Below the pieces are notes generated by a model. The model had not been told where the DNA came from, made no database searches, and saw only the letters and a program-made list of their open reading frames with translations. A stretch of 64,000 bases of DNA, taken from contig NZ_CP150207.1 of NCBI RefSeq assembly GCF_037969765.1, forward strand, positions 3,279,001-3,343,000, written 5' to 3'. Numbering within the stretch: position 1 is the first letter of the stretch; the number at the start of each line of letters is the position of its first letter. Positions 1 to 64,000 of the stretch are shown piece after piece. Position numbers and translations under genes: made by a program. This DNA comes from Paenibacillus sp. FSL W8-0186. GTDB taxonomy: Bacteria > Bacillota > Bacilli > Paenibacillales > Paenibacillaceae.

Positions 1-268
1 TTTTCTCCTGCAGCCATTTTTGCAGCACCATATCGTCCCCATAACCGCGCAGCAGCGACATGGCTGCATGGCCGTGCGTATTGATCAGACCAGGCAAAAA
101 CAACAGGCCTTTTCCGTCCATAACTTCCGCATTCTCGCTGCCTTCTGGACGCTCGGAGCCAATATAGGTAATCAGGTCGTCCTCAACGAGCATATAACCG
201 TTAACGACAGGTTCTTGTTCTTCCAGCACGGCAAACGTACCGTTTGTGATTAGCAGTTTACGACTCAT
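1..268 (-). CDS. Amidohydrolase, MtaD/SsnA-like (5' end only, cut by window edge)
   Basis: Only the first 89 codons are inside the window; the gene runs off the left edge. The N-terminus (MSRKLLITNGTF) and the motif PGLINTHGHAAMSLLRG are typical of the metal-dependent amidohydrolases that deaminate 5'-methylthioadenosine or S-adenosylhomocysteine, or related substrates; the His-x-His of NTHGH would bind the catalytic metal. The exact substrate cannot be told from this fragment. The ATG at 268-266 overlaps the last codons of rex by 11 bases, so the two are probably co-transcribed and translationally coupled. Family assignment is good; the specific activity is inference. Confidence 0.75.
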   Translation of the reverse strand, partial: MSRKLLITNGTFAVLEEQEPVVNGYMLVEDDLITYIGSERPEGSENAEVMDGKGLLFLPGLINTHGHAAMSLLRGYGDDMVLQKWLQEK

Positions 269-908
269 TCGAAGTAAGTTCCTTTCCGTCATTCAAATAA
301 TAGGCAAGACTGAGCAGGTCCGTCGTGAAATCAGCCGCATGTATTCTTACCTCCGATGGCACCTTCAAAATAGTTGGCGCGAAGTTAAGAATCGCTCCGA
401 TCCCGGCGGCAACAAGCTGATCCGCCACGCGCTGGGCCTCGAAATCAGGAACCGTAATGATACCGATCCGTATGTTCATCGCTTGTACCGTCTCCACGAG
501 CTCGTCGATCGGTTGAACCGTAATATTGTTGATCTTGGTGCCGATTTTGGACGGTGCGGCATCGAATACCGCCACGATTTTCATATTGTCCTTCAGGTAG
601 GCATTATAGTTAGACAGTGCTTGGCCTAGATTACCAGCTCCGACTAGAGCTACATTGATCTGCTGATCCAGATTGAGGATCTGCCGGATTTTTTCAATGA
701 GATAAGACACGTCGTAGCCGATGCCTTTACGGCCAAAATCCCCAAAATAAGCAAGGTCCTTCCGGATTTGCGCAGGATTAAGATCAAGCTTCTGACCCAA
801 TTCCTGAGAGGATACCGTAGGCACTTCACGAAGGCTCAGCTCATTGAGGAAACGCAAATACACTGGCAATCTGCGTACAACCGCATCGGAAATTTTTTCT
901 GATTTCAT
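258..908 (-). CDS. rex: Redox-sensing transcriptional repressor Rex
   Basis: A 216-residue protein of normal Rex length. The first ~80 residues form the winged-helix DNA-binding domain (SQELGQKLDLNPAQIRKDLAYFG), followed by a Rossmann NAD(H)-binding domain with VALVGAGNLGQALSNY near residue 90. Rex dimers release DNA when the NADH/NAD+ ratio rises and so derepress fermentation and respiration genes. The ATG at 908 has a good GGGGAG ribosome site seven bases upstream. It lies downstream of dinG and overlaps the amidohydrolase gene that follows. I found no convincing Rex operator in its own upstream region. Confidence 0.96.
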   Translation of the reverse strand: MKSEKISDAVVRRLPVYLRFLNELSLREVPTVSSQELGQKLDLNPAQIRKDLAYFGDFGRKGIGYDVSYLIEKIRQILNLDQQINVALVGAGNLGQALSNYNAYLKDNMKIVAVFDAAPSKIGTKINNITVQPIDELVETVQAMNIRIGIITVPDFEAQRVADQLVAAGIGAILNFAPTILKVPSEVRIHAADFTTDLLSLAYYLNDGKELTSNES

Positions 909-947
909 AGCTTTTCTCCCCTTATAATGGCGCGATATGAATTACGG

Positions 948-3824
948 TTATTGCTCCTTTGCCCCCTGGACTTCGTGAACATCCAGCCATTCGGAAATTC
1001 TCGGTACCATTTGCTCGGTCGGCATATGTTCCATCTTCGGCCCAGGCAGCGAATATAAGAAATATTTTCCGTAGTAAGATTCCAAGATGCGCGTATCGTA
1101 CACCACCACTATCCCGCGATCCTGAGAAGAGCGCACTAGGCGTCCAAACCCCTGTTTGAAGCGGATGACGGCCTGCGGTACGGACAGCTTCATGAATGGG
1201 TTCTTCTTCTCCTTCTGAAGCCTTTCGCTCTTCGCCTCGACAAGAGGATGGTTCGGCGGCTGGAATGGCAGGCGGACAATAGCTAGGCTGGTCAGCGCCT
1301 CCCCCGGTATGTCCACGCCTTCCCAGAAGCTGCTCGTGCCGAGCAGCACGGATGCTTCCTGGCCCTGGAATCTGCGGGTCAGCTTCGTGCGGCTGCCGCT
1401 ATCCATTCCTTGGCCGATGACGGTAATTCCCTCGGAGGATAATTGCTCCTTCAGCGGGTCATAAACCTGGCGAAGCATCCGGTATGACGTGAATAACACC
1501 AGCATCCGGCCGCGCGTTGCTATAGCCGTTTCGGCTAACGACTGCACCAGCATCTTCACGAAATGTTCATCCCCCACGCTGCCTTTGACGCTCGGGAAAT
1601 CACGCGGAATGACGAGCAGCGCCTGGTTTCTGTAATTGAATGGCGAAGGCAGCATGGAGGTCAGCAGCCGGTCGCTGTCAGCGGCTTCCTGCAGTCCAAG
1701 CTGTTCGATCATGTACTGGAATGACTTATCCACGGACAATGTAGCCGAGGTCATAACCACGCTCTTCTTTTTGTCGAAGAAATAGTTTTTGAGCTGCTGG
1801 CTCACATCGATCGGAACCGCATAAATCTGCAAGGAGCGGCTGCGGTAATTCCCGTTGCCTTCGATCCAGTAAACGGTGTCCTCGTCATCAAGCTTCATAA
1901 ACGAACGGATTGCTTCCCGCTCTGTCGCCAAGTCCTTGAGCAGACCGCTGATATCCGTCAGCAAGCTGTCCGCCCCGTAATCCTCCTGCTCGTCCCTGAT
2001 GTCGTTCAGCATCCGTTCCCCTTTGCGGACGATGTCCCCCAGCAGGACATAGATATGATTCTCTAGCGCGCTGAGCGTATCCCAATCCTTAGGTTTCTTG
2101 TGCGGCAGCAAGCGGAGAACAAATTGCCCCGGGTCGCCAGGAGCCGCGTCGCTTCGTTCCGGCATTAGGGCGAACAGCATTTCGCTCAGCTTGTCCCAGC
2201 TTTCCTTCACGTCAAGCAGCGCAGGATAAATGCCATCGATTACACTGCACCAGTCCGCGGCTTTCTCGCCGGGCGTATTCTGCAGCAGCATTCTCAAATT
2301 AGGCAGCTGCCCTGTCTTACTGTCCTTGAAAAGGCGGGTTAATGTGTGTACGACCGTAAAGTATTTCATGTGAAGCCCCAAATGCTTGCCTGCCACATCT
2401 TCCAAATGATGTGCCTCGTCGATGACCAGCCGTTCGTACCCCGGCAGCAGCTGATGCCCTGCCTGAATATCCGTGAACAGCTTGGAATGGTTCGTGATCA
2501 CGACATCAGCTACGCCAGCCTCGTGTTTAGCCCGGTGGTAGTAGCATTTGCGAAACCATGGGCAGGAACGCCCCAAGCAGGAATCGGAATCACTGGCCAC
2601 CGTTTCCCAGAAATCGCCGCCGCGGCTGCTCAAATTCAGTTCCTCATCGTCGCCCGTTTCGGTTTGAGTTAGCCATACGATCATCTGGGCTGCTGTCATG
2701 ACATCTTCTTTGGGAGAAACGAAATCTCTCCTACTTATTTTATGTTCAAATTTGCGCAGACACAAATAGTGCTGTCTTCCCTTAAATACTGCCGCACGAA
2801 ATGGAAATGGCACAACATCCGTTAACAAGGGGATGTCCCGCTCGCGAAGCTGCTCCTGCAAATTGATCGTGTGCGTACTGACCATGACGTTCTCGTCGTG
2901 CTTTACGCTGTGATATATGGCCGGCAGCAAATACCCGAGCGATTTGCCCGTGCCAGTTCCGGCCTCGACAAGCAAATGCTTGTCTTCGTCGAAGGCGCGC
3001 ATTACTTCCGCAAGCATCATGTTCTGCGCCTCGCGCTCCTCATATCCTGGCAGCTTGGCGCGCAGATGTTCACTCACCTGCTCCTTGAACTCCGTAAAGC
3101 TGACGTTATCTAGCGGATTGTCCAGCATATTCTCCCTAGCGGGCATAATATCCATCCAATCCTCCACTTGCAAAGCGTACTGGCGGTAATACGTAAATCC
3201 GTCCGTGTCCTGCTCTCCCTGCAGCTGTCTTTCCTGCAGCGCAGCATCAAAGAACCAGCCCAGATCGCTGTCTTCCCCAGCAAACAGGTCGGCGAGCCGC
3301 TGCAGCGTCAGAAGCGGCAGGTCGTTTAATTCCTCCAGGCATTTCAGGAATATATAGGCCGTGGCCAGCGCATCACTGTCAGCTTGATGGGGCCGGTCAT
3401 GCTCTATGCCGAACTCGGAAGATACTAGTCCGAGCTGGTAAGAACCAAGCGAAGGGTACAATATTTTCAAAAAATCCATCGTATCCAAAATGCGCCCGGT
3501 AAAAGGCAGGTAGCCTGTTTTGTCCAACGCGCTCTGAAGATAATTAAAATCAAAAGCTACGTTGTGGCCGACAAGCACGACATCGTTTAGAAGCGGAACC
3601 ATTTCCATCATGACTTCATCCAAGTCCGGCGCATCTTTGACGTCATCCTCGGTAATCCCCGTCAATCCTGTAATAAAAGGAGGAATCGGTATCGTCGGCT
3701 TAATGTACGAATGATATACCTGGGAAACGGTCAAATTATCATCTATAATGGCAAGCCCAACTTGAATGATCTCATCGGAGGACTGATTGCCCGTTGTCTC
3801 AAAGTCAAGTACAGCATATTTCAT
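948..3824 (-). CDS. dinG: ATP-dependent helicase DinG with N-terminal DnaQ-type 3'-5' exonuclease domain
   Basis: A protein of 958 residues. The N-terminal ~165 residues are an exonuclease domain beginning MKYAVLDFETTG, with Asp7 and Glu9 as metal ligands. The rest is an XPD/DinG superfamily 2 helicase with Walker A EAGTGTGKS near residue 285, a DEAH box (VIDEAHHLED) and a C-terminal QGFGRLVRS motif. Between Walker A and DEAH are four cysteines; the last three have the spacing C-x4-C-x5-C, as in the iron-sulfur cluster of E. coli DinG. The reading frame stays open 47 codons further upstream, but the ATG at 3824 places the exonuclease motif at the usual N-terminus. The exonuclease-helicase fusion is the usual Firmicutes form. 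Role: repair and unwinding of D-loops and R-loops, inferred from family. Confidence 0.93.
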   Translation of the reverse strand: MKYAVLDFETTGNQSSDEIIQVGLAIIDDNLTVSQVYHSYIKPTIPIPPFITGLTGITEDDVKDAPDLDEVMMEMVPLLNDVVLVGHNVAFDFNYLQSALDKTGYLPFTGRILDTMDFLKILYPSLGSYQLGLVSSEFGIEHDRPHQADSDALATAYIFLKCLEELNDLPLLTLQRLADLFAGEDSDLGWFFDAALQERQLQGEQDTDGFTYYRQYALQVEDWMDIMPARENMLDNPLDNVSFTEFKEQVSEHLRAKLPGYEEREAQNMMLAEVMRAFDEDKHLLVEAGTGTGKSLGYLLPAIYHSVKHDENVMVSTHTINLQEQLRERDIPLLTDVVPFPFRAAVFKGRQHYLCLRKFEHKISRRDFVSPKEDVMTAAQMIVWLTQTETGDDEELNLSSRGGDFWETVASDSDSCLGRSCPWFRKCYYHRAKHEAGVADVVITNHSKLFTDIQAGHQLLPGYERLVIDEAHHLEDVAGKHLGLHMKYFTVVHTLTRLFKDSKTGQLPNLRMLLQNTPGEKAADWCSVIDGIYPALLDVKESWDKLSEMLFALMPERSDAAPGDPGQFVLRLLPHKKPKDWDTLSALENHIYVLLGDIVRKGERMLNDIRDEQEDYGADSLLTDISGLLKDLATEREAIRSFMKLDDEDTVYWIEGNGNYRSRSLQIYAVPIDVSQQLKNYFFDKKKSVVMTSATLSVDKSFQYMIEQLGLQEAADSDRLLTSMLPSPFNYRNQALLVIPRDFPSVKGSVGDEHFVKMLVQSLAETAIATRGRMLVLFTSYRMLRQVYDPLKEQLSSEGITVIGQGMDSGSRTKLTRRFQGQEASVLLGTSSFWEGVDIPGEALTSLAIVRLPFQPPNHPLVEAKSERLQKEKKNPFMKLSVPQAVIRFKQGFGRLVRSSQDRGIVVVYDTRILESYYGKYFLYSLPGPKMEHMPTEQMVPRISEWLDVHEVQGAKEQ

Positions 3825-3921
3825 TTCTGTTCTATGGTCCCTTTCGTTCCAGTCTCTATTTCTCTTAACAGCATAACAGAAGATGGGCGTTTTGAAAATT
3901 GACACAGATGAATACAAAAGA

Positions 3922-3958
3922 AGCGATGCGCCGCAAAATAACGGATTCCCGCATCGCT
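3922..3958 (-). terminator. Probable intrinsic terminator after the TPR gene
   Basis: Inverted repeat AGCGATGC/GCATCGCT with a 21-base loop, followed on the minus strand by a T-rich stretch (TCTTTTG). It lies just after the TPR gene and before dinG, so dinG may have its own promoter. The long loop lowers confidence. Confidence 0.5.
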
Positions 3959-3975
3959 CCTGCATTCGGCCCCGC

Positions 3976-4608
3976 CTACATCAATTTCGTAAGCTGAGTG
4001 CCGTACTGAAGTTTTCCTGTGCTATGCAGACAGGCTTCCCAATTGGCTAACGGTTCCGGCAAGCTGGGGTCGCTATGGTGAGCAAGGGTGAAAAACTCCC
4101 TCGCTTTGCTGCGATTTCCCTTTTTCGCCTCAATGCAGCCAAGCGCATTGTAAATAATGGAACGCAGCCGCTTGTTTGCCGCACTCCTAAGGACTGCTTC
4201 AAAATGGATTGCGGCCTCCTCGCTTTCATCCAGATGAAGATGGCACATCGCCAAATAGGTGCGGCCGATCAAGCTGTCCGGATATTCCTTTAGTACGGCC
4301 TGAAATTGATCCAGGGACTGGGGAAACATCAGCAGCTTATAATATCCCTGGCCTTTGACAAAAGCATCGGCGCTCATTTCCGGATAATCCGGCTCATATC
4401 TGTCCTCGAGACTAATACCGGATTGGCGCAGCATTCCCATCTTCTCCTCGAAAACAAGCCATTCTTCAATCATGCTATCGCTCATTTGCCGCAGAAGATG
4501 CCACTTTCGGGCAAGTTCATGCTTATGAGTCCCTTGGGCGATCGGGTATTGCCGGGCAATTTCATCCAACATTTCATTCATTTCCGCAAACACATGTTGA
4601 AACATCAT
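3976..4608 (-). CDS. Tetratricopeptide repeat protein
   Basis: A soluble helical protein of 210 residues with no signal peptide. From about residue 85 it carries TPR-like helix pairs (AFVKGQGYYKLLMFPQSLDQ, IGRTYLAMCHLHLDESEEAA, IIYNALGCIEAKKGNRSKAR). TPRs are protein-protein interaction scaffolds; no partner can be named. The ATG at 4608 is chosen over the TTG two codons upstream because AAAGGGTGG sits seven bases before it and would run into the TTG. It lies between panD and dinG, a slot taken by other small genes in Bacillus. Confidence 0.7.
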   Translation of the reverse strand: MMFQHVFAEMNEMLDEIARQYPIAQGTHKHELARKWHLLRQMSDSMIEEWLVFEEKMGMLRQSGISLEDRYEPDYPEMSADAFVKGQGYYKLLMFPQSLDQFQAVLKEYPDSLIGRTYLAMCHLHLDESEEAAIHFEAVLRSAANKRLRSIIYNALGCIEAKKGNRSKAREFFTLAHHSDPSLPEPLANWEACLHSTGKLQYGTQLTKLM

Positions 4609-4731
4609 CCGCAACCCACCCTTTAACGAAAATGAAATCAGTGCGAGGCCTTATGTTCATTTTTTGTTCCCGGGGGGCTTTTCATTCCCGAAGGCATTAA
4701 TTGCATAACGCCGGCTGCGAAAGTATAGCCC

Positions 4732-5115
4732 TTAACGAATCGTAGCGTGGACTTCCTCTTTGGCAGTCTCTACGGGACGATTGTGCTCATCGACGAAAAC
4801 GACGGTCGGCTTATGGCTTCTCAGCTCTTCCGCGGACATTTGCGCATAGGAAATGATGATTACGTTGTCGCCGGGTTGAACCAGCCGGGCTGCCGCCCCG
4901 TTCAGGCAGATCACTCCGCTCCCGCGCGGCCCTGGAATGACATAGGTTTCCAGACGCGCGCCGTTATTATTGTTCACGATCTGCACCTTCTCATTCTCAA
5001 GAAGATCCGCCGTCTCCATCAGATCCTCATCGATTGTAATGCTTCCAATATAATTCAAATTCGCCTCGGTTACTGTAGCCCGGTGAATTTTCGATTTCAT
5101 CATCGTTCTATACAT
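4732..5115 (-). CDS. panD: Aspartate 1-decarboxylase (pyruvoyl-dependent)
   Basis: Converts L-aspartate to beta-alanine for pantothenate synthesis. The protein has 127 residues, the normal size. The self-processing site is visible: Gly24-Ser25 in [10 protein letters not shown], where cleavage creates the pyruvoyl group on Ser25. The conserved [13 protein letters not shown] and [10 protein letters not shown] segments are present. It is last in the panB-panC-panD operon, two bases after the panC stop codon. Confidence 0.97.
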
Positions 5116-5117
5116 GG

Positions 5118-6014
5118 CTATTTGTCTCCCTCCATCGTTAAAATAACGTTGTCGATCAGCCGGGTGGCTCCAAATTTGACCGCGGCGGCAATCAGCAGCT
5201 TCCCATCTGCATCCTTGACGCGCATCGAGCTTGGTACGGACTCCAGGGAAGGAAAACGGCGAATGTCCGCATAATCGATTACAGCAGTCGGCTCAGCTTC
5301 GATACTCCGAACCAGCTCCGAGGCAATATCCCCTGCCGTTGCCGACTCCTTCTCTCTGGCCATCTGTTCCGCCAGCCGCAAAGAACGGGAGATGACCAGC
5401 GAGGCCTGACGCTGCTCCGGCGACAAATATACGTTGCGGGAGCTAAGAGCCAGCCCGTCCTCTTCTCGCACGATCGGACAAGGAACGATTTCGACATCCA
5501 TATTGAGATCCTGGACCATTTGCGTAATAACCGCAACCTGCTGTGCATCCTTCTGTCCGAAATAAGCCCGGTCTGGAGCAACGATATTCAGCAGCTTGCT
5601 GACTACGGTCGTCACGCCGTCGAAATGGCCGGGACGCGCTGCCCCGCATAGGTGATCCGTCAGCTCGGCCACGTGAACCTTCGTCTTCGTCGGCTGTGGG
5701 TACATCTCATCGACGGACGGCAGGAAAACAATATCTACGCCTTCGCGTTTGGCGAGCGCCATATCTTTGTCACGGTCGCGCGGATAACGGTCAAAGTCCT
5801 CATTAGGTCCGAACTGGATCGGATTTACAAAAATGCTCAATACGACTAGATCATTGTCCATCCGGGCGCTCCGCAGCAGGCTGGCATGCCCTTCGTGCAA
5901 ATATCCCATCGTAGGAACAAACCCGACCTGAAGCTCCCTTCCTTCTTTAGCGGCGGCAAAGCGCTCAGCACGCAAATGCTCCCTGACATCCCTGATCTCT
6001 GTTAACACAATCAT
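5118..6014 (-). CDS. panC: Pantothenate synthetase (pantoate--beta-alanine ligase)
   Basis: Joins pantoate and beta-alanine with ATP to give pantothenate. The 298-residue protein shows the nucleotidyltransferase motif [14 protein letters not shown] (HxGH), then [25 protein letters not shown] and the KMSKS-like region [15 protein letters not shown] lies upstream of the ATG at 6014. The gene begins two bases after the panB stop, so the three pan genes are one translationally tight operon. Confidence 0.97.
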
Positions 6015-6016
6015 GA

Positions 6017-6880
6017 CTAACCTTCCACCTTCCCTTTTGCATACAAACCATCGACTACCTTCTCGTCGGCAGCAAATACATGCTGCTCTCCAGGGAAAAC
6101 GCGCTTCTTCACATCGTTCACATATTCTGAAATGCCTTGTCGGATCTGCTCACCGATATCGGCATAGGTTTTCACAAATTTCTTCTCCCGGTAATCCGGG
6201 GCATATTTCAACACATCATGGAAAACGAGCACCTGCCCATCGCATCCCCGTCCCGCACCGATGCCGATCGTTGGAATTGCAAGCTCCTTGGAAATCGCTT
6301 CAGCAACCTGCTCGGTCACCAGCTCCAGAACGATGGCAAACGCTCCTGCCTGCTCCAGAGCCTTGGCGTCAGCCATGAGGCGCTCGGCATCCGCTTGATC
6401 TTTCCCCTGAATGCGATATCCTCCGATCTGATTGACGGATTGCGGCGTTAAGCCGATATGGCCCAACACGGGAACGCCAGCCTGTACGACCGCTTGAACC
6501 GTATGAGCGATTTCTGCGCCCCCCTCCAGCTTCACAGCATGGGCATGGCCTTCCTGCATGACCCTTCTGACCTGGCGCATGGTCTCATCGATGCTGCCAT
6601 GATAAGTCATGAATGGCAAATCTGTTACGATAAAGGTGTGCTGGGCGCCACGAGCTACGGCCCGGCTGTGGTAAACCATATCCTCGATCGTTACCGGAAT
6701 CGTCGTATCGTAGCCAAGCACGACATTGCCAAGCGAATCTCCAACTAGAATGAGGTCTACGCCCGCTTCCTCCGCCAGCCGGGCAGAAGGATAATCGTAT
6801 GCGGTAATCATGGTAAGAGGGATTTGTTCCTGCTTCATTTTTTTCATTTTCACGATGTTTAAGGCATGTTTGACTGTCAT
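6017..6880 (-). CDS. panB: 3-methyl-2-oxobutanoate hydroxymethyltransferase (ketopantoate synthase)
   Basis: Transfers a hydroxymethyl group from methylenetetrahydrofolate to 2-ketoisovalerate, the first committed pantothenate step. The 287-residue TIM barrel shows MITAYDYPSARLAEEAG, VGDSLGNVVLGY and VKLEGG, typical of PanB. Start choice: an ATG at 6889 directly abuts the AAAGGAG ribosome site, so the ATG at 6880, nine bases downstream of it, is more likely. First gene of panBCD; about 300 bases separate it from birA upstream. Confidence 0.96.
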   Translation of the reverse strand: MTVKHALNIVKMKKMKQEQIPLTMITAYDYPSARLAEEAGVDLILVGDSLGNVVLGYDTTIPVTIEDMVYHSRAVARGAQHTFIVTDLPFMTYHGSIDETMRQVRRVMQEGHAHAVKLEGGAEIAHTVQAVVQAGVPVLGHIGLTPQSVNQIGGYRIQGKDQADAERLMADAKALEQAGAFAIVLELVTEQVAEAISKELAIPTIGIGAGRGCDGQVLVFHDVLKYAPDYREKKFVKTYADIGEQIRQGISEYVNDVKKRVFPGEQHVFAADEKVVDGLYAKGKVEG

Positions 6881-7117
6881 TTCCTTCATCTCCTTTGGTT
6901 TTCAAGCCTCGCGGATGGTTCATCATCCATCAGTCCGGCGCCAACGACAAATAAACCTTCTATCGCCATCGTCGCAGCGCTAAAAAGGTCCGAATCCAAA
7001 GAAGAGTCACTCTCTCGTTCGTCCCTTCTGTCTCGGTCCTTTCCGGCTCAGAGCAGAATCCGACGCAACCGAACAAAACCACGGTCATGACGGTTTTTCA
7101 CTTCCTTCAAATAACAA

Positions 7118-7166
7118 TGTCCACAAGAGTGCAGCTCGAATCATTCGATACCGCCTCATGTGGACA
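7118..7166 (-). other. Extended 49-nt hairpin between birA and panB (terminator or leader element)
   Basis: On the minus strand outer arms TGTCCACA/TGTGGACA are continued inward by GAG/CTC, GCGGT/GCTGC and TCGAA/TTCGA, with single-base mismatches or bulges and a three-base loop. It begins 16 bases after the birA stop. The downstream flank TTGTTATTTG is T-rich, so it may end the dapB-birA transcript. An extended -10 motif (TGTTATACT, 7167-7175) directly precedes it, so it could also form the very 5' end of the panB mRNA. The rest of the gap down to panB (about 6890-7110) shows nothing I can name. Confidence 0.5.
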
Positions 7167-7181
7167 GTATAACAAAGTTTC

Positions 7182-8165
7182 TTAAGGATTACACCCGTCA
7201 AAATGCACTTCCCCTGAGAAAATTGTGGTGAGGCTGTCATCCTCTTGCATGACGAGGAGTCCTCCCCTTTCTTCCAAACCGACCGCTCTTCCGCTTACTT
7301 CTCCCTGTGCTGTCTTGACGGTAATATGCTGGCCAGTTGTCACGGATAATGCCTCCCATAAGTGGCCGATCGGGGCGAAACCCTCTTCCATGTAAAGCCC
7401 ATAGAGCTTCTCCATCTCTGTCATCACTGCGCCGATCAGTACAGCCCGGTCCACCTTCCGGCCGCTTTCGATTTGCAAAGAGGTCGCTATGGATGCCAGC
7501 TCCGGCGGCAGGTCGTCAGGTTCTAGATTGGCATCGATGCCGATTCCCGCAATGCAATAGCGAATCATTTCATCCTCACCTACGGACTCCAACAAAATCC
7601 CGCAAATTTTGCGTCCGCGGACCAGCAAATCGTTCGGCCATTTAATGCCGACGCCGATTCCCGTTACTGCCCGAACGGCGCGGCATACCGCCACCGCAGT
7701 GAGCAATGTAAGCTGGGGTGCTGCAGATAAGGGAAGCTGCGGACGAAGCAGCAGGCTCATCCAAATCCCCTTGCCGGCAGGAGAATGCCACTTGCGGCCC
7801 TGCCGTCCTCTCCCAATCGTCTGCTCCTCGGCAATGACCAGCGCACCTTCACTCGCTCCGTGCTCCGCCAGCAGGCGAACCTCTTCCTGCGTAGATGTGG
7901 TTACATCCATTAGCTTCAAGGTCCGGCCGAAAGAGACCGTACTGAATGCCTGGAGCAAGGTACTGTATTCGAGCTTCTCCGGTTTGCTGACCAAACGGTA
8001 TCCTTTGCGGGAGACAGCCTCAAATTCATAGCCTTCTTCACGAAGCTTGTTAATTTGTTTCCATACCGCCGTCCGGCTTATCGACAATTTCCGGCTAATT
8101 TCTTCACCGGATATATACTCGCCTGGCCTGGACAGCAGCATATCAAGCAAGCGGCTATCACTCAT
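7182..8165 (-). CDS. birA: Bifunctional biotin--[acetyl-CoA-carboxylase] ligase / biotin operon repressor
   Basis: A protein of 327 residues with an N-terminal winged helix (about residues 5-60, ISGEEISRKLSISRTAVWKQ) for DNA binding, a central ligase domain with the biotin/ATP loop GRGRQGRKWHSPAGKGIW, and the segment IKWPNDLLV. The C-terminal SH3-like domain follows. It makes biotinyl-AMP, biotinylates carboxylase subunits, and represses biotin genes. The ATG at 8165 overlaps the cca stop by eight bases. Confidence 0.96.
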   Translation of the reverse strand: MSDSRLLDMLLSRPGEYISGEEISRKLSISRTAVWKQINKLREEGYEFEAVSRKGYRLVSKPEKLEYSTLLQAFSTVSFGRTLKLMDVTTSTQEEVRLLAEHGASEGALVIAEEQTIGRGRQGRKWHSPAGKGIWMSLLLRPQLPLSAAPQLTLLTAVAVCRAVRAVTGIGVGIKWPNDLLVRGRKICGILLESVGEDEMIRYCIAGIGIDANLEPDDLPPELASIATSLQIESGRKVDRAVLIGAVMTEMEKLYGLYMEEGFAPIGHLWEALSVTTGQHITVKTAQGEVSGRAVGLEERGGLLVMQEDDSLTTIFSGEVHFDGCNP

Positions 8166-9462
8166 TTTGCTTCACCACAGCTTTCACATAATCGAGCAAA
8201 AGCTCCTTCTCATTTGGCACATCGCCGACGGCTACGAGCTGCAGCAGCCGCTTCATTAGATCCCCCAGCCATGGGCCGCCTCTCTGGCCTAAAGCCGCAA
8301 GTACGTCCCCGCCGCGAATCGCCAGCTCCTTTAGCTCGTGAACGGGCACGTCGCGGTGCCAGCGCATTTCCTCCTCATTCAGACGAAGCAGCGCCTCTTT
8401 CCCCGCGCTTCCCTGGCAAGCCAACCATTGGCGCTCGCGCTCCAGCCACAGTTGGCTGATCATTTGTCCGTAGTGCAGCTGAAGCTCGATCCAGCTCCGG
8501 CGAAGCCGGTCCGACCCGGCTGCACCGAGTCTCGCTTTTATTTCGCCCCATGCCTCGTCAAATCTCATGATGTCTGCCGTAGTCTCAGCGACTTGATTCG
8601 AGAATGTCCATACTTTCATCCTGGCCTCCGCCTCATACCCGGATATTCCTAATCCTTGAAGGAGCAATGACCATCTTAGCTCCTGGGGATCGGCCGGCAT
8701 ATGGCTCAGCGCCTGAAGCTGTCCGTCCTGCCCGGGGCTCCGCTTGTCACCTTCTTTAAATGGCAGCTTGGCATAATGGAGCAGCCGGCTGCGGCGAAGC
8801 AGCTCCAGTCCCCGGAGAGGATTCGGCCCCAGCATCAGACGCTCCAGTTCGGCCCGTACACGTTCCATCGCCACAAAGGTTAGTTTATCCCTACCTTGAA
8901 TAAGCGCCCGCCAGAGGCTCTTTACGGGGCGGAAACCGAACACCGATGCAAAGCGAACTGCTCGCATCATACGGAGCGCATCCTCGTCAAACCGCTCCGC
9001 AGCCTGTCCAACGCAGCGGATGACTCCTTCCCGAATGTCCGACCACCCCTGAAAAGGATCCGTCAGTTCGCCATCCAAACTGCGGGCAATCGCATTCATC
9101 GTAAAGTCGCGGCGCTGTAAATCCTGGGTTATCTCATCCACAAATTCGACGGCTGCAGGGTGGCGATGATCTTCATAATGGGATTCTGTGCGAAACGTCG
9201 TGACCTCAAACGGGTAGTCTCCCATCAGCACTGTTACGGTGCCATGCTGCAAACCGGTCGGAATTGTACGTTCGAACAATTCCATAACTTGCTCAGGCTT
9301 CGCCGAAGTCGCGATATCCATATCATGCACCGGGCGGCCCATCAATTCATCTCTAACGCAGCCTCCGACGAAATAGGCGCTGTAGCCGGATTCGAGCAAT
9401 GTTCTAAGCACCCGTTCCCCCTGATGCAGCATCAGGGGGTCTACCTGCTTCCATACTTGCAT
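8158..9462 (-). CDS. cca: CCA tRNA nucleotidyltransferase (class II)
   Basis: Adds or repairs the 3' CCA of tRNAs. The 434-residue protein has the class II head motif GGCVRDELMGRPVHDMDIAT (GGxVRD and DxD metal ligands), RRDFTMNAIA and the neck sequence EDALRMMRAVRFAS. The ATG at 9462 is preferred to the GTG one codon earlier because GGAGG lies eight bases before it. Downstream it overlaps birA. Confidence 0.95.
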   Translation of the reverse strand: MQVWKQVDPLMLHQGERVLRTLLESGYSAYFVGGCVRDELMGRPVHDMDIATSAKPEQVMELFERTIPTGLQHGTVTVLMGDYPFEVTTFRTESHYEDHRHPAAVEFVDEITQDLQRRDFTMNAIARSLDGELTDPFQGWSDIREGVIRCVGQAAERFDEDALRMMRAVRFASVFGFRPVKSLWRALIQGRDKLTFVAMERVRAELERLMLGPNPLRGLELLRRSRLLHYAKLPFKEGDKRSPGQDGQLQALSHMPADPQELRWSLLLQGLGISGYEAEARMKVWTFSNQVAETTADIMRFDEAWGEIKARLGAAGSDRLRRSWIELQLHYGQMISQLWLERERQWLACQGSAGKEALLRLNEEEMRWHRDVPVHELKELAIRGGDVLAALGQRGGPWLGDLMKRLLQLVAVGDVPNEKELLLDYVKAVVKQNE

Positions 9463-9550
9463 CACTATAACCTCCAGAGGCCAACCCTCTTTACATTCAA
9501 ACAGTCAGGCAGCGCATCGTGGCATTCCATGCCTGCCCAAATGAATTATT

Positions 9551-10711
9551 TCATCCGCAAAGCGGCTTCGGTACGGGCGTTTTGCGTCCCAGCACTTTAT
9601 AATAAATGCTCTCATATTGCGCTGTAATGAGATCGCTGCTGAATTCGTTTTTTGCACGCGCCAAACATGCCTCACGGAATTTATGCGCAAGCTGCTCGTC
9701 TTTAAGCAGCGAGAGTGTGTCGTCCGCCATCTGGCGCGTATCCCCGATGGGGGACAGGAAGCCCGTCTCTCTGTGAGCGACCAGTTCGGGAATCCCCCCC
9801 GCCATCGAACCAACGGTTGGAATGCCGCAGGCCATCGCTTCCAGGGCAACAAGACCGAAGCTTTCCTTTTCGGACGGCAGGAGCAGGACATCCGCCATCG
9901 AGATAACGTGAGCGATATCATCCTGCTTGCCGAGGAAATGAACGCGATCCGCCAATCCTAGCTCTTTTACTTTCCATTGGATTTTGGGAAGATCCGGACC
10001 TTCGCCGACGAACAGCAGCTTGGAAGGAACCTCTGCATTGACCATATTGAATACATCCACAACATCGCTTACCCGCTTGACAGGGCGAAAGTTGGAAATA
10101 TGCATGAGCACCTTCTCACCGGGACCGGCGAATTCACTGCGGCAGGATTTCGCGTCACGCGGGTAGTACACCCGCTCATCTACGAAATTATACGTGAGTT
10201 CAATATCTCTCGAAATGTCAAGGACCTCGCGGGTCTCTCTCATAAGATCGCGGGACACCGATGTAACTGCGTCGCTCTCGTTAATCGCCAGCCGGATTAA
10301 GTCCTTCAGCGATTCATCCTGCGCAAGCACTGTAATGTCCGTTCCGTGCAGTGTGGTAACGATTTTCAGTTTATCGCCAACCATTTGTTTGGCCAGAAAA
10401 GCGCAGACCGCATGCGGAACCGCGTAATGCACGTGCAAAATATCCAACTCCTGCTGCTTGGCTACCTGCGCCATCTTCGTGGCCAGCGATAAATCGTAAG
10501 GCGGATATCGGAATACATAATAATCGCTGACCTCTACTTCATGATAAAAAATATTCTTGTGGTAGCTGCCCAAGCGAAAAGGAACGCTATGCGATATGAA
10601 ATGAACCTCATGTCCTTTCTCTGCCAGCAGCTTGCCTAACTCAGTGGCAACAACCCCGGAACCGCCAAGCGTCGGATAACAGGTTATGCCGATTTTTAGA
10701 AATGGGTCCAT
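9551..10711 (-). CDS. bshA: N-acetyl-alpha-D-glucosaminyl L-malate synthase (bacillithiol synthesis)
   Basis: A GT4 family glycosyltransferase of 386 residues. It condenses UDP-GlcNAc with L-malate in the first step of bacillithiol synthesis. The N-terminal loop PTLGGSGVVATELGK and the EX7E signature EKESFGLVALEAMACG mark the fold, and the N-terminal sequence is characteristic of BshA. The next enzyme, bshB1, is directly upstream, as in B. subtilis. bshC is not in the window. Confidence 0.95.
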   Translation of the reverse strand: MDPFLKIGITCYPTLGGSGVVATELGKLLAEKGHEVHFISHSVPFRLGSYHKNIFYHEVEVSDYYVFRYPPYDLSLATKMAQVAKQQELDILHVHYAVPHAVCAFLAKQMVGDKLKIVTTLHGTDITVLAQDESLKDLIRLAINESDAVTSVSRDLMRETREVLDISRDIELTYNFVDERVYYPRDAKSCRSEFAGPGEKVLMHISNFRPVKRVSDVVDVFNMVNAEVPSKLLFVGEGPDLPKIQWKVKELGLADRVHFLGKQDDIAHVISMADVLLLPSEKESFGLVALEAMACGIPTVGSMAGGIPELVAHRETGFLSPIGDTRQMADDTLSLLKDEQLAHKFREACLARAKNEFSSDLITAQYESIYYKVLGRKTPVPKPLCG

Positions 10712-10754
10712 AAAGTGAGGGACCTCCTTCGTAGTCTTGTGCCTTACTTTGAAT

Positions 10755-11468
10755 TTATATGCTGCTGGATCCGAATCGTTCTATCAAAAAGGGCGACTTG
10801 ACCGCAAAGCCTTCGGCATAAGGAATAAGCTTGCGTTGGCCAAGCAAAGCATCCCTTGCTTTCACCCGTTCCACATACCCCTGATTCAGAGGCGTCGGAG
10901 CGATATCCTCTCCGGGAGCGGCCTGTCCAAATTGAGAACGATAGCATTCCAGCGCTTGCTCCTTGACCGGGTAAAACTCGGTGATATCTACGAGCAAGTC
11001 CGGCGTTCTCCAATCATTAATGAAATAAAAATATAATTCAGGAAGAGGGATCGCAGGAATTTCCGGCATATAGCGCCGCAGCTTGGCGTTGAAGACAGCT
11101 TCCTCCACAAGCTTGCTCGCTGCCACATGATCAGGATGGCGATCCTCCCAATACGGAGCGAAGACGATATCCGGCGCATGCGACCTGATCACTGCAGCAA
11201 CAGCGGCTATATTGTCCGGCGTGGCATCCAGTCCCCGATCCGGCAATCCCAAATTTCCCCGATGCGCCAGCCCGAGCACCCGGGAAGCTGCGGCCGCTTC
11301 CTCTTTGCGCAATTGAACGTTGCCATTCGAGGACAACTCGGCTTCCGTCAAATCGAGGATGCCCACTTTAAATCCGGCCGCAACCTGCTTCGCGATCGTG
11401 CCGGACATGCCGATCTCCGCATCGTCAGCATGAGCGCCAATGACGAGAATATCCAGCTTCATGCTCAT
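10755..11468 (-). CDS. bshB1: Bacillithiol biosynthesis deacetylase BshB1
   Basis: A 237-residue zinc-dependent LmbE/PIG-L deacetylase that removes acetate from GlcNAc-malate. Metal-binding motif GAHADDAEIGM lies near the N-terminus and HPDH near residue 120 (DRHPDHVAAS). The diagnostic TEAELSSNG segment is present. The ATG at 11468 shares a base with the mgsA stop (TAATG), indicating coupled translation. Confidence 0.94.
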   Translation of the reverse strand: MSMKLDILVIGAHADDAEIGMSGTIAKQVAAGFKVGILDLTEAELSSNGNVQLRKEEAAAASRVLGLAHRGNLGLPDRGLDATPDNIAAVAAVIRSHAPDIVFAPYWEDRHPDHVAASKLVEEAVFNAKLRRYMPEIPAIPLPELYFYFINDWRTPDLLVDITEFYPVKEQALECYRSQFGQAAPGEDIAPTPLNQGYVERVKARDALLGQRKLIPYAEGFAVKSPFLIERFGSSSI

Positions 11469-11887
11469 TACGCTAACCCCGGCTTGTTCTGCTCTACCAG
11501 CTCACGCCAGGCGAAGTCTCCCCGGTCGAGAGCCCGGATCAGGATTTCCGCTGTTGCCATATTCGTTGCCACGGGGATGCCGTGCACGTCGCAAAGGCGA
11601 AGCAATGCTGTGATGTCCGGCTCATGCGGCTGAGCCATCAGCGGATCACGCAGAAAAATGACGAGATCCATTTCGTTTTGTGCAATCAGCGCGCCGATCT
11701 GCTGATCGCCGCCGAGCGGCCCAGACAGGAAACGGTGAATGTTCAGGTTCGTGCTCTCCATGATCCGCGCCCCTGTCGTTCCCGTCGAATATAATTTCTT
11801 ATCCATGAACACATGTTCATAGGCTATGGCGAGGTTAACGATATCTTCTTTTTTTCGATCGTGAGCAATAAATGCGATGTTCATCAT
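11468..11887 (-). CDS. mgsA: Methylglyoxal synthase
   Basis: Converts dihydroxyacetone phosphate to methylglyoxal and phosphate. The 139-residue protein begins [17 protein letters not shown] and contains STGTTGARI, the phosphate-binding [12 protein letters not shown] and [14 protein letters not shown] with catalytic aspartates. An upstream in-frame start exists, but AGGAG nine bases before 11887 selects this ATG. Part of the dapB-mgsA-bshB1-bshA-cca-birA run. Confidence 0.95.
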
Positions 11888-11934
11888 GTGCGTTTTCTCC
11901 TTTTTGAGCAGCATCTCTAAATATCAGTCCACTA

Positions 11935-12738
11935 TCAGTCTACAAAATGCTCAAAGCCGTAAATCAATCCCTCATATTCGAGCACTTTGCTGATCGCAAG
12001 GTTGACCCCCGGCATATATCCGGCCCGCTCGTAAGAATCATGGCGAATCTTCAACGTCTGGCCAAATCCGCCGAAAATAACTTCCTGCTGGGCAAAAACC
12101 CCAGGCAGACGGACGCTATGGATACGGAAGCCATTATAGTAGCCTCCTCTTGATCCTTCGATCGTCTCTTCCTCGTTCGGATTGCCTTGGCGCAGCTCCT
12201 CACGGTTCATGGCGATTAATTCCGCGGTTTTCACCGCAGTTCCGGAGGGAGCGTCTAATTTCTGATCCCCATGATATTCGATGATTTCAAGATGAGGAAA
12301 ATATTTGGCCGCCTGGGCCGCAAATTTCATCATCAGGATGGCTCCGATGGAGAAGTTGGGAGCAATCAGCCCGCCGATTCCCCGCTCCTGACACTGCTTG
12401 TCCAAATCCTCGATTTGCTCCGGTGTGAAGCCCGTTGTTCCGATTACTGGACGAACTCCATGCTTGATCGCCGTCAAAGTGTTGGAATACGCCGACTGCG
12501 GCGTCGTGAAATCGACCAGCACCTGAGGTTTGCCTTCTACCAGCGCCAGCTCCAAATCCTTGCTGAGCGTCACGCCGCAAGCGGGAAGACCGACTAACGT
12601 ACCTGCGTCCAGGCCTTCATCCGATAAATTCACAGCTGCCACCAGGCGCAATTTCGGATCCTCAAGAACCATCTTCACTACTTCTTTACCCATTCTGCCG
12701 CCAGCTCCGGCAACAGCTACTCTAATTTGTTCAGTCAT
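11935..12738 (-). CDS. dapB: 4-hydroxy-tetrahydrodipicolinate reductase
   Basis: NAD(P)H-dependent reductase of the lysine/diaminopimelate pathway. The protein has 267 residues with the nucleotide-binding GAGGRMGKEVV at the N-terminus and the catalytic segment IEYHGDQKLDAPSGTA. DAP supplies peptidoglycan and, through dipicolinate, spores. The position between mgsA and the MazG-like gene matches Bacillus, with a TPR gene added. Confidence 0.96.
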   Translation of the reverse strand: MTEQIRVAVAGAGGRMGKEVVKMVLEDPKLRLVAAVNLSDEGLDAGTLVGLPACGVTLSKDLELALVEGKPQVLVDFTTPQSAYSNTLTAIKHGVRPVIGTTGFTPEQIEDLDKQCQERGIGGLIAPNFSIGAILMMKFAAQAAKYFPHLEIIEYHGDQKLDAPSGTAVKTAELIAMNREELRQGNPNEEETIEGSRGGYYNGFRIHSVRLPGVFAQQEVIFGGFGQTLKIRHDSYERAGYMPGVNLAISKVLEYEGLIYGFEHFVD

Positions 12739-12758
12739 TCGAAATTACCTCACATTTC

Positions 12759-13292
12759 CTAGGATGATGATTGATTAATCTTGGATGCGAACCGTTGTTC
12801 CAATTGTTGAAGCTGCTTTGTGATAGCCTCGTCCTGCGGAAGGTGCATCGCCTCCCGGACGGCTCGTAAAGCAAGCGTGTACTGCTGCAATTCACCATAG
12901 GCTATAGACAGCCATAGCTGAGCGATGACTGATAGCGGGTCCAATTGGACCGCCCGTTCAAGCAGGGCAACTGCAGACTTCGCCAACCCGCGAACAGGAT
13001 CCTGGGGCTTCTCCAGCAGTTTCTTCGCCATGAGCGTCAATTCCTTGGACTGCAGCCGGTCATAATGCGATTTATATTCCTTATGGGCAGGTTCTAGCGT
13101 GGCAGCCAAACGGGCATGATGAATCGCCTTCTCCAGTTGACCGCTGCGCGCACAAGTAATTGACAAGCGATAATGAATGTCTGCATTGTCCTGTCCCTCA
13201 GCCAGCGCCTGCTCGAACCAGTGAATCGCTCCCTCAAAATCATTATCGAAGATGCTGCGATAAGCCTTCTGCAAATTTTGTTCAACCTGCAT
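12759..13292 (-). CDS. Tetratricopeptide repeat protein
   Basis: A 177-residue all-helical protein. TPR units are visible at about residues 2-35 (AYRSIFDNDFEGAIHWFEQA), 37-70 and, after a charged linker, 105-170. No signal peptide or membrane segment. The ATG at 13292 is six bases after GTGGGGGGA; the longer frame begins at a GTG inside that ribosome site and is rejected. It sits between dapB and the pyrophosphohydrolase gene. The partner is unknown. Confidence 0.7.
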   Translation of the reverse strand: MQVEQNLQKAYRSIFDNDFEGAIHWFEQALAEGQDNADIHYRLSITCARSGQLEKAIHHARLAATLEPAHKEYKSHYDRLQSKELTLMAKKLLEKPQDPVRGLAKSAVALLERAVQLDPLSVIAQLWLSIAYGELQQYTLALRAVREAMHLPQDEAITKQLQQLEQRFASKINQSSS

Positions 13293-13346
13293 ATGCTGTC
13301 CCCCCACAGTATGGGCTGAAATTACTACAGCATATGACGCAATGAA

Positions 13347-13679
13347 TTAATCGGTGTCCTTTTTGGTCCAACGCTCAGCATCGCGGGTATTAAATTTATG
13401 CATAACCTTATTATGCGCTTCCGTCAGGTCGATGCCGAGCGAATTCGCAAAGCAAATCGTAATGAACAATATATCGCCTAGCTCCAGTTCGATGGAATTG
13501 TCGGCTTCCTCCGGCTTTTTCGGCTTCTCGCCAAAGCGGTGATTCACTTCCCGGGCCAGCTCGCCGACCTCTTCACTCATCCGGGCAAGCATGCTAAGCG
13601 GACTGAAGTAGCCTTCTTTGAACTGCGATATGTATGCATCCACTTCCCGCTGCATTTCCGACAGTGTTTTCTCTTGCAA
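13347..13679 (-). CDS. MazG-like nucleotide pyrophosphohydrolase (YpjD-type)
   Basis: A 110-residue single-domain protein of the all-alpha NTP pyrophosphatase superfamily. The metal-binding pattern is visible: EEVGELAREVN followed by ELELGDILF (ExxE...ExxD). It likely removes pyrophosphate from non-canonical or damaged nucleotides. It starts at TTG, supported by GGGGAGG eight bases upstream and no in-frame ATG nearby. Same position as ypjD of B. subtilis. Confidence 0.85.
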   Translation of the reverse strand: MQEKTLSEMQREVDAYISQFKEGYFSPLSMLARMSEEVGELAREVNHRFGEKPKKPEEADNSIELELGDILFITICFANSLGIDLTEAHNKVMHKFNTRDAERWTKKDTD

Positions 13680-13904
13680 TGCCTATGCCTCCCCGTCTTT
13701 ACTCAGGTTTTATCCCTATGTTATCGTAAAGACGTTTTGAAAACAAATCATTTTTTAATCGCCGCGCAAAAGGTATACTATATGAGTTGAGCATCGATCT
13801 TTAGTGAAAAATCGGCGGAGTTGAACAACGATCAATACTTCTAACGCAAATCGGTGAAAATAAGAAGATAACGAAATTTATTTTACTGCAGGCGAGGGAT
13901 TTTA

Positions 13905-14774
13905 ATGAGAACTCTTAAACTGGCAAGCTATCTGCGTACTATTCTTCCCATCATGCTGGGAACGGCGATTTATGCATTCGGGCTGCTCTATTTCATTATA
14001 CCGAACCAATTAATGGAGGGCGGGGTAACCGGTGTGACGATCCTGCTCAACTACGCGTTTGGCATTTCCCCTTCCATCTCCAACCTGGTGCTGAATATCC
14101 CTTTATTTCTATTAGGGTGGAAAATATTAGGGGGCCGCTCCATCATATATACGGGGCTCGGCATTGCCTCATTGTCTTTTTTCCTCTGGATGTTCGAAAA
14201 TATGATTCGTACCGGTTGGATCAATCCTTTTACGACCGAGCATGATTACATTCTTGCCTCCCTTTACGCCGGGGTTACGCTTGGTGCTGGCCTTGGCCTC
14301 GTTTTTCGCTTTGGGGGCACGACAGGAGGCTCGGACATCATCGCCAGAATTCTCGGCCGCAAATACGGCTGGAGCATGGGACAAGTGATTTTAAGCCTGG
14401 ACGTGATCATTATCGGCTTGTCTCTGTTCTATATCCGGGAGGAAAATATTCTATATACGCTGGTTGCCGTCTTTATCGCCTCCAAAGTCATTGACTTCAT
14501 CCAAGAGGGCGCCTACTCCGCCCGGGCCTTCACCATCATCAGCGACTTCGCTCCGGAAATCGCCGACATCATTACGAAGGAACTCGAACGAGGCGTCACG
14601 CTCATCCCGGCTGTCGGCGCCTATTCCAAGCAAGCCAAGCATGTTGCTTACTGCGTCGTCTCAAGGCAGGAAATGCGGCGGCTGCGGGAGATCGTCAGGT
14701 CCGTTGACCCTAGAGCATTTATCATCATCAGCGACGTTCATGACGTACACGGGGAAGGCTTTAAAGAGGATTAG
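13905..14774 (+). CDS. YitT family membrane protein (DUF161/DUF2179)
   Basis: One of only two plus-strand genes. The 289-residue protein has about five N-terminal membrane helices (FGLLYFIIPNQLMEGGVTG, a glycine-rich GGTTGGSDIIARI segment) and a soluble C-terminal DUF2179 domain from about residue 200. Related proteins are widespread in Bacillales (YitT, YpjC); transport has been proposed but no substrate is known. GAGGG precedes the ATG. The ~225-base gap from the divergent MazG-like gene must hold both promoters; a TATACT -10-like box lies near 13773 without a good -35. Confidence 0.85.
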   Translation: MRTLKLASYLRTILPIMLGTAIYAFGLLYFIIPNQLMEGGVTGVTILLNYAFGISPSISNLVLNIPLFLLGWKILGGRSIIYTGLGIASLSFFLWMFENMIRTGWINPFTTEHDYILASLYAGVTLGAGLGLVFRFGGTTGGSDIIARILGRKYGWSMGQVILSLDVIIIGLSLFYIREENILYTLVAVFIASKVIDFIQEGAYSARAFTIISDFAPEIADIITKELERGVTLIPAVGAYSKQAKHVAYCVVSRQEMRRLREIVRSVDPRAFIIISDVHDVHGEGFKED

Positions 14775-14801
14775 CCCCGCTTCGTAAAGAAGCAGGGCTA
14801 A
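14771..14801. terminator. Hairpin between convergent genes (bidirectional terminator)
   Basis: TTAGCCC-C-GCTTC / GAAGC-A-GGGCTAA, a 12-base-pair stem with one mismatch and a five-base loop. It starts on the YitT stop codon and lies between convergent genes. There is no good T-run on either side, so efficiency is uncertain. Confidence 0.6.
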
Positions 14802-14855
14802 CTGGAACAGTCACTTAATTTGCTATTCTCCCGTCTTTAAAACGGTTCCGCTATT

Positions 14856-15728
14856 TTATTTAGGCCTTTGCACCGGAGATACGTCTTGTTCGGCCTGGTA
14901 TTTGCGCATCGCCGTATAAGTCAGCGCAAGCATGATCCAGCCGCCGATCAGGGCGCTCCAGTACCAGGGACTCCGAATCCCGATGATCGGCAAAAAAACA
15001 GGCTCATGGCCTTTGCGCCCAAACAGCTCCTGCAGCAGCGGCCCCCCTTGATCGATCGCTCCTTTCAGCGCCGCCTCATCCCAGGAAGCATCTCCCCCAA
15101 GCCGCTCCATATAGGACAGCCATGATTCAAACTTGTTCACGTCTGCTGCGTCCCGTTGAATGAGCGCAGCCGGCCTGATCAATTCATAATTCGCCTGCAA
15201 GGATTGCAGCGCTTCCTTGAATCCCGTTCGGTTACCGGCCGATCGTGCCTTTCCCATATCCTGCAGACTGCTGGACATCACTTTATAGTATTGCTGCCAT
15301 AGGGCATCCCGTTTATGCGTCAGGCTGTTTACGGCCAGCCTTAGCCGTGCGGACGTCTCAACCCACGCTTCAGGCGACAGCTTCACCCGGTTGATCGTCT
15401 CCCTAGTATCCATAATGCATTCCGCGAGAGCATGTATGCCATCTACAGAAGTCACCCCCCGAAACGACAACCCCTCAAGAGTCCGGATTAATTGATCCAT
15501 TTCCTGGTGCGCTGCCGACGTATCTCCTTGCTGCATGACATTGTACAGGCGCTCTGTCACCGTTTCAAAGCTCTTCAACCTCTCGTCCCGTTCCGTTGCA
15601 GACGATACTTCGGAATCGCTATTCATGGCCGCAGCCATGCCCGGATGCTGCACCATCCAACATACAGTCAGCAGTGCATACAACAGCACGAGCAGCCCCC
15701 GTCTCTTCTTGTCCCGCGTCACGGACAT
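14856..15728 (-). CDS. ypjB: Sporulation protein YpjB family
   Basis: A 290-residue protein with an N-terminal hydrophobic segment (LLVLLYALLTVCWMV, signal peptide or anchor), a long helical extracytoplasmic region, and one C-terminal membrane helix (YWSALIGGWIMLALTYTAM) before a short basic tail. The topology, size and position next to YpjA and qcrC match YpjB, a sporulation-associated family of unknown mechanism. Assignment rests largely on synteny and architecture. Confidence 0.75.
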   Translation of the reverse strand: MSVTRDKKRRGLLVLLYALLTVCWMVQHPGMAAAMNSDSEVSSATERDERLKSFETVTERLYNVMQQGDTSAAHQEMDQLIRTLEGLSFRGVTSVDGIHALAECIMDTRETINRVKLSPEAWVETSARLRLAVNSLTHKRDALWQQYYKVMSSSLQDMGKARSAGNRTGFKEALQSLQANYELIRPAALIQRDAADVNKFESWLSYMERLGGDASWDEAALKGAIDQGGPLLQELFGRKGHEPVFLPIIGIRSPWYWSALIGGWIMLALTYTAMRKYQAEQDVSPVQRPK

Positions 15729-15776
15729 CCCCCCTTACCAATCATGGTATGGCAAGCTGTCCCGCCTTAGAACCGC

Positions 15777-16403
15777 TTATATTCTTTTGGCTGCTCTCAT
15801 GGCTATCCAACCGGCTGCTATGCTGGCTCCCGTCAGCGCCACAGTAAAGACCGCCACATACCCAACATCGTCCCAGAGCGCCTTCGGCAGCCAAGGATAT
15901 ACGCCAAACGAATAATCTATAAAATCATTTAGGAATGTCCAAGCCCCCGCTGCTAGCAGCATAACCGTGCCGTATTTGAAAAAGCGGACGAACAGTAGCG
16001 CTTCCACAGCCATAGCTAGATGGGAAGCCACCAGCATCCAATCCTGCCATACGAGCACCTCGCCCTGATATGCACCCGCAAAAATAATGCTTACCGCCCA
16101 TATACCGTACTTGACGCTCGTCACCACCGCTAACGCTTCAATTAATGTGTGAATCCGGTTATACTTCGACAATGTGGCCGGAAACATTAGAAATAGCAGC
16201 GCCAGCGTAAAAAACAAACTAGCTGTAGGGCTATCCGGCACGAAAGGAATCAGCCAGCGCGGATAATTGGCCCAAGTCTCCCGAAGCTGCGCCTCATACC
16301 ATATGTACCCATAAACCGTGCCTAGCAGATTACTTATGAACAAAGCCCATAGAATGAACCGGCTGGTCAGAAACTCCCGGCTCCATAATAATGACAGCCT
16401 CAA
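15777..16403 (-). CDS. ypjA: YpjA family membrane protein (DUF1405)
   Basis: A 208-residue integral membrane protein with about five or six hydrophobic helices, starting with FILWALFISNLLGTVYGYIWY. Size and location after qcrC match YpjA/DUF1405, whose function is unknown. The start is TTG at 16403: GGAAGGAG lies eight bases before it. A nearby ATG at 16410 is in another frame. A terminator separates it from qcrC. Confidence 0.8.
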   Translation of the reverse strand: MRLSLLWSREFLTSRFILWALFISNLLGTVYGYIWYEAQLRETWANYPRWLIPFVPDSPTASLFFTLALLFLMFPATLSKYNRIHTLIEALAVVTSVKYGIWAVSIIFAGAYQGEVLVWQDWMLVASHLAMAVEALLFVRFFKYGTVMLLAAGAWTFLNDFIDYSFGVYPWLPKALWDDVGYVAVFTVALTGASIAAGWIAMRAAKRI

Positions 16404-16459
16404 CTTTCATGCTCCTTCCATGCAGCAGGTTTGCACAGCTGCAATTGTCCTTGGAAACC

Positions 16460-16490
16460 AAAAACCTGATCGACGCTGCGATCAGGTTTT
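16460..16490 (-). terminator. Intrinsic terminator of qcrABC
   Basis: On the minus strand AAAACCTGATCG-cagcgt-CGATCAGGTTTTT: a perfect stem with a six-base loop and a short T-run, 14 bases after the qcrC stop codon. Confidence 0.88.
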
Positions 16491-16504
16491 GATTTATTTC
16501 TATT

Positions 16505-17377
16505 TTACTGTTCGGCTTTTTGTTTCGCAAGCCATTCGGCCAAGTGATCGATTTCCTCATCGGACAGACCTGCCTTGGTCGCAGTTTCATACATTGGCGG
16601 CATCGTTTTATAGCCATCATGGATGATCGTCAGAATCTCATCCTTGCTATGCTTGTCGCCGATTCCACGCAATGATGGAGCCGCGGTTCCCTTCAAATCA
16701 GCAGCATGACAGTTGATGCAGGTTGCTTTCTTGTATGTCTCCATCGCCGGATCATCTTTATCCACGATGGCCACTTCTTTCTGCCGAATCGCGTTCGAGG
16801 TAGGCAAACCTTGTTCCCGTTTCTCCCTAGCCTCTTCCTCGCGTTGAATGTGCTCCGGCTTCGTGCCCGTCTTCTCCAGTTCAGTCGTGTAATGTGTCCA
16901 GGCTACGTTCGTCAAATAAACGACTGCTGCCAGCGACAGAAACATTAACGATGAAGCGATTGGACGGCGATAGAAGCGGCGCTCCTTCCCGCGATCAAGG
17001 AACGGAGCAAGCAGCAAACCGCCGAATGCCACGCCCGGAATACCGAGTGTTCCAAGCACGACCCAATCTCCCGAAGCATAAGGATATTTCAGATACTGGT
17101 ACAGAAATAGAAAGTACCAGTCCGGCATCGGAATAACCGATGCGCTTGGGTTAGCCGGATAACCGAGCGGAGCGGGCTCCGAAATGGTCAGTACGAGAAA
17201 CCCTACAAGCACGACGACTCCGACCATCCATTCTTTTAACAAAAAGTTCGGAATAAACGCCTCCGATTTGCCCGGATATGCCGTATAATCGGGAGGAGTG
17301 ATAAATCCGTTACCCTTGCGTACGCGCGAATCGCCGACAAATACGACTTTTTCTTTCGATTTGTCTACGTGAGCCAT
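16505..17377 (-). CDS. qcrC: Menaquinol:cytochrome c reductase, cytochrome b/c subunit
   Basis: A 290-residue fusion typical of Bacillales. The N-terminal half has membrane helices corresponding to subunit IV of the b6f complex (VVVLVGFLVLTISEPAPLGYP), and the C-terminal half is a cytochrome c domain with haem site CINCH (ATCINCHAADLKG) and a Met ligand region (YKTMPPMYE). It passes electrons from the Rieske centre to cytochrome c. Third gene of qcrABC. Confidence 0.96.
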   Translation of the reverse strand: MAHVDKSKEKVVFVGDSRVRKGNGFITPPDYTAYPGKSEAFIPNFLLKEWMVGVVVLVGFLVLTISEPAPLGYPANPSASVIPMPDWYFLFLYQYLKYPYASGDWVVLGTLGIPGVAFGGLLLAPFLDRGKERRFYRRPIASSLMFLSLAAVVYLTNVAWTHYTTELEKTGTKPEHIQREEEAREKREQGLPTSNAIRQKEVAIVDKDDPAMETYKKATCINCHAADLKGTAAPSLRGIGDKHSKDEILTIIHDGYKTMPPMYETATKAGLSDEEIDHLAEWLAKQKAEQ

Positions 17378-17399
17378 GTTAGTGCCTCCCTTCTCAATT

Positions 17400-18071
17400 T
17401 TATAGCGGACCGGAAATACCCTGTCTGCGGATCATAATAAAGTGTCCTACCAGAAGGATAAGCAGCACGGCCGGAAGGAAGAACACGTGAATAGCAAAGA
17501 ACCGAGTAAGCGTCTCAGCCCCTACGATGGTACCGCCCTGAAGCAGCTCTTTGATGACAGGCCCGAGAACCGGTACAGAGTTAGCGATTTCAAGCGTAAC
17601 CTTCGTTGCAAAATACGCTTTGTTGTCCCATGGCAGCAAATAACCCGTCAGACCGAGTCCGATCATGACGAAGAAGATCAGCATGCCCACGACCCAGTTC
17701 ATCTCCCGCGGCGCCTTGTAGGAGCCCGTGAAGAATACCCGGAGCGTGTGAAGGAACATCATGACGATGACCAAGCTTGCTCCCCAGTGGTGCATACCGC
17801 GGACGATTTGGCCGAATGCGACCTGTGTCTGCAAGTACTCCACACTGGCGTAAGCATTAATAATGTCAGGAACGTAATACATCGTAAGGAACATCCCCGA
17901 CAAAATCTGGATTACAGTAATAAAGAACGTCAAGCCGCCGAAGCAATACACGAAAGCGGAGAAGTGATGCGCCGGGTTAACGTGCTCGGGAACCTCGTGG
18001 TCCGCAACATCTCTCCAAATCGGCGTGATATCAAGACGTTCATCAATCCAGTTGTACACATTTTTAAACAT
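17400..18071 (-). CDS. qcrB: Menaquinol:cytochrome c reductase, cytochrome b6 subunit
   Basis: A 223-residue, four-helix cytochrome b6-type protein. Haem-ligand histidines occur in GMHHWGASLVIVMMFLHTLR and in helix D (FFAIHVFFLPAVLLILLVGH). It oxidises menaquinol at the membrane. Spacing of 16 bases after qcrA and 22 before qcrC supports one operon. Confidence 0.97.
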   Translation of the reverse strand: MFKNVYNWIDERLDITPIWRDVADHEVPEHVNPAHHFSAFVYCFGGLTFFITVIQILSGMFLTMYYVPDIINAYASVEYLQTQVAFGQIVRGMHHWGASLVIVMMFLHTLRVFFTGSYKAPREMNWVVGMLIFFVMIGLGLTGYLLPWDNKAYFATKVTLEIANSVPVLGPVIKELLQGGTIVGAETLTRFFAIHVFFLPAVLLILLVGHFIMIRRQGISGPL

Positions 18072-18087
18072 CCGAATCTACGCCTCC

Positions 18088-18630
18088 TTATTTCACGATA
18101 CTATTCGGGATAATTTCACCCAAATAGACCCAATCATCCTTCAGCATGACCTTGTATTCGTCTAGCGGAGCGGACGCAACAGCGAGTTGCTTGCCCTCTT
18201 TCGTATAATGCGCGCCATGACAAGGACAATGGTACTGCTCAGGGAAACTCGCATTAGTGTTCCAGCCGACCGTGCAGCCCAAATGCTTACAGATCGGTGA
18301 AAGCGCATAAATATTGCCGCTCTCATCCTTGCGGATCCAAGCGACAAGTGATGCTGTGCTCGAATACCAGCCGTCCTGCTGCTGCAGCTCGAACGTGAAT
18401 TCCTGCGGCTCAGTTGTGATCTTACTGACTTCAACTACCTTAACAAAGGTGCCCTCGCCTTTCTTCTGCAGAATCGGGTCTACAGCAAAACGTACCATAG
18501 GCAGCGCTGCACCCCCTACCATAAAAGCGGTAGCGCCCCCCAGCGTATATGTAAGAAACTGCCGACGGGACATTTCCTTACGTGTAGGCGGTTTATGCGA
18601 TGATTCATGCTCGTCGTTATGAATGCTCAT
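18088..18630 (-). CDS. qcrA: Menaquinol:cytochrome c reductase, Rieske iron-sulfur subunit
   Basis: A 180-residue protein with an N-terminal twin-arginine-like signal anchor (SRRQFLTYTLGGATAFMVGG) and a Rieske domain. The 2Fe-2S ligands are visible in CKHLGC and CPCHGAHY. The RR motif suggests export by Tat after cluster insertion. First gene of the operon, about 70 bases downstream of the predicted transcription start. Confidence 0.97.
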   Translation of the reverse strand: MSIHNDEHESSHKPPTRKEMSRRQFLTYTLGGATAFMVGGAALPMVRFAVDPILQKKGEGTFVKVVEVSKITTEPQEFTFELQQQDGWYSSTASLVAWIRKDESGNIYALSPICKHLGCTVGWNTNASFPEQYHCPCHGAHYTKEGKQLAVASAPLDEYKVMLKDDWVYLGEIIPNSIVK

Positions 18631-18710
18631 ACTGTCTTCAACCCCCTTTGCAAGCCAATTCTCTCTCCCGTTTCAATGATAAATCTCACATGTTTTGGTA
18701 AGACATATTA

Positions 18711-18739
18711 ATAATATATTAGGGTTCTGAGAGCGTCAA
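18711..18739 (-). promoter_or_regulatory. SigA-type promoter of qcrABC
   Basis: Minus-strand -35 TTGACG (18739-18734), 17-base spacer, -10 TATTAT (18716-18711). Predicted start near 18704, about 75 bases before qcrA. Confidence 0.8.
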
Positions 18740-18815
18740 GAATATCCGTCGTCTTTTTCCGCCCCTGGTGCTCAACGAACGCATAAAATGTTGATAATTT
18801 GTCACAATTGATGTT

Positions 18816-19238
18816 TTAGCCCTGCTGCCACATTTGCTGAATTTTCCTGCCAACTTCGGCGCTTGCTTCAGCACCCTGAACTTCCTTAAATTCGCTTGCG
18901 GCAACGATTAAATCTGCATGAGGAATATATTCGGCCGGAAGCTCGACATCGGCAGACGCGACGATAATATAGTTAAAACCAGATAACTTGACATTATGAC
19001 AAATTTCATTTATTTGCGACAATATATTGTCCCGTCCATATTGAAAAGAAGGATATGTTACCACTCTTCCCTTGAATGGAATCTCGATCCAATCCATAAC
19101 GTCTCTTAACCTCTCCAGCGCAGCGGTCACTTCATGTGGCTGCTCGCTCCCGGTGAGCCCGGTGACCGGAATGAGGCAAGTATCCAGATACGGTCGCAGC
19201 TCTTCCCATGACGCCGCCTCGATTTCACTGAATTTCAT
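18816..19238 (-). CDS. ypiF: YpiF family protein (DUF2487)
   Basis: A 140-residue soluble protein (WEELRPYLDTCLIPVTGLTG near the N-terminus) matching the DUF2487 family found upstream of qcrA throughout Bacillales. Function is unknown; the constant linkage to qcrABC suggests a tie to respiration, which is inference. It must be transcribed separately from the IDEAL gene because a strong terminator lies between; a TATAAT box sits near 19265. Confidence 0.8.
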   Translation of the reverse strand: MKFSEIEAASWEELRPYLDTCLIPVTGLTGSEQPHEVTAALERLRDVMDWIEIPFKGRVVTYPSFQYGRDNILSQINEICHNVKLSGFNYIIVASADVELPAEYIPHADLIVAASEFKEVQGAEASAEVGRKIQQMWQQG

Positions 19239-19302
19239 ATGTATCCCCTTCCTGTTTTCCTTTAAACATTATATACAGAGGATATCGTCAATTAAAAGCT
19301 TG

Positions 19303-19330
19303 AAAAAAAAGAATGCCGTTAACGGCATTC
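19303..19330 (-). terminator. Intrinsic terminator overlapping the end of the IDEAL gene
   Basis: GAATGCCG-TTAA-CGGCATTC followed by eight T on the minus strand. The stop codon TAA of the IDEAL gene is the loop of this hairpin, so the stem encodes the last residues of the protein. Confidence 0.93.
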
Positions 19331-19516
19331 CTTCAAATCCTCCAGCGCTTTAAGTTCTTCTGTCAAAGCTCGAAAGGCTTCTTCGTCACCCTTGGCCAAA
19401 GCGGAATCTATTTCACTGTAAATTTGCTCGGAACGGTGTTTGCGTAGAGCTTCATCCCATATCATCTCCGCGGCCAGGCCAAGCATCACTTCGTAAGTTA
19501 CCTTCATTTGATCCAT
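19319..19516 (-). CDS. Small IDEAL-domain protein (YpiB C-terminal type)
   Basis: A 65-residue protein made mostly of an IDEAL domain (EQIYSEIDSALAKGDEEAFR). In B. subtilis the same slot is filled by YpiB, which has an extra N-terminal domain; here only the IDEAL part remains, with an N-terminal helix. The ATG at 19516 follows GGAGG by eight bases; an upstream TTG lies in the ribosome site. Function unknown. Its stop codon is in the terminator loop. Confidence 0.8.
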   Translation of the reverse strand: MDQMKVTYEVMLGLAAEMIWDEALRKHRSEQIYSEIDSALAKGDEEAFRALTEELKALEDLKECR

Positions 19517-19531
19517 AGGATGCACCTCCAA

Positions 19532-20035
19532 CTAGATCCTGTATTCTTTTCCTTTCACAACATAGCTGTCGGTCGTCAGTTTCATTCGCTGCAAATCGGC
19601 TTCCGTAAGTTCGCGGACAACCCTTGCGGGTGAGCCCAAAGCAAGCGTATAAGCGGGGATGACTGTATTTTCCGTGACTAAAGAACCTGCTCCTATTAAA
19701 GCATATTCACCAATAGCTGCTCCGTTTAAGATGATAGCCCCCATGCCGATTAAAGTGCCCCTGCCTATATGACAGCCGTGAATGATCGCGGCGTGGCCAA
19801 CAGAGACATCGTTTTCAACGATTAAGGGCTGCCCGGTATTGACATGGCCTATAACCCCATCCTGAAGATTAGTTCTCTCCCCAATTCGGATCTCAGCCAA
19901 ATCTCCACGAAGCACCGCATTGAACCAAACGCTGCTGTCTTTACCGACGGTTACGTCACCGATCAGTTTAGCGCCTTCTGCAATAAATACGGAAGCATCC
20001 ACCGCAGGCCGTTTTCCCTGATAATTCAGTAACAA
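19532..20035 (-). CDS. Gamma-carbonic anhydrase family hexapeptide-repeat protein
   Basis: A 167-residue left-handed beta-helix protein with repeating hexapeptides (IGDVTVG, IVENDVSVG, IGRGTLIGMGAIIL). Three histidines at the positions of the zinc ligands are visible in GHVN and VGHAAIIHGCH. Related proteins (YrdA, PaaY, CaiE) are often annotated as carbonic anhydrases, though many are inactive. The TTG start at 20035 is set by GGAGGAG eight bases upstream; the ORF could extend further but lacks a ribosome site. Confidence 0.85.
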   Translation of the reverse strand: MLLNYQGKRPAVDASVFIAEGAKLIGDVTVGKDSSVWFNAVLRGDLAEIRIGERTNLQDGVIGHVNTGQPLIVENDVSVGHAAIIHGCHIGRGTLIGMGAIILNGAAIGEYALIGAGSLVTENTVIPAYTLALGSPARVVRELTEADLQRMKLTTDSYVVKGKEYRI

Positions 20036-20128
20036 GATAACCACTCCTCCGCTTTGAATTGGGAGTGATTGTAACAGCATGATTTGTCATTGTCAATGTA
20101 CGCGGCAGGCTACCTCTCTTCGATGCAA

Positions 20129-21217
20129 TTAGCGCTTTACCAGCTGCTGAACGCAGTGTTTCCCGAAAGGTGTCGTCTGGACAAATCTTTCACGCGCTTC
20201 GCTTTCGCCGATTCGCAGCATACCCAGATGCAGCATCATGTGCAAAATGCGTTCTTCAAAAATGGACTCCGGAGTATCGTAATAAAACGGCTTGATTAAA
20301 AGCTTCATTTGCGCGAACAGCGAAACTGCTGTTACCCATTCACTGGAGCAGCGCTCTATCCAGTAGATTAGAGATAGCAAGTTAGGGATAGGCCCTTTAT
20401 AAAGTCTTAACCAAAAGCTAACAAACTGTATCATCGGTTCCTGCTTATTTTCCGCAAGGAACGCGCTGCCGTTAGCCGTCAGGACCAATAATCCGCCTTC
20501 CTCCCTTATCCATTTCATGTGATAGGCATAGTCGTAGAGCAGCGCCAGGCGGTTCGGATAATCCTTGAACCTTCGCCCATAGCCAAACCTCCAGCCCTTA
20601 CCTACCAGCGGCTCCGCCACGTGAAGTTTGTCCAGGAGCTGCATCTGATTTCTTCTGTACATGACGCCTTCGGCGTTCAACGGTATTTCGTGATGATAGA
20701 CGTAATCCAGCAGCTCTCTTAAATCCTTCGGAAGCAAATCATACTCCTCCCTGTAGACGGTCGGTTCCGCACCCGCTGGTGTAACAGCCGATTTAAACCG
20801 GGACTCCAGAGATGCTCTGAAACGCCGCTTCAGGTCCTCGGGAACTTCGAACAAGTACTTTGTGCTTGCGGTTGAACCGTTAAACAGCCATCCACGCTGC
20901 CTGAATCTAGTGATGACATCCCTGGGGCTCTCGCGCTCTTTGGCATCCTGCGTGAAACGCGACTGCTGAGCACAGGCGATCAATTCTTCCAAGCTGAACT
21001 GGCGTCTTCCGTCAAATAGCAGCCTATTCAGAAAGCGCAAATCTTCGAGACTCAATTGATCGAGATGCTGCTCGATAAACTCCCTGCGCCCGACCGTCTG
21101 TAAAATCGACTGAATCAGATCGTTCTTAGAGTTTCCGTTGCATTCGCATTGGTAATGATCCGCTATTCTGCTAAGCTGTCCGATATCGGCAAAAGTGAGC
21201 ATATCCGCCAAGTCCAT
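20129..21217 (-). CDS. Unrecognised 362-residue soluble protein, possibly winged-helix
   Basis: I do not recognise this gene with certainty. It is a charged, mostly helical protein with no signal or membrane segment. The N-terminal ~90 residues (MLTFADIGQLSRIADHYQCE, LSLEDLRFLNRLLFDG) resemble the accessory domain before XPB/Ssl2-type helicases, and the middle (LLPKDLRELLDYVYHHEIPL) and end (MLHLGMLRIG) look like winged-helix segments; none of the helicase motifs is present. GAGG precedes the ATG. It lies between the carbonic anhydrase-like and phosphatase genes. Confidence 0.55.
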   Translation of the reverse strand: MDLADMLTFADIGQLSRIADHYQCECNGNSKNDLIQSILQTVGRREFIEQHLDQLSLEDLRFLNRLLFDGRRQFSLEELIACAQQSRFTQDAKERESPRDVITRFRQRGWLFNGSTASTKYLFEVPEDLKRRFRASLESRFKSAVTPAGAEPTVYREEYDLLPKDLRELLDYVYHHEIPLNAEGVMYRRNQMQLLDKLHVAEPLVGKGWRFGYGRRFKDYPNRLALLYDYAYHMKWIREEGGLLVLTANGSAFLAENKQEPMIQFVSFWLRLYKGPIPNLLSLIYWIERCSSEWVTAVSLFAQMKLLIKPFYYDTPESIFEERILHMMLHLGMLRIGESEARERFVQTTPFGKHCVQQLVKR

Positions 21218-21279
21218 ATTTTACCGCCTCGCTGTTTTACTACCATTATGGGAAAATTTGCAGCTTTTATTCCGTCATC

Positions 21280-21313
21280 ACAAAAAAAATAACCCGCGAA
21301 TATTCGGGTTATT
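21280..21313 (-). terminator. Intrinsic terminator after the histidine phosphatase gene
   Basis: AATAACCCG/CGGGTTATT stem with an eight-base loop followed by a run of eight T on the minus strand. The phosphatase stop codon lies in its 5' arm. Confidence 0.9.
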
Positions 21314-21911
21314 TCGAATCCTTCAAATTTTCTGTAAGATGCTTCGTACAGTTATAAAGCAGCATGTCCCAATCTTGATCCTTCTTCTCCAGAATCGTAA
21401 GCGACAAGTTGCCAATCCGTTCTATGTACTTATTATCATATAACGCAGTATATAACTGGGCCAATAATGCCCCATGGGAAATGACAAGGATGCGCTTATC
21501 CGGATAACGCTCGCCCAGCTCTTCCATAAATTCGAGGGCTCGCCGCCGGATGTCATCCTCCTTCTCCTGGCCCAAGTCCAGCATGTACCAATCTTTACCC
21601 CAAAGGGTCTCCCTCTCCTCCGAGGTCAAGCCCTCGATTTGGCCGAAGGCCCGCTCCATTAATCTGGAATCGGGGTCGTATACCGGGATTTGCAAAATTT
21701 CGGCAATGATTGCGCCTGTCTCCTGAGCGCGCGATAATCCACTCGTAATAATAAAGTCCCATGGGCGTTCACCGCTCTCGCGTTGAAGCCTCTCGGCAAG
21801 CATCAGAGCTTGTCTGCGCCCCTCATCGTTGAGCGGGATATCGCTTTGGCCTTGGATTCTCCCTGCCGCATTCCAATCTGTTAGTCCATGACGAATTAAT
21901 CCGACAATCAT
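21309..21911 (-). CDS. Histidine phosphatase family protein (phosphoglycerate mutase-like)
   Basis: A 200-residue protein of the RHG superfamily. The phosphorylated His is in GLIRHGLTDWN at residues 4-14, with GQSDIPLNDEGRRQA, a Glu in the RAFGQIEGL segment and the second catalytic His in LVISHGALL. Members range from cofactor-dependent phosphoglycerate mutases to broad phosphatases; the GpmB/PhoE-like sequence favours a phosphatase. It stands alone between two terminators. Confidence 0.85.
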   Translation of the reverse strand: MIVGLIRHGLTDWNAAGRIQGQSDIPLNDEGRRQALMLAERLQRESGERPWDFIITSGLSRAQETGAIIAEILQIPVYDPDSRLMERAFGQIEGLTSEERETLWGKDWYMLDLGQEKEDDIRRRALEFMEELGERYPDKRILVISHGALLAQLYTALYDNKYIERIGNLSLTILEKKDQDWDMLLYNCTKHLTENLKDSK

Positions 21912-21982
21912 GTTGAACCTCCGCGTAGTTTGCTTCGATAGTTTGCTTCATTTGAACAGTACTATAATATATTCTTGCCTTT

Positions 21983-22025
21983 AAAAACAAGCGCTTCTTC
22001 CCGCAAACGGGTGAAGAAGCGCTTG
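21983..22025 (-). terminator. Intrinsic terminator of the sigma/anti-sigma operon
   Basis: Long stem CAAGCGCTTCTTC/GAAGAAGCGCTTG (13 pairs) with a GC-rich loop and a following TTTTT on the minus strand, 15 bases after the anti-sigma stop codon. Confidence 0.92.
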
Positions 22026-22039
22026 AACTGTTATTGAGT

Positions 22040-22642
22040 TTATCTCCTTACCCGGCGTATGCCGCTGTAGGATATGAGCGCCAGCAGCATGCCTGCCATC
22101 GACAGGACCATCCAATATTGCGGATAGGCAGGACCCATTTGCATAACAAAAGGCTCTACAATCCCCCGCGAGACGTTCGACAAGTCAAATATGGGGAACT
22201 CCGCCGAGGAACCCATATCCTCAGTGATAACAACGGGCTTAAGCACGCCCGTAGCCGGTCTGATCGAATCATTGCTCTGGCCGTATCCACCGATCAGGAA
22301 TACGAGGAAGCTGCACAAGAATACTGCCAGGAAACAGGCGGACCAAATGGATACGCGCCGTCTAATCCGATTGGTAACTTTGCTATGCTCACCGCCAGGT
22401 GCGAGCCAGGGCGATTCCGCATAGATGCGATCCATGACTTTGCGGTTCACCCGCTCCGCCTCATCTGCTGACAACTCCACCGGCAGTTCATGAATCATTT
22501 CTATACTTTCCTGCCATAAGGAGTATTCAGCCGCACAGTATTCGCAGCCCAAAATATGCCATTCCAGCATTTTACGCTGGGGATCATGATCCGGCAAGTC
22601 GGAAATTAATCCGAACAGCTCTTGGGCCTCTCTACAATTCAT
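22040..22642 (-). CDS. Putative anti-sigma factor with zinc-finger (ZAS-like) N-terminus and two membrane helices
   Basis: A 200-residue protein. The N-terminus MNCREAQELF...WHILGCEYC fits the H-x3-C-x2-C motif of zinc-binding anti-sigma domains. Two hydrophobic helices follow (about residues 97-117, SACFLAVFLCSFLVFLIGG, and 175-193, YWMVLSMAGMLLALISY) around a ~60-residue extracytoplasmic loop that could sense envelope stress. Its ATG overlaps the sigma gene stop codon (ATGA), the usual arrangement for a cognate pair. The specific signal is unknown. Confidence 0.82.
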   Translation of the reverse strand: MNCREAQELFGLISDLPDHDPQRKMLEWHILGCEYCAAEYSLWQESIEMIHELPVELSADEAERVNRKVMDRIYAESPWLAPGGEHSKVTNRIRRRVSIWSACFLAVFLCSFLVFLIGGYGQSNDSIRPATGVLKPVVITEDMGSSAEFPIFDLSNVSRGIVEPFVMQMGPAYPQYWMVLSMAGMLLALISYSGIRRVRR

Positions 22643-23232
22643 CTGCTTTTCATCCCTTCATACGGCTCGTAAATCTGTTCATAAAAGTAGGGTTCAAGCT
22701 GACTTTTCACGCTGCTGCGTGCACGGAATAACAGAGACTTCACTGCGCTTACGCTTTGACCCAGCACACTCGCGATCTCTTGATAATCCAGTTGGTCGTA
22801 CTCGCGAAGGATGAGCGCCGACCTCTGCTTCTCCGGAAGATTATTAATCGCTTCACGCACCAATTCAACCTTCTCGCTGCGCAATATCGCTTGCTCCGGT
22901 GCAAGCTCGTTAGGCGCCACCGGTACAATACCGCTCTCTTCCAGCGGGACGCTGCCTGCTCGCTGCTTACGCAGCTCACTTAGCACGGTATTTCTGGCGA
23001 TTGTATACAGCCAGGTTGAGAATGATGCATCCACTTCGCGGAAGGAGTTCAGACTCCGAAATGCTTTATAGAACGTTTCCGAGCATAAATCTTCTGCGAG
23101 CAGCTCCATATGAGCGCTCTTCAACATGTGATAGATAAAGGCCAATATCTTACGCTGATATCTCCGCATCAACTCCGAATACAGCTCTGTATTGCCTTCC
23201 TTAATTTCACGAATCATTTGGGAATCCGTCAT
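22639..23232 (-). CDS. ECF RNA polymerase sigma factor (SigW-like)
   Basis: A 197-residue sigma-70 family protein. Region 2 includes ELYSELMRRYQRKILAFIYH and FSTWLYTIARNTVLSELRK; region 4 includes LPEKQRSALILREYDQLDYQ and a recognition helix SVLGQSVSAVKSLLFRARS. The ATG at 23232 follows AGGAGG by 11 bases and gives SigW length; an ATG 60 bases further upstream lacks a ribosome site. Co-expressed with the membrane anti-sigma downstream. This pair is not in the corresponding B. subtilis interval. Confidence 0.9.
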   Translation of the reverse strand: MTDSQMIREIKEGNTELYSELMRRYQRKILAFIYHMLKSAHMELLAEDLCSETFYKAFRSLNSFREVDASFSTWLYTIARNTVLSELRKQRAGSVPLEESGIVPVAPNELAPEQAILRSEKVELVREAINNLPEKQRSALILREYDQLDYQEIASVLGQSVSAVKSLLFRARSSVKSQLEPYFYEQIYEPYEGMKSR

Positions 23233-23390
23233 TTGAGTGCGATCCTCCTCGCCCATCCATGTGCTTCTTCCCGTTCGACTCTCTCTCTTCATTTTACCGA
23301 ACAGGATTCAAAAAGTTGCGGTTTTCAAGTCATATTTTTTTATAAACCAAATTATTGCTGAATTAGCAGGCCTTCGTACAATCCTTGAAT

Positions 23391-23399
23391 ATTATACCA
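23391..23399 (-). promoter_or_regulatory. Extended -10 element upstream of the ECF sigma gene
   Basis: TGGTATAAT on the minus strand, with a T-rich but poor -35 region. It could start the sigma transcript about 150 bases before the gene. I see no clear ECF-type autoregulatory promoter (GAAAC...CGT). Confidence 0.45.
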
Positions 23400-23502
23400 T
23401 AGATTCCTAATAAGAAAAATAATTGCTATGTAACCGCCAACTACATTCTAGACGAAATCAGCAGGAAAAAGGTTGCTTAAATTTGACAATTATTTAAAAT
23501 GC

Positions 23503-23586
23503 AAAAAAAAAGGCCACTTCGTAAAGTGGCCACTGCTCAATTTAGAGCAACAGTTATTGGATAGGAGTGGAGAGAAACCATACTGT
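23503..23586 (-). ncRNA. Candidate small RNA gene (~84 nt) with C-rich loop and strong terminator
   Basis: Downstream of a consensus promoter the minus strand encodes a short non-coding transcript of about 84 bases ending in an intrinsic terminator. Three hairpins are predicted by eye: ACAGT/ACTGT at the 5' end enclosing a C-rich loop (TCTCTCCACTCCTATCC), then TGCTC/GAGCA (23549-23534), then GGCCACTT-tacg-AAGTGGCC (23531-23512) followed by nine T. The loop is complementary to purine-rich ribosome binding sites, as in C-rich regulatory RNAs of Gram-positives. No ribosome site precedes the only tiny ORF (14 codons). It lies between tyrA and the sigma gene and belongs to neither. Confidence 0.65.
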
Positions 23587-23592
23587 AGTTCT

Positions 23593-23622
23593 ATTATATT
23601 GTATACGTTTTCATTCTGTCAA
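23593..23622 (-). promoter_or_regulatory. Consensus SigA promoter for the candidate small RNA
   Basis: -35 TTGACA (23622-23617), 18-base spacer, -10 TATAAT (23598-23593): both hexamers match the consensus exactly. Predicted start near 23586. It lies 60 bases after the tyrA stop codon and points at the terminator at 23503-23531. Confidence 0.85.
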
Positions 23623-23659
23623 CACTATTTTTTAATCGCTTTCATTTACATTTGGCAGA

Positions 23660-23674
23660 AGGTGCAATGCACCT
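23660..23674. repeat. 15-bp palindrome just after tyrA
   Basis: AGGTGCA-A-TGCACCT, a perfect inverted repeat with a one-base centre, eight bases after the tyrA stop codon and about 38 bases upstream of the -35 of the small RNA promoter. It could be a weak terminator without T-run or a regulator site; the sequence does not decide. Confidence 0.5.
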
Positions 23675-23681
23675 ATGCAGC

Positions 23682-24782
23682 CTATACATACACCTTGTAA
23701 TTTAAAGACTGCAAATGCTGCTTTGCCCGTTCCATTTCCGACTCTTGGCGGAAGGATAAGCGCATCACCCCTGGAACGTCCTCCCGGCTCTCGATAATCT
23801 GCATGTTGCTCAGGTTAATATGCTGATCGCCGAGCTGTGTCGCGATTTGACCAATAATTCCCGGGTGATCCGGCACATCGATATAAATATCGTACAGTGA
23901 AGTAATTGCGCCTTTGCGCCGCTCTGGAAGCTCGCTGCGGAATTGGTTAGCGGTGGCGAACGCCGCCTCGATGCCCTCCCCGTCCCGCGATTCCAGTAAA
24001 TGAATAAACCCTTCGATTTCGCGGTTCCAATCCTTAAGCAAAGTTAAGAGGATATCCCGGTTACTCAGTAAAATATCACGCCAAATCACCGGGTCGCTTG
24101 AAGCGATTCGCGTAATATCGCGAAAGCCGCCAGCGGCAAGCAATCGGTACAAGCCATCAGCGTCCGTATTGTTATAAGTGCGAATTTGATTGACGAGCGC
24201 TACCGCAATAATATGCGGCAGATGGCTGATAGCCCCGACAATTTCATCGTGCAGCACCGGATCTACCCGTACAATTTGCGCTTTGGTATAGGAAAGCAGA
24301 TCCTCCAGCTTCCGGTAGGAATCCTCCGGAACATCCTCTGAAGGAGTCAGCACATAATACGCATTCTCGAATAACAGCGAGGAGGCAGCCTCAACGCCGG
24401 AACGCTCCGACCCCGCCATCGGATGACCGCCGATGAAATGGACGCCCGGGAGGCTTAGCATCGCCGCGCAGGCGGCTACCGAGGCCTTCGTGCTGCCGAC
24501 ATCTGTAATGATACATCCCTGCTTGAGCGGCAGCTCGCTAAGTTTCCGCAGATAAGGCTCCAAACTGCCGACCGGCACACACAAAAAAATGAAGTCGGCA
24601 TCGCAGGCCGCTTCTTCCATAGATGAAGTCACGGCGTCAACGACGCCGCGATCCATAATTTTTTGTTGGGACTCGGGACGATGGCTGTGCCCAACGACGG
24701 TTAAGCCGGGCTTGCCTTTCAGGCAAAGCGCCAGCGAACCGCCAATCAATCCTACTCCGAATATTGCTACTTTAATTGGCAT
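23682..24782 (-). CDS. tyrA: Prephenate dehydrogenase with ACT domain
   Basis: Oxidatively decarboxylates prephenate to 4-hydroxyphenylpyruvate for tyrosine. The 366-residue protein has the NAD-binding GVGLIGGS at residues 9-16, the catalytic GGHPMAGSERSGV near residue 138, and a C-terminal ACT domain from about residue 290 (YDIYIDVPDHPGIIGQIATQ) for feedback by aromatic amino acids. Last gene of the aromatic supraoperon here; aroE, which follows tyrA in B. subtilis, is absent. Confidence 0.95.
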   Translation of the reverse strand: MPIKVAIFGVGLIGGSLALCLKGKPGLTVVGHSHRPESQQKIMDRGVVDAVTSSMEEAACDADFIFLCVPVGSLEPYLRKLSELPLKQGCIITDVGSTKASVAACAAMLSLPGVHFIGGHPMAGSERSGVEAASSLLFENAYYVLTPSEDVPEDSYRKLEDLLSYTKAQIVRVDPVLHDEIVGAISHLPHIIAVALVNQIRTYNNTDADGLYRLLAAGGFRDITRIASSDPVIWRDILLSNRDILLTLLKDWNREIEGFIHLLESRDGEGIEAAFATANQFRSELPERRKGAITSLYDIYIDVPDHPGIIGQIATQLGDQHINLSNMQIIESREDVPGVMRLSFRQESEMERAKQHLQSLNYKVYV

Positions 24783-24834
24783 AAATTCTCACTCGATTTC
24801 TACGATTTGGATTTAAGACGCGCTCCTACAGGAA

Positions 24835-25932
24835 CTACACCTGTACCTGGTCTTTCTTTAGGACCTGCTCCAGAGCGGCGATAAATTTCACGTTCTGCTC
24901 TTTGGTTCCTACGGTCACGCGAATGTAGTCCGGATACTTGCCGAAGCCGGAACGAATAATAATGCCCAGCTTCATCAATTCCTGAAATACTTCCCCTCCC
25001 GGCCGATTGACCTGAACCAGCATGAAATTGCCATGGGCCGGAAAATAGGCCAATCCAAGCCGATCAAACTCCGAACTTAAATAACGGATCCCTTCAGCAT
25101 TCTTATCCCGGCATTCCTTCACAAAATCAAGATCTGCAACAGAGGCTTTGGCAGCTGCTTGACCAAAGCGGGACGTATTGAACGGCTCGCGAACGCGGTT
25201 GATCAGCTGAATCACCTCCGGCTGTCCGACGCCATAACCGATCCGCAAGGATGCGAGGCCGTAGATTTTGGAGAAAGTCCGCAGGACGATCACATTAGAA
25301 TATTTGCCAAGCAGGCTGATTCCGTCCGTGTAGGAAGCATCGGTTACATACTCGGCGTATGCCTCGTCAAGCACGACAAGAACATGGGCCGGCACACGGT
25401 CAAGGAACGATCTTAGGGCATCGTCCGTGACGATAGTGCCCGTCGGGTTATTCGGGTTGCAAATCCAGACAATCTTGGTCTTCTCCCCTACCTTGGCGAG
25501 CATGCCTTCAAGGTCATGCGTGCCGTCCTGCAGCGGAACTTCGATAATCGTCGCCCCTTCGATGCGTGAATTCGTGTCGTAAACGGAGAAGGTCTGATCA
25601 GCCATGACCGTTTCGTCACCAGGCAGCAGGAATGCACGGCAGATCAAGGCGATGACTTCATCGGAACCGCAGCCGAAAATGATCTGTTCCCTGCTGACCC
25701 CAAGATGCTGTGCAAGCACCTCGGTCAATTCCGCAGAGCTGCCGTCAGGGTACTGGGTAATATTAGCGAGTTCTGCTTCAATCGCCGCGCGGACGCGTGG
25801 GGAGCAGCCATATGGATTTTCATTGGAGGCCAGTTTAATAACTTCCTCCAGGCCTAGTTCCTTCTTCACTTCCTCGGCAGGCTTGCCTGGCTGGTACACA
25901 GGAAGATTAACTATTCGGGATTTGGGCAGCAT
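24835..25932 (-). CDS. hisC: Histidinol-phosphate / aromatic aminotransferase
   Basis: A PLP-dependent class I/II aminotransferase of 365 residues. Motifs: SNENPYGCSP, the PLP lysine in RTFSKIYGLASLRIGYG, and IRVTVGTKEQN near the end. In the aromatic supraoperon HisC serves both histidine synthesis and phenylalanine/tyrosine transamination (known for B. subtilis). ATG at 25932 lies eight bases after AAGGAGG; an upstream TTG falls inside that site. Confidence 0.95.
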   Translation of the reverse strand: MLPKSRIVNLPVYQPGKPAEEVKKELGLEEVIKLASNENPYGCSPRVRAAIEAELANITQYPDGSSAELTEVLAQHLGVSREQIIFGCGSDEVIALICRAFLLPGDETVMADQTFSVYDTNSRIEGATIIEVPLQDGTHDLEGMLAKVGEKTKIVWICNPNNPTGTIVTDDALRSFLDRVPAHVLVVLDEAYAEYVTDASYTDGISLLGKYSNVIVLRTFSKIYGLASLRIGYGVGQPEVIQLINRVREPFNTSRFGQAAAKASVADLDFVKECRDKNAEGIRYLSSEFDRLGLAYFPAHGNFMLVQVNRPGGEVFQELMKLGIIIRSGFGKYPDYIRVTVGTKEQNVKFIAALEQVLKKDQVQV

Positions 25933-25956
25933 CAGAAGTTCCTCCTTCAATAAAAA

Positions 25957-26778
25957 CTATGATTTTAATTGTGCCACAAAGTCACGGATTTGCAATAAGC
26001 CTTGTGACTTTGTTTCTGGATTTTGCAACAGAGGAATGGATTCCTCAATTTTACGTACGATCGCGCTGCCGATGACCACCCCATCGCAAATTTCCGAGAA
26101 GCGGCGCACCTGCTCGCGGCTCGATATGCCAAAGCCGATCGCCACGGGCAATTCCGTCTGTTCCTTGACGGAATTGATAAACTGCTCGACTCCTTCGAAG
26201 AAGGACGATCTTTCCCCCGTCACACCTACCGATGATACACAGTAAATAAAGCCGCGGGCTGAAGACATAATGCGTGCGATGCGGTCGTTGGAAGTCGGCG
26301 CAACAAGCGGTACGAGCCGTATATTAGCCGCATCCGCAAGAGCGAGCACCTCTGCCGACTCTTCATAAGGCAAGTCAGGGATGATCAGTCCGCTGATCTC
26401 CGCCTCCTGTAGCTTGGAGAAGAAACGGTCCAAGCCGATTTGCAGGGCCGGATTGTAGTAGGTAAACAATACGAACGGCATCGTCACACCGCGTTCCTTA
26501 GCCTTTCGCGCCGTATCGAGACATGTATCAATGGTGATATGGTGCACGAGAGCCCGCTCGGAGGCGCGCTGAATGACCGGTCCGTCGGCAAGGGGATCCG
26601 AATAAGGAACTCCAAGCTCCACAATGTCAGCTCCTGCTTCCTGCAGGGCGACAAGGATGTCCACAGTCGCATCCGGGTCCGGGTCGCCAACCGTGATAAA
26701 AGGCATCAGCGCCGTTTTTCCCTCAGCCTTAAGCCGCCCAAAAGTAAGATCTAGTGCGTTGGTTGCCGCTGCATTCAT
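25957..26778 (-). CDS. trpA: Tryptophan synthase alpha subunit
   Basis: Cleaves indole-3-glycerol phosphate to indole. A 273-residue TIM barrel with catalytic Glu and Asp in [27 protein letters not shown] and the phosphate loop GFGISSREQ. Its ATG overlaps the trpB stop (ATGA), consistent with stoichiometric synthesis of the complex. Confidence 0.97.
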
Positions 26779-27974
26779 GATTGCTTCGCTCCTTCCGTGT
26801 AAGCCATAATCGACTCAACGTCTTTATCTCCGCGCCCTGATAGACAGATAACGATAATCTCATCCTTACTCATCGTTGGCGCCAGCTTCACAACCTGAGC
26901 TACAGCATGGGCAGACTCCAGCGCGGGAATAATGCCCTCGGTCCGGCTGAGCAGTCCGAGCGCATCAAGCGCCTCAGCATCGGTAATCGGCACATACTTC
27001 GCTCGCTGGATATCTTTCAAATACGAATGCTCCGGTCCGACGCCGGGGTAATCAAGGCCTGCCGAGATGGAATGCGCAGGCAGCACCTGCCCATGTTCAT
27101 CCTGCAAGAGGTAGCTCATGGAGCCTTGGAATACCCCTCTCGTCCCCTTCGTCATCGTTGCGGCATGGTAATCGGTGTCCACTCCTCGGCCAGCCGCCTC
27201 TACGCCAATCAACTGAACGGACGTATCCTCCACGAACGGATAGAACATGCCGATCGCATTGCTGCCGCCGCCAACCGCTGCGACAAGCATATCCGGAAGC
27301 CGCCCTTCGGCTTCAAGGATTTGCCGGCGCGTCTCATCGCCGATAACCCGTTGAAAATTCCGCACCATCATCGGATAAGGATGCGGGCCCGTAGCCGATC
27401 CGAGAATGTAGAACGTATCTTGAACGTTAGCTACCCAGTAGCGCAGCGCTTCGTTGCAGGCATCCTTCAACGTCCGCGTACCAGACAGCACGGGCACCAC
27501 CTCGGCTCCGAGCAGCTTCATGCGGAATACGTTAAGCTGCTGGCGCTTCGTATCCTCCTCACCCATGAACACCTTGCATTCCAGCCCAAGCAAAGCAGCC
27601 ACCGTCGCTGTCGCTACGCCATGCTGCCCTGCCCCAGTCTCGGCGATAACCTTGTTCTTGCCCATCCGTTTGGCCAGCAAGGCTTGCCCGATGGCGTTAT
27701 TGATTTTATGGGCCCCGGTATGGTTCAAATCTTCACGCTTCAAATATATTTTGGCTCCACCCAAATGCTCTGTCAGACGCTGGGCATAATAAAGCGGAGT
27801 TTCCCTGCCTGAATACTGCTTCAACAAATAGCGGATATCCTCGAGAAATTCGGGGTCATCCTCGTATTTCCGATAGGATTCCTCCAGTTCGATGAGCGCG
27901 TTCATTAATGTCTCCGGCACATATCGGCCGCCAAAGGGACCAAAGCGCCCCTGTTCGTCAGGTACTTGCGTCAT
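26775..27974 (-). CDS. trpB: Tryptophan synthase beta subunit
   Basis: PLP enzyme that condenses indole with serine. The 399-residue protein has the PLP lysine in [13 protein letters not shown], then [14 protein letters not shown] and the [10 protein letters not shown] phosphate-binding loop. The N-terminal [16 protein letters not shown] marks the TrpB1 type. Overlaps trpF and trpA by four bases each. Confidence 0.98.
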
Positions 27975-28642
27975 TTCCCTTTCACCCTCTCCACGAATGC
28001 TATAATTTTATTTATATCTTTTACTCCGTCTGTCTCAACCCCGCTGGAAACGTCAACGCCGTCAGGATTTAGGCAGCCGATTAGCTCCTCCACATTGCCG
28101 GGATGAAGGCCGCCAGCAGCAAGGAACTCTATTTCCTGCCGGTTGGCCCAAGTCTTATATGGTTCCGCGCGCTCCCAGGCGAAGGTCTTGCCTGACCCCC
28201 CGCCATAGAGCGGGTCATACGTATCCAGCAGCAATCCGTCAATGACGCCTTCATAACCAGCCAACGGCTGCTCATGATGAATCGAGCCGTCATCTTTCAC
28301 CGAAAGCGCCTTAAATATTTTCACCCCGAACGCCTGCTTCACTTCCCGGCAAAACTCTGGCGTCTCCGAACCGTGAAGCTGGATAATATCGAGAGGAGCC
28401 TCCGCTAATATTCGCGAAAGCTCCGGTAAAGTCGGATTAACGAGCACGCCGACGCTGGCTGGCGCCGTCCCCGTGATCCATTCCTGAAGTATGGGAATTA
28501 ACTCGGCAGCCTGAGCCTCGCTGACCTGGCGCTTGCTCTTGGCGAATACAAAGCCAATGTAATCGATAGGTAAGTGTACCATAGATTTTAGCACTTCAAC
28601 GGATTGAAGTCCACAAATTTTTACCGCAGTGCTGCTCATCAT
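27971..28642 (-). CDS. trpF: Phosphoribosylanthranilate isomerase
   Basis: A 223-residue TIM barrel with the catalytic Cys in VKICGLQ near residue 10 and Asp in [20 protein letters not shown]. It catalyses the Amadori rearrangement after TrpD. The first ATG of two is chosen since AAGGGAG is eight bases upstream. The stop overlaps trpB (ATGA). Confidence 0.95.
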
Positions 28643-28670
28643 GCACAGGGCTCCCTTCTACTGGCCATAA

Positions 28671-29474
28671 TTATTGTCCAGCCCGGCTTGCCGAGCCCAT
28701 GACATTGACAACAGCCTGCTGCACGTCCTCATGGCGCATGAACGTTTCCCCAATGAGAACGCCTTTGGCGCCGCAGCCCGCCAAAAATGAAATATCCTCC
28801 GGCGTTTGAATACCGCTCTCGCTTATAAGCGTAACATCCGCAGGCACCTGCTTCGCCAAGTCAGCGGTCACCTGAAGCGTCGTCTCAAAGGTTTTCAAAT
28901 TACGGTTGTTGATCCCGATCAGCTTAGCCGTATTCAGACTGAGTACGCGCTCGAGCTCAGTACGGTCATGGACTTCTACCAAGGAATCCAGGCCAAGCGA
29001 AGACGCTGCCTGCAAGTAATCCCGAAGCTGGACATCGTCTAAAATGGCCGCGATCAGCAGCACCGCATCCGCCCCAAGCAGCCTGGCTTCAAAAATCTGC
29101 CGCTCATCGATAATAAAATCTTTGCGCAGCAGCGGCAGCTTGACGGTCTTGCGGATCGCCTGCAAATAATCACCACTCCCTTGGAAGTACTTCTCGTCCG
29201 TAAGTACGGAAATGCAGTCCGCTCCGGCCGCCTCATAGCTGCGGGCAACTTCTACCGGGTGAAAATCCGCTCGAATCAGCCCTTTGGATGGAGAGGCCTT
29301 CTTCACTTCGGCGATCAAGCCCATCTCCCTGTTGCGTCCTTCCGCCAATGCCCGATGAAAGCCTCGGGTCGGACCCATGTCCGCAATAAGCCGCTCCGCT
29401 TCGTTTATTGAAAAATGCGCCGCGAGCGCGGCGACCTCCTGCCGTTTCGTTTCCACAATTTTATCAAGATACAT
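28671..29474 (-). CDS. trpC: Indole-3-glycerol phosphate synthase
   Basis: A 267-residue TIM barrel with the catalytic lysine in LIAEVKKASPSKGLIR, VLTDEKYFQGS, LPLLRKDFIID and IGINNRNLKTF, all standard for TrpC. It closes the indole ring. Its start overlaps the end of trpD by 11 bases. Confidence 0.97.
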   Translation of the reverse strand: MYLDKIVETKRQEVAALAAHFSINEAERLIADMGPTRGFHRALAEGRNREMGLIAEVKKASPSKGLIRADFHPVEVARSYEAAGADCISVLTDEKYFQGSGDYLQAIRKTVKLPLLRKDFIIDERQIFEARLLGADAVLLIAAILDDVQLRDYLQAASSLGLDSLVEVHDRTELERVLSLNTAKLIGINNRNLKTFETTLQVTADLAKQVPADVTLISESGIQTPEDISFLAGCGAKGVLIGETFMRHEDVQQAVVNVMGSASRAGQ

Positions 29475-30504
29475 AGCTCAGTGCCTCCGTCGTTTTAATA
29501 AGCTCCTCCAGTTTACCATACGCTTTGCCCGAATCAATCGATTCCGCTGCGATGGCAACGCCTTCGCGAATGCTGTCTGCAAGGCCGGACACATAAATGC
29601 ACGCTCCGGCATTGGCCAGCACGACATCCCGGTATGCGCCCTTCTCCCCCTGCAGCACACGGCGGATGATAGCTGCATTGACAGCCGGATCCCCGCCCAT
29701 CATTTCGCTGAGCGGGTATGTTCCCAGGCCTAGATCGCTCGGATGCACATCATAAGTCGTTACGTTTCCGTTTCTTAATTCCGAGATGCGTGTCGCGGAA
29801 GAAATGCTGATTTCATCCAGGCCTTCATGGCTCGTCACGACAAGCGCACGCTTCAGCCCAAGCTCCCTTAATACTTCAGCGACAGTCTCCGTCTTCTCCC
29901 GATCATAAATGCCCAGCACCTGGCGGTCCGCTCCCGCCGGATTCGTCAACGGGCCAAGCATATTGAATATGGTGCGCACGCCCAGTTCCTTGCGCGGGGC
30001 AGCCGCATATTTCATCGACGGGTGATACAGCTGGGCGAAGAGGAAGCAGATGCCGATATCGTCAAGGCAATGCTTGGCCTGATCCGCGCTGAGATGAATG
30101 TTGACCCCAAGCGCCTCCAGCACATCCGCGCTCCCGGCACGGCCCGAAGCCGACCGGTTGCCGTGTTTGGCAACGCGGACGGACACCGACGAAGCCACGA
30201 TGGCCGAAGTCGTCGAGATGTTGAATTTGTGAATTCCCGAGCCGCCGGTACCGCACGTATCCAGCAGCTGCTTCGTTTCCGTTTGCAGCCGGTTGGCGTG
30301 GCTGCGCATCACTTCAGCAAACCCGGCGATCTCGTCGACCGTCTCTCCTTTAATCCGAAGAGCCATCAGAAGCCCTCCGATCTGGGCATGCGTCATTTCG
30401 CCGTTCATCAGCATTTCCATAACCCCGCGGGCTTCCTCCCGCTTCAAATTCTGACCTTGTATCAAACGGTTAAGCACCGATTGCAGCATTTCCTGTCCGC
30501 TCAT
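29464..30504 (-). CDS. trpD: Anthranilate phosphoribosyltransferase
   Basis: A 346-residue enzyme with the PRPP-binding DTCGTGGSG near residue 82, VAKHGNRSASGRAGSADVLE and the IFNMLGPLTNP loop. Transfers the phosphoribosyl group to anthranilate. The glutamine amidotransferase partner of TrpE (trpG/pabA) is not in the operon, as in B. subtilis where it lies in the folate operon. Confidence 0.97.
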   Translation of the reverse strand: MSGQEMLQSVLNRLIQGQNLKREEARGVMEMLMNGEMTHAQIGGLLMALRIKGETVDEIAGFAEVMRSHANRLQTETKQLLDTCGTGGSGIHKFNISTTSAIVASSVSVRVAKHGNRSASGRAGSADVLEALGVNIHLSADQAKHCLDDIGICFLFAQLYHPSMKYAAAPRKELGVRTIFNMLGPLTNPAGADRQVLGIYDREKTETVAEVLRELGLKRALVVTSHEGLDEISISSATRISELRNGNVTTYDVHPSDLGLGTYPLSEMMGGDPAVNAAIIRRVLQGEKGAYRDVVLANAGACIYVSGLADSIREGVAIAAESIDSGKAYGKLEELIKTTEALSYVS

Positions 30505-30528
30505 AGTCCCTTCCTCCTCATCCTTTAT

Positions 30529-32082
30529 TCAAGGGGTATATTCATACAAATAATCCTGGTTAATGACCGCTTCGTCGCCCGATTCTGTCGGAAACATTGC
30601 TTCAGCTGTCCGAATCGCCTTCAGCAGCGCCTTCGCCTTGTTCATCGATTCCTGATATTCATTCTCCGGCAGCGAATCCCAGACAACTCCGCCCCCGGCC
30701 TGTACATAAGCTTTGCCATTCTTGAACACAATCGTGCGAATTGTAATGCAGGAGTCCATATTGCCGGAAAAACCGAGGTACCCGATCGCTCCGGCATAAG
30801 TGCCCCGGGCTTCCCGTTCCAGTTCGGCGATGATCTCCATCGCCCGCAGCTTCGGAGCCCCTGACACCGTTCCTGCCGGTAGGCAGGAGATGAAGGCATC
30901 GAAGAAATCCTTGTCGTTCCGCAGCTTGCCTGACACCTTGGAAACCATATGCATGACATGGGAATAGCGCTCGATGTCCATGTAATTTTCGCATTTTACA
31001 GTACCGAATTCGGATACACGCCCAAGATCGTTTCGTCCGAGATCTACGAGCATCACATGCTCGGCACGCTCCTTCTCATCCTGCAGCAAATCCGCCTCCA
31101 GGGCCGCGTCTTCCTCTGGTGTCGCTCCCCTTGGCCGCGTTCCAGCGATAGGCCGCGTCTCCACTCGGTCGCCCTCAACCTTTACCAGCGCCTCCGGGGA
31201 AGTGCCGACGATAATCTCTTCACCCATTTTCAAATAATACATATACGGAGACGGATTCATCGTACGCAGCACCCGGTAGACGTGAAGCGGATCGACCGCC
31301 GTCTCGATGTGGAAGCGCTGGGACAGCACCACTTGGAAAATATCCCCTGCACGGATATATTCTTTGCCTCGCTCCACCATATCGAGGTACTGCTGCTTGG
31401 TCATATTCGACTGGATTTCTCCCAGCTCGACGTCCCCGGGAACCGGTCTGTGATTCAAGCGTTCTCCCGGCCCTTCATCCAGCAGTAAATCCGCCATTTC
31501 ATCCAGCGCCTGCTGCGCCTGCCCATAGGTGCGGCGAATATCTTCGTCGCTATCGCCCTCCTGGACATGGACATTGGCTACGAGCAATATGTGCTGTTTG
31601 ACGTGATCGAATACGATCACCCGGTCGCAGAACATAAATTGAATGTCCTGCATATTCATATCGTCAACTTGATGGGCCGGGAGCTTCTCATAATATTGCA
31701 GCAGATCGTATCCGAAAAATCCGATTGCCCCGCCCGTAAACGGCGGCAGTTCCGGCAGCTTCGGGCTGCGGTATTTTCGCAGGATCGCCTTCAGCTCTTC
31801 CAGCGGCTTGCCGGGCAGCTCTGTCTGTTCGCCTGCTCGTTCAATGACCACCTTGCCCTTCTTCGCCTTGACCATCATGAAAGGATCAGTTCCGATGAAG
31901 GAATATCTGGCCCATTGAATTCCTCCCTCTACACTTTCCAGCAAAAATGCCTGCTCCCGCTGGGCAACCCGGCGAAAAATACGGATCGGCGTCTCCATGT
32001 CAGCCAGCAGTGGACGTACTACGGGGATTAAATTGTATTGCTTAGCCAGTTTGATTACCTCTTCTACATGCGTGGTTATCAT
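30529..32082 (-). CDS. trpE: Anthranilate synthase component I
   Basis: A 517-residue chorismate-utilising enzyme with the N-terminal feedback domain (LLESVEGGIQWARYSFIG) and the C-terminal catalytic domain (RPIAGTRPRG, LVDLGRNDLGRV, CLPAGTVSGAPKLRAMEII). The ATG at 32082 follows AAGGAAG by eight bases; the longer frame runs into the leader and is rejected. Transcription and perhaps translation are governed by a TRAP-type leader upstream. Confidence 0.97.
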   Translation of the reverse strand: MITTHVEEVIKLAKQYNLIPVVRPLLADMETPIRIFRRVAQREQAFLLESVEGGIQWARYSFIGTDPFMMVKAKKGKVVIERAGEQTELPGKPLEELKAILRKYRSPKLPELPPFTGGAIGFFGYDLLQYYEKLPAHQVDDMNMQDIQFMFCDRVIVFDHVKQHILLVANVHVQEGDSDEDIRRTYGQAQQALDEMADLLLDEGPGERLNHRPVPGDVELGEIQSNMTKQQYLDMVERGKEYIRAGDIFQVVLSQRFHIETAVDPLHVYRVLRTMNPSPYMYYLKMGEEIIVGTSPEALVKVEGDRVETRPIAGTRPRGATPEEDAALEADLLQDEKERAEHVMLVDLGRNDLGRVSEFGTVKCENYMDIERYSHVMHMVSKVSGKLRNDKDFFDAFISCLPAGTVSGAPKLRAMEIIAELEREARGTYAGAIGYLGFSGNMDSCITIRTIVFKNGKAYVQAGGGVVWDSLPENEYQESMNKAKALLKAIRTAEAMFPTESGDEAVINQDYLYEYTP

Positions 32083-32150
32083 GTCCTTCACTTCCTTTTC
32101 CTCAACATTATGGCGCTTCAATGCGATGCTTCGAGCTTTGCTGTTCAAAT

Positions 32151-32178
32151 AAAAAAACCTCTACCGAAGTAGAGGTTT
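32151..32178 (-). terminator. Attenuator terminator of the trp operon
   Basis: AAACCTCTAC-ttcg-GTAGAGGTTT followed by T-run on the minus strand, 70 bases before the trpE start. The 5' arm (CTCTACTT) can instead pair with GAGTAGAG inside the TRAP site (32391-32384), and AAA pairs with the adjacent TTT, giving a competing antiterminator. This is the logic of the B. subtilis trp leader, though the loop here is about 200 bases. Confidence 0.85.
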
Positions 32179-32357
32179 GGATAGACTCGCAAGTATTATA
32201 CTGCTACGCAAATACCCGAAATACAAGAAATAAAGAGTCAACGAGGAAAGTCCAGACTTCAGCTAACGACAAACCAGGGACATCCCCAGCATCTATCATT
32301 ATCTGATATCCGATTTCACGACTCTATGTTTCTATACCTGCACTCAAGGTACTGCTA

Positions 32358-32396
32358 CTCAGCTCAACTCTGCTCATCTAAAGCTCTACTCAGCTC
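32358..32396 (-). promoter_or_regulatory. TRAP (MtrB) RNA-binding site in the trp leader
   Basis: Eight GAG/UAG triplets in 39 bases of the minus strand (seven GAG, one UAG), each separated by two bases except one three-base gap. A ninth UAG directly abuts the last triplet, and further GAG/UAG triplets follow at irregular spacing (32345-32324). This is the recognition pattern of TRAP, whose gene mtrB is in this window at 41.5 kb. The remaining leader (32179-32357) shows no other element I recognise. Confidence 0.9.
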
Positions 32397-32429
32397 AAAA
32401 CACACGATCAAAACTAAATTCTGTTATTA

Positions 32430-32458
32430 ATAATACATGATTCCATGTTCCATGGCAA
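32430..32458 (-). promoter_or_regulatory. SigA-type promoter of the trp operon
   Basis: -35 TTGCCA (32458-32453), 17-base spacer, -10 TATTAT (32435-32430). Predicted start near 32423, about 27 bases before the first TRAP triplet and 340 bases before trpE. It sits right after aroH, so readthrough from aroB-aroH also passes the attenuator. Confidence 0.8.
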
Positions 32459-32477
32459 CCATCCGGCGCAATTTATT

Positions 32478-32852
32478 CTAGGAGCCGGATGCCGCAAGAT
32501 CCGGACGCAGGCTCTTCGCTTCATTCAAGTACACATGTTTCATTTCGCGCTGGCTCTTGTTCGTATTCACTTGGATCAATAAGCGGATGCACATCGGCAA
32601 GCTGCCTTTGACCGGAATTTCCGTCGAGCACATAAGGGGCACGAGCTCCCATCCCTTCAGCACACGGATGGCCCGTGCAGGAAATGTAGCATCCAAATCT
32701 GCTGTCACTGTTATCCATACGCTGCAAATATCCTCTGGCTCGATTTCGTTACGAGCGACGATTTCTTTCAGGAGCACAGCCGTTTCCTGCAAAATTTCCG
32801 TCTCCTCATTGCGGGTAACTGTTGTGGCTCCCCGAATCCCCCGATTATACAT
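32478..32852 (-). CDS. aroH: Chorismate mutase, AroH type
   Basis: Monofunctional trimeric chorismate mutase of 124 residues. All known B. subtilis catalytic residues occur at the same numbers: Arg7, Cys75, Glu78, Arg90 and Tyr108. It diverts chorismate to prephenate for phenylalanine and tyrosine, directly before the trp branch genes. Its start overlaps the aroB end by eight bases. Confidence 0.97.
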   Translation of the reverse strand: MYNRGIRGATTVTRNEETEILQETAVLLKEIVARNEIEPEDICSVWITVTADLDATFPARAIRVLKGWELVPLMCSTEIPVKGSLPMCIRLLIQVNTNKSQREMKHVYLNEAKSLRPDLAASGS

Positions 32853-33948
32853 GCTGCCCTTCCCCTTTCAATTGTTTGATGACTTGTCGCACTTCATCCA
32901 ACGTCATGTCGGATACAATTTCAACCTCTCCAATTCGGACAGGCAAGATAAAGACGATTTGGTTTTCTTTGAATTTCTTATCATGGAGCATCGCGGAAAT
33001 GATCTCCTCATCATTCAAATGCCCGGGAATCGTCGTCGGCAAGCCGAACTTGGCCAGCAGGGCGGTCGTCTCCTCGTAAATAGAACGATCCCTGCCTCTG
33101 TTGACGGCGAGCTGAGCAGCCGCTGCCATCCCTATCGAAATCGCCTCGCCATGCAGAAACTCGCCGTAGCCGCCGATAGCCTCCAGTGCATGGCCGATCG
33201 TGTGACCCAGGTTAAGGATCGCACGCAAACCTTGCTCCGTCTCATCGGATGACACGACCTTGGCTTTAACAGAACATCCCTCCGTCAGCCCGTAAGTGAG
33301 CGCTTCACGGTCCAGCGCGAGCAGACGATCGGCGTTATCCCGGCACCAGTAAGCAAATTGTTCGTCCCAGATCAAACCATGCTTGATCATTTCGGATAGG
33401 CCCGAGCGAACATCCCGTTCCGGCAAGCTCTGCAGTGTATCTACATCATATAGCACCATGGCCGGCTGGTGGAATGCGCCGATCATATTCTTGGCCAAAC
33501 GGTGATTGACGGCCACTTTGCCGCCAACGCTGCTGTCATGGGCCAGAATCGTTGTCGGCATCTGCACGAAATGCACTCCGCGCATAAAGGACGCTGCTAC
33601 AAAACCGGCCAAATCCCCGACGACTCCGCCGCCCAAGGCAACCACGGTCGATTTGCGGTCAAGGCCGCCCTCGATCGCCGCAGTCATCACCTCTTCAAAG
33701 ACATCCAGCGATTTTGATTTCTCACCGGCCTTCACGACCGAACTTACGGTTTGGTATCCGCTCGCTTGCAGCGAATCTACGACGGTCTGCAAATATTTCG
33801 GAGCAATGTTCTCGTCGGAGACGATCAGCAGCGGGCTCTTCGTCGTCAATTGATGCTGCAGAAAATATTCTCCGGACTTGCTGAGCAAGCCTTCACCAAT
33901 ATAAATAGGATACGAGCGATCCCCTAAGTCTACCGTTAACGTCCTCAT
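32845..33948 (-). CDS. aroB: 3-dehydroquinate synthase
   Basis: NAD-dependent cyclase of the shikimate pathway, 367 residues. Motifs: ALGGGVVGDLAGFVAASFMRG (NAD binding), MPTTILAHDSSVGGKVAVNH, and the metal-binding region LNLGHTIGHALE with HGEAISIGM. In B. subtilis aroF (chorismate synthase) precedes it; here it has its own promoter and aroF is missing from the cluster. Confidence 0.97.
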   Translation of the reverse strand: MRTLTVDLGDRSYPIYIGEGLLSKSGEYFLQHQLTTKSPLLIVSDENIAPKYLQTVVDSLQASGYQTVSSVVKAGEKSKSLDVFEEVMTAAIEGGLDRKSTVVALGGGVVGDLAGFVAASFMRGVHFVQMPTTILAHDSSVGGKVAVNHRLAKNMIGAFHQPAMVLYDVDTLQSLPERDVRSGLSEMIKHGLIWDEQFAYWCRDNADRLLALDREALTYGLTEGCSVKAKVVSSDETEQGLRAILNLGHTIGHALEAIGGYGEFLHGEAISIGMAAAAQLAVNRGRDRSIYEETTALLAKFGLPTTIPGHLNDEEIISAMLHDKKFKENQIVFILPVRIGEVEIVSDMTLDEVRQVIKQLKGEGQHV

Positions 33949-34015
33949 TAATGATGCGTTCCCCCTTTAAAACTGCTAAACTGTAAAGAGCTAAAATCCG
34001 AACATATCTTTGCTA

Positions 34016-34045
34016 ATTATAGTATATGTGCTTTCCTTTTGACAA
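34016..34045 (-). promoter_or_regulatory. SigA-type promoter of aroB
   Basis: -35 TTGTCA (34045-34040), 18-base spacer, perfect -10 TATAAT (34021-34016). Start near 34009, about 60 bases before aroB. Confidence 0.85.
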
Positions 34046-34070
34046 GGAACGCTATGCCCTTCTATACCTA

Positions 34071-34117
34071 AAAAGACGCACCGCCGCTACTGCCTGAAGC
34101 AGCAACTACGGTGCGTC
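34071..34117 (-). terminator. Intrinsic terminator between the small HTH-like gene and aroB
   Basis: GACGCACCG/CGGTGCGTC stem enclosing a second inner helix (TTGCTGC/GGCAGTA-like), followed by TTTTT on the minus strand. It insulates aroB from the cheR transcript. Confidence 0.88.
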
Positions 34118-34137
34118 TGGATCGTATCTACTACCGA

Positions 34138-34308
34138 CTAGCTTGAGGCCGGACGGTTGTTCGCCGAAGCAGCAATGATGCGCAGCGAATCCGCTGGCAA
34201 ATCAAGAAGCCCGTTTAATTGGCCGCGTTCCACGCCAAGTACTTGCGCGCATTCCTGCGGCGTCAGGAACCCTCTGCGATAAGCATCGATCACTTTTCTC
34301 TTATCCAT
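34138..34308 (-). CDS. Small unrecognised protein (56 residues), possible helix-turn-helix
   Basis: The coding frame begins at the ATG at 34308 with GGAGG seven bases upstream. The core YRRGFLTPQECAQVLGVERG reads like a helix-turn-helix, followed by a polar tail (AASANNRPASS). No family name can be given. It lies between cheR and aroB, where B. subtilis has aroF, and is closed by a strong terminator. Confidence 0.6.
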   Translation of the reverse strand: MDKRKVIDAYRRGFLTPQECAQVLGVERGQLNGLLDLPADSLRIIAASANNRPASS

Positions 34309-34368
34309 GACTAACCCTCCACGACATTGGATATTCCAAGTATCGGGTAAGTCTCGCATGAATATACA

Positions 34369-35199
34369 TCAATCTTTTTTGCGATAGAAAAAAGTTTCCG
34401 AAGTTTCCAAACCATAATTGCCCGGAGAGAATATTTGCTCTGTACTGCCCACAAACAGGATGCCGCCTGGACGAAGCGCCTGGGCAAAGCGGTGATAGAG
34501 CTTCTGCTTCGCTTCTTCCGTGAAATAGATCATGACGTTGCGGCAAACAATCAGGTCGAAGCCTTCCTCGAAATCATCGAGCAGCAAATTCTGCTTCTTG
34601 AAGGTAACCGCCTTCTTCAGCTTGGGCTCGATACGGTACATCACGCCTTCGGGGGTGAAATACCGCCCAGCCACATCGGGCGGGACATCCTTGAGCGACC
34701 GTTCCAGGTAAAGTCCCTCGTTAGCCTTCCCGAGTGCGCCGTCATCTATATCGGTTGCCAACAAGTATGTATTTTGCAGCAGGCCCTGGTCGTTTAGAAT
34801 CATCGCTAGCGTATACGGTTCTTCTCCGGTGGAGCAGGCCGCGCTCCATACCCGCAGCCGGGACTTCCCGGCCGTCAGAGCGGGCAGTACGGTATCCCGC
34901 AGCGTCTCCCAACGATTGGGATTTCTCCAGAACTCGGACACATTGATCGTCATTTTATCCAAAAATTCATAGAATAACGTTTTATCGTTCGTCATCGCCG
35001 AGAAAAAAGACGCGAAGGTCGAATATCCATTTTTGTTTCGCAGCGTCGTTAAGCGCCTTTTCATCTGAGCCTCTTTATACTGCGCCAAATCAATCCCCGT
35101 CAGCTGTTTGACATTACGGATAAAGCCCTCATAATCCGGATCGGGTACGCCGTCTTGGCCGAAGCGAATCTGATTGGAAATCAACTCTTTCATATCCAT
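34369..35199 (-). CDS. cheR: Chemotaxis protein methyltransferase CheR
   Basis: SAM-dependent methyltransferase that methylates glutamates of chemoreceptors; 276 residues. The N-terminal helical domain ([25 protein letters not shown]) and the SAM domain ([33 protein letters not shown]) are clear. The start overlaps the ndk end by ten bases and has a weak ribosome site, so coupling to ndk is likely. Confidence 0.94.
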
Positions 35200-35633
35200 G
35201 GATCAATGCTTCTGGAGTAGTTTAGTATTTCATGAGGCTCGAAAAAGTTGGCGATTTCCCGTTCTGCGCTCTCCAAACCGTCAGAACCATGGATAAGATT
35301 AAATGGCGTGTGGGCTGCGAAATCTCCGCGGATCGTGCCCGGCAAAGCCTCAGTCACCTGAGTTTTACCGATAACCATTCGGGACAATGCAATGACATCA
35401 TCGCCCTGCCAGACCATTGCGAATACCGGACCAGACGTAATAAAGCGCACCAAGCTGTCAAAAAAGGGCTTGCCCTCATGCTCGGCATAATGACGCTTCG
35501 CCTGCTCTTCCGTCACGTGAACGAGCTTGCCGGCAATCAATTTCAGTCCTTTGTCTTCAAACCGGCTAACGATTCTTCCTACCAAACCACGCTGAACCCC
35601 ATCTGGCTTAACCATCAAAAATGTCCGTTCCAT
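35190..35633 (-). CDS. ndk: Nucleoside diphosphate kinase
   Basis: A 147-residue NDK. Standard motifs: [15 protein letters not shown], the segment [10 protein letters not shown] and the active-site histidine in NLIHGSDG. Transfers the gamma phosphate between nucleotides. It sits between hepT and cheR as in Bacillus. Confidence 0.96.
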
Positions 35634-35774
35634 GGTTTACCTCCCCTAATGTTGTCACATTGAATACTACGATGATATAGTGCATTCTTTTAAGCTACGA
35701 CTACAGCGTATTTTACCAGAAATCAGGGAATAAGGGTACCATAAAAATCACGCTCCTGAAGAAGGTGCATCCTC

Positions 35775-36749
35775 CTAATAGGAACGTTTATTGATGAATA
35801 AAGCAATCTCCTTCAAGTGGGTTCTAGCCTTGCTCTCCGGAAGCTGATCAAGCGCCGCCAGCGCCTTATCGGTAAATGTCTCCGCCAGCCGCTCGGCCTG
35901 CGCAATACCTGAGCCCGATTTGATAATATTGATCGCCTCCGAGATATGCTCGCTCCCATCCGCGCCGCGTATCCCTTCGATGGCCTGAAGCAGCGGCCCG
36001 CTAAGCTCCGGGTCTTGGAGCGTATAAATAACCGGCAGGGTAATATTGCCCTGACGCATGTCGCTGCCTGGCGGCTTGCCGATGCTCTTCTCCGTACCGC
36101 ATAAATCAAGCAGATCATCGCGAATCTGGAAAGCCATGCCGATATTATAGCCGTAGCGGTACAGAAGCGAACTCGCCCTCGCATCGGCTCCTGCAGCCAC
36201 TGCACCAAGCTGACAGCTGATCGCGATCAGCAGAGCGGTTTTGCGCCGGATGCGCAGCAGGTAATGGCGAACCGACTGTCCGGTATTGAAGAAATCGCGG
36301 ATTTGCTCCATTTCCCCGATCGACATTTGCACCATCGCCTTGGACAAAATCCGGTGCACCTCCGGATCAGGCAGCTGGGTGGCCAGCATCAAAGCTTTGG
36401 CATAAATGTAATCGCCCGTATACATTGCGATTTTATTGTCCCATTTCGCCTTGACCGTCGGCTTGCCCCGCCGCGTTCCCGCGTCGTCGATCACATCGTC
36501 GTGTACGAGCGATGCCGAGTGGATCAGCTCGAGCGGTACGGCGACATACTGCAGCCGCTCCAGATCGTACGTGCCAAATTTGCCGCCCAGCAGCACGAAG
36601 ATCGGGCGCAGCCGCTTGCCTCCCGCCTTCAGGAGATGGAGCGAGGTTTCGTTCAGCAACTCCTCATCGCCCTCGACGCTCCGGTACAACTGCCGTTCGA
36701 TGAAGTCCATGTCTTTCTTCAATGTACCGAAAATATCCATTAGTTTCAT
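35775..36749 (-). CDS. hepT: Heptaprenyl diphosphate synthase component II
   Basis: Catalytic subunit of the two-component trans-prenyltransferase that builds the menaquinone side chain. The 324-residue protein has both Asp-rich motifs: LVHDDVIDDAGTRRGKPT and FQIRDDLLDLCG. Its ATG overlaps the mqnA stop (ATGA). It acts with HepS at the other end of the same gene cluster. Confidence 0.95.
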   Translation of the reverse strand: MKLMDIFGTLKKDMDFIERQLYRSVEGDEELLNETSLHLLKAGGKRLRPIFVLLGGKFGTYDLERLQYVAVPLELIHSASLVHDDVIDDAGTRRGKPTVKAKWDNKIAMYTGDYIYAKALMLATQLPDPEVHRILSKAMVQMSIGEMEQIRDFFNTGQSVRHYLLRIRRKTALLIAISCQLGAVAAGADARASSLLYRYGYNIGMAFQIRDDLLDLCGTEKSIGKPPGSDMRQGNITLPVIYTLQDPELSGPLLQAIEGIRGADGSEHISEAINIIKSGSGIAQAERLAETFTDKALAALDQLPESKARTHLKEIALFINKRSY

Positions 36750-37612
36750 TCTTTCACCCGTATCAACGTATTATCGCTCCATATGTTCAAGCTTACCTCG
36801 TGCTCTAGAAGGCCGAGCTCACGAGCATAAGCGAAATACAAAGCTAATCCAGCCTGCTGTTTCTCGTTAAAATCATAACATAAATTGTTAAAATAATGAC
36901 GCCAGTACTGGGGCGTTCCGCCGATTTCCCGGCACGCCCGATCCACGAGCGGGCTTAAATCGCTGAGGCTGCGGCGCTTGCTTTCTTCGAAAGCAGAACA
37001 TACCCGCGACAGGAATACTGGATGCTCCTCCGCAAAAGACTTCTGCACGGCCCACACCGCAAAGGTCATTCCGTACCCGGTCCATCTTTTCCAGACTTCC
37101 CCTAAATCGGTCACGATATAATTATGATCCCGCCAGGACGCCTCAATCGCGTGGTCACCGATCAGCAAAGCCGCATCACTGCTCTCCATCATCGCGTCCA
37201 GGTTCGGCTCGCTGTCCCAGTAGGTCGGCTTGCCGCCGTAGGCCTTCTCCATAATAATCTTCAGCAGATTAACTGAGGTCGCAGACGTATTGGTCAGAGC
37301 AATGACGCCATTGCGGATCTCCTGCGGGGGTTTCCTGGAGAATAAAAGAATGGAGTTCACGGGGCCGTCCGAGCTAACGGACAGTCCCGGAAGCAGCCAG
37401 AACCGTTCCCAGCCCAGCCCGAAGGCAAACGAGGATACCGGCGCGATATCGAGCGAGCCGCTCAGCATGCCCCGGTTCAGCAGCGAAGGCACCTCCGTTA
37501 CGAGGCTAGGGCTGCCGGGCAGCATATTCGTATCGAAATAATGAAATACAGGCCAGACGTTGCTGTACTTAATCCGTCCAATCAAGACGTCGTCATTGCT
37601 CCTGTTCTTCAC
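36746..37612 (-). CDS. mqnA: Chorismate dehydratase (futalosine pathway)
   Basis: MqnA converts chorismate to 3-enolpyruvylbenzoate, the first step of futalosine-type menaquinone synthesis. The ~288-residue protein has the periplasmic-binding-like fold typical of the family: GRIKYSNVWPVFHYF, LNRGMLSGSLDIAPVSSFAF, ALLIGDHAIEA. The GTG at 37612 follows GGGGGGAG and overlaps ubiX by 20 bases; a TTG 12 codons earlier is less likely. The product would feed the prenyltransferase pathway in the same operon. Confidence 0.9.
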   Translation of the reverse strand: MKNRSNDDVLIGRIKYSNVWPVFHYFDTNMLPGSPSLVTEVPSLLNRGMLSGSLDIAPVSSFAFGLGWERFWLLPGLSVSSDGPVNSILLFSRKPPQEIRNGVIALTNTSATSVNLLKIIMEKAYGGKPTYWDSEPNLDAMMESSDAALLIGDHAIEASWRDHNYIVTDLGEVWKRWTGYGMTFAVWAVQKSFAEEHPVFLSRVCSAFEESKRRSLSDLSPLVDRACREIGGTPQYWRHYFNNLCYDFNEKQQAGLALYFAYARELGLLEHEVSLNIWSDNTLIRVKE

Positions 37613-38222
37613 GTTGCTCCCCCCATCTGGTAAACAGATTATGTTCAATTCTCAAGCTGTCTAGTACTTTACCAACCAAGAAAGAGACCAGGTCATCGAT
37701 ATTCTGCGGGCCGAAATAAAATGCCGGCATGGCCGGAACGATCCGAACTCCAAGCTTGGCCAGCTTCAGCATGTTCTCCAGATGAATCGCATGCAGCGGC
37801 GTTTCACGCGGTACTAGAATGAGCGGCCGGCCTTCTTTCAGCATCACGTCCGCCGCACGGGTCAGCAAATTATCCGACGCGCCGTGGGCAATTCCGGAGA
37901 GGGTCCCCATCGAGCACGGCATGACGATCATGCCGTCTACCAAATAAGAACCGCTGGCGATCGTTGCACCGATATCGGCGATCGGATGATAAACGTACTG
38001 CCCCGAGAAGCCCGCGAAGTGCTCTTGCAGGACCGCTTCACGGTCCGATGTATTCCAGCCAAGCTCCTCTTTGATGACCCGCCAGCCGGCATTCGTAATG
38101 ACAAGATGCACGTCAAATCCAAGCTGCAGCAGGGACTGTACCAATTTCACGCCATAAATCGAGCCGCTAGCCCCCGTAATGCCGACAACCATCCCTTTTC
38201 GTCTCTCAGTGCTGCTGCCCAT
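37593..38222 (-). CDS. ubiX: UbiX/MqnM-type flavin prenyltransferase
   Basis: A 209-residue flavoprotein family member with GITGASGSIYGVKLVQSL at the N-terminus, MPCSMGTLSGIAHGASDNLLTRAADVMLKE and LVPRETPLHAIH. UbiX makes prenylated FMN for a UbiD-type decarboxylase; in the late futalosine pathway the corresponding pair is MqnM/MqnL. The UbiD partner is not in this window. The ATG shares a base with the preceding stop codon (TGATG). Confidence 0.92.
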   Translation of the reverse strand: MGSSTERRKGMVVGITGASGSIYGVKLVQSLLQLGFDVHLVITNAGWRVIKEELGWNTSDREAVLQEHFAGFSGQYVYHPIADIGATIASGSYLVDGMIVMPCSMGTLSGIAHGASDNLLTRAADVMLKEGRPLILVPRETPLHAIHLENMLKLAKLGVRIVPAMPAFYFGPQNIDDLVSFLVGKVLDSLRIEHNLFTRWGEQREEQEQ

Positions 38223-39094
38223 CAATAGTGCCGCACCACCAAATCAATCAAGGTGAACGAGAATACCACGATGCTGAGGACACCGTTCATCAGGAAGAAG
38301 GACGTCTGCAATCGGCTGAGATCGCTAGGCGATACGATGTAATGCTCATAAAATAAAATCAAATAAGCGATTATCATTCCGGCGATGTACCACCAGCCCA
38401 AATCGCTGAGCAGCAGCAGAGCAATAAAGCCGACAGCGGTGATGATATGAAACGCCTGGGCAATCTTCAGTGAAGCCGCTACCCCGAATCGTACCGGGAT
38501 AGAATACAGCCCCTCTGTCTTGTCAAATTCGACATCCTGACAAGCATAGACGATATCGAAGCCGGCCACCCAAAACGTCACGGTAGCAAACAGGATCATA
38601 GCGGTCAGATCCACCTTGCCTGTCACAGCAACCCAGCCGCCAAGCGGAGCGAGCGCGATCGTCAAGCCCAGCACGACATGGCAGAGCCAAGTAAATCGCT
38701 TCGTATAGGAGTACAGCACCAGCATGACGACGGCAATCGGCAGCAGCTTCATTGCCAGCGGATCCAGCTTGGCCGCAGCCCAGAACAGCAGGGCAAACGA
38801 CACGATAATAAAAATGAGAACTTCCCCGATCTTGAGGAGTCCGGCAGGAATCGCCCGATTCGCCGTCCGGGGGTTCTTCTTGTCGCTCACCCGGTCGATG
38901 AGACGGTTAAGCCCCATTGCAGCGCTTCTTGCACCGAACATCGCCAGCAGCACCCAGCCGATCTGCCCCCATGACGGAAATGTCTGATGAATCATGACCG
39001 AGCCGAGCAATGAGCCCATAAAGGCAAAAGGCAGGGCAAATACGGTATGTTCAAATTTGATCATCTGTAAAAAAATAATAGCTTTTCTAAACAT
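38222..39094 (-). CDS. UbiA-family prenyltransferase (MqnP-like)
   Basis: A 290-residue membrane protein with about eight helices. The prenyl diphosphate Asp motifs are in MGLNRLIDRVSDKKNPRTANR and DIVYACQDVEFDKTEGLYS. It would attach the heptaprenyl chain to the aromatic ring. With mqnA and ubiX in the same operon it is best read as MqnP rather than MenA; that choice is inference. ATG at 39094 is set by AAAGGAG seven bases upstream and overlaps menG by eight bases. Confidence 0.88.
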   Translation of the reverse strand: MFRKAIIFLQMIKFEHTVFALPFAFMGSLLGSVMIHQTFPSWGQIGWVLLAMFGARSAAMGLNRLIDRVSDKKNPRTANRAIPAGLLKIGEVLIFIIVSFALLFWAAAKLDPLAMKLLPIAVVMLVLYSYTKRFTWLCHVVLGLTIALAPLGGWVAVTGKVDLTAMILFATVTFWVAGFDIVYACQDVEFDKTEGLYSIPVRFGVAASLKIAQAFHIITAVGFIALLLLSDLGWWYIAGMIIAYLILFYEHYIVSPSDLSRLQTSFFLMNGVLSIVVFSFTLIDLVVRHY

Positions 39095-39812
39095 GAGGCG
39101 TCTCCTTTGTACCGATATGTAAGGCGGCGACTCCACCCGTTAAAGGATACGCTTCGACCTTCTGCAGGCCGGTTTCCCGGAAAATCTGAGCCAGCTCGTC
39201 CCTTCCTGGAAAAGCGGCTAGCGAATCAGGCAGCCATTTGTACTGCTCATAGCGTTTGGCGAACAGTTTGCCAAGCAGCGGCATCACCTTTTGGAAATAG
39301 AAATAATAAATTCCCTTAAACGGCTGCCAGGTCGGCTTGGACATTTCCAGGCAGACAACCATGCCTCCGGGCTTGACTACCCGCTGCATTTCGCGAAGCA
39401 CCTGATGCAGGTCGGGCACGTTGCGCAGGCCGAAGCCGATCGTGGCATATTGGAAGGTATTATCCTCAAAAGGAAGATTCATCGCATTGCCCTGCACAAG
39501 CGAAATCCGATCGCTCAGCCCGCGTTCATTCACCTTGCGGCGGCCGAACTGCAGCATATTCTCGCTGAAATCCAGGCCAGTGATTTGTCCTCCGCTGGCC
39601 TCGGCCATGCTGATGGTCCAATCGCAGGTACCGCAGCAAAGATCGATTGCCGTATCCCCCGGCGACATATTCATCTTCGCCATCGTAAACTTGCGCCAGG
39701 CTTTATGCCGCCTGAAGCTGATAATATCGTTCATAATATCGTATTTGGGAGCTATATTCTCGAATACCGCATGGACAAACTGCTCCTTTGGTTCAGATGT
39801 AGAATTGCTCAT
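39087..39812 (-). CDS. menG: Demethylmenaquinone methyltransferase
   Basis: MenG/UbiE methyltransferase of 241 residues. The SAM-binding motif is AIDLCCGTCDWTISMAEASG; family signatures YDIMNDIISFRRHKAWR and FGLRNVPD are present. Final methylation of menaquinone. Placed between hepS and the prenyltransferase, as in the hepS-menG-hepT cluster of Bacillus with three genes inserted. Confidence 0.96.
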   Translation of the reverse strand: MSNSTSEPKEQFVHAVFENIAPKYDIMNDIISFRRHKAWRKFTMAKMNMSPGDTAIDLCCGTCDWTISMAEASGGQITGLDFSENMLQFGRRKVNERGLSDRISLVQGNAMNLPFEDNTFQYATIGFGLRNVPDLHQVLREMQRVVKPGGMVVCLEMSKPTWQPFKGIYYFYFQKVMPLLGKLFAKRYEQYKWLPDSLAAFPGRDELAQIFRETGLQKVEAYPLTGGVAALHIGTKETPHV

Positions 39813-39826
39813 CTTCGTCTCTCACC

Positions 39827-40693
39827 TTACCCTTCCTGCATTGCACGACGCTGCGTTGATAGTGCGGTACGAAACGGTTCGACAATCGCAGCCAGCTCGG
39901 ACTGCTCCTTGTCCTCCTTTAGTTCCTGAACGAGCACTTGAACCCGCTCTACGGATTGATGCAGCTTGTGAACAAGCTGCTCGTTCACGTCGTATTTGGC
40001 CAGAAGCGAAGACCACTCCCTCCGGTCGACCTTGCGCCGTGAAATGGCTTCTTTGTCCTCAGCCGTACCCGTTTCCATAATCCGCAAATAAGCGAAGCCT
40101 TGGCGTTCCTCCGGCAGCATGCTGCTGGCCTTCATTTCACCAAGCACGACCTCGCAGCGGCTAAGCTCAGCCAGCAGCAATCTCCACAGATTTTGCAGCG
40201 GCTTGTCCATCAGATGGGAGAACGATTGGAACAAGCCCATCTTGATTTGTGTGCATTCCTTCAAATATTCTTCCGTAGGCAGAAGCTTCTTCAGCTTGTT
40301 GTAGAGCCCAACCTTCAGCCGGTTGACTTCGCAAATCGCTGTGCTCATGGAAGACACCAGTTCAATTTGTCCTGCCTTCGCAAGCAGCTCATAGAACAGG
40401 CTGCTGAAATAATCGCCCGCCAGTACCTTAAGCTGGCGGGATCGCATGCTCCGCTCCTCCTTGCAGGTCGAGTCGACATCGATCATGTCATGCGTGTCGA
40501 GCCCGAGCTGTACGAGAAAAGCCGCCAGTGCGGAGGTCTCATGCGCCCGAATTTTGCTGCTGTCACGGATGTTTAGAAACATATAAAGCAAACGAACACG
40601 GGCAACCGGATATTCCGGTAGCGCCGTGTGGTTGGTAATCATGTCGTATCCGACATATTTATGTGCCATTTCAGTTATGCGATAAGGTTTCAT
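39827..40693 (-). CDS. hepS: Heptaprenyl diphosphate synthase component I
   Basis: The non-catalytic chain-length subunit that pairs with HepT. The 288-residue helical protein shows the HepS pattern KVLAGDYFSSLFYELLAKAG near residue 90, resembling the first Asp-rich region of prenyltransferases without its full motif. Longer than some family members because of a charged C-terminal coiled-coil (VQVLVQELKEDKEQSELAAI). First gene of the menaquinone cluster. Confidence 0.9.
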   Translation of the reverse strand: MKPYRITEMAHKYVGYDMITNHTALPEYPVARVRLLYMFLNIRDSSKIRAHETSALAAFLVQLGLDTHDMIDVDSTCKEERSMRSRQLKVLAGDYFSSLFYELLAKAGQIELVSSMSTAICEVNRLKVGLYNKLKKLLPTEEYLKECTQIKMGLFQSFSHLMDKPLQNLWRLLLAELSRCEVVLGEMKASSMLPEERQGFAYLRIMETGTAEDKEAISRRKVDRREWSSLLAKYDVNEQLVHKLHQSVERVQVLVQELKEDKEQSELAAIVEPFRTALSTQRRAMQEG

Positions 40694-40771
40694 CCTCTGC
40701 CTCCGAGCCGCTAATACTGACAGTCTCTTCTGAAATGATGGTTAATTCAAAGAGATGTCACAATCCTGTCT

Positions 40772-40802
40772 ATTATAGCATATGTTATTTCGCCGCGCAC
40801 AA
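40772..40802 (-). promoter_or_regulatory. Promoter of the hepS-hepT menaquinone operon
   Basis: Extended -10 TGCTATAAT (40780-40772) with a -35-like TTGTGC (40802-40797) at 19 bases. Start near 40765, about 70 bases before hepS. Confidence 0.65.
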
Positions 40803-40852
40803 GATACGGCGCTTATTTCGCAATAAAATATAAGTCTTCGCAAGCCTATGGG

Positions 40853-41398
40853 TTACTTGTGGATCATCGTCTTCCACAGACTTGTTTCCGTAACCCTGAA
40901 CCAGCGTTTCAGCTCATGGCTTAATTCCAGGTCGCCCCGGGTCCGCAGCTCCTCAAGGGCATCCTTGGGCCACTCCCCCCGGCGCACATCCGCAGCCAGC
41001 AGCAAGTATTTATTTCCGAGCCACCTGTCCTCCGCTATGAACCGCACCAGCAGGCGATGCACGTTGCTCGTACCTGCAAAGGCGCGATCAATGGCTTGAG
41101 CAAGTCCTTGATATAGTCTGTCCGGTTGATCGGCCCCTTCCGTAATCCTGAAATCAAGCGACAACACGCTTCCGCTCAACTCGACCTTGGCAACGGGGAC
41201 AAGCAGCTTCCAAGCGATCAGCTCATCGACTAGATTATCATGATTCAGTTCCACAGGCTGCTCATGCTTGTCGAGCAGAGCTGCATTGGCCGGGGCGGCC
41301 TCGCCTGCCTCTCCGCCAAGCCAAGATACGGCCGCCAACAGGACGGCACAGCCCATCGAAATCAGCAGCGCCTGTACAATAATGGTAGTACGCTTCAT
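40853..41398 (-). CDS. Unrecognised exported protein (181 residues)
   Basis: I do not recognise this family. Residues 5-30 form a signal peptide or membrane anchor (IIVQALLISMGCAVLLAAVS); the rest is a soluble mixed domain (VELSGSVLSLDFRITE, RLLVRFIAEDRWLG). GGGAG lies eight bases before the ATG. It sits between mtrB and hepS, a place with no gene in B. subtilis, and is separated from both by a terminator and a promoter. A cell-envelope role is only a guess. Confidence 0.6.
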   Translation of the reverse strand: MKRTTIIVQALLISMGCAVLLAAVSWLGGEAGEAAPANAALLDKHEQPVELNHDNLVDELIAWKLLVPVAKVELSGSVLSLDFRITEGADQPDRLYQGLAQAIDRAFAGTSNVHRLLVRFIAEDRWLGNKYLLLAADVRRGEWPKDALEELRTRGDLELSHELKRWFRVTETSLWKTMIHK

Positions 41399-41468
41399 GA
41401 GGCATTCTCCCTTGGTTTTTGACCTGGTTATATTCTGCCCTATATGGTCTATACCCCATTGTACAATT

Positions 41469-41490
41469 AAAAAAAGCAGGCTATGCCTGC
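41469..41490 (-). terminator. Intrinsic terminator after mtrB
   Basis: GCAGGC-ata-GCCTGC followed by seven T on the minus strand, ten bases after the mtrB stop codon. Confidence 0.92.
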
Positions 41491-41500
41491 AAAATCAAAA

Positions 41501-41761
41501 TCATTCTTCTGTATCGATTCTGCCGTGCTTGGTCATAACGACAGCTTTACCTCTAATTTTCACCGCCGACGTATGGTCGGTAAATTGGGCGATGAGCACC
41601 TCGCCCTTGTCCAGCTTCTCCGTATGATGGAAGCGCGTGTCCTTGCCACGGGTAAGCCCGATGACCTGCACGCCCTGCTCCTTCGCCTTCACGACGAAAT
41701 AATCGCCGTTATTTACGTTTCGCTCTTCCCCGCTGCCGGCACTCTGATTGTGCTGATCCAT
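41501..41761 (-). CDS. mtrB: Trp RNA-binding attenuation protein TRAP
   Basis: An 86-residue orthologue of B. subtilis TRAP, with about ten extra N-terminal residues. The core matches closely: [40 protein letters not shown] and RGKAVVM. The Lys-x-Arg of KIRGK and Lys of EKLDKG correspond to residues that contact GAG triplets, and TRGKDT/FTDHTS line the tryptophan pocket. The 11-mer ring binds the trp leader when tryptophan is abundant. Here it follows hbs directly; folE (mtrA), its operon partner in B. subtilis, is missing. Confidence 0.95.
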
Positions 41762-41820
41762 CCTGTGCGATTCCTCCCATCGGATAAATACACTGAAGAA
41801 CTACATCCATCCGTCCCTTA

Positions 41821-41852
41821 AAAGAAAAGGCCGTGAACAAGCGCCCACGGAC
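41821..41852 (-). terminator. Intrinsic terminator after hbs
   Basis: CCGTG/CACGG-centred hairpin (GTCCGTG/CACGGCC with one mismatch) followed by TTTTCTTTT on the minus strand, about 30 bases after the hbs stop codon. Confidence 0.75.
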
Positions 41853-41881
41853 TTTTTACCAGAGAAGATATGTAGAAATCT

Positions 41882-42154
41882 TTATTTAATTCCGTCTTTG
41901 AGCGCTTTACCTGGTTTGAATGCAGGAATTTTGCTCGCAGGGATTTCGATTTCCTCTCCTGTTTGCGGGTTACGTCCTTTACGGGCGGAACGTTCGCGAA
42001 CTTCAAAGTTGCCAAAACCAACCAGTTGTACTTTGTCGCCGTTTTGCAGCGCCGTGGAGATCGCCTCAAATACAGCGTCAACCGCTTTAGCTGCGTCTTT
42101 CTTGGAAAGCTCCGTGCTCTCAGCAACTTGGTTCACCAAATCGGATTTATTCAT
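41882..42154 (-). CDS. hbs: DNA-binding protein HU
   Basis: Nucleoid protein of 90 residues. Typical HU sequence: [53 protein letters not shown] with the DNA-intercalating proline region, and [12 protein letters not shown] at 42154 has GGAGG nine bases upstream. Own promoter in the ~180-base gap upstream. Confidence 0.97.
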
Positions 42155-42273
42155 CAAAACTCACCTCCCCGTTCAAAAATACATCACTCTGATATTCTGT
42201 GTTTCCGTTTTACCGCAGAATATACGTTATTCTACATTATTACTGGATATTTGCCCAGCAAAAGTTCATTTGG

Positions 42274-42294
42274 CCGCAGCCGTCAAAGCTGCGG
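42274..42294. terminator. Hairpin after the sugar transporter operon
   Basis: CCGCAGC-tttgacg-GCTGCGG on the minus strand, 44 bases after the permease stop and before hbs. A perfect 7-base-pair GC stem, but followed by CCAAATGAACTTTT rather than a clean T-run, so weak as a terminator. Confidence 0.5.
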
Positions 42295-42337
42295 AACAAA
42301 CTTATAGTAATACAGCCCATCTAGAATTTCAAGTTTT

Positions 42338-43324
42338 TTAAGTCCTAGACCGGTTCAGCACGTAAAAAGTGATCGACAAAGCAAGCACTAGTACCGAGCC
42401 CTTCACGATGTCATGCGCGAAATATTGAACATTCATCATGGTTAGTCCGTTAACGAGTACGCCGATGAGTACCGAGCCGATAAAAGTGCCGATAATGTTC
42501 GGTTTGCCCGCGCCGAAGACGGAAAAGCCGACAAAAGTGGCGGCAACTGCCTCCATCAGCAGAGGAGCTCCTGCGTCGATTTGTCCCGAACCGACCCGCG
42601 AAGCGAAGAGCAGTCCGCCAATGGCCGCAAATACGCCAGACGCCATGTAGGCGAACATCCGCACTTTCTTCACCTTGATCCCCGACAGTCTTGCCGCTTC
42701 CTCGTTGCCCCCGGTGATATAGATTTGCCGGCCATATTTGGTCCGGGTCAGAAACAGATGAACGACGATCACGAAAAAGATGAGTAGAATGACGCTGATC
42801 GGAATCCCAAGGAACTCCCCTTGTCCCAGCAGCAGGAAGGTTTTATCCATTTTGCCCGCCGCTTTGCTTCCGTCCGGGAATTGCATATTGTTGTAGATCG
42901 TATACCCTTGGGCATACGTTTTCTGGATTCCCGCGACGATATACATCATCGCCAAGGTCGCCAGCAAATCTGGAATCCTCATTTTGATGATTAGAAAAGC
43001 ATTCAAGAGACCGATCAAAGCCCCGATTAATAACGGAAATATGATCACAACATAAAGCGGCATCTGATACCAGATCATCAGCGATGCCGAAACGACTGTA
43101 GTTAGCGAAACCGTTGATCCCACGGATAAATCGAAGCCATCTACGGCCAGTGACAGCGTAACGCCAATCGCAACAAAGGTCACGATTGCGATCGAATTCA
43201 GAATGTCGCTTAAATTGCTGTAAGTGAAAAAGTAGGGCAGTCTGATCGAGAAAAAGGCGATGACCGCCAATACGACCGTTATCGTTCCATACCGGAACGT
43301 TACATTCATCAATCTGTCTTTCAC
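42338..43324 (-). CDS. CUT2-type sugar ABC transporter permease (RbsC/MglC family)
   Basis: A 328-residue membrane protein with about eight to ten helices. Family signatures include ALAVDGFDLSVGSTVSLTTV-like SLAVDGFDLSVGST near residue 60, MRIPDLLATLAMMYI and the EAA-like region ITGGNEEAARLSGIKVKK, which contacts the ATPase. It moves a monosaccharide or similar ligand; the substrate is not evident. The start overlaps the ATPase stop (ATGA). Confidence 0.9.
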   Translation of the reverse strand: MKDRLMNVTFRYGTITVVLAVIAFFSIRLPYFFTYSNLSDILNSIAIVTFVAIGVTLSLAVDGFDLSVGSTVSLTTVVSASLMIWYQMPLYVVIIFPLLIGALIGLLNAFLIIKMRIPDLLATLAMMYIVAGIQKTYAQGYTIYNNMQFPDGSKAAGKMDKTFLLLGQGEFLGIPISVILLIFFVIVVHLFLTRTKYGRQIYITGGNEEAARLSGIKVKKVRMFAYMASGVFAAIGGLLFASRVGSGQIDAGAPLLMEAVAATFVGFSVFGAGKPNIIGTFIGSVLIGVLVNGLTMMNVQYFAHDIVKGSVLVLALSITFYVLNRSRT

Positions 43325-44859
43325 AAATTTTCCTCCCGTCCACCGCTTGCAAAGTACATAATCTTCTCCATGGTAGCCTCGCTGCGCGGCAGTACAGCCG
43401 CAATTCTGCCGTCATACAGCACGGCGATCACATCCCCGATCCCCAGCCCTTCGTCAAGTTCGCTCGTCAAATACAGCACGCCTTTCCCCGCAGCCGCCAA
43501 TTGTCCAATAATACGGAAAATATCGCTCTTCGCCCCGATGTCGACCCCTTTAGTCGGCTCGTCGAACAGAATAATATCCGCTTCTTTCTCCAGCCATTTG
43601 CCGATAGCCACCTTCTGCTGGTTTCCTCCGCTCAAATATTTTACGGGCAGCTTGGCCGAAGCCGTCTTAATGCCCAGCGAGGAAATTATGCGCTCGGCAA
43701 GGCTCCGCTCCCGGTTTCCGGAAATAAAGCTGAAACGGCTGATCCGATTGAGCAGGGGCAGGCTGATATTGCGCTCCACAGACTCCTCCATGACGATTCC
43801 CTGCTTGCGCCGCTCTTCGGGCACGCTGACGATACCCGCCGCAATGGCATCCGCCGGCTGCTTGAACAGCATCCTGCGGCCTCCCATGCAAATCTCCCCG
43901 CCGTCCGGACGGTCCGCCCCGGCTAGCATCCGGGCGATTTCCGTCTTGCCGGCGCCAACCAGGCCGACGACGGCCACGATTTGCCCGCTGCGCACCGTCA
44001 GATCGACGCCTTTGACTTTGCGGCCCTGACGCAGCCCGTTAACGCTTAGAACGATGTCGCCGATCTCGGCAGGAACCTTGGGAAACTCTTCCGCAAAGCT
44101 CTTCCCCAGCATTTGGGCGACCAGCTCCTCCATACTCAAAGCGCCGACCGGTCCGGAATGCACCTTTGTTCCGTCCCGCATCACCGTGACATAGTCAGCA
44201 TGCTCCATCACCTCGGGCAAGCGGTGAGTTATAAAGACGCATGCCGTCCCCCGATGTCTTAGCTCGCTTAATATGCGAAAAAAAGTATCCGCCTCCGAAC
44301 CGCTAAGCGGAGCCGTAGGCTCGTCAAAAATAATGACCTTCGCATCCTGCCTGACGATCCGTGCGAGCAGCACCATCTGCTTTTCAGCAATCGTTAAATC
44401 GACGACCTTTCTCTTGACAGGAATATCTACTTGAAGCGATGCCAGTATTTGCTCCGCCTCTTGCGCCTGGCGCCTAGGACTGATCCACGCCTTGCCGTCC
44501 GAGGCTCCAATCGCATCCAGCATAACGTTCTCCGCGACCGTAAGTTGGGGAACGAGGCTAGCGTCTACCTCCTGATAGACGCAATGGATACCGAGCCGCT
44601 TCGCATCTGCAGGCGATTTATGCCTCACGCCCCCTCCGTTCAGCAGCATTGTCCCTTCATCGTACTCATAGGCCCCTGCCAAAATTTTCATCAACGTGCT
44701 CTTGCCTGCTCCGTTCGCACCGAGCAGCGCATGCACTTCTCCGCCTCTTAAGCCGAAATCGACGCCGCGAAGAGCCGGAATGCCAGCGAACGACTTTGTA
44801 ATTCCTTTCATCTGCAGCACATACTGTTCTTCCGTTTTTTTTATTGCCGATGTCGCCAA
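43321..44859 (-). CDS. CUT2-type sugar ABC transporter ATPase (RbsA/MglA family)
   Basis: A 512-residue protein with two ABC domains. Domain 1: Walker A GANGAGKSTLMK near residue 48, degenerate signature LTIAEKQMVLLA, Walker B VIIFDEPTAPLS. Domain 2: Walker A-like GLVGAGKTEIAR near 290, full signature LSGGNQQKVAIGKWL and IILFDEPTKGVDIG. This asymmetry is usual in RbsA-like proteins. Stands 70 bases after the binding-protein gene, behind a terminator. Confidence 0.92.
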   Translation of the reverse strand: MATSAIKKTEEQYVLQMKGITKSFAGIPALRGVDFGLRGGEVHALLGANGAGKSTLMKILAGAYEYDEGTMLLNGGGVRHKSPADAKRLGIHCVYQEVDASLVPQLTVAENVMLDAIGASDGKAWISPRRQAQEAEQILASLQVDIPVKRKVVDLTIAEKQMVLLARIVRQDAKVIIFDEPTAPLSGSEADTFFRILSELRHRGTACVFITHRLPEVMEHADYVTVMRDGTKVHSGPVGALSMEELVAQMLGKSFAEEFPKVPAEIGDIVLSVNGLRQGRKVKGVDLTVRSGQIVAVVGLVGAGKTEIARMLAGADRPDGGEICMGGRRMLFKQPADAIAAGIVSVPEERRKQGIVMEESVERNISLPLLNRISRFSFISGNRERSLAERIISSLGIKTASAKLPVKYLSGGNQQKVAIGKWLEKEADIILFDEPTKGVDIGAKSDIFRIIGQLAAAGKGVLYLTSELDEGLGIGDVIAVLYDGRIAAVLPRSEATMEKIMYFASGGREENL

Positions 44860-44880
44860 TTAGCAGCACTCCCTTATTCA

Positions 44881-44908
44881 AAAAAAGCGCGCCCACCGGC
44901 GCGCCTTT
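44881..44908 (-). terminator. Partial terminator between binding-protein and ATPase genes
   Basis: Minus-strand GC-rich hairpin (GGCGCGCC-ggt-GGGCGCGC, imperfect by one bulge) followed by seven T. Terminators in this position commonly make the binding protein more abundant than the membrane components. Confidence 0.8.
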
Positions 44909-44929
44909 CGCATTTTACAGCCCTAGCTC

Positions 44930-46041
44930 CTACTCTACGCCATACTCTTTCATCCACTCTTGAATACCTTGCTTGGAGCCGCCCCAGCCCTCAACGTACT
45001 CGGACAGGTCATCCGTGGACACCTGCTGGTCAGGCAGGGCATCCCGCGCGACGAGCACCGCCTTCAGAACGACGTTATCCTCCGTCTCATCGCCATGCAG
45101 CTTCTGGTAAGCGTATCTGACCTGTACCCGGCCGATATCTTTCGGGTCCACCGCGGCGGAAGCGACCCACGGGCTCTCTGGATCCTGGATAATCTGCAAA
45201 TCCTCGTCGCTTAAATCGATGCCGTATACTTTGATTTCATCCCGGCCCGCAAGCTGAATCGCTCTGGCCGCCCCTTTGGCGAACTCATCCCAAGCGGCCC
45301 ATACCGCTGTAATTTCGCCCTTTGGATATCTTTTTAAAACGGCTTCCATCTGGGTTTGCGAGTCGAGCGCCGGATTGGACGCCGTTCCGAAGCTGGCGAT
45401 TTCCTTCATCTCCGGGTTGTCCGCCAAAAACTTCTGGTATTCGATATCACGGCGTTCCATAGGTGCGAATCCGGCCACCCACACCTTGACGATATTGCCC
45501 TTGCCGCCTGAATCCTGCTTCAGCTGCTCCAGCGACAATGCAGCCATGCTCTGATCGTCCTGGGACAATACGGTTACGCCAGGTACTTCTACCGTCGCAT
45601 CAAATACAACTACGGCGATTCCTTTTTCTACCGCTTTCTTAATGCCAGGCTCCAAAAACTCGGCTGCGCCGTGATCTGTCAAGATGATGTCAAAGTTTTG
45701 ATTCACCGCAGATTCGAGAGCGAGGACATTTTCGCCTTATCATTTTCCGCGACGAACGTAGTAAGCTCCCCGCCGAATTTCTTCACTTCTTCCGTTACGC
45801 CCTGAACATATTGCTGCGAGAACGTACCCGTATTGAATTCCATGACCAGCGCTACCTTCTTGCCCGCAAGCTCTTTGCCGCTCACATCTGCCGCCCCGCT
45901 GCCCTGCTCTGCCGCTGGCTGAGATTCCGCCCCCGAAGCCGGTGCTGGCTCCTTCTTGATGCCGCACGCACTGACGACGAGAACGAGCAGCAGGATTAGC
46001 GCTGTCGTCCATGTTTTTTGCCCAAACGTGATTTTTTTCAT
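44930..46041 (-). pseudogene. Sugar-binding lipoprotein gene of the CUT2 transporter, frameshifted
   Basis: Two consecutive frames make up one periplasmic-binding protein. The first (46041-45703, 112 codons) has a lipoprotein signal (ILLLVLVVSACGIKK, lipobox Cys) and the first strand-helix of the fold (GKKVALVMEFNTGTFSQQYV), ending at a TGA after KAKMSS. The second (45706-44930, -1 frame) continues with NQNFDIILTDHGAAEFLEPG to the C-terminus. Restoring one base near 45715-45727 would join them through ALESAVNQNFD. Either a real inactivating deletion or a sequencing error. GGGGGAG precedes the ATG. Confidence 0.85.
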
Positions 46042-46087
46042 GGTTTCTCCCCCTCTAGGTATGTATCTTTAAAAATCTTTATACATT

Positions 46088-46116
46088 AATATATATCTTA
46101 ATTCCAAGTATGTAAA
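46088..46116 (-). promoter_or_regulatory. SigA-type promoter of the sugar transporter operon
   Basis: -35 TTTACA (46116-46111), 17-base spacer, -10 TATATT (46093-46088). Start near 46081, about 40 bases before the lipoprotein gene. No clear operator or catabolite-response site was seen. Confidence 0.7.
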
Positions 46117-46145
46117 TCGGTTTTTACTAATTAAACAAAATAAAA

Positions 46146-46180
46146 AACCGCACACAGCTGTAACAGCTTCGTGCACGGTT
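46146..46180 (-). terminator. Intrinsic terminator after spoIVA
   Basis: AACCG...AGCTG-tta-CAGCT...CGGTT hairpin followed by TTTTTT on the minus strand, 20 bases after the spoIVA stop codon. Confidence 0.88.
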
Positions 46181-46200
46181 GGAATAGAAAGGTTATGCTT

Positions 46201-47685
46201 CTATAAAATGATAGCGATCAGTCCGCCGGAGCCTTCATTGATGATGCGGCCAAGCGTCTCCTGAAGCTTGTAGCGGGCGTTGTCCGGCATCATGGCGATT
46301 TTGCCCTGGATGCCTTCCCGGACGATGGAGTGCAAGGAACGGCCAAAAATATCAGATTCCCATATTTTAATCGGGTCATTCTCGAAGTCCTGCATCAGAT
46401 AGCGTACCAGTTCTTCACTTTGCTTCTCCGTTCCGATGATCGGCGCGAACTCGGATTCAACGTCGACCCGAATCATATGAATCGATGGCGCCGTAGCTTT
46501 CAGGCGTACCCCGAACCTGGATCCTTGGCGGATAAGCTCCGGTTCATCCAGCGCCATTTCAGCCAGAGATGGAGCAGCGATGCCGTACCCAGTCGTCTTG
46601 ACCATTTCCAGTGCTTCCGCAAAGCGGTCATATTCCTTTTTGGCATGCGTGAACTCCTGCATCAGCTGCAGCAGATGATCCTTCCCCCTGATTTCAACAC
46701 CGACGACTTCCATCAGAATTCGATCATACAGATCATCCGGCGCATACAGATCGATTTCTGCTACGCCCTGCCCCATATTCAGGCCGCTGAGTCCGGCACG
46801 GTCGATAAATTCATATTCGAGAAAGTTGCTGACGACCCGGTCGACGTCGCGCAGACGGCGGATGTCCTTGACCGTATCGCGGACCGAGTTTTCGTAATTG
46901 CTGCGCAGCCAGTGGTTCTCGTTCAGCACCATTACCCAGCTCGGCAAATTCACGTTGACCTCGTGCACAGGGAATTCGTAAAGCACTTCCCGAAGTACTC
47001 CGGTAACGTCCTCTTCCGTCATTGTCGCTGCGCTTAATGCGATGACCGGAATATCATACTTCTCGGCAAGCTCACCGCGGAGCTGCTGCGTTTCCTCGCT
47101 AAGCGGGCGCGTGGAATTGATCACGAGGACGAACGGCTTGCCGACCTCCTTCAATTCAGCGATGACGCGCTCTTCGGATTCTACATAAGAGTAACGCGGA
47201 ATGTCGGCGATCGTACCGTCTGTCGTCACTACAACACCAAGGGTGGAATGCTCTTGGATGACCTTCCGCGTGCCGATCTCCGCCGCTTCCTGGAACGGAA
47301 TCGGCTCTTCAAACCATGGCGTAGAAATCATGCGCGGCCCATTTTCATCCTCATAGCCTTTTGCCCCTTCGACGGCGTAACCGACGCAATCCACAAGCCT
47401 GACGTTGACTTCCAGCCCTTCTGCCACTTTGATTTGCACGGCATTATTTGGCACGAATTTGGGCTCGGTCGTCATGATTGTCTTGCCGGCTGCGCTTTGC
47501 GGAAGTTCATCCACTGCACGGATCCGATCGGCTTCGCTGGAAATGTTCGGCAGAACGACCGTTTCCATGAAGCGTTTAATAAAGGTCGATTTTCCGGTTC
47601 GGACGGCTCCAACCACACCGAGATAAATATCTCCCCCGGTGCGTTCGGCAATGTCCTTGTAAATGTCCACTTTCTCCAATACCAA
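46201..47685 (-). CDS. spoIVA: Stage IV sporulation protein A (spore coat morphogenetic ATPase)
   Basis: Forms the basement layer of the spore coat by ATP-driven polymerisation on the forespore surface. The 494-residue protein begins like B. subtilis SpoIVA (EKVDIYKDIAERTGGDIYLG) with the Walker A GAVRTGKSTF near residue 26 and the conserved GKTIMTTEPKFVPN. TTG at 47685 is eight bases after AGGAGG; a second TTG two codons later would give exactly the Bacillus length. A SigE-like promoter lies upstream. Confidence 0.97.
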   Translation of the reverse strand: MVLEKVDIYKDIAERTGGDIYLGVVGAVRTGKSTFIKRFMETVVLPNISSEADRIRAVDELPQSAAGKTIMTTEPKFVPNNAVQIKVAEGLEVNVRLVDCVGYAVEGAKGYEDENGPRMISTPWFEEPIPFQEAAEIGTRKVIQEHSTLGVVVTTDGTIADIPRYSYVESEERVIAELKEVGKPFVLVINSTRPLSEETQQLRGELAEKYDIPVIALSAATMTEEDVTGVLREVLYEFPVHEVNVNLPSWVMVLNENHWLRSNYENSVRDTVKDIRRLRDVDRVVSNFLEYEFIDRAGLSGLNMGQGVAEIDLYAPDDLYDRILMEVVGVEIRGKDHLLQLMQEFTHAKKEYDRFAEALEMVKTTGYGIAAPSLAEMALDEPELIRQGSRFGVRLKATAPSIHMIRVDVESEFAPIIGTEKQSEELVRYLMQDFENDPIKIWESDIFGRSLHSIVREGIQGKIAMMPDNARYKLQETLGRIINEGSGGLIAIIL

Positions 47686-47781
47686 TGATATCCCCTCCTC
47701 AAAATTCGCCGAAGGAAAAATGCTTTGAGAGCATCCGCTTCGTTATTTACAACAACTCGTACATTCGTTTGGACTAGTATC

Positions 47782-47809
47782 ATCATATGTAGCAAATGCA
47801 CTATTATGA
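47782..47809 (-). promoter_or_regulatory. Possible SigE promoter of spoIVA
   Basis: -35-like TCATAAT (47809-47803), 13-base spacer, -10-like CATATGAT (47789-47782), resembling the SigE mother-cell consensus. About 95 bases before spoIVA. The mother-cell timing of SpoIVA supports it; the match itself is moderate. Confidence 0.5.
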
Positions 47810-47920
47810 CGGATTATACCGTCCGCGCCTACTTTTTTTTGCTATACCGCCGCGCCGGGCGGCACCAAGGTTTCCGCCATATAACATTGTATGATCGGTG
47901 CCCGCTTCCTATGACATGCG

Positions 47921-47954
47921 AAAAAAACCTCCCTATGAAGAATTCATAGGAAGG
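47921..47954 (-). terminator. Intrinsic terminator after yphF
   Basis: CCTTCCTATGAA-ttc-TTCATAGGGAGG followed by seven T on the minus strand, about 30 bases after the yphF stop codon. Confidence 0.92.
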
Positions 47955-47985
47955 CATCCAAATGAGCTTAGAACGCTCTCTTGAT

Positions 47986-48729
47986 TTAATTTTCGGCTTG
48001 CGCCACCGGAGTACCGTCTACCCAGGCATATGGCAGGGATTTTACCGGAACAAAATAAGACTGCTCCGTCAGCAGCACCCTAAGATCTCCCTGCTCGCTG
48101 CTGGCCGCCGTGCCGGATTTATCTATGGCCTGCATAATATCCCAGGCGTAATCGACGTATACCCGTCCCGATTTATCGATCAAATAGGGAAGCGGCTGTC
48201 TGGAATAGACGCTAAGCAGCTCATGCCCCTCACCGCGGATTTTCTTTAAATCCACCTCATACAGGCCCGGGTACGTTTCCTCTTCTTGAGTTACCGGCCA
48301 TTGCCCTGGATGAGATCTTTCGTATTCATCGACAAGCCTCTGAACGTCGTTCACCTTCTGTACCGTGATCAAATCCATCACTTTGACCGTCGGATTACTC
48401 TCTTCATCGATGATGAGAAAATAAGCGCTGCCTCCCTGCTCGAAAGCCGTATCAGGGATTTGATCCATATACCCCTGCTTGTTCAGCTGGTCCAGGTTGA
48501 TCCGGAATTTTTCGTAGCGAGGCACCTCTTCCCCCGCCGTAATAATCGGCAGGATTCCCGTATCCTGCTGGAAAGCGTTGATTGCGCTTTGGATCCGCTC
48601 GACGCTTTCCCGGTAAGATACGCTCTGTTCCTGCCGCTTGGCCCCGGGATACATACAGCCTGACAGTAGTGTAATTCCCGCCGCAACAATGATCATGCAT
48701 GCGATGTATCTCATATAAGTCTTATTCAC
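47986..48729 (-). CDS. yphF: YphF-like lipoprotein
   Basis: A 247-residue lipoprotein: signal IIVAAGITLLSGCMYPG with a lipobox cysteine near residue 25, then a soluble domain (SVERIQSAINAFQQDTGILP, WPVTQEEETYPGLYEVDLKK). The position upstream of spoIVA matches yphF of B. subtilis, whose function is unknown. It begins at GTG with a weak AGGA site, so the exact start is uncertain. Confidence 0.72.
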   Translation of the reverse strand: MNKTYMRYIACMIIVAAGITLLSGCMYPGAKRQEQSVSYRESVERIQSAINAFQQDTGILPIITAGEEVPRYEKFRINLDQLNKQGYMDQIPDTAFEQGGSAYFLIIDEESNPTVKVMDLITVQKVNDVQRLVDEYERSHPGQWPVTQEEETYPGLYEVDLKKIRGEGHELLSVYSRQPLPYLIDKSGRVYVDYAWDIMQAIDKSGTAASSEQGDLRVLLTEQSYFVPVKSLPYAWVDGTPVAQAEN

Positions 48730-48763
48730 AACTCTTCATCCTTTGCAAATATCATCTCAACCC

Positions 48764-49111
48764 TTACCACAAATCATCCTCTTGCTGGCGCTCCAGCTGC
48801 TTGCGGATCGCTGCCTTTAGGGGATCCTCCGGCAGCCGAACCTCGGCAGCCCCGGTGATTTTGGCCTGGCAGGCCAGCCGAATTCCCTTCTCTAGTAGCG
48901 GTCCCAGCTTGCGCTGCTCAGCAGCGGTAGGCGGGCTTAACGACGAGTTATGCCCTGTATCCGCCTCCACCTTACACATCAGGCAGGCCGCATTGCCGCC
49001 GCAGCGCGTCGCGACATGAACTCTGGCGTTCCGTGCGGCCTGTAGGACGGTTGTCCCTGGACGGACTTTTGCCGTCTTATCCTGAGGCATAAATCTGATC
49101 GTATAGTCCAT
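48764..49111 (-). CDS. 2Fe-2S ferredoxin
   Basis: A 115-residue plant-type ferredoxin. Cluster ligands: Cys-x5-Cys-x2-Cys in RCGGNAACLMC and a fourth Cys in GIRLACQAKI. The N-terminal ~90 residues are the fold; the charged C-terminal tail (RKQLERQQEDDLW) is extra. It passes electrons to an unknown partner. Inserted between yphF and yphE relative to B. subtilis. Confidence 0.88.
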   Translation of the reverse strand: MDYTIRFMPQDKTAKVRPGTTVLQAARNARVHVATRCGGNAACLMCKVEADTGHNSSLSPPTAAEQRKLGPLLEKGIRLACQAKITGAAEVRLPEDPLKAAIRKQLERQQEDDLW

Positions 49112-49123
49112 ACGGAGTTCCTC

Positions 49124-49765
49124 CTATTGCTGTTGCCTTGCCTTTAGCAGCCATTCCTCGTGTATTTCGGGAGCTGCCAGCAATTTCGCTACGGCAGATA
49201 CCGTTTCTGCTTCCCATGCGTTGCGGTCAAGCAGCAGCTTCAGCAGACCCACATGCCGCTCCGGCGACTTCCGAATCGCCTCGGCAACTGCACAATAACG
49301 GTCCGGACGTTCTCTCAGCACATTGAAGAGCAGCTCATGGGCAAGAGGCATTAACCGAATCGGCACGCCTTCCAGCATGATTTGCTCTGCATATCCGGTC
49401 AGTACGCCGCTTACTTCCGTACGGTACATCGAACTGCCGTTTCTGATTTCAAAACTACCGACCAGCTCCATCGTCAGCGCCCCCAGACGGTAGTGGCTTA
49501 ACATGGAGGAGTAGCGGCCGCTCTCATCCCACACAGGCTCGTCCAGTGCCAGATCCGTTAGGCGGTTATGGAGCTTCTTCGCTTCAGCTCTATCATAATA
49601 AACGTCTATGTCACGAGGGGAGCGCTCCAGCGGCACTCCCTGCAGCCACAAACCGCAGCTTCCGCCCAGCAGCCAGGCGGCATCAGCTTGATCCAGCCGG
49701 CCGCCTAAATTCTTCAAGGCAGCTACCAGCGGGGCCTGTCCCTCCTCTGCGATGTCTATGCTCAT
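49124..49765 (-). CDS. Nucleotidyltransferase-fold protein
   Basis: A 213-residue protein whose N-terminal third resembles minimal nucleotidyltransferases: AWLLGGSCGLWLQGV (helix with GG-S) followed by SPRDIDVYYD, where DxD would bind metal. The C-terminal part is helical. Related domains occur in AbiEii-like toxins and in housekeeping enzymes; no antitoxin gene accompanies it, so a toxin role is not supported. 12 bases from the ferredoxin gene, likely the same transcript. Confidence 0.65.
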   Translation of the reverse strand: MSIDIAEEGQAPLVAALKNLGGRLDQADAAWLLGGSCGLWLQGVPLERSPRDIDVYYDRAEAKKLHNRLTDLALDEPVWDESGRYSSMLSHYRLGALTMELVGSFEIRNGSSMYRTEVSGVLTGYAEQIMLEGVPIRLMPLAHELLFNVLRERPDRYCAVAEAIRKSPERHVGLLKLLLDRNAWEAETVSAVAKLLAAPEIHEEWLLKARQQQ

Positions 49766-49832
49766 TACATACCTCTTCCCTTGACTCCGTTATACTTGGT
49801 CTTATTCCTTCTGCAATGCTTCTTCATCCCAC

Positions 49833-50012
49833 TTACGTGATCGACACAAGCCCCATCAGGAAGCCGGTAAGCATCACAATAAAAGCGAGCAAGGACAAAA
49901 TCCCTTTGACGATGCCTTTTGTTTTGGTGCGGGCAAAAGTGACCAAAAAGACGGACACGCCCATTACGAGAATCGCTGCGATCGATAACCACATCTTCGT
50001 CATTGCATCCAT
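49833..50012 (-). CDS. yphE: YphE-like membrane protein (DUF2768)
   Basis: A 59-residue protein of two membrane helices (MWLSIAAILVMGVSVFLVTF and GILSLLAFIVMLTGFLMGLV) joined by a short basic loop. Size and place between yphF and gpsA match YphE/DUF2768. ATG at 50012 is preferred because GGGAGAG lies about nine bases upstream of it. Confidence 0.75.
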   Translation of the reverse strand: MDAMTKMWLSIAAILVMGVSVFLVTFARTKTKGIVKGILSLLAFIVMLTGFLMGLVSIT

Positions 50013-50125
50013 GAACGTAAACTCTCCCATTTCCCATAATCGATATGATGAATATTATAGCATTTCGAATAAGAACAGGCTATGCAGCACGCAAAGGATT
50101 CCTCCAAAATTATACACACAAATAG

Positions 50126-50144
50126 AAAAAGCACCTTTCGGTGC
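50126..50144 (-). terminator. Intrinsic terminator after spoVIF
   Basis: GCACC-gaaa-GGTGC followed by TTTTTC on the minus strand, 30 bases after the stop codon. Confidence 0.88.
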
Positions 50145-50173
50145 CTTTCCGTCAAATCGCCGTATTCTTATTC

Positions 50174-50446
50174 TTACTTCTTAAGCATTAATTTCATCAA
50201 TGCTTCCATATTGTTCGGATTCATGCCGCTTTTCTTCACGGCTCCGATAATTTCCGAAATCGTGCTTTCTGTCACAGGCACCTTGGCCATCGCGGATACC
50301 TGCTTAATCAGCCTCCGCAGCTCCGCTTCGCTCTGCAAAGTAGACGGCTTCACTGTACTTGCCAGCTTTTTGACGGAGCTCTCGGAAATATTCTTTCCTG
50401 CCTTCTTGTTGATCGCGTTCAGGGCTTCTTTGGAAATTTTGCTCAT
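50174..50446 (-). CDS. spoVIF: Stage VI sporulation protein F family
   Basis: A 90-residue helical protein. The central repeat-like pattern SEAELRRLIKQVSAMAKVPV and EIIGAVKKSGMNPNNMEALM is that of the SpoVIF family, needed for late coat assembly in B. subtilis. ATG at 50446 has a GGGGGGAG site; the longer frame has no ribosome site. Assignment rests on sequence pattern and length, with moderate certainty. Confidence 0.7.
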   Translation of the reverse strand: MSKISKEALNAINKKAGKNISESSVKKLASTVKPSTLQSEAELRRLIKQVSAMAKVPVTESTISEIIGAVKKSGMNPNNMEALMKLMLKK

Positions 50447-50545
50447 ATTCTCCCCCCTTCGCATTGCTCTTCCACAGTTTATGAAAAGCAAACGAAAAAG
50501 GTGTTAAGATACGGGCCAGCTTCCTATGGGTGCCCAGGCCTAAAG

Positions 50546-51583
50546 TTAGGCGTGCCACTGCTCCCAGGTTTCGAGGGACATGACCTCCATCTCGGTCTTG
50601 CGATCGCGACCCATCAGGGCTTCCACAGCGACCCTTGGCTCGACTCCATCAAACAGCACATGATACAACTGCTGTGCGATCGGCATCTGTACATGGTATT
50701 TCTCTGAAATGGTGCGGGCAGCCTTCGTTGTCCGAATGCCTTCAACAACCATCCCCATAGAGCCAAGCACGGTATCCACCGATTTGCCTTCGCCAATCAT
50801 GTAGCCGGCGCGCCAATTCCGGCTGTGGCGGCTGGTTGCGGTTACAACCAGGTCTCCCACTCCGGCCAGACCGGCAAAAGTAAGCGGGTTCGCGCCCATT
50901 TCCACTCCGATGCGGGTAATTTCCGCTAATCCTCGTGTCAGCAGCGCGGCTTTGGCATTGTCGCCGTAACCGAGCCCATCTGACATGCCCGCCCCGAGGG
51001 CGATAATATTTTTCAGGGCACCGGCCAGCTCCACCCCCAGCATATCGCGATTTGTATATACCCGAAAATAGGAGTTCATAAATAAATCCTGCGCTATCTG
51101 TGCCTGCTTTTCCTCCAGCGAGGCGACCACAACGGTCGTCGGGCAGCGCTTCACGACCTCCTCCGCATGACTGGGACCGGACAGGACTACAATCCGCCCT
51201 TCCTCACAGCCCAGCTCCTCGGCAATGACGACGGACATCCGCTTTAAGCTCTCCGTCTCAAAACCCTTGGTAGCATGGACGACGGTCATATCCTCATTCC
51301 AGTAGGGCTTCAGCGCCCGGGCTACATCCCGCATCGCTGAGGATGGCGCGACGATGACGACCGCCTTCGCTCCGGCGACGGCCTCCCCCATGTTACTTGT
51401 GGCGACGATCCGGTGCGATAGATCAACGCCCGGCAAATATTTTTCATTGCGGTGCTTTTCGTTAATTTCATCTCTTTGCGCCTCGTTACGAGTCCAGATC
51501 ATCACATCCATCTTATCGGCGAGGACGCTGGCTAATGCCGTTCCCCAGCTTCCTGCCACTAATACGGCCGCTTTCTCAGACAA
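50546..51583 (-). CDS. gpsA: Glycerol-3-phosphate dehydrogenase [NAD(P)+]
   Basis: Makes sn-glycerol-3-phosphate from DHAP for phospholipids. 345 residues. The N-terminal nucleotide-binding loop reads VLVAGSWGTALA, where most GpsA have GAGSWG; the first glycine is valine here. Other motifs are normal: HATKGFE, VLSGPSHAEEV, the catalytic Lys in LAGALKNIIALGAG and RNWRAGYMIGEG. The TTG at 51583 follows GGGAGG by eight bases and overlaps plsY by eight bases. Confidence 0.95.
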   Translation of the reverse strand: MSEKAAVLVAGSWGTALASVLADKMDVMIWTRNEAQRDEINEKHRNEKYLPGVDLSHRIVATSNMGEAVAGAKAVVIVAPSSAMRDVARALKPYWNEDMTVVHATKGFETESLKRMSVVIAEELGCEEGRIVVLSGPSHAEEVVKRCPTTVVVASLEEKQAQIAQDLFMNSYFRVYTNRDMLGVELAGALKNIIALGAGMSDGLGYGDNAKAALLTRGLAEITRIGVEMGANPLTFAGLAGVGDLVVTATSRHSRNWRAGYMIGEGKSVDTVLGSMGMVVEGIRTTKAARTISEKYHVQMPIAQQLYHVLFDGVEPRVAVEALMGRDRKTEMEVMSLETWEQWHA

Positions 51584-52187
51584 CTCGTTTACCTCCCTTG
51601 GAGCCAAGTTTATTCTCTTTGCCTTGGATCAATTTCACGATATTCGTGCGATGCCTCCAAAATGCAAAGACAAAAATAATCAGACTCGTCCATAAATAAG
51701 GACCGGTTTCTCCAGTGAGCACCAGAAATAATGGAGTCAGCAGAACAAACAGCAAAGAACCGAGAGAGACGTATCTCGTAAAAACGATCGATAAAATAGC
51801 GATTATTCCTGCGTAAAGCGCCGGAAAGAAAAACAAGGAAGCCATAACGCCAATCGTTGTGGCAATCCCTTTTCCTCCGCGAAACCGGAAATAGACCGGC
51901 CAGTTGTGGCCGATAATGGCAGCGAGCCCGCATAAGAGAGGTACCCATACATGCTCCCCGCCAAGCCACCTGCCAATCCAGACCGCAGCTATTCCTTTAA
52001 GCACATCAAGAGCTAGCACCATGATCGCCGGCCCCTTGCCGAGTACTCTCAGTGTGTTGGTTGCTCCAGCATTGCCGCTTCCATGCTGACGGATATCAAT
52101 TCCTTTCAAGGATTTCGCCAGCAGGACACTGAAGCTGACAGATCCCAACAAATAACTGAAAATTACTGCAATCACGGGTAAAATCAC
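51576..52187 (-). CDS. plsY: Acyl-phosphate:glycerol-3-phosphate acyltransferase
   Basis: Five-helix membrane enzyme of 203 residues that uses the GpsA product in the first acylation of phospholipid synthesis. The three conserved cytoplasmic loops are visible: IDIRQHGSGNAGATNTLR, FRGGKGIATTIGV and FWRHRTNIVKLIQGKENK. GTG start with GAGG six bases upstream. Overlaps gpsA, its metabolic partner. Confidence 0.96.
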   Translation of the reverse strand: MILPVIAVIFSYLLGSVSFSVLLAKSLKGIDIRQHGSGNAGATNTLRVLGKGPAIMVLALDVLKGIAAVWIGRWLGGEHVWVPLLCGLAAIIGHNWPVYFRFRGGKGIATTIGVMASLFFFPALYAGIIAILSIVFTRYVSLGSLLFVLLTPLFLVLTGETGPYLWTSLIIFVFAFWRHRTNIVKLIQGKENKLGSKGGKRVV

Positions 52188-52199
52188 ATTTTTCCTCTC

Positions 52200-53522
52200 C
52201 TAACCTTCATCAGACTTACGGCGTGTGAACAACCGAATTGGAGTACCTTCAAAATCAAATGCCGCCCGGATCCTATTCTCCAAGTACCGCTCATAGGAAA
52301 AATGCATCAGCTCCGGATCATTGACGAACACCACGATTGTCGGCGGTTTGACGGATACCTGGGTCACGTAGTTGATCCGCAGTCTTCTTCCCTTATCTGT
52401 CGGCGGCGGATTGATCGCAATCGCATCGGATACGACATCGTTCAGCAAGTGCGTCTGCACCCTCTTCGCATGCTGATCCGCCACATGCTGCACGACGGGC
52501 AGCAGCTTATGCAGACGCTGCTTCGTCTTCGCGGACAGGAAAACGACAGGCGCATAAGTCATGAACAGGAAATGATCACGGATCTTCTGCTCGAATTGAT
52601 GCATCGTCTTGTCGTCCTTCTCAACAACATCCCATTTGTTTACGACAAAAACAGAAGCCTTGCCTGCCTCATAGGCATAACCGGCAATATGCTTATCCTG
52701 TTCGATGATGCCTTCTTCCCCATTGATCAATACAAGAACGACGTCGGCCCGCTCGATGGCTTTCATCGCCCGCATGACGCTGTATTTCTCCGTCGTCTCG
52801 TAGACCTTGCCGCGCTTGCGCATGCCTGCCGTATCAATCAGCACGTAACGCTGGCCATCCTTCTCGAACGGTGTATCTATCGCATCGCGGGTCGTTCCGG
52901 CAATATCGCTGACGATGACCCGTTCTTCCCCGAGAATTGCATTAATCAGGGACGATTTGCCTACGTTCGGCCGGCCGATCAGAGCGACACGAATGACATC
53001 CTCGTCATATTCATCATCCGCAAGTTCTGGTAAATTCTCGGCAATGGCATCCAGCAGATCGCCGATCCCTGTCCCATGGCTGCCCGAAATGCCAATCGGC
53101 TCCCCAAAACCCAAGTTGTAAAATTCATAAATGTGATCGGAGCGGCCGATGTTATCCACCTTATTGACGGCTACGATAACCGGCTTGCCGCAGCGGTACA
53201 GCAAATTGGCAACTTCCTCGTCTGAGCTCGTTACCCCGGCTTTGGCATCGCACATGAAAACAATGACGTCCGCTTCCTCAATCGCCAGCTCGGCCTGCAT
53301 GCGAATCGACTTCAAAATCGGTTCCTCGTCCCCGAGCTCAATGCCTCCCGTGTCGATGATGCTGAACGGCTTGCCATTCCATTCGCCTACGCCGTATATA
53401 CGGTCGCGGGTAATACCGGGCTTGTCTTCCACGATCGCGAGCCGATCGCCGATAATCCGGTTAAAAATCGTCGATTTGCCCACATTCGGCCTTCCTACGA
53501 TAGCCACAACGGGTCTTGCCAT
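52200..53522 (-). CDS. der: Ribosome-associated GTPase Der (EngA)
   Basis: Tandem-GTPase needed for 50S assembly, 440 residues. First G domain: GRPNVGKST at residues 9-17, DTGG and NKVD; second: GRPNVGKSS near 183, DTAG and NKWD; C-terminal KH-like domain ends with [17 protein letters not shown] precedes the ATG. Same order (der-plsY-gpsA region) as other Bacillales. Confidence 0.97.
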
Positions 53523-53738
53523 ACGGATACCTCCTAAATTTTTATCCCTATATTTAAACGAAATGCTTAACTAAGTCATGATTCACGATTATCATCATAG
53601 CAAAAAAAGCACTAATTGGCTAACGTTTCATTGCTTATTTTAAGGCGTTACGTTTTGCCCATCTTCCGGTAAAGTAAACGTTTTTATTATAGCCGCCTGC
53701 TATTTCTTTACTCCCCGTGAACCATACATAAACAAAAA

Positions 53739-53774
53739 TAAAAATCGGCGAACCCGTGTTAGGGGGCCGCCGAT
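53739..53774 (-). terminator. Intrinsic terminator after the S1-like gene
   Basis: ATCGGCG/CGCCGAT stem with an extended C/G-rich loop followed by TTTTATTTTT on the minus strand. The remaining gap to der (about 53523-53740) is AT-rich and should hold the der promoter; no clear -35/-10 pair was found. Confidence 0.85.
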
Positions 53775-53796
53775 CCTTATGCCTGCTAAATCCCGT

Positions 53797-55029
53797 CTAT
53801 TTCCACTTGCTCAATTTGTCACCAAACCGCTCGCCAAGGGTAACGCTCAGGCCTTGATTATTCAGCGAAACGTTAGGGTTGTCGTTCAAGTCCTCTTTCC
53901 TTACGCTGCTGCCTCTGGATGGCTTCTCGCTCTTCGGTGCCGGTGCTGGAGCCTCTTCCGTCTCCTTGATGCTCAGGCTGATGCGCTGCTCGGCTGTATT
54001 CACATCCAAGACTTTGACTTGAACCGTCTGTCCCTCTTTCAATACCTCATGTGGTGTACCGATATGTTTGTGGGAAATTTGCGAAATATGAACTAGTCCT
54101 TCTACGCCAGGCGCAATTTCGACAAAAGCACCGAAGCTAACAAGACGCTTCACTTCACCGCTAACGATATCTCCCGACTTGAATTGCTCTGCCGCAGTAT
54201 CCCAAGGGCCAGGCATTGCTGCCTTGATGCTCAGGCTGATTTTGCCTTTCTCAGGATCTACCTTCAGAACCTTAACCTTCACTTGTTGTCCTTCGGAAAG
54301 CACATCCGACGGTTTGTCAACATGGTTCCAAGCAATTTCGGATACGTGAACAAGTCCGTCTACGCCGCCTACGTCTACGAATGCACCGAACTGAGTCAGG
54401 CGCTGAACCGTCCCTTCGATGACTTGGCCTTCTTGCAGCTCGCTCATGACTTTGAGCTTATTCGCTTCGAATTCCTCATCGAGAACGTCTTTTTGCGACA
54501 GGATCACTTTGTTGTTCTCCGGATCGATTTCCTTCACTTTAACGCGAAGCGTGCGACCTTTGTAATCGCTGAAATCTTCCACAAAATGACGCTCCACCAT
54601 CGATGCGGGAATGAATCCGCGAACGCCAACGTCCGCCACGATACCGCCTTTAACGACATCGGCAACGGTTACTTCAAAAGTCTCTTGGCTTTCGAAGCGC
54701 TTCTGCAGCACTTCCCACGCATTCTCGCTGTCAATCGCCCGTTTGGATAGCACAAGACGCTCTTTCTCATCGTCAATGCTAACGACTTTGGTCTCTACCT
54801 CTTGACCTACTTGAACGGCATCCGAAGCGCTGTCCAAATGAACAGAGGACAATTCACGAATAGGAATAACGCCGTCATATTTATATCCAATGCTCACATA
54901 AGCCTGGTTGTCCTCGATTTTGACGATCGTTCCTTTAACGGTGTCCCCTTTTTTCAAGGATACGATTTGATCCAGTTCATCCTGGTTCGCTGCCTCAACA
55001 GCTTCTTGATTCTTAATTTCTTCCGACAT
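53797..55029 (-). CDS. rpsA: Ribosomal protein S1 homologue (YpfD type)
   Basis: A 410-residue protein with four S1 RNA-binding repeats (for example GDTVKGTIVKIEDNQAYVSI, GQVIEGTVQRLTQFGAFVDV and GDIVSGEVKRLVSFGAFVEI) and a disordered, proline/lysine-rich tail. Four repeats rather than six is the Bacillales form, which is not essential for translation initiation in B. subtilis. GGAGGG precedes the ATG. Confidence 0.95.
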   Translation of the reverse strand: MSEEIKNQEAVEAANQDELDQIVSLKKGDTVKGTIVKIEDNQAYVSIGYKYDGVIPIRELSSVHLDSASDAVQVGQEVETKVVSIDDEKERLVLSKRAIDSENAWEVLQKRFESQETFEVTVADVVKGGIVADVGVRGFIPASMVERHFVEDFSDYKGRTLRVKVKEIDPENNKVILSQKDVLDEEFEANKLKVMSELQEGQVIEGTVQRLTQFGAFVDVGGVDGLVHVSEIAWNHVDKPSDVLSEGQQVKVKVLKVDPEKGKISLSIKAAMPGPWDTAAEQFKSGDIVSGEVKRLVSFGAFVEIAPGVEGLVHISQISHKHIGTPHEVLKEGQTVQVKVLDVNTAEQRISLSIKETEEAPAPAPKSEKPSRGSSVRKEDLNDNPNVSLNNQGLSVTLGERFGDKLSKWK

Positions 55030-55165
55030 GTCAATACCCTCCTCAATTCAGCAACCCATTTATTTAAACCCGCTTGAAGCGAAGTTCAAAACAGCTTGAT
55101 GTTGATAGCTTTCCAAAAGTCTCCTGCCTTCATGCATATAAACTCTTGTCCAGCGATCAATCCAG

Positions 55166-55735
55166 TCACCCCTGCGCCTTAAGTTCCGCAATCCGGGACA
55201 TAATCATTTCCGTCACGCGCTCTGCGGCATCAGGATCAGAACCTTCCTTGAACTCCGAGATATCGATCGGAGCCCCGTAAACAACTTTCATTTTCTTGAA
55301 TAACTTATAATTTCCCACAATGGCTACGGGAATAATGACCGCATCACTGCGAAGCGCGAAGGTCGCCGCTCCCCTCTTGCCCATCCCGCCGGAGCGGGAG
55401 CCTTCCGGGAAAATCCCCATGACTTTACCCGTACGAAGAATGGTTAATGCCGTCTTGATCGACTCCTTGCTCACGCCGCCTCTCTTGACTGGGAATGCGC
55501 CAAGCTGCGTAATAAGCCAGCCAAAACCGAAAATGTCGAACAATTCCTTCTTGGCCATGAAGTGTACTTTCCGCTTCAGGAGTATGCCGATCGTCGGCGG
55601 ATCCAGCAAGCTGATATGGTTGGAACAGAGTAGCACGCCGCCTTCCTTGGGGATATGCTCAAGTCCTTCCCCCTCCAAACGGAATAGCGCTTTATAAATA
55701 AGTAGTAATGCACCACGGCAAAAGCTATAAATCAT
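55166..55735 (-). CDS. plsC: 1-acyl-sn-glycerol-3-phosphate acyltransferase
   Basis: A 189-residue enzyme that makes phosphatidic acid. The catalytic HX4D motif is in LCSNHISLLDPP and the substrate motif FPEGSRS is near residue 115. N-terminal hydrophobic segment GALLLIYKALFRL anchors it. ATG at 55735 overlaps the end of cmk by 11 bases. Its presence between cmk and rpsA adds the next step after PlsY to this region. Confidence 0.93.
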   Translation of the reverse strand: MIYSFCRGALLLIYKALFRLEGEGLEHIPKEGGVLLCSNHISLLDPPTIGILLKRKVHFMAKKELFDIFGFGWLITQLGAFPVKRGGVSKESIKTALTILRTGKVMGIFPEGSRSGGMGKRGAATFALRSDAVIIPVAIVGNYKLFKKMKVVYGAPIDISEFKEGSDPDAAERVTEMIMSRIAELKAQG

Positions 55736-56435
55736 TTCTGTTCTCTCTCCCATAAGATTGGCTAAATGAAACGATGCGCTCTGCCACTTCACGAGGCGTC
55801 AAATGCGTCGTATCCAGCAGAATGGCATCCTCAGCCTGCCGAAGCGGGGATACTTCCCTCTCCTGGTCCAGCCGGTCCCGCTCTGCGATATCGCGGGCGA
55901 TCATTTCCAACGTAATTCCTTGCTGATCCTGCATTTCTTTGAATCTGCGGCGGGCACGCTCCTCTACGGTTGCCGTCATGAACACCTTCACTTCAGCATC
56001 CGGCAGCACCGTCGTACCGATATCGCGTCCATCCATGACGACGCCTTTGCGCAGAGCCATTTGCCGCTGAAGAGACACGAGCCAGTTTCGCAGACCTTCG
56101 ATTTGCGCGTAGCGGGACACTTGAGAGCTCACCGTTAAAGAGCGGATTTCGGCGGTCACATCTTGACCGTCTACAAGAACCTTCTGTCCGTCTTCTCCCG
56201 GCATTAATTCTATACCCAAATTTTGCACCGAATGAAGCACTTTATCGACTTCTTCCGGCCCGATTCCAAGATTCTGCAAATACCAGGTAGCTGCCCGGTA
56301 CATTGCACCGGTATCTACATAGACATATGACAGCATGCTTGCAACCATTCGGGCAATAGTACTCTTCCCCGCACCGGCAGGTCCGTCGATCGCGATGTTG
56401 ATCTTGCCGTTATGTGATGACGTTGTCCTAGCCAA
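55725..56435 (-). CDS. cmk: Cytidylate kinase
   Basis: Phosphorylates CMP and dCMP. 236 residues with P-loop IDGPAGAGKSTIAR near residue 15, VYVDTGAMYRAATWY, GRDIGTTVLPDAEVKVF and RARRRFKEMQ. Start is TTG at 56435: GGAGG lies eight bases upstream; the open frame extends further without a ribosome site. Confidence 0.96.
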   Translation of the reverse strand: MARTTSSHNGKINIAIDGPAGAGKSTIARMVASMLSYVYVDTGAMYRAATWYLQNLGIGPEEVDKVLHSVQNLGIELMPGEDGQKVLVDGQDVTAEIRSLTVSSQVSRYAQIEGLRNWLVSLQRQMALRKGVVMDGRDIGTTVLPDAEVKVFMTATVEERARRRFKEMQDQQGITLEMIARDIAERDRLDQEREVSPLRQAEDAILLDTTHLTPREVAERIVSFSQSYGRENRNDL

Positions 56436-56465
56436 CGCGGACGCCTCCTCAAAACACGGTCTCAA

Positions 56466-56487
56466 TAAAAAAGCAGGCATTGCCTGC
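56466..56487 (-). terminator. Intrinsic terminator between ypfB and cmk
   Basis: GCAGGC-aat-GCCTGC followed by seven T on the minus strand, just before the cmk ribosome site. Confidence 0.9.
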
Positions 56488-56563
56488 GACGTGAAAATTA
56501 TACCACACAACGTGGGCGGATGCAAAAGGCGGGAATCGCCAGCCGTCTTTGTGCGATTCTTTG

Positions 56564-56773
56564 TTATCGTTCCCCGGAGCGGTCGAGCGCCACGCCTTCA
56601 TAACGGTCTGCTGAAGCAATATAAGCCCGAATAGCCGGAACCCTAAGGATAATCTGACAGGCGCAAAGTCCGGCCAATGCAACGATGACCGCCTTTTTCA
56701 GAAAAGCCTCCATCCCGCTGCTGAATGTCAAAAACAACTCCGTGTATTCCTCGGCCTCGTGGTCTTTCTGCAA
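56564..56773 (-). CDS. ypfB: Small membrane protein, YpfB-like (DUF5359)
   Basis: A 69-residue protein with one membrane helix (AVIVALAGLCACQIILRV) flanked by an acidic N-terminus and a polar tail. Place between ypfA and cmk and size fit YpfB. It starts at TTG with GAGG nine bases upstream. Function unknown. Confidence 0.65.
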   Translation of the reverse strand: MQKDHEAEEYTELFLTFSSGMEAFLKKAVIVALAGLCACQIILRVPAIRAYIASADRYEGVALDRSGER

Positions 56774-56873
56774 ATGAACTCACCTCTGCTTGCATGGATA
56801 TGATTATCATATCCAAAGCAGGCCGATGCCAATCTTGTCAGCCCCTGAACACCGCGGCCTTCGAGAATGAAAT

Positions 56874-57527
56874 TTAACGGTTCTTGAAATCGAATTGGCG
56901 TTCGAAGCAATACCGGATCAGCTTCTGCCTTTCCATATCGGAAATGCTGACGAATTTCAGCATCGCCTTCGTCCGCCCCGTTTCGAGCTGCTTCGTGCGT
57001 ACGATTTCAGCTTCGAAGGGAACATGGTCAATGCTTCCGTTCTTATAGGACAGCAGCAGCCAGCAATACAATTGCTCGCCTTCGGACAAGTGGTATTGGC
57101 TATCGGCGATCAGAGACACGCCCCCGCCTCCCACGTCCTCCGTCAATGCCACGAACCGAGTGTTGTCCTTCAGCTTGACCGCAAGGTCCAGCTTGGATAC
57201 AACCCGCAGGAAATGGCGCCGCTGCACCTTGGTAATCGTCTCAGGCTCCGGCTTTCTGACTCTGACCAGTTGGACGACATCATCCGCGAAGCCAAGAACG
57301 TATGTATTGAAATAATTTTTGACTCCTTGATCGGTCAGGAAATATACCGACAGCTCGTCACCCATATACAGCCGCTTCATATGTCCGCTGCCGCTTTCGA
57401 TCGGAACTTCGATCAGAAGCGTATCGTCTTCCACATCGGCAATGCGTGACTTGTATTCCTTATCCATATTTTTGCCTTCTGCCGATGCGACCTGAATGTA
57501 CAGCAGGTCATTTACATTAGGAAACAA
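56874..57527 (-). CDS. PilZ-domain c-di-GMP-binding protein (YpfA/MotI type)
   Basis: A 217-residue protein with an N-terminal YcgR-like domain (about 1-95) and a C-terminal PilZ domain. The first PilZ signature is present (QRRHFLRV), but the second, normally DxSxxG, reads DVGGGG. In B. subtilis the orthologue inhibits flagellar rotation when c-di-GMP is high. Starts at TTG with a GGTGG/GGAGG site close upstream. Lies before ypfB as in Bacillus. Confidence 0.88.
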   Translation of the reverse strand: MFPNVNDLLYIQVASAEGKNMDKEYKSRIADVEDDTLLIEVPIESGSGHMKRLYMGDELSVYFLTDQGVKNYFNTYVLGFADDVVQLVRVRKPEPETITKVQRRHFLRVVSKLDLAVKLKDNTRFVALTEDVGGGGVSLIADSQYHLSEGEQLYCWLLLSYKNGSIDHVPFEAEIVRTKQLETGRTKAMLKFVSISDMERQKLIRYCFERQFDFKNR

Positions 57528-57611
57528 GTCCCTCCACCACCTTGTTTATTATAGGTTATCATTACCATTTGATTATACCACGGGCTAGATCAAATAAATA
57601 TTCCGCTGACA

Positions 57612-57650
57612 ATAAAAAACGGACCAGATCATTTCAATCTGGTCCGTTTT
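57612..57650 (-). terminator. Intrinsic terminator after ypeB
   Basis: AAACGGACCAGAT-tgaaatg-ATCTGGTCCGTTTTTT on the minus strand: a 13-base-pair perfect stem with T-run, seven bases after the ypeB stop codon. Confidence 0.95.
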
Positions 57651-57656
57651 CCGATT

Positions 57657-59024
57657 TTACCGGGAGGTCTTCTTAGCGTGCCCATCGCGGATTTGCTCGA
57701 CGACTTCCTCATTGCCGTTATCAGCATTAAGGTAGATACGATATTTCGAGCCGTTGATTGCCCCGCCGAATTCGTACGTCAGCACTTTCTCCGCCATATC
57801 GTTTTCGATCAGCGCAAGCCGGTGATACTGCTCTTTATATTCGGGATTCAAATACTTGCGGGCCTGCTCAAGCGTTAGCTTTGGAGTCGACAGTTTCCGC
57901 GCCTTTCCGTCCTGCTGCTCATAAACATAATCGCTTGCCTGCATGCCGATCACATGCCCGTTGTCCAAAGCGACCCGAACCGAAACTTTCTCCGGATAAA
58001 TTAGCACGTCTTTATTTTTTTTGACAAATGTGAAGCTGCCGATATTGTCGTATTCATCGTAAGTCACCGGCGTTAAGTCGTGATAGCCCTTGTTCTTCAG
58101 GAAATGAGCCGCCGACTCCCTAGCCTGCTCGTGAGTGATCGCTTTAGGTCCGATGTGGCGGTCGCTCCAGTAATTGATCAAATGGCCGCCTTGACGCGTG
58201 AAATCGAGCGTAACGGACTCGGACTTGTTTCCTCCTTGAACCTTGGCCGTATAGGAAGCCCATTCCGTTCCCTTTCCATTTTCGGTAACTTGGATATTAT
58301 GCGGTGAATGAACTCCAGCGAACTGGGCGGCTTTCGTCTTGATTTCATTGACGGTAACAGGTTTCCCTCCGAGCTTCTTGACGGAGCGTTTGTTATAAAT
58401 GCTTGCCACGGATGGTCCCCAATCCAGCTCCGGGTATTCCCCGACTCGCTTGTCTACCGTCTTGAAGCCATCGATAATCGTATTGTCCTGCTGACTGTTC
58501 GGATTGGCTAGCGTAGTCTCCACGTCCATCCAGCGAAGGCGTTTGGAAAGAACCTTGTCCTGAACTTCCTGCAGCTGTTTGGAAATGTGCTCAGAGCTCT
58601 TGTACAGCTCCTTCAAATTTTTCATTTCACTGTCGGTCAACGGCTGCTTGGCCAAGTCGCGAACTCCCGCCTGATAAGAAAATTTCGAAATTCTGGACAG
58701 GAATTCTTCCGTTTTATTAAAAGGAAGCATGGTCAATGGCAGCTGATTGATTTCATTCTGCGCTTCGCTCGTGATCCTCCATACGTTCACCAAACCTTTG
58801 CGCTGCGATCCGGTCGAGTTGCTATGCACGGCCAGCGTATTCCCTAGCTCTCCGTGAAGCTTGTCGACATGGAACGACAAACTATGGAATGCGCGCTGAT
58901 ACTGATTTTCCGCTTTGATGAGAATCGCGTTCTTTTCTTGGTTTTCCTGATAGCCCCACATTAAAGCACCGATTAACAGAACCGTGGCGATCGGAAATAG
59001 TATGGCACTCAAACGTCTATACAT
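57657..59024 (-). CDS. ypeB: Germination protein YpeB
   Basis: A 455-residue spore protein: N-terminal membrane anchor (ILFPIATVLLIGALMWGYQ), a long helical region and C-terminal PepSY-type repeats (VNEIKTKAAQFAGV, ITHEQARESAAHFLKNKGYH, LTLEQARKYL). In Bacillus YpeB stabilises the cortex-lytic enzyme SleB and the genes form an operon; no sleB lies here. AAGGAG precedes the ATG, and a SigG-like promoter lies upstream. Confidence 0.93.
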   Translation of the reverse strand: MYRRLSAILFPIATVLLIGALMWGYQENQEKNAILIKAENQYQRAFHSLSFHVDKLHGELGNTLAVHSNSTGSQRKGLVNVWRITSEAQNEINQLPLTMLPFNKTEEFLSRISKFSYQAGVRDLAKQPLTDSEMKNLKELYKSSEHISKQLQEVQDKVLSKRLRWMDVETTLANPNSQQDNTIIDGFKTVDKRVGEYPELDWGPSVASIYNKRSVKKLGGKPVTVNEIKTKAAQFAGVHSPHNIQVTENGKGTEWASYTAKVQGGNKSESVTLDFTRQGGHLINYWSDRHIGPKAITHEQARESAAHFLKNKGYHDLTPVTYDEYDNIGSFTFVKKNKDVLIYPEKVSVRVALDNGHVIGMQASDYVYEQQDGKARKLSTPKLTLEQARKYLNPEYKEQYHRLALIENDMAEKVLTYEFGGAINGSKYRIYLNADNGNEEVVEQIRDGHAKKTSR

Positions 59025-59058
59025 ATCATCTACACTCCTTCCTTCAACGAACTGAAGT

Positions 59059-59089
59059 TAGTTTGACTAGAAGGAAGGAAGATTATTCA
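59059..59089 (-). promoter_or_regulatory. Possible SigG promoter of ypeB
   Basis: -35 TGAATA (59089-59084), 18-base spacer, -10 CAAACTA (59065-59059), close to the forespore SigG consensus (TGAATA, CATACTA). Start near 59052, about 28 bases before ypeB. Confidence 0.6.
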
Positions 59090-59149
59090 CTTTTGACAGC
59101 TCTGCTGAAAAATGTTCTTTCTTGTTGTCCATTTGTTACCCATTGCCCA

Positions 59150-59299
59150 TCAAGGCATGTCCTCTTCAATAACGAAATCATGGCGGTTATCGCATAGACA
59201 TTGCTTGAACCCCGTCTCGATCTGACCGCGCTCCTTTTTGCCGCGCAGAACGAATCGTTCGCCGCATGTTTTACAAGTGATTTTCACTTTTACACGCAC
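59150..59299 (-). CDS. Small cysteine-rich (zinc-ribbon-like) protein, 49 residues
   Basis: A short frame starting at GTG 59299 and ending TGA 59150. The translation begins MRVKVKITCKTCGERFVLRG and ends DFVIEEDMP. Two cysteine pairs, CKTC and CLC, spaced about 25 residues apart, could bind one zinc ion. AAAGGGGTG about ten bases upstream could serve as ribosome site. It sits 57 bases after prsW and before ypeB. No function is known to me. Confidence 0.6.
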   Translation of the reverse strand: MRVKVKITCKTCGERFVLRGKKERGQIETGFKQCLCDNRHDFVIEEDMP

Positions 59300-59355
59300 T
59301 AAAAAAAGGCACCCCTTTCAGCTTCACGACATGGATTTCCGCGAATAAGCTGTTA

Positions 59356-60066
59356 TTAGGATGCCCTATTTTCGCTATTGTTAACCCTATCCTCAAGCAG
59401 TCTTCGGAAAGGGGATCTCTTGTTGGCCCTGTACATTTTACCGATGCCTCCATACCATAGATATGCCATGAGAGGAACAATATACCAAATCCAGTAATGC
59501 GTAATATTACCCAGTATCCAGTCATATACACCATGATAGAACAGAGGCATTAGCAATGAATAGACCAGAAATCTTCGGCTATCCTTGCCTGTAGAGAATT
59601 TAGCCCGGCCCATGTAATAACCCATCATGACGCCGAACATGGCATGCCCGGAGACAGGCAGCAAAGCCCGGAGAAGCAATGTTCCGACAGTAGCTTGCTG
59701 GGCAAAGGAATAAATGACATTCTCTACCGTGGCGAAGCCGAGCGAAATGGCTGTAGCGTATATAATCCCGTCGTAAGGCTCATCAAATTCTGTATGGTTA
59801 TATATCATATGGAACAGTACAAACCATTTCAGCGATTCCTCAACGCCTGCTGAAATGACGAAAGCGTTGACCAGAGAGCCCTCACCCAGCCAGAGCATCA
59901 ATCCGCTCTGCAGTATCATAACCGGGAGAATAATAATAAATCCAAGTAAAAAAACCTTAATGACCATATGCAGCGGTTCGGCTTCATACTTGTCCTTAAG
60001 GTAAAAATAAGTCAACAAGGCGATTCCGGGGGCTACCGCTGCGGTCGCAATCGAGAAAAAAATCAA
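59356..60066 (-). CDS. prsW: Intramembrane metalloprotease PrsW
   Basis: In B. subtilis PrsW makes the first cut of the anti-sigma RsiW. This 236-residue protein has about seven helices and the conserved family motifs: EEx2W-like VEESLKW, the FATVEN segment, and histidines in GHAMFG and FYHGVYDW. It might also process the anti-sigma factor at 22.0-22.6 kb of this window, which is inference. Confidence 0.92.
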   Translation of the reverse strand: MIFFSIATAAVAPGIALLTYFYLKDKYEAEPLHMVIKVFLLGFIIILPVMILQSGLMLWLGEGSLVNAFVISAGVEESLKWFVLFHMIYNHTEFDEPYDGIIYATAISLGFATVENVIYSFAQQATVGTLLLRALLPVSGHAMFGVMMGYYMGRAKFSTGKDSRRFLVYSLLMPLFYHGVYDWILGNITHYWIWYIVPLMAYLWYGGIGKMYRANKRSPFRRLLEDRVNNSENRAS

Positions 60067-60142
60067 CGGTATTCCCCCTCATCGACCCTTCGAAATATTC
60101 AAGCTTTCGTTGATCCGATACAACACGTACCGCAACCATGGC

Positions 60143-60760
60143 TTAGTCCTGACGTTTGAAGTTACTGCAGATAACTCCGATTGCATTCTCGGACATGACC
60201 TGGTTTCCGTACTCCTCCAGCATCGCTGGAGTAACAGAGGTCGCCTCGCCGAACTCAGCGAGAACCGCAATGACTGCCGGATGCTTTCCTTCTTCCAAAT
60301 CTTCTGGCTCTAAATGAAGAACCCATTTCCCGTTATATTTAAATAGTCTGCCAGCTTCAGTAAGCATAGGCCGCAGAACGTGAGCCGCTTCAATCAATAC
60401 TTCGAAATCATCAAAGGAATATAGGATCGTATCACTCTGCTCCAGCGTTACTTCCATCTCATAGACTTCGTCCGGTAAATCATCCTCATAGTGCGGCCCA
60501 ACCCCATGATGGTGGTCGAATTTGCCGCGCGTCACTATGACGACCATTCCTTGAGCAGGAAGCGCAAAAACTTCAACGGCCAAAGGGCCAGTAGCGTCAA
60601 ATCCCACTTCATTGTAAGCCTGATCCATCATTTCCGTGAACAGGTCATGAACCTTGGGAATTTCCTGCCACATGTCCTCTTTCTGGATACCGCGTTCGCT
60701 AAGGTCGTCAAACGTGAGGAAAATCCGTATCTTATCTTGGCCCAATCTTTCAATTTTCAT
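60143..60760 (-). CDS. MecA-family adaptor protein (YpbH/MecA)
   Basis: A 205-residue adaptor that delivers substrates to ClpCP. The N-terminal domain begins MKIERLGQDKIRIFLTFDDL, an acidic linker follows, and the C-terminal ClpC-binding domain is at about 110-205 (LYSFDDFEVLIEAAHVL, GKWVLHLE). The location near prsW favours YpbH, but MecA and YpbH cannot be separated with certainty from sequence alone. Confidence 0.88.
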   Translation of the reverse strand: MKIERLGQDKIRIFLTFDDLSERGIQKEDMWQEIPKVHDLFTEMMDQAYNEVGFDATGPLAVEVFALPAQGMVVIVTRGKFDHHHGVGPHYEDDLPDEVYEMEVTLEQSDTILYSFDDFEVLIEAAHVLRPMLTEAGRLFKYNGKWVLHLEPEDLEEGKHPAVIAVLAEFGEATSVTPAMLEEYGNQVMSENAIGVICSNFKRQD

Positions 60761-60886
60761 ACAGGATCCTCCTCCCCAAGCCTTGTTATAACAGATTATG
60801 AAACCTGCTGTAATATGTGCTGGAAATGGTTCTTTGTAAGTATGTTATCATTTATCTTACTTAAATGCACGTAATAAAATAGACAA

Positions 60887-60931
60887 AAAAAGAATCATTT
60901 TCTGCTCGACCTCGAGGGAGCTGAAAATGAT
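60887..60931 (-). terminator. Intrinsic terminator after the His-rich protein gene
   Basis: ATCATTTTC-a-GCTC / GAGC-a-GAAAATGAT stem with a ten-base loop followed by seven T on the minus strand, about 18 bases after the stop codon. Confidence 0.9.
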
Positions 60932-60948
60932 CCATAAATCGGCAATTT

Positions 60949-61314
60949 TTAGAGCCCGGGAATGACCGAATTCGTCTCTTTCAAGATCTGCTCCACCTCG
61001 CGGCGGACATCCGCATTTCCTTTGATGAAGTCCGTAATTTGCTTCACACTGTATTCCTTCGAATGACTCGCATCGTGCGAGGATGAAGCGGAACTGGGAT
61101 GCACCTTCGATTCGCCCATGCCGGACGAGCCGTGCTTATGCTCGCTTGCGGACGAATGCCCATGTTCGCTCCCTTTGCCTGCAGAATTCATGGTCATTCC
61201 AGCCAAATTCATGATTCCTTTGCCGCCTGTAAGCTTGCCTCCGTTTCTTTTGGCCGACCAGATCACAGCTGCAGCCCCAACTAATGCACCACATAAGAAT
61301 GAGACAGATTTCAC
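60949..61314 (-). CDS. Unrecognised small membrane protein with His/Ser-rich linker
   Basis: A 121-residue protein starting at GTG 61314, eight bases after AAGGAGG. Residues 3-20 are a membrane helix (SVSFLCGALVGAAAVIWSAK). A low-complexity Ser/His/Gly stretch follows (HGHSSASEHKHGSSG, SSSHDASHSK; eight histidines within about 40 residues), then a helical end (ITDFIKGNADVRREVEQILK). The histidines could bind metal. Divergent from the deacetylase gene, with a shared ~110-base promoter region. Confidence 0.65.
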   Translation of the reverse strand: MKSVSFLCGALVGAAAVIWSAKRNGGKLTGGKGIMNLAGMTMNSAGKGSEHGHSSASEHKHGSSGMGESKVHPSSASSSHDASHSKEYSVKQITDFIKGNADVRREVEQILKETNSVIPGL

Positions 61315-61422
61315 CCTAAAAACCTCCTTGATTGTGTTAAAATCATTTGTAGTGTTCACGCTTTGGTTCAAACTCATGCGCAATAAATACAGGAAGAAAC
61401 ACGAAAAGGGAGATGAAATCAT

Positions 61423-62322
61423 TTGCTCAACAAGAAGGTTCTGCTCATCGCAGCCTGCTGCATCATTCTTGCCTCATGCGGCTCCGTTCGTCCATCCGTC
61501 AATTCTGACGCTGCCAATGCAGGCCAAACCGCGTCAACCGAAACGAATTCCCCCGGGATTCCGGTTAACGCCGAAGCTGTCGATGTCGCTGGGGACGGCA
61601 GCAGCAATGCTTCCGCGGGAGCAGAGGAAGCAAATTTCGACAACAGCTCTGATGCCGAGGCTTCGCCCGAATATAAGTATCACATCAATAAGGCCTATAA
61701 TGTAGTTCCGAATGAGGAAGGTACCGAGAAGAAGGTCGTTCTGCTGACCTTTGACGACGGCCCGAAAGAGAAAGAAATGCTGGAAGGACTCCTGGATACC
61801 CTCGATAAATACGAGGCTAAAGCGATATTTTTCGTTAATGGCTACCGTGTCAAAAAAAATCCGGATTTGCTGAAGCTCATCCATGATCGCGGGCAAATTA
61901 TCGGTAATCACAGCTGGGATCACATCGACTTGAAGAAGGAATCTGCGGATAGCGCTCGCAAGCAGATCGAAGACGTACAAAGCATTGTTGAGGAGACCGT
62001 CGGGGAACGCCCGCGATTCTTCCGTCCCCCTTTTGGCTCAGGTAACGATACACTTCACGGCATCGTCAAGGATAATGAAATGATCTATATGACCTGGTCC
62101 AACGGCTCCTTGGATTGGGACGCCAAATTCAAGAACAAGCCGGAAGGCGTCATTCAAAACGTAATGGATCAGCTCCATCCCGGCAGCAATATCCTCATGC
62201 ACGAGCTTCCCTGGACGGAAGAGGCACTTGACGAGCTGCTGATGAAAATTCAGGCAGCAGGCTACAGTTTCGTAGATCCGCGGACGATTTCCGCTCTGCC
62301 CGAGGACTCTACTGAATCGTAG
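61423..62322 (+). CDS. Polysaccharide deacetylase (NodB-homology) lipoprotein
   Basis: A 299-residue exported enzyme. Lipoprotein signal LLIAACCIILASCGS with lipobox Cys at about residue 19, a ~65-residue acidic/Ser-Ala linker, then a NodB domain from about residue 103: LLTFDDGPKEKEM (catalytic Asp pair), GNHSWDHIDL (metal His), FFRPPFGSGND and LMHELPWTEEA. It probably deacetylates peptidoglycan or another wall glycan. TTG start preceded by GGGAG at ten bases. Confidence 0.9.
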   Translation: MLNKKVLLIAACCIILASCGSVRPSVNSDAANAGQTASTETNSPGIPVNAEAVDVAGDGSSNASAGAEEANFDNSSDAEASPEYKYHINKAYNVVPNEEGTEKKVVLLTFDDGPKEKEMLEGLLDTLDKYEAKAIFFVNGYRVKKNPDLLKLIHDRGQIIGNHSWDHIDLKKESADSARKQIEDVQSIVEETVGERPRFFRPPFGSGNDTLHGIVKDNEMIYMTWSNGSLDWDAKFKNKPEGVIQNVMDQLHPGSNILMHELPWTEEALDELLMKIQAAGYSFVDPRTISALPEDSTES

Positions 62323-62356
62323 AGGATCTCCAGGCACATCATATTTGAATCAGGAA

Positions 62357-62396
62357 TAAGGGCTCCCTTGGTCCACGGTCGACCAAGGGAGCCCCT
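62357..62396. terminator. Bidirectional hairpin between deacetylase and serS genes
   Basis: AAGGG-CTCCCTTGGTC / GACCAAGGGAG-CCCCTT, a 16-base-pair stem between two convergent genes. Neither side has a long T-run. Confidence 0.75.
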
Positions 62397-62406
62397 TATA
62401 TTCAGG

Positions 62407-63687
62407 CTATATATTCGGATTGAACCGCTCCCTGCCTCCTACATATTTGCGAAGCGCTTTAGGAATATAAATGGAACCGTCCTGTGCTTGATGATTCTCC
62501 AGAAGTGGAATAAGAATACGCGGAGAAGCAACCGCTGTATTGTTCAAGGTATGGCAGTACACAGGGTGGCCTTGCTCGTTAATACATCGTATATTGGCAC
62601 GACGCGATTGGAAGCTATGCAGATTAGACGAAGAATGCGTCTCTCCGAAGCTGCCACGGCTAGGCATCCAGGTTTCTATATCGTACTGCTTATACGTTCT
62701 GGCCGACATGTCCCCTGTACATACCGACATTACGCGATAGGGAAGCTCCAGAAGAGTAAGCAGTTCTTCGGCATGGCTCGTGATTTCCTGCAGCATTTGT
62801 TCGGACAATTCCGGATCGGGCTGACAGAGCACGACCATTTCCACCTTGGCAAACTGATGTACGCGGTACAAACCTTTCACGTCCCGGCCGGCAGAGCCCA
62901 CCTCGCTGCGAAAGCAGTTTGATACAGAAACTAGCCTTAGCGGTTCACTTAGATCCAGCACATCTCCTCCAAAATAGGAAATGAGCGGAACCTCCGATGT
63001 ACCCGCAAGCCACTTCTCTTCCTCCTCAATATAAAAGGATTGATTCTGCCCAGCTGGGAAATATCCGCTATGAACAAATGGTTGTTCCTTGAGCAGCAAC
63101 GGAACTTCCACAGGAGTAAAGCTGCGCTCCATTAACAGATCGAAAGCAAGCTGTTGTACAGCTCGATGCAGAAGTACCCCCGTTCCTTTCAGATAATAGC
63201 TGCGGCTTCCGCCTGCCTTGACTCCCTTCGGGATATCAAACATATCATGCATCATGCCCAACTCTACATGATCCTTTGGCATAAAGCTCCACTCCGGGGT
63301 TCTGCCCACGCGCCTGATTTCCACGTTATCTTCCTCCGAGCTTCCAATCGGAGTGTCTTCAGATATAACGTTAGGGGCCAGAAGTGCCAGTTTAGTAACC
63401 TTTTCAACTGCTTCTTCCCACCGTTTACTCGATTCCTTCAGCGCCTTGTTGACACGCTTTGAGGCCGTCTTCAGCTCGCCGGTTTCGGCCTCTTTCCCAG
63501 CAGCAAGCAGCACGCTTGCTTTTGCTGCTCCTTCATTTCGCAGCCGACGAAGCTCTTCACATTCCAGTTGATACTTTTTTCTGCGATCATCCCATTCCAA
63601 AAGTTCACGAACCGAAAACTCAATCCCTTTACACTTCGCTGCATGTTGGATCTGCTCAGCATGATCCCGAATCCATTTCATTTCCAT
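62407..63687 (-). CDS. serS: Serine--tRNA ligase, divergent paralogue type
   Basis: Class II synthetase of 426 residues. N-terminal coiled-coil arm (about 30-115), then motif 2 NCFRSEVGSAGRDVKGLYRV and motif 3 near the end. Several signatures differ from housekeeping SerRS: LAGTSEVPL for the usual T-A-E-V-P, GSFGETHSSSNLHSFQSRR, and LNNTAVASPRILIPLLENHQ. This suggests a second SerRS expressed on serine starvation. ATG at 63687 follows GGAG by about 11 bases; the upstream open frame lies in the T-box leader. Confidence 0.88.
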   Translation of the reverse strand: MEMKWIRDHAEQIQHAAKCKGIEFSVRELLEWDDRRKKYQLECEELRRLRNEGAAKASVLLAAGKEAETGELKTASKRVNKALKESSKRWEEAVEKVTKLALLAPNVISEDTPIGSSEEDNVEIRRVGRTPEWSFMPKDHVELGMMHDMFDIPKGVKAGGSRSYYLKGTGVLLHRAVQQLAFDLLMERSFTPVEVPLLLKEQPFVHSGYFPAGQNQSFYIEEEEKWLAGTSEVPLISYFGGDVLDLSEPLRLVSVSNCFRSEVGSAGRDVKGLYRVHQFAKVEMVVLCQPDPELSEQMLQEITSHAEELLTLLELPYRVMSVCTGDMSARTYKQYDIETWMPSRGSFGETHSSSNLHSFQSRRANIRCINEQGHPVYCHTLNNTAVASPRILIPLLENHQAQDGSIYIPKALRKYVGGRERFNPNI

Positions 63688-63723
63688 TAACCAACACCGC
63701 TCCTTTCCCCGGATGGGGTGATT

Positions 63724-63945
63724 TTTAAAACACAAAGAGCGCCCTCATCCTTTGGGACGAGGAGCGCTCTGCTCGCGGTGCCACCCAAATTATTGAACTG
63801 TGTTGACAGTCCAATCGCTTTGGTTCCGCGATAACGGGCGGTGCCGGTTAACTTAGGAAAGCAGCGCAGCACTTGCAAGCTCCCTTGGCGAAAACGCCTC
63901 CGAGTTGGATTCTCTTCATCGGCATATTCTGAATTTGAAATTATT
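63724..63945 (-). promoter_or_regulatory. T-box riboswitch of serS
   Basis: The minus strand carries the T-box core GGGTGGCACCGCGAGC (63786-63771) followed by a terminator AGAGCGC-CCTC.../...GAGG-GCGCTCT (63770-63736) with T-rich end. The base after TGG in the bulge is C, which would pair with discriminator G73, as found in tRNA-Ser. Stem I probably runs from GATGA to TTATC with a following UCGC/GCGA hairpin (stem III). I could not place a serine specifier codon with certainty. Confidence 0.9.
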
Positions 63946-63951
63946 CTACAT

Positions 63952-63981
63952 AGTATATGATAAAAAGAAGCCACCTGACAA
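63952..63981 (-). promoter_or_regulatory. SigA-type promoter of the serS T-box transcript
   Basis: -35 TTGTCA (63981-63976), 18-base spacer, -10 TATACT (63957-63952). Start near 63945, about 260 bases before serS. Confidence 0.8.
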
Positions 63982-64000
63982 GGTTAAACTACATGCCGTT

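Follow-up and report, generated by a model that had tools for sequence, protein, structure and literature searches.

A deeply conserved, probable small RNA gene with cre-like sites behind tyrA in Paenibacillus, and its counterparts in other Bacilli

The window analysed here, a 64,000-nt stretch of the Paenibacillus sp. FSL W8-0186 genome, very probably holds the gene of a real, new small RNA (sRNA) family of a known kind, deeply conserved and with a clear regulatory signature. The inferred RNA is 84 nt long (23503..23586, minus strand). It was delimited by its promoter and terminator, its fold and covariance-model matches in relatives, and its 5' end was placed from the promoter.

Results

Promoter, terminator and fold of the sRNA

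The promoter consists of a -35 hexamer TTGACA (23617..23622, minus strand) and a -10 hexamer TATAAT (23593..23598, minus strand). The initial annotation had described both hexamers as exact with an 18-nt spacer, and we confirmed a 12/12 match on the minus strand; TTGACA-N18-TATAAT was the sole 12-of-12 sigma-A-type site within 21000-26000. This interval contained 6 promoter-like sites (6.7 in shuffles) and 5 terminator-like sites (4.9 in shuffles). Since promoter-like sites were no more numerous than in shuffles, it is the quality of this site, not the count, that distinguishes it. The intrinsic terminator (23503..23531, minus strand) reads GGCCACTT-TACG-AAGTGGCC plus nine T, and the perfect 8-bp stem claimed earlier was indeed found there; the stem covaries, with 6/8 pairs changed on both sides. 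The fold of the 84-nt RNA had an energy of -24.7 kcal/mol against a shuffle mean of -13.9 (sd 2.9, n=200; z -3.7), and none of the 200 shuffles was as stable. The strongest evidence against a chance origin of the gene is its conservation among relatives.

Genomic position

Ahead of the sRNA start by 95 nt lies the end of tyrA, encoding prephenate dehydrogenase (23682..24782, minus strand; NF005107 above cut-off), which is preceded in the same operon-like run by hisC, encoding histidinol-phosphate transaminase (24835..25950, minus strand; TIGR01141 above cut-off). An ECF sigma factor gene lies downstream (22639..23292, minus strand; TIGR02937 above cut-off). To compare this arrangement among relatives, neighbour genes were counted on 236 loci, with representatives identified by profile match, and merging of duplicates left 211 distinct loci. 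Seven loci without the core pattern were excluded, as were L041-L047 and L049-L064, nearly all of which came from genomes already counted (L062 did not). The results showed that the 3' end of tyrA, aroA or hisC faces the sRNA gene in 183 of the 211 distinct loci, at a median distance of about 96 nt, with the two genes in the same direction in 150 and in opposite directions in 33. The flanking DNA itself differed among loci, while the flanking genes were mostly these three. Of the initial placement between tyrA and the ECF sigma gene, the tyrA side is thus recurrent, but the ECF sigma gene is just one of several downstream neighbours, which include genes for a TPR protein and for a protein with weak similarity to dihydropyrimidinase, among others.

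The 33 inverted loci, among them L008, L029, L146, L153, L154 and L158 (inverted relative to tyrA/aroA), indicate that the sRNA gene flipped yet held its position, and that promoter and terminator move together as a unit. It is very improbable that the element is the 3' end of the tyrA/aroA operon or the leader of the next gene instead of an independent RNA: the conserved position after tyrA, aroA or hisC would fit such an element, but the consensus promoter of its own, the inversion in 33/211 loci and the varying downstream genes argue against it. By sequence and synteny, the comparison showed the sRNA to be a free-standing non-coding gene at the 3' end of an aromatic amino-acid operon.

Coding potential

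An ATG starting at nt 6 was present in 208/211 loci, which could suggest a short peptide gene starting inside the core. We consider this hardly credible. An ATG so close to the 5' end leaves too little space for a preceding ribosome binding site, every codon position is invariant over the core, and the end of the frame is not conserved: a stop followed after 8-26 codons in 125 loci, and none was present within the approximately 80 nt examined in 83 others. A coding peptide was therefore rejected, as no conserved ORF was found across the 211 distinct loci, in agreement with the earlier view that the stretch contains no credible ORF. An autonomous promoter and terminator and the lack of a conserved ORF are features that the gene has in common with trans-acting base-pairing sRNAs.

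Conserved sequence and structure of the sRNA

The first 30 nt of the RNA form an invariant, C/U-rich segment, ACAGTATGGTTTCTCTCCACTCCTATCCAA (23557..23586, minus strand), which was identical in 40/40 same-genus RNAs except that L007 carries one extra A. Within the core lie CUCC repeats, the complement of ribosome binding sites of the GGAG type. The whole RNA lacks any run of at least three G, and regions of the kind found in G-rich sponges are absent from it. The 5' segment is likely to be the partner-binding part of the sRNA.

The second hairpin (23534..23549, minus strand), proposed earlier by eye, withstood comparison: across the 40 same-genus RNAs its pairing was kept despite sequence change, with double-sided changes in 4/5 pairs and 98.9% of cells paired. 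Taken together, the last two hairpins showed changes on both sides in 10/13 pairs with 96.2% of cells pairing, a result equalled by 0/500 shuffles. The 5' helix ACAGU/ACUGU fared differently. It can form in this genome, yet it is not conserved in the genus, because its 3' strand drifts; among 35 distinct same-genus RNAs, 71.4% of cells were paired and no pair was changed on both sides. Outside the order, many loci could form a shorter UAUGG/CCAUA stem, with no covariation signal. A conserved 5' stem-loop was also rejected by a shuffle test on 89 sequences from outside the order plus a few from Paenibacillus, in which shuffled 3' flanks gave an equal mean stem length (1328/2000 shuffles at or above the observed value). 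The 5' segment was accordingly treated as mostly unpaired.

Distribution among Bacilli

A covariance model was built from the 40 same-genus RNAs, each of the 40 genomes, the window's own included, giving one match. We then searched genomes drawn from the family, order and class, three draws that overlap. Matches were found in 394/394 family genomes (19/19 genera), in 389/392 genomes drawn from the order (48/49 genera) and in 67/161 genomes drawn from the class, which is 54/148 outside the window's family. The model rests on the conserved core, so relatives outside the order without this core would be missed. The covariance search proposed in the initial annotation thus recovered the sRNA in nearly every sampled genome of the order, with covariation confined to the last two of the three hairpins, and promoter, C-rich segment and terminator were all kept in tyrA-bearing relatives, as the conservation part of that annotation's refutation test had required. 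Three order genomes gave no match, also under laxer filters; one is a 1.4-Mb assembly, one is 81% complete and the third (G479) is 99% complete.

The 17-nt heart of the core was exact in 24/27 diverse loci. For the class draw, 40 of the 55 places outside the order were retrieved for locus analysis, and the 20-nt core was exact in 32 of the 40 class-draw loci. Named genomes were scanned with a core pattern designed to exclude most Paenibacillales, which matched 116 stretches. They include Aneurinibacillus, Shouchella, Fictibacillus, Halalkalibacter, Alkalihalobacillus, Alkalihalophilus pseudofirmus OF4, Pseudalkalibacillus, Salibacterium, Marinococcus, Geomicrobium, Caldalkalibacillus, Melghirimyces, Kroppenstedtia and a few Paenibacillus. 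The viral_contigs, plasmids and phages collections gave no match.

More than one match was found in 24/394 family genomes. Six genomes of one genus (g16; L316-L345) had 6-11 matches each; beside the full gene, most of the extra matches read were promoterless 3' pieces running from ACTCTCCACTCC through the terminator. In G357 (L396-L398), the matches share one orientation over about 40 kb starting beside tyrA, resembling attachment sites of inserted modules; by eye, no integrase was present among the listed ORFs of this stretch.

Database and literature searches

No Rfam family reached its gathering score at the sRNA locus, so the description of the RNA as previously undescribed stands with respect to Rfam. 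Under relaxed limits, a search of 500 bases returned seven sub-threshold matches, all far under their cut-offs and of unlikely kinds, and the loci of 13 relatives gave no Rfam match. Elsewhere in the window, at 7024-7157 (minus strand), the pan motif (RF01749), a known cis-regulatory RNA, scored 38.8 bits (gathering score 36.2). A description of the sRNA was absent from the open-access papers searched, and the 16-nt core string occurred in none of 5.39 million such papers. A Paenibacillus dRNA-seq study reports 27 small RNAs (PMC5670726).

cre-like sites in the promoter and terminator

Between the -35 and -10 hexamers, the promoter carries a cre-like site, TGAAAACGTATACA (23600..23613, minus strand), with one departure from TGWNANCGNTNWCA, which we take to be the cre consensus for CcpA. 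The site is conserved in alignments of relatives. A second, weaker site, TGAAAGCGATTAAA (23631..23644, minus strand), lies upstream of the -35 hexamer, and stronger forms of it, such as TGTAAGCGCT, occur in same-genus relatives. The initial annotation had noted neither these sites nor the wide distribution of the sRNA and its exclusion with RsaE/RoxS.

To count such sites, we accepted those within 180 nt that differed from TGWNANCGNTNWCA at no more than one position and used windows from the same loci as controls. The count omits one locus close to a contig end and seven in which the core pattern was absent, and some genomes stood in two groups before merging. Sites were present in 40/40 genus loci (2/688 control windows), 31/33 other order loci (8/579), 20/35 class-draw loci (8/628) and 97/114 named loci (46/2,173). 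After duplicates were merged, a cre-like site at the gene, as expected of a CcpA-regulon member, was found in 182/214 distinct loci compared with 64/4,068 control windows, and the remaining 32/214 had no cre-like site within one mismatch. Of the best sites of the 97 named loci, 71 fell within the terminator part, 24 within the promoter and 2 beyond it on the upstream side. By eye, 7/8 Shouchella loci had a site in both promoter and terminator.

That the presence of a site is kept while its position shifts points to selection for CcpA control. The sites could also serve another LacI-family regulator, in which case the sRNA would answer a different signal. This is suggested by the spacer site of Paenibacillales, TGWAARCGKATWCA, whose one departure is an A in place of the consensus T; however, other families have near-perfect palindromes such as TGTAAGCGTTTACG, and zero-mismatch sites were found in 33/114 named loci, which makes another regulator improbable. 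The cre-like sites differ in place by lineage, and we read the sRNA gene as probably repressed by CcpA.

In L115, L124 and L142, GGAGTGGAGAG-like strings just ahead of the -10 hexamer are the reverse complement of the core, giving an inverted repeat that spans the start. Such strings were limited to these 3/194 promoters. A core complement in the sRNA's own promoter was rejected as a general feature, with at least 8 nt present in 6/194 promoters versus 5/582 control windows.

Searches for targets

We searched 12 same-genus genomes for long complements with TRGGRGTGGRGRG, allowing G-U pairs. Twelve of the 26 matches were the sRNA gene itself, and the other 14 were not conserved, save one site that had the same context in three genomes and apparently lay inside an open frame. 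In 10 genomes, GGAGTGGAG-N3-12-ATG gave 91 matches (overlaps counted twice) versus 20 for the reversed pattern. Because GGAGTGGAG itself resembles a ribosome binding site, this excess is no evidence of targeting. The ribosome-binding-site matches read comprised 3 loci per genome, 14 sites of the window's genome (G000) and one of G016.

A site at lysS, where the nine-mer was present in 6/10 genomes of the initial set, was rejected as a target. In a wider set of 27 loci (24 starts placed, 3 without a placed start), the nine-mer was exact in only 3/20 placed starts from sRNA-bearing genomes, and GGAGTG occurred at that place in 3/4 genomes without the sRNA. Ribosome binding sites of the AAGGAGTGGAG type precede lysS in several same-genus genomes (L366-L395). 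G339, G394 and G559 gave weak matches only (E 1e-15 to 1e-19) to class II lysyl-tRNA synthetase, and they may therefore use another synthetase type.

Most sRNA seeds are shorter than the invariant segment of about 25-30 nt seen here. This opens the possibility that a protein, or a single structured RNA, binds the segment and that the sRNA acts by titration instead of pairing with several mRNAs; we know of no candidate protein for such binding. Invariance of about 25 nt across orders does exceed what short-seed pairing needs, and no conserved long mRNA complement was found in the 12 same-genus genomes. Nevertheless, we regard titration as unlikely, since the segment is C/U-rich and its CUCC repeats are anti-Shine-Dalgarno-like, a likeness to RoxS and FsrA (PMC8464778).

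Discussion

Our preferred explanation, which we hold to be reasonably probable, is that the gene encodes a free-standing, CcpA-repressed, C/U-rich sRNA that would pair with the ribosome binding sites of several mRNAs. On preferred sugars, CcpA, the repressor that is then active, would bind the cre sites on the sRNA gene and lower its output. On poor carbon sources, the sRNA would be produced. Base-pairing of its C/U-rich 5' segment to the ribosome binding sites of a number of mRNAs would then prevent their translation, with the second hairpin and terminator serving to stabilise and end the RNA. Several results count against this explanation: the searches yielded no conserved target, the invariant segment is long for an sRNA seed, the spacer site of Paenibacillales has one departure from the cre consensus, and 32/214 loci lack a site within one mismatch.

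Among known sRNAs, RsaE/RoxS is similar in being a C-rich Gram-positive sRNA with a common UUUCUC...CC stretch, and its range within Bacilli complements that of the 84-nt sRNA. RoxS differs in its length of about 100-115 nt and its other architecture, and it is described as being under ResD and Rex control (PMC8464778). In the class draw (n=161), RsaE/RoxS was found in 36 genomes, the 84-nt sRNA in 67 and both in 0, where both lists are taken as the same draw and weak matches may have been lost to the strict filters. The chance of such exclusion was about 1e-10 with genomes treated as independent and about 2e-4 by families (20 and 11, with 42 assumed in total), both values uncorrected for descent. 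The RF01820 model gave no threshold match in the window, its genome or 12 other same-family genomes of the class draw, whereas the B. subtilis control was positive. Because no genome of the class draw had both, the sRNA may do part of the job that RsaE/RoxS does in B. subtilis and Staphylococcus, and it is perhaps the local counterpart of RoxS.

RosA of B. subtilis and RsaI/RsaOG of S. aureus are described as stand-alone CcpA-controlled sRNAs (PMC8216469), and such control is predicted for the 84-nt sRNA from its cre-like sites. However, PMC8216469 and PMC8464778 present RosA and RsaI as G-rich sponges that capture C-rich sRNAs, whereas the 84-nt sRNA is C/U-rich and resembles the RNAs that such sponges capture. 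Membership in the RsaI/RsaOG family is unsupported: RF01775 had matches in 0/6 genomes at E up to 1, a weak negative, as no control genome scored above the cut-off. SR1 of B. subtilis shows gluconeogenic expression and partial CcpA repression (PMC8464778), comparable to the repression predicted here; by description, it differs in being mainly CcpN-controlled and in encoding the peptide SR1P, while the 84-nt sRNA has no conserved ORF. FsrA of B. subtilis, also by description, is a similarly small sRNA with C-rich regions and differs in being Fur-controlled (PMC8464778).

A broader proposal, which we offer only tentatively and think less probable than the explanation above, is that Paenibacillales, Thermoactinomycetaceae and alkaliphilic Bacillaceae would use the sRNA as their central carbon riboregulator. 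It would be an ancient RNA under CcpA control in the place of RoxS/RsaE, with mutual replacement of the two, and that control would have been retained although its site wandered from promoter to terminator.

Present in 389/392 order genomes and many other Bacilli, the sRNA would rank with the small RNAs that are widely conserved in Gram-positive bacteria, and it matches no Rfam family. Its cre-like site offers a case in which a control site is retained although its position within the gene shifts. For Paenibacillus and the alkaliphiles, in whose sampled genomes RsaE/RoxS was not found, the sRNA provides a handle on post-transcriptional carbon control.
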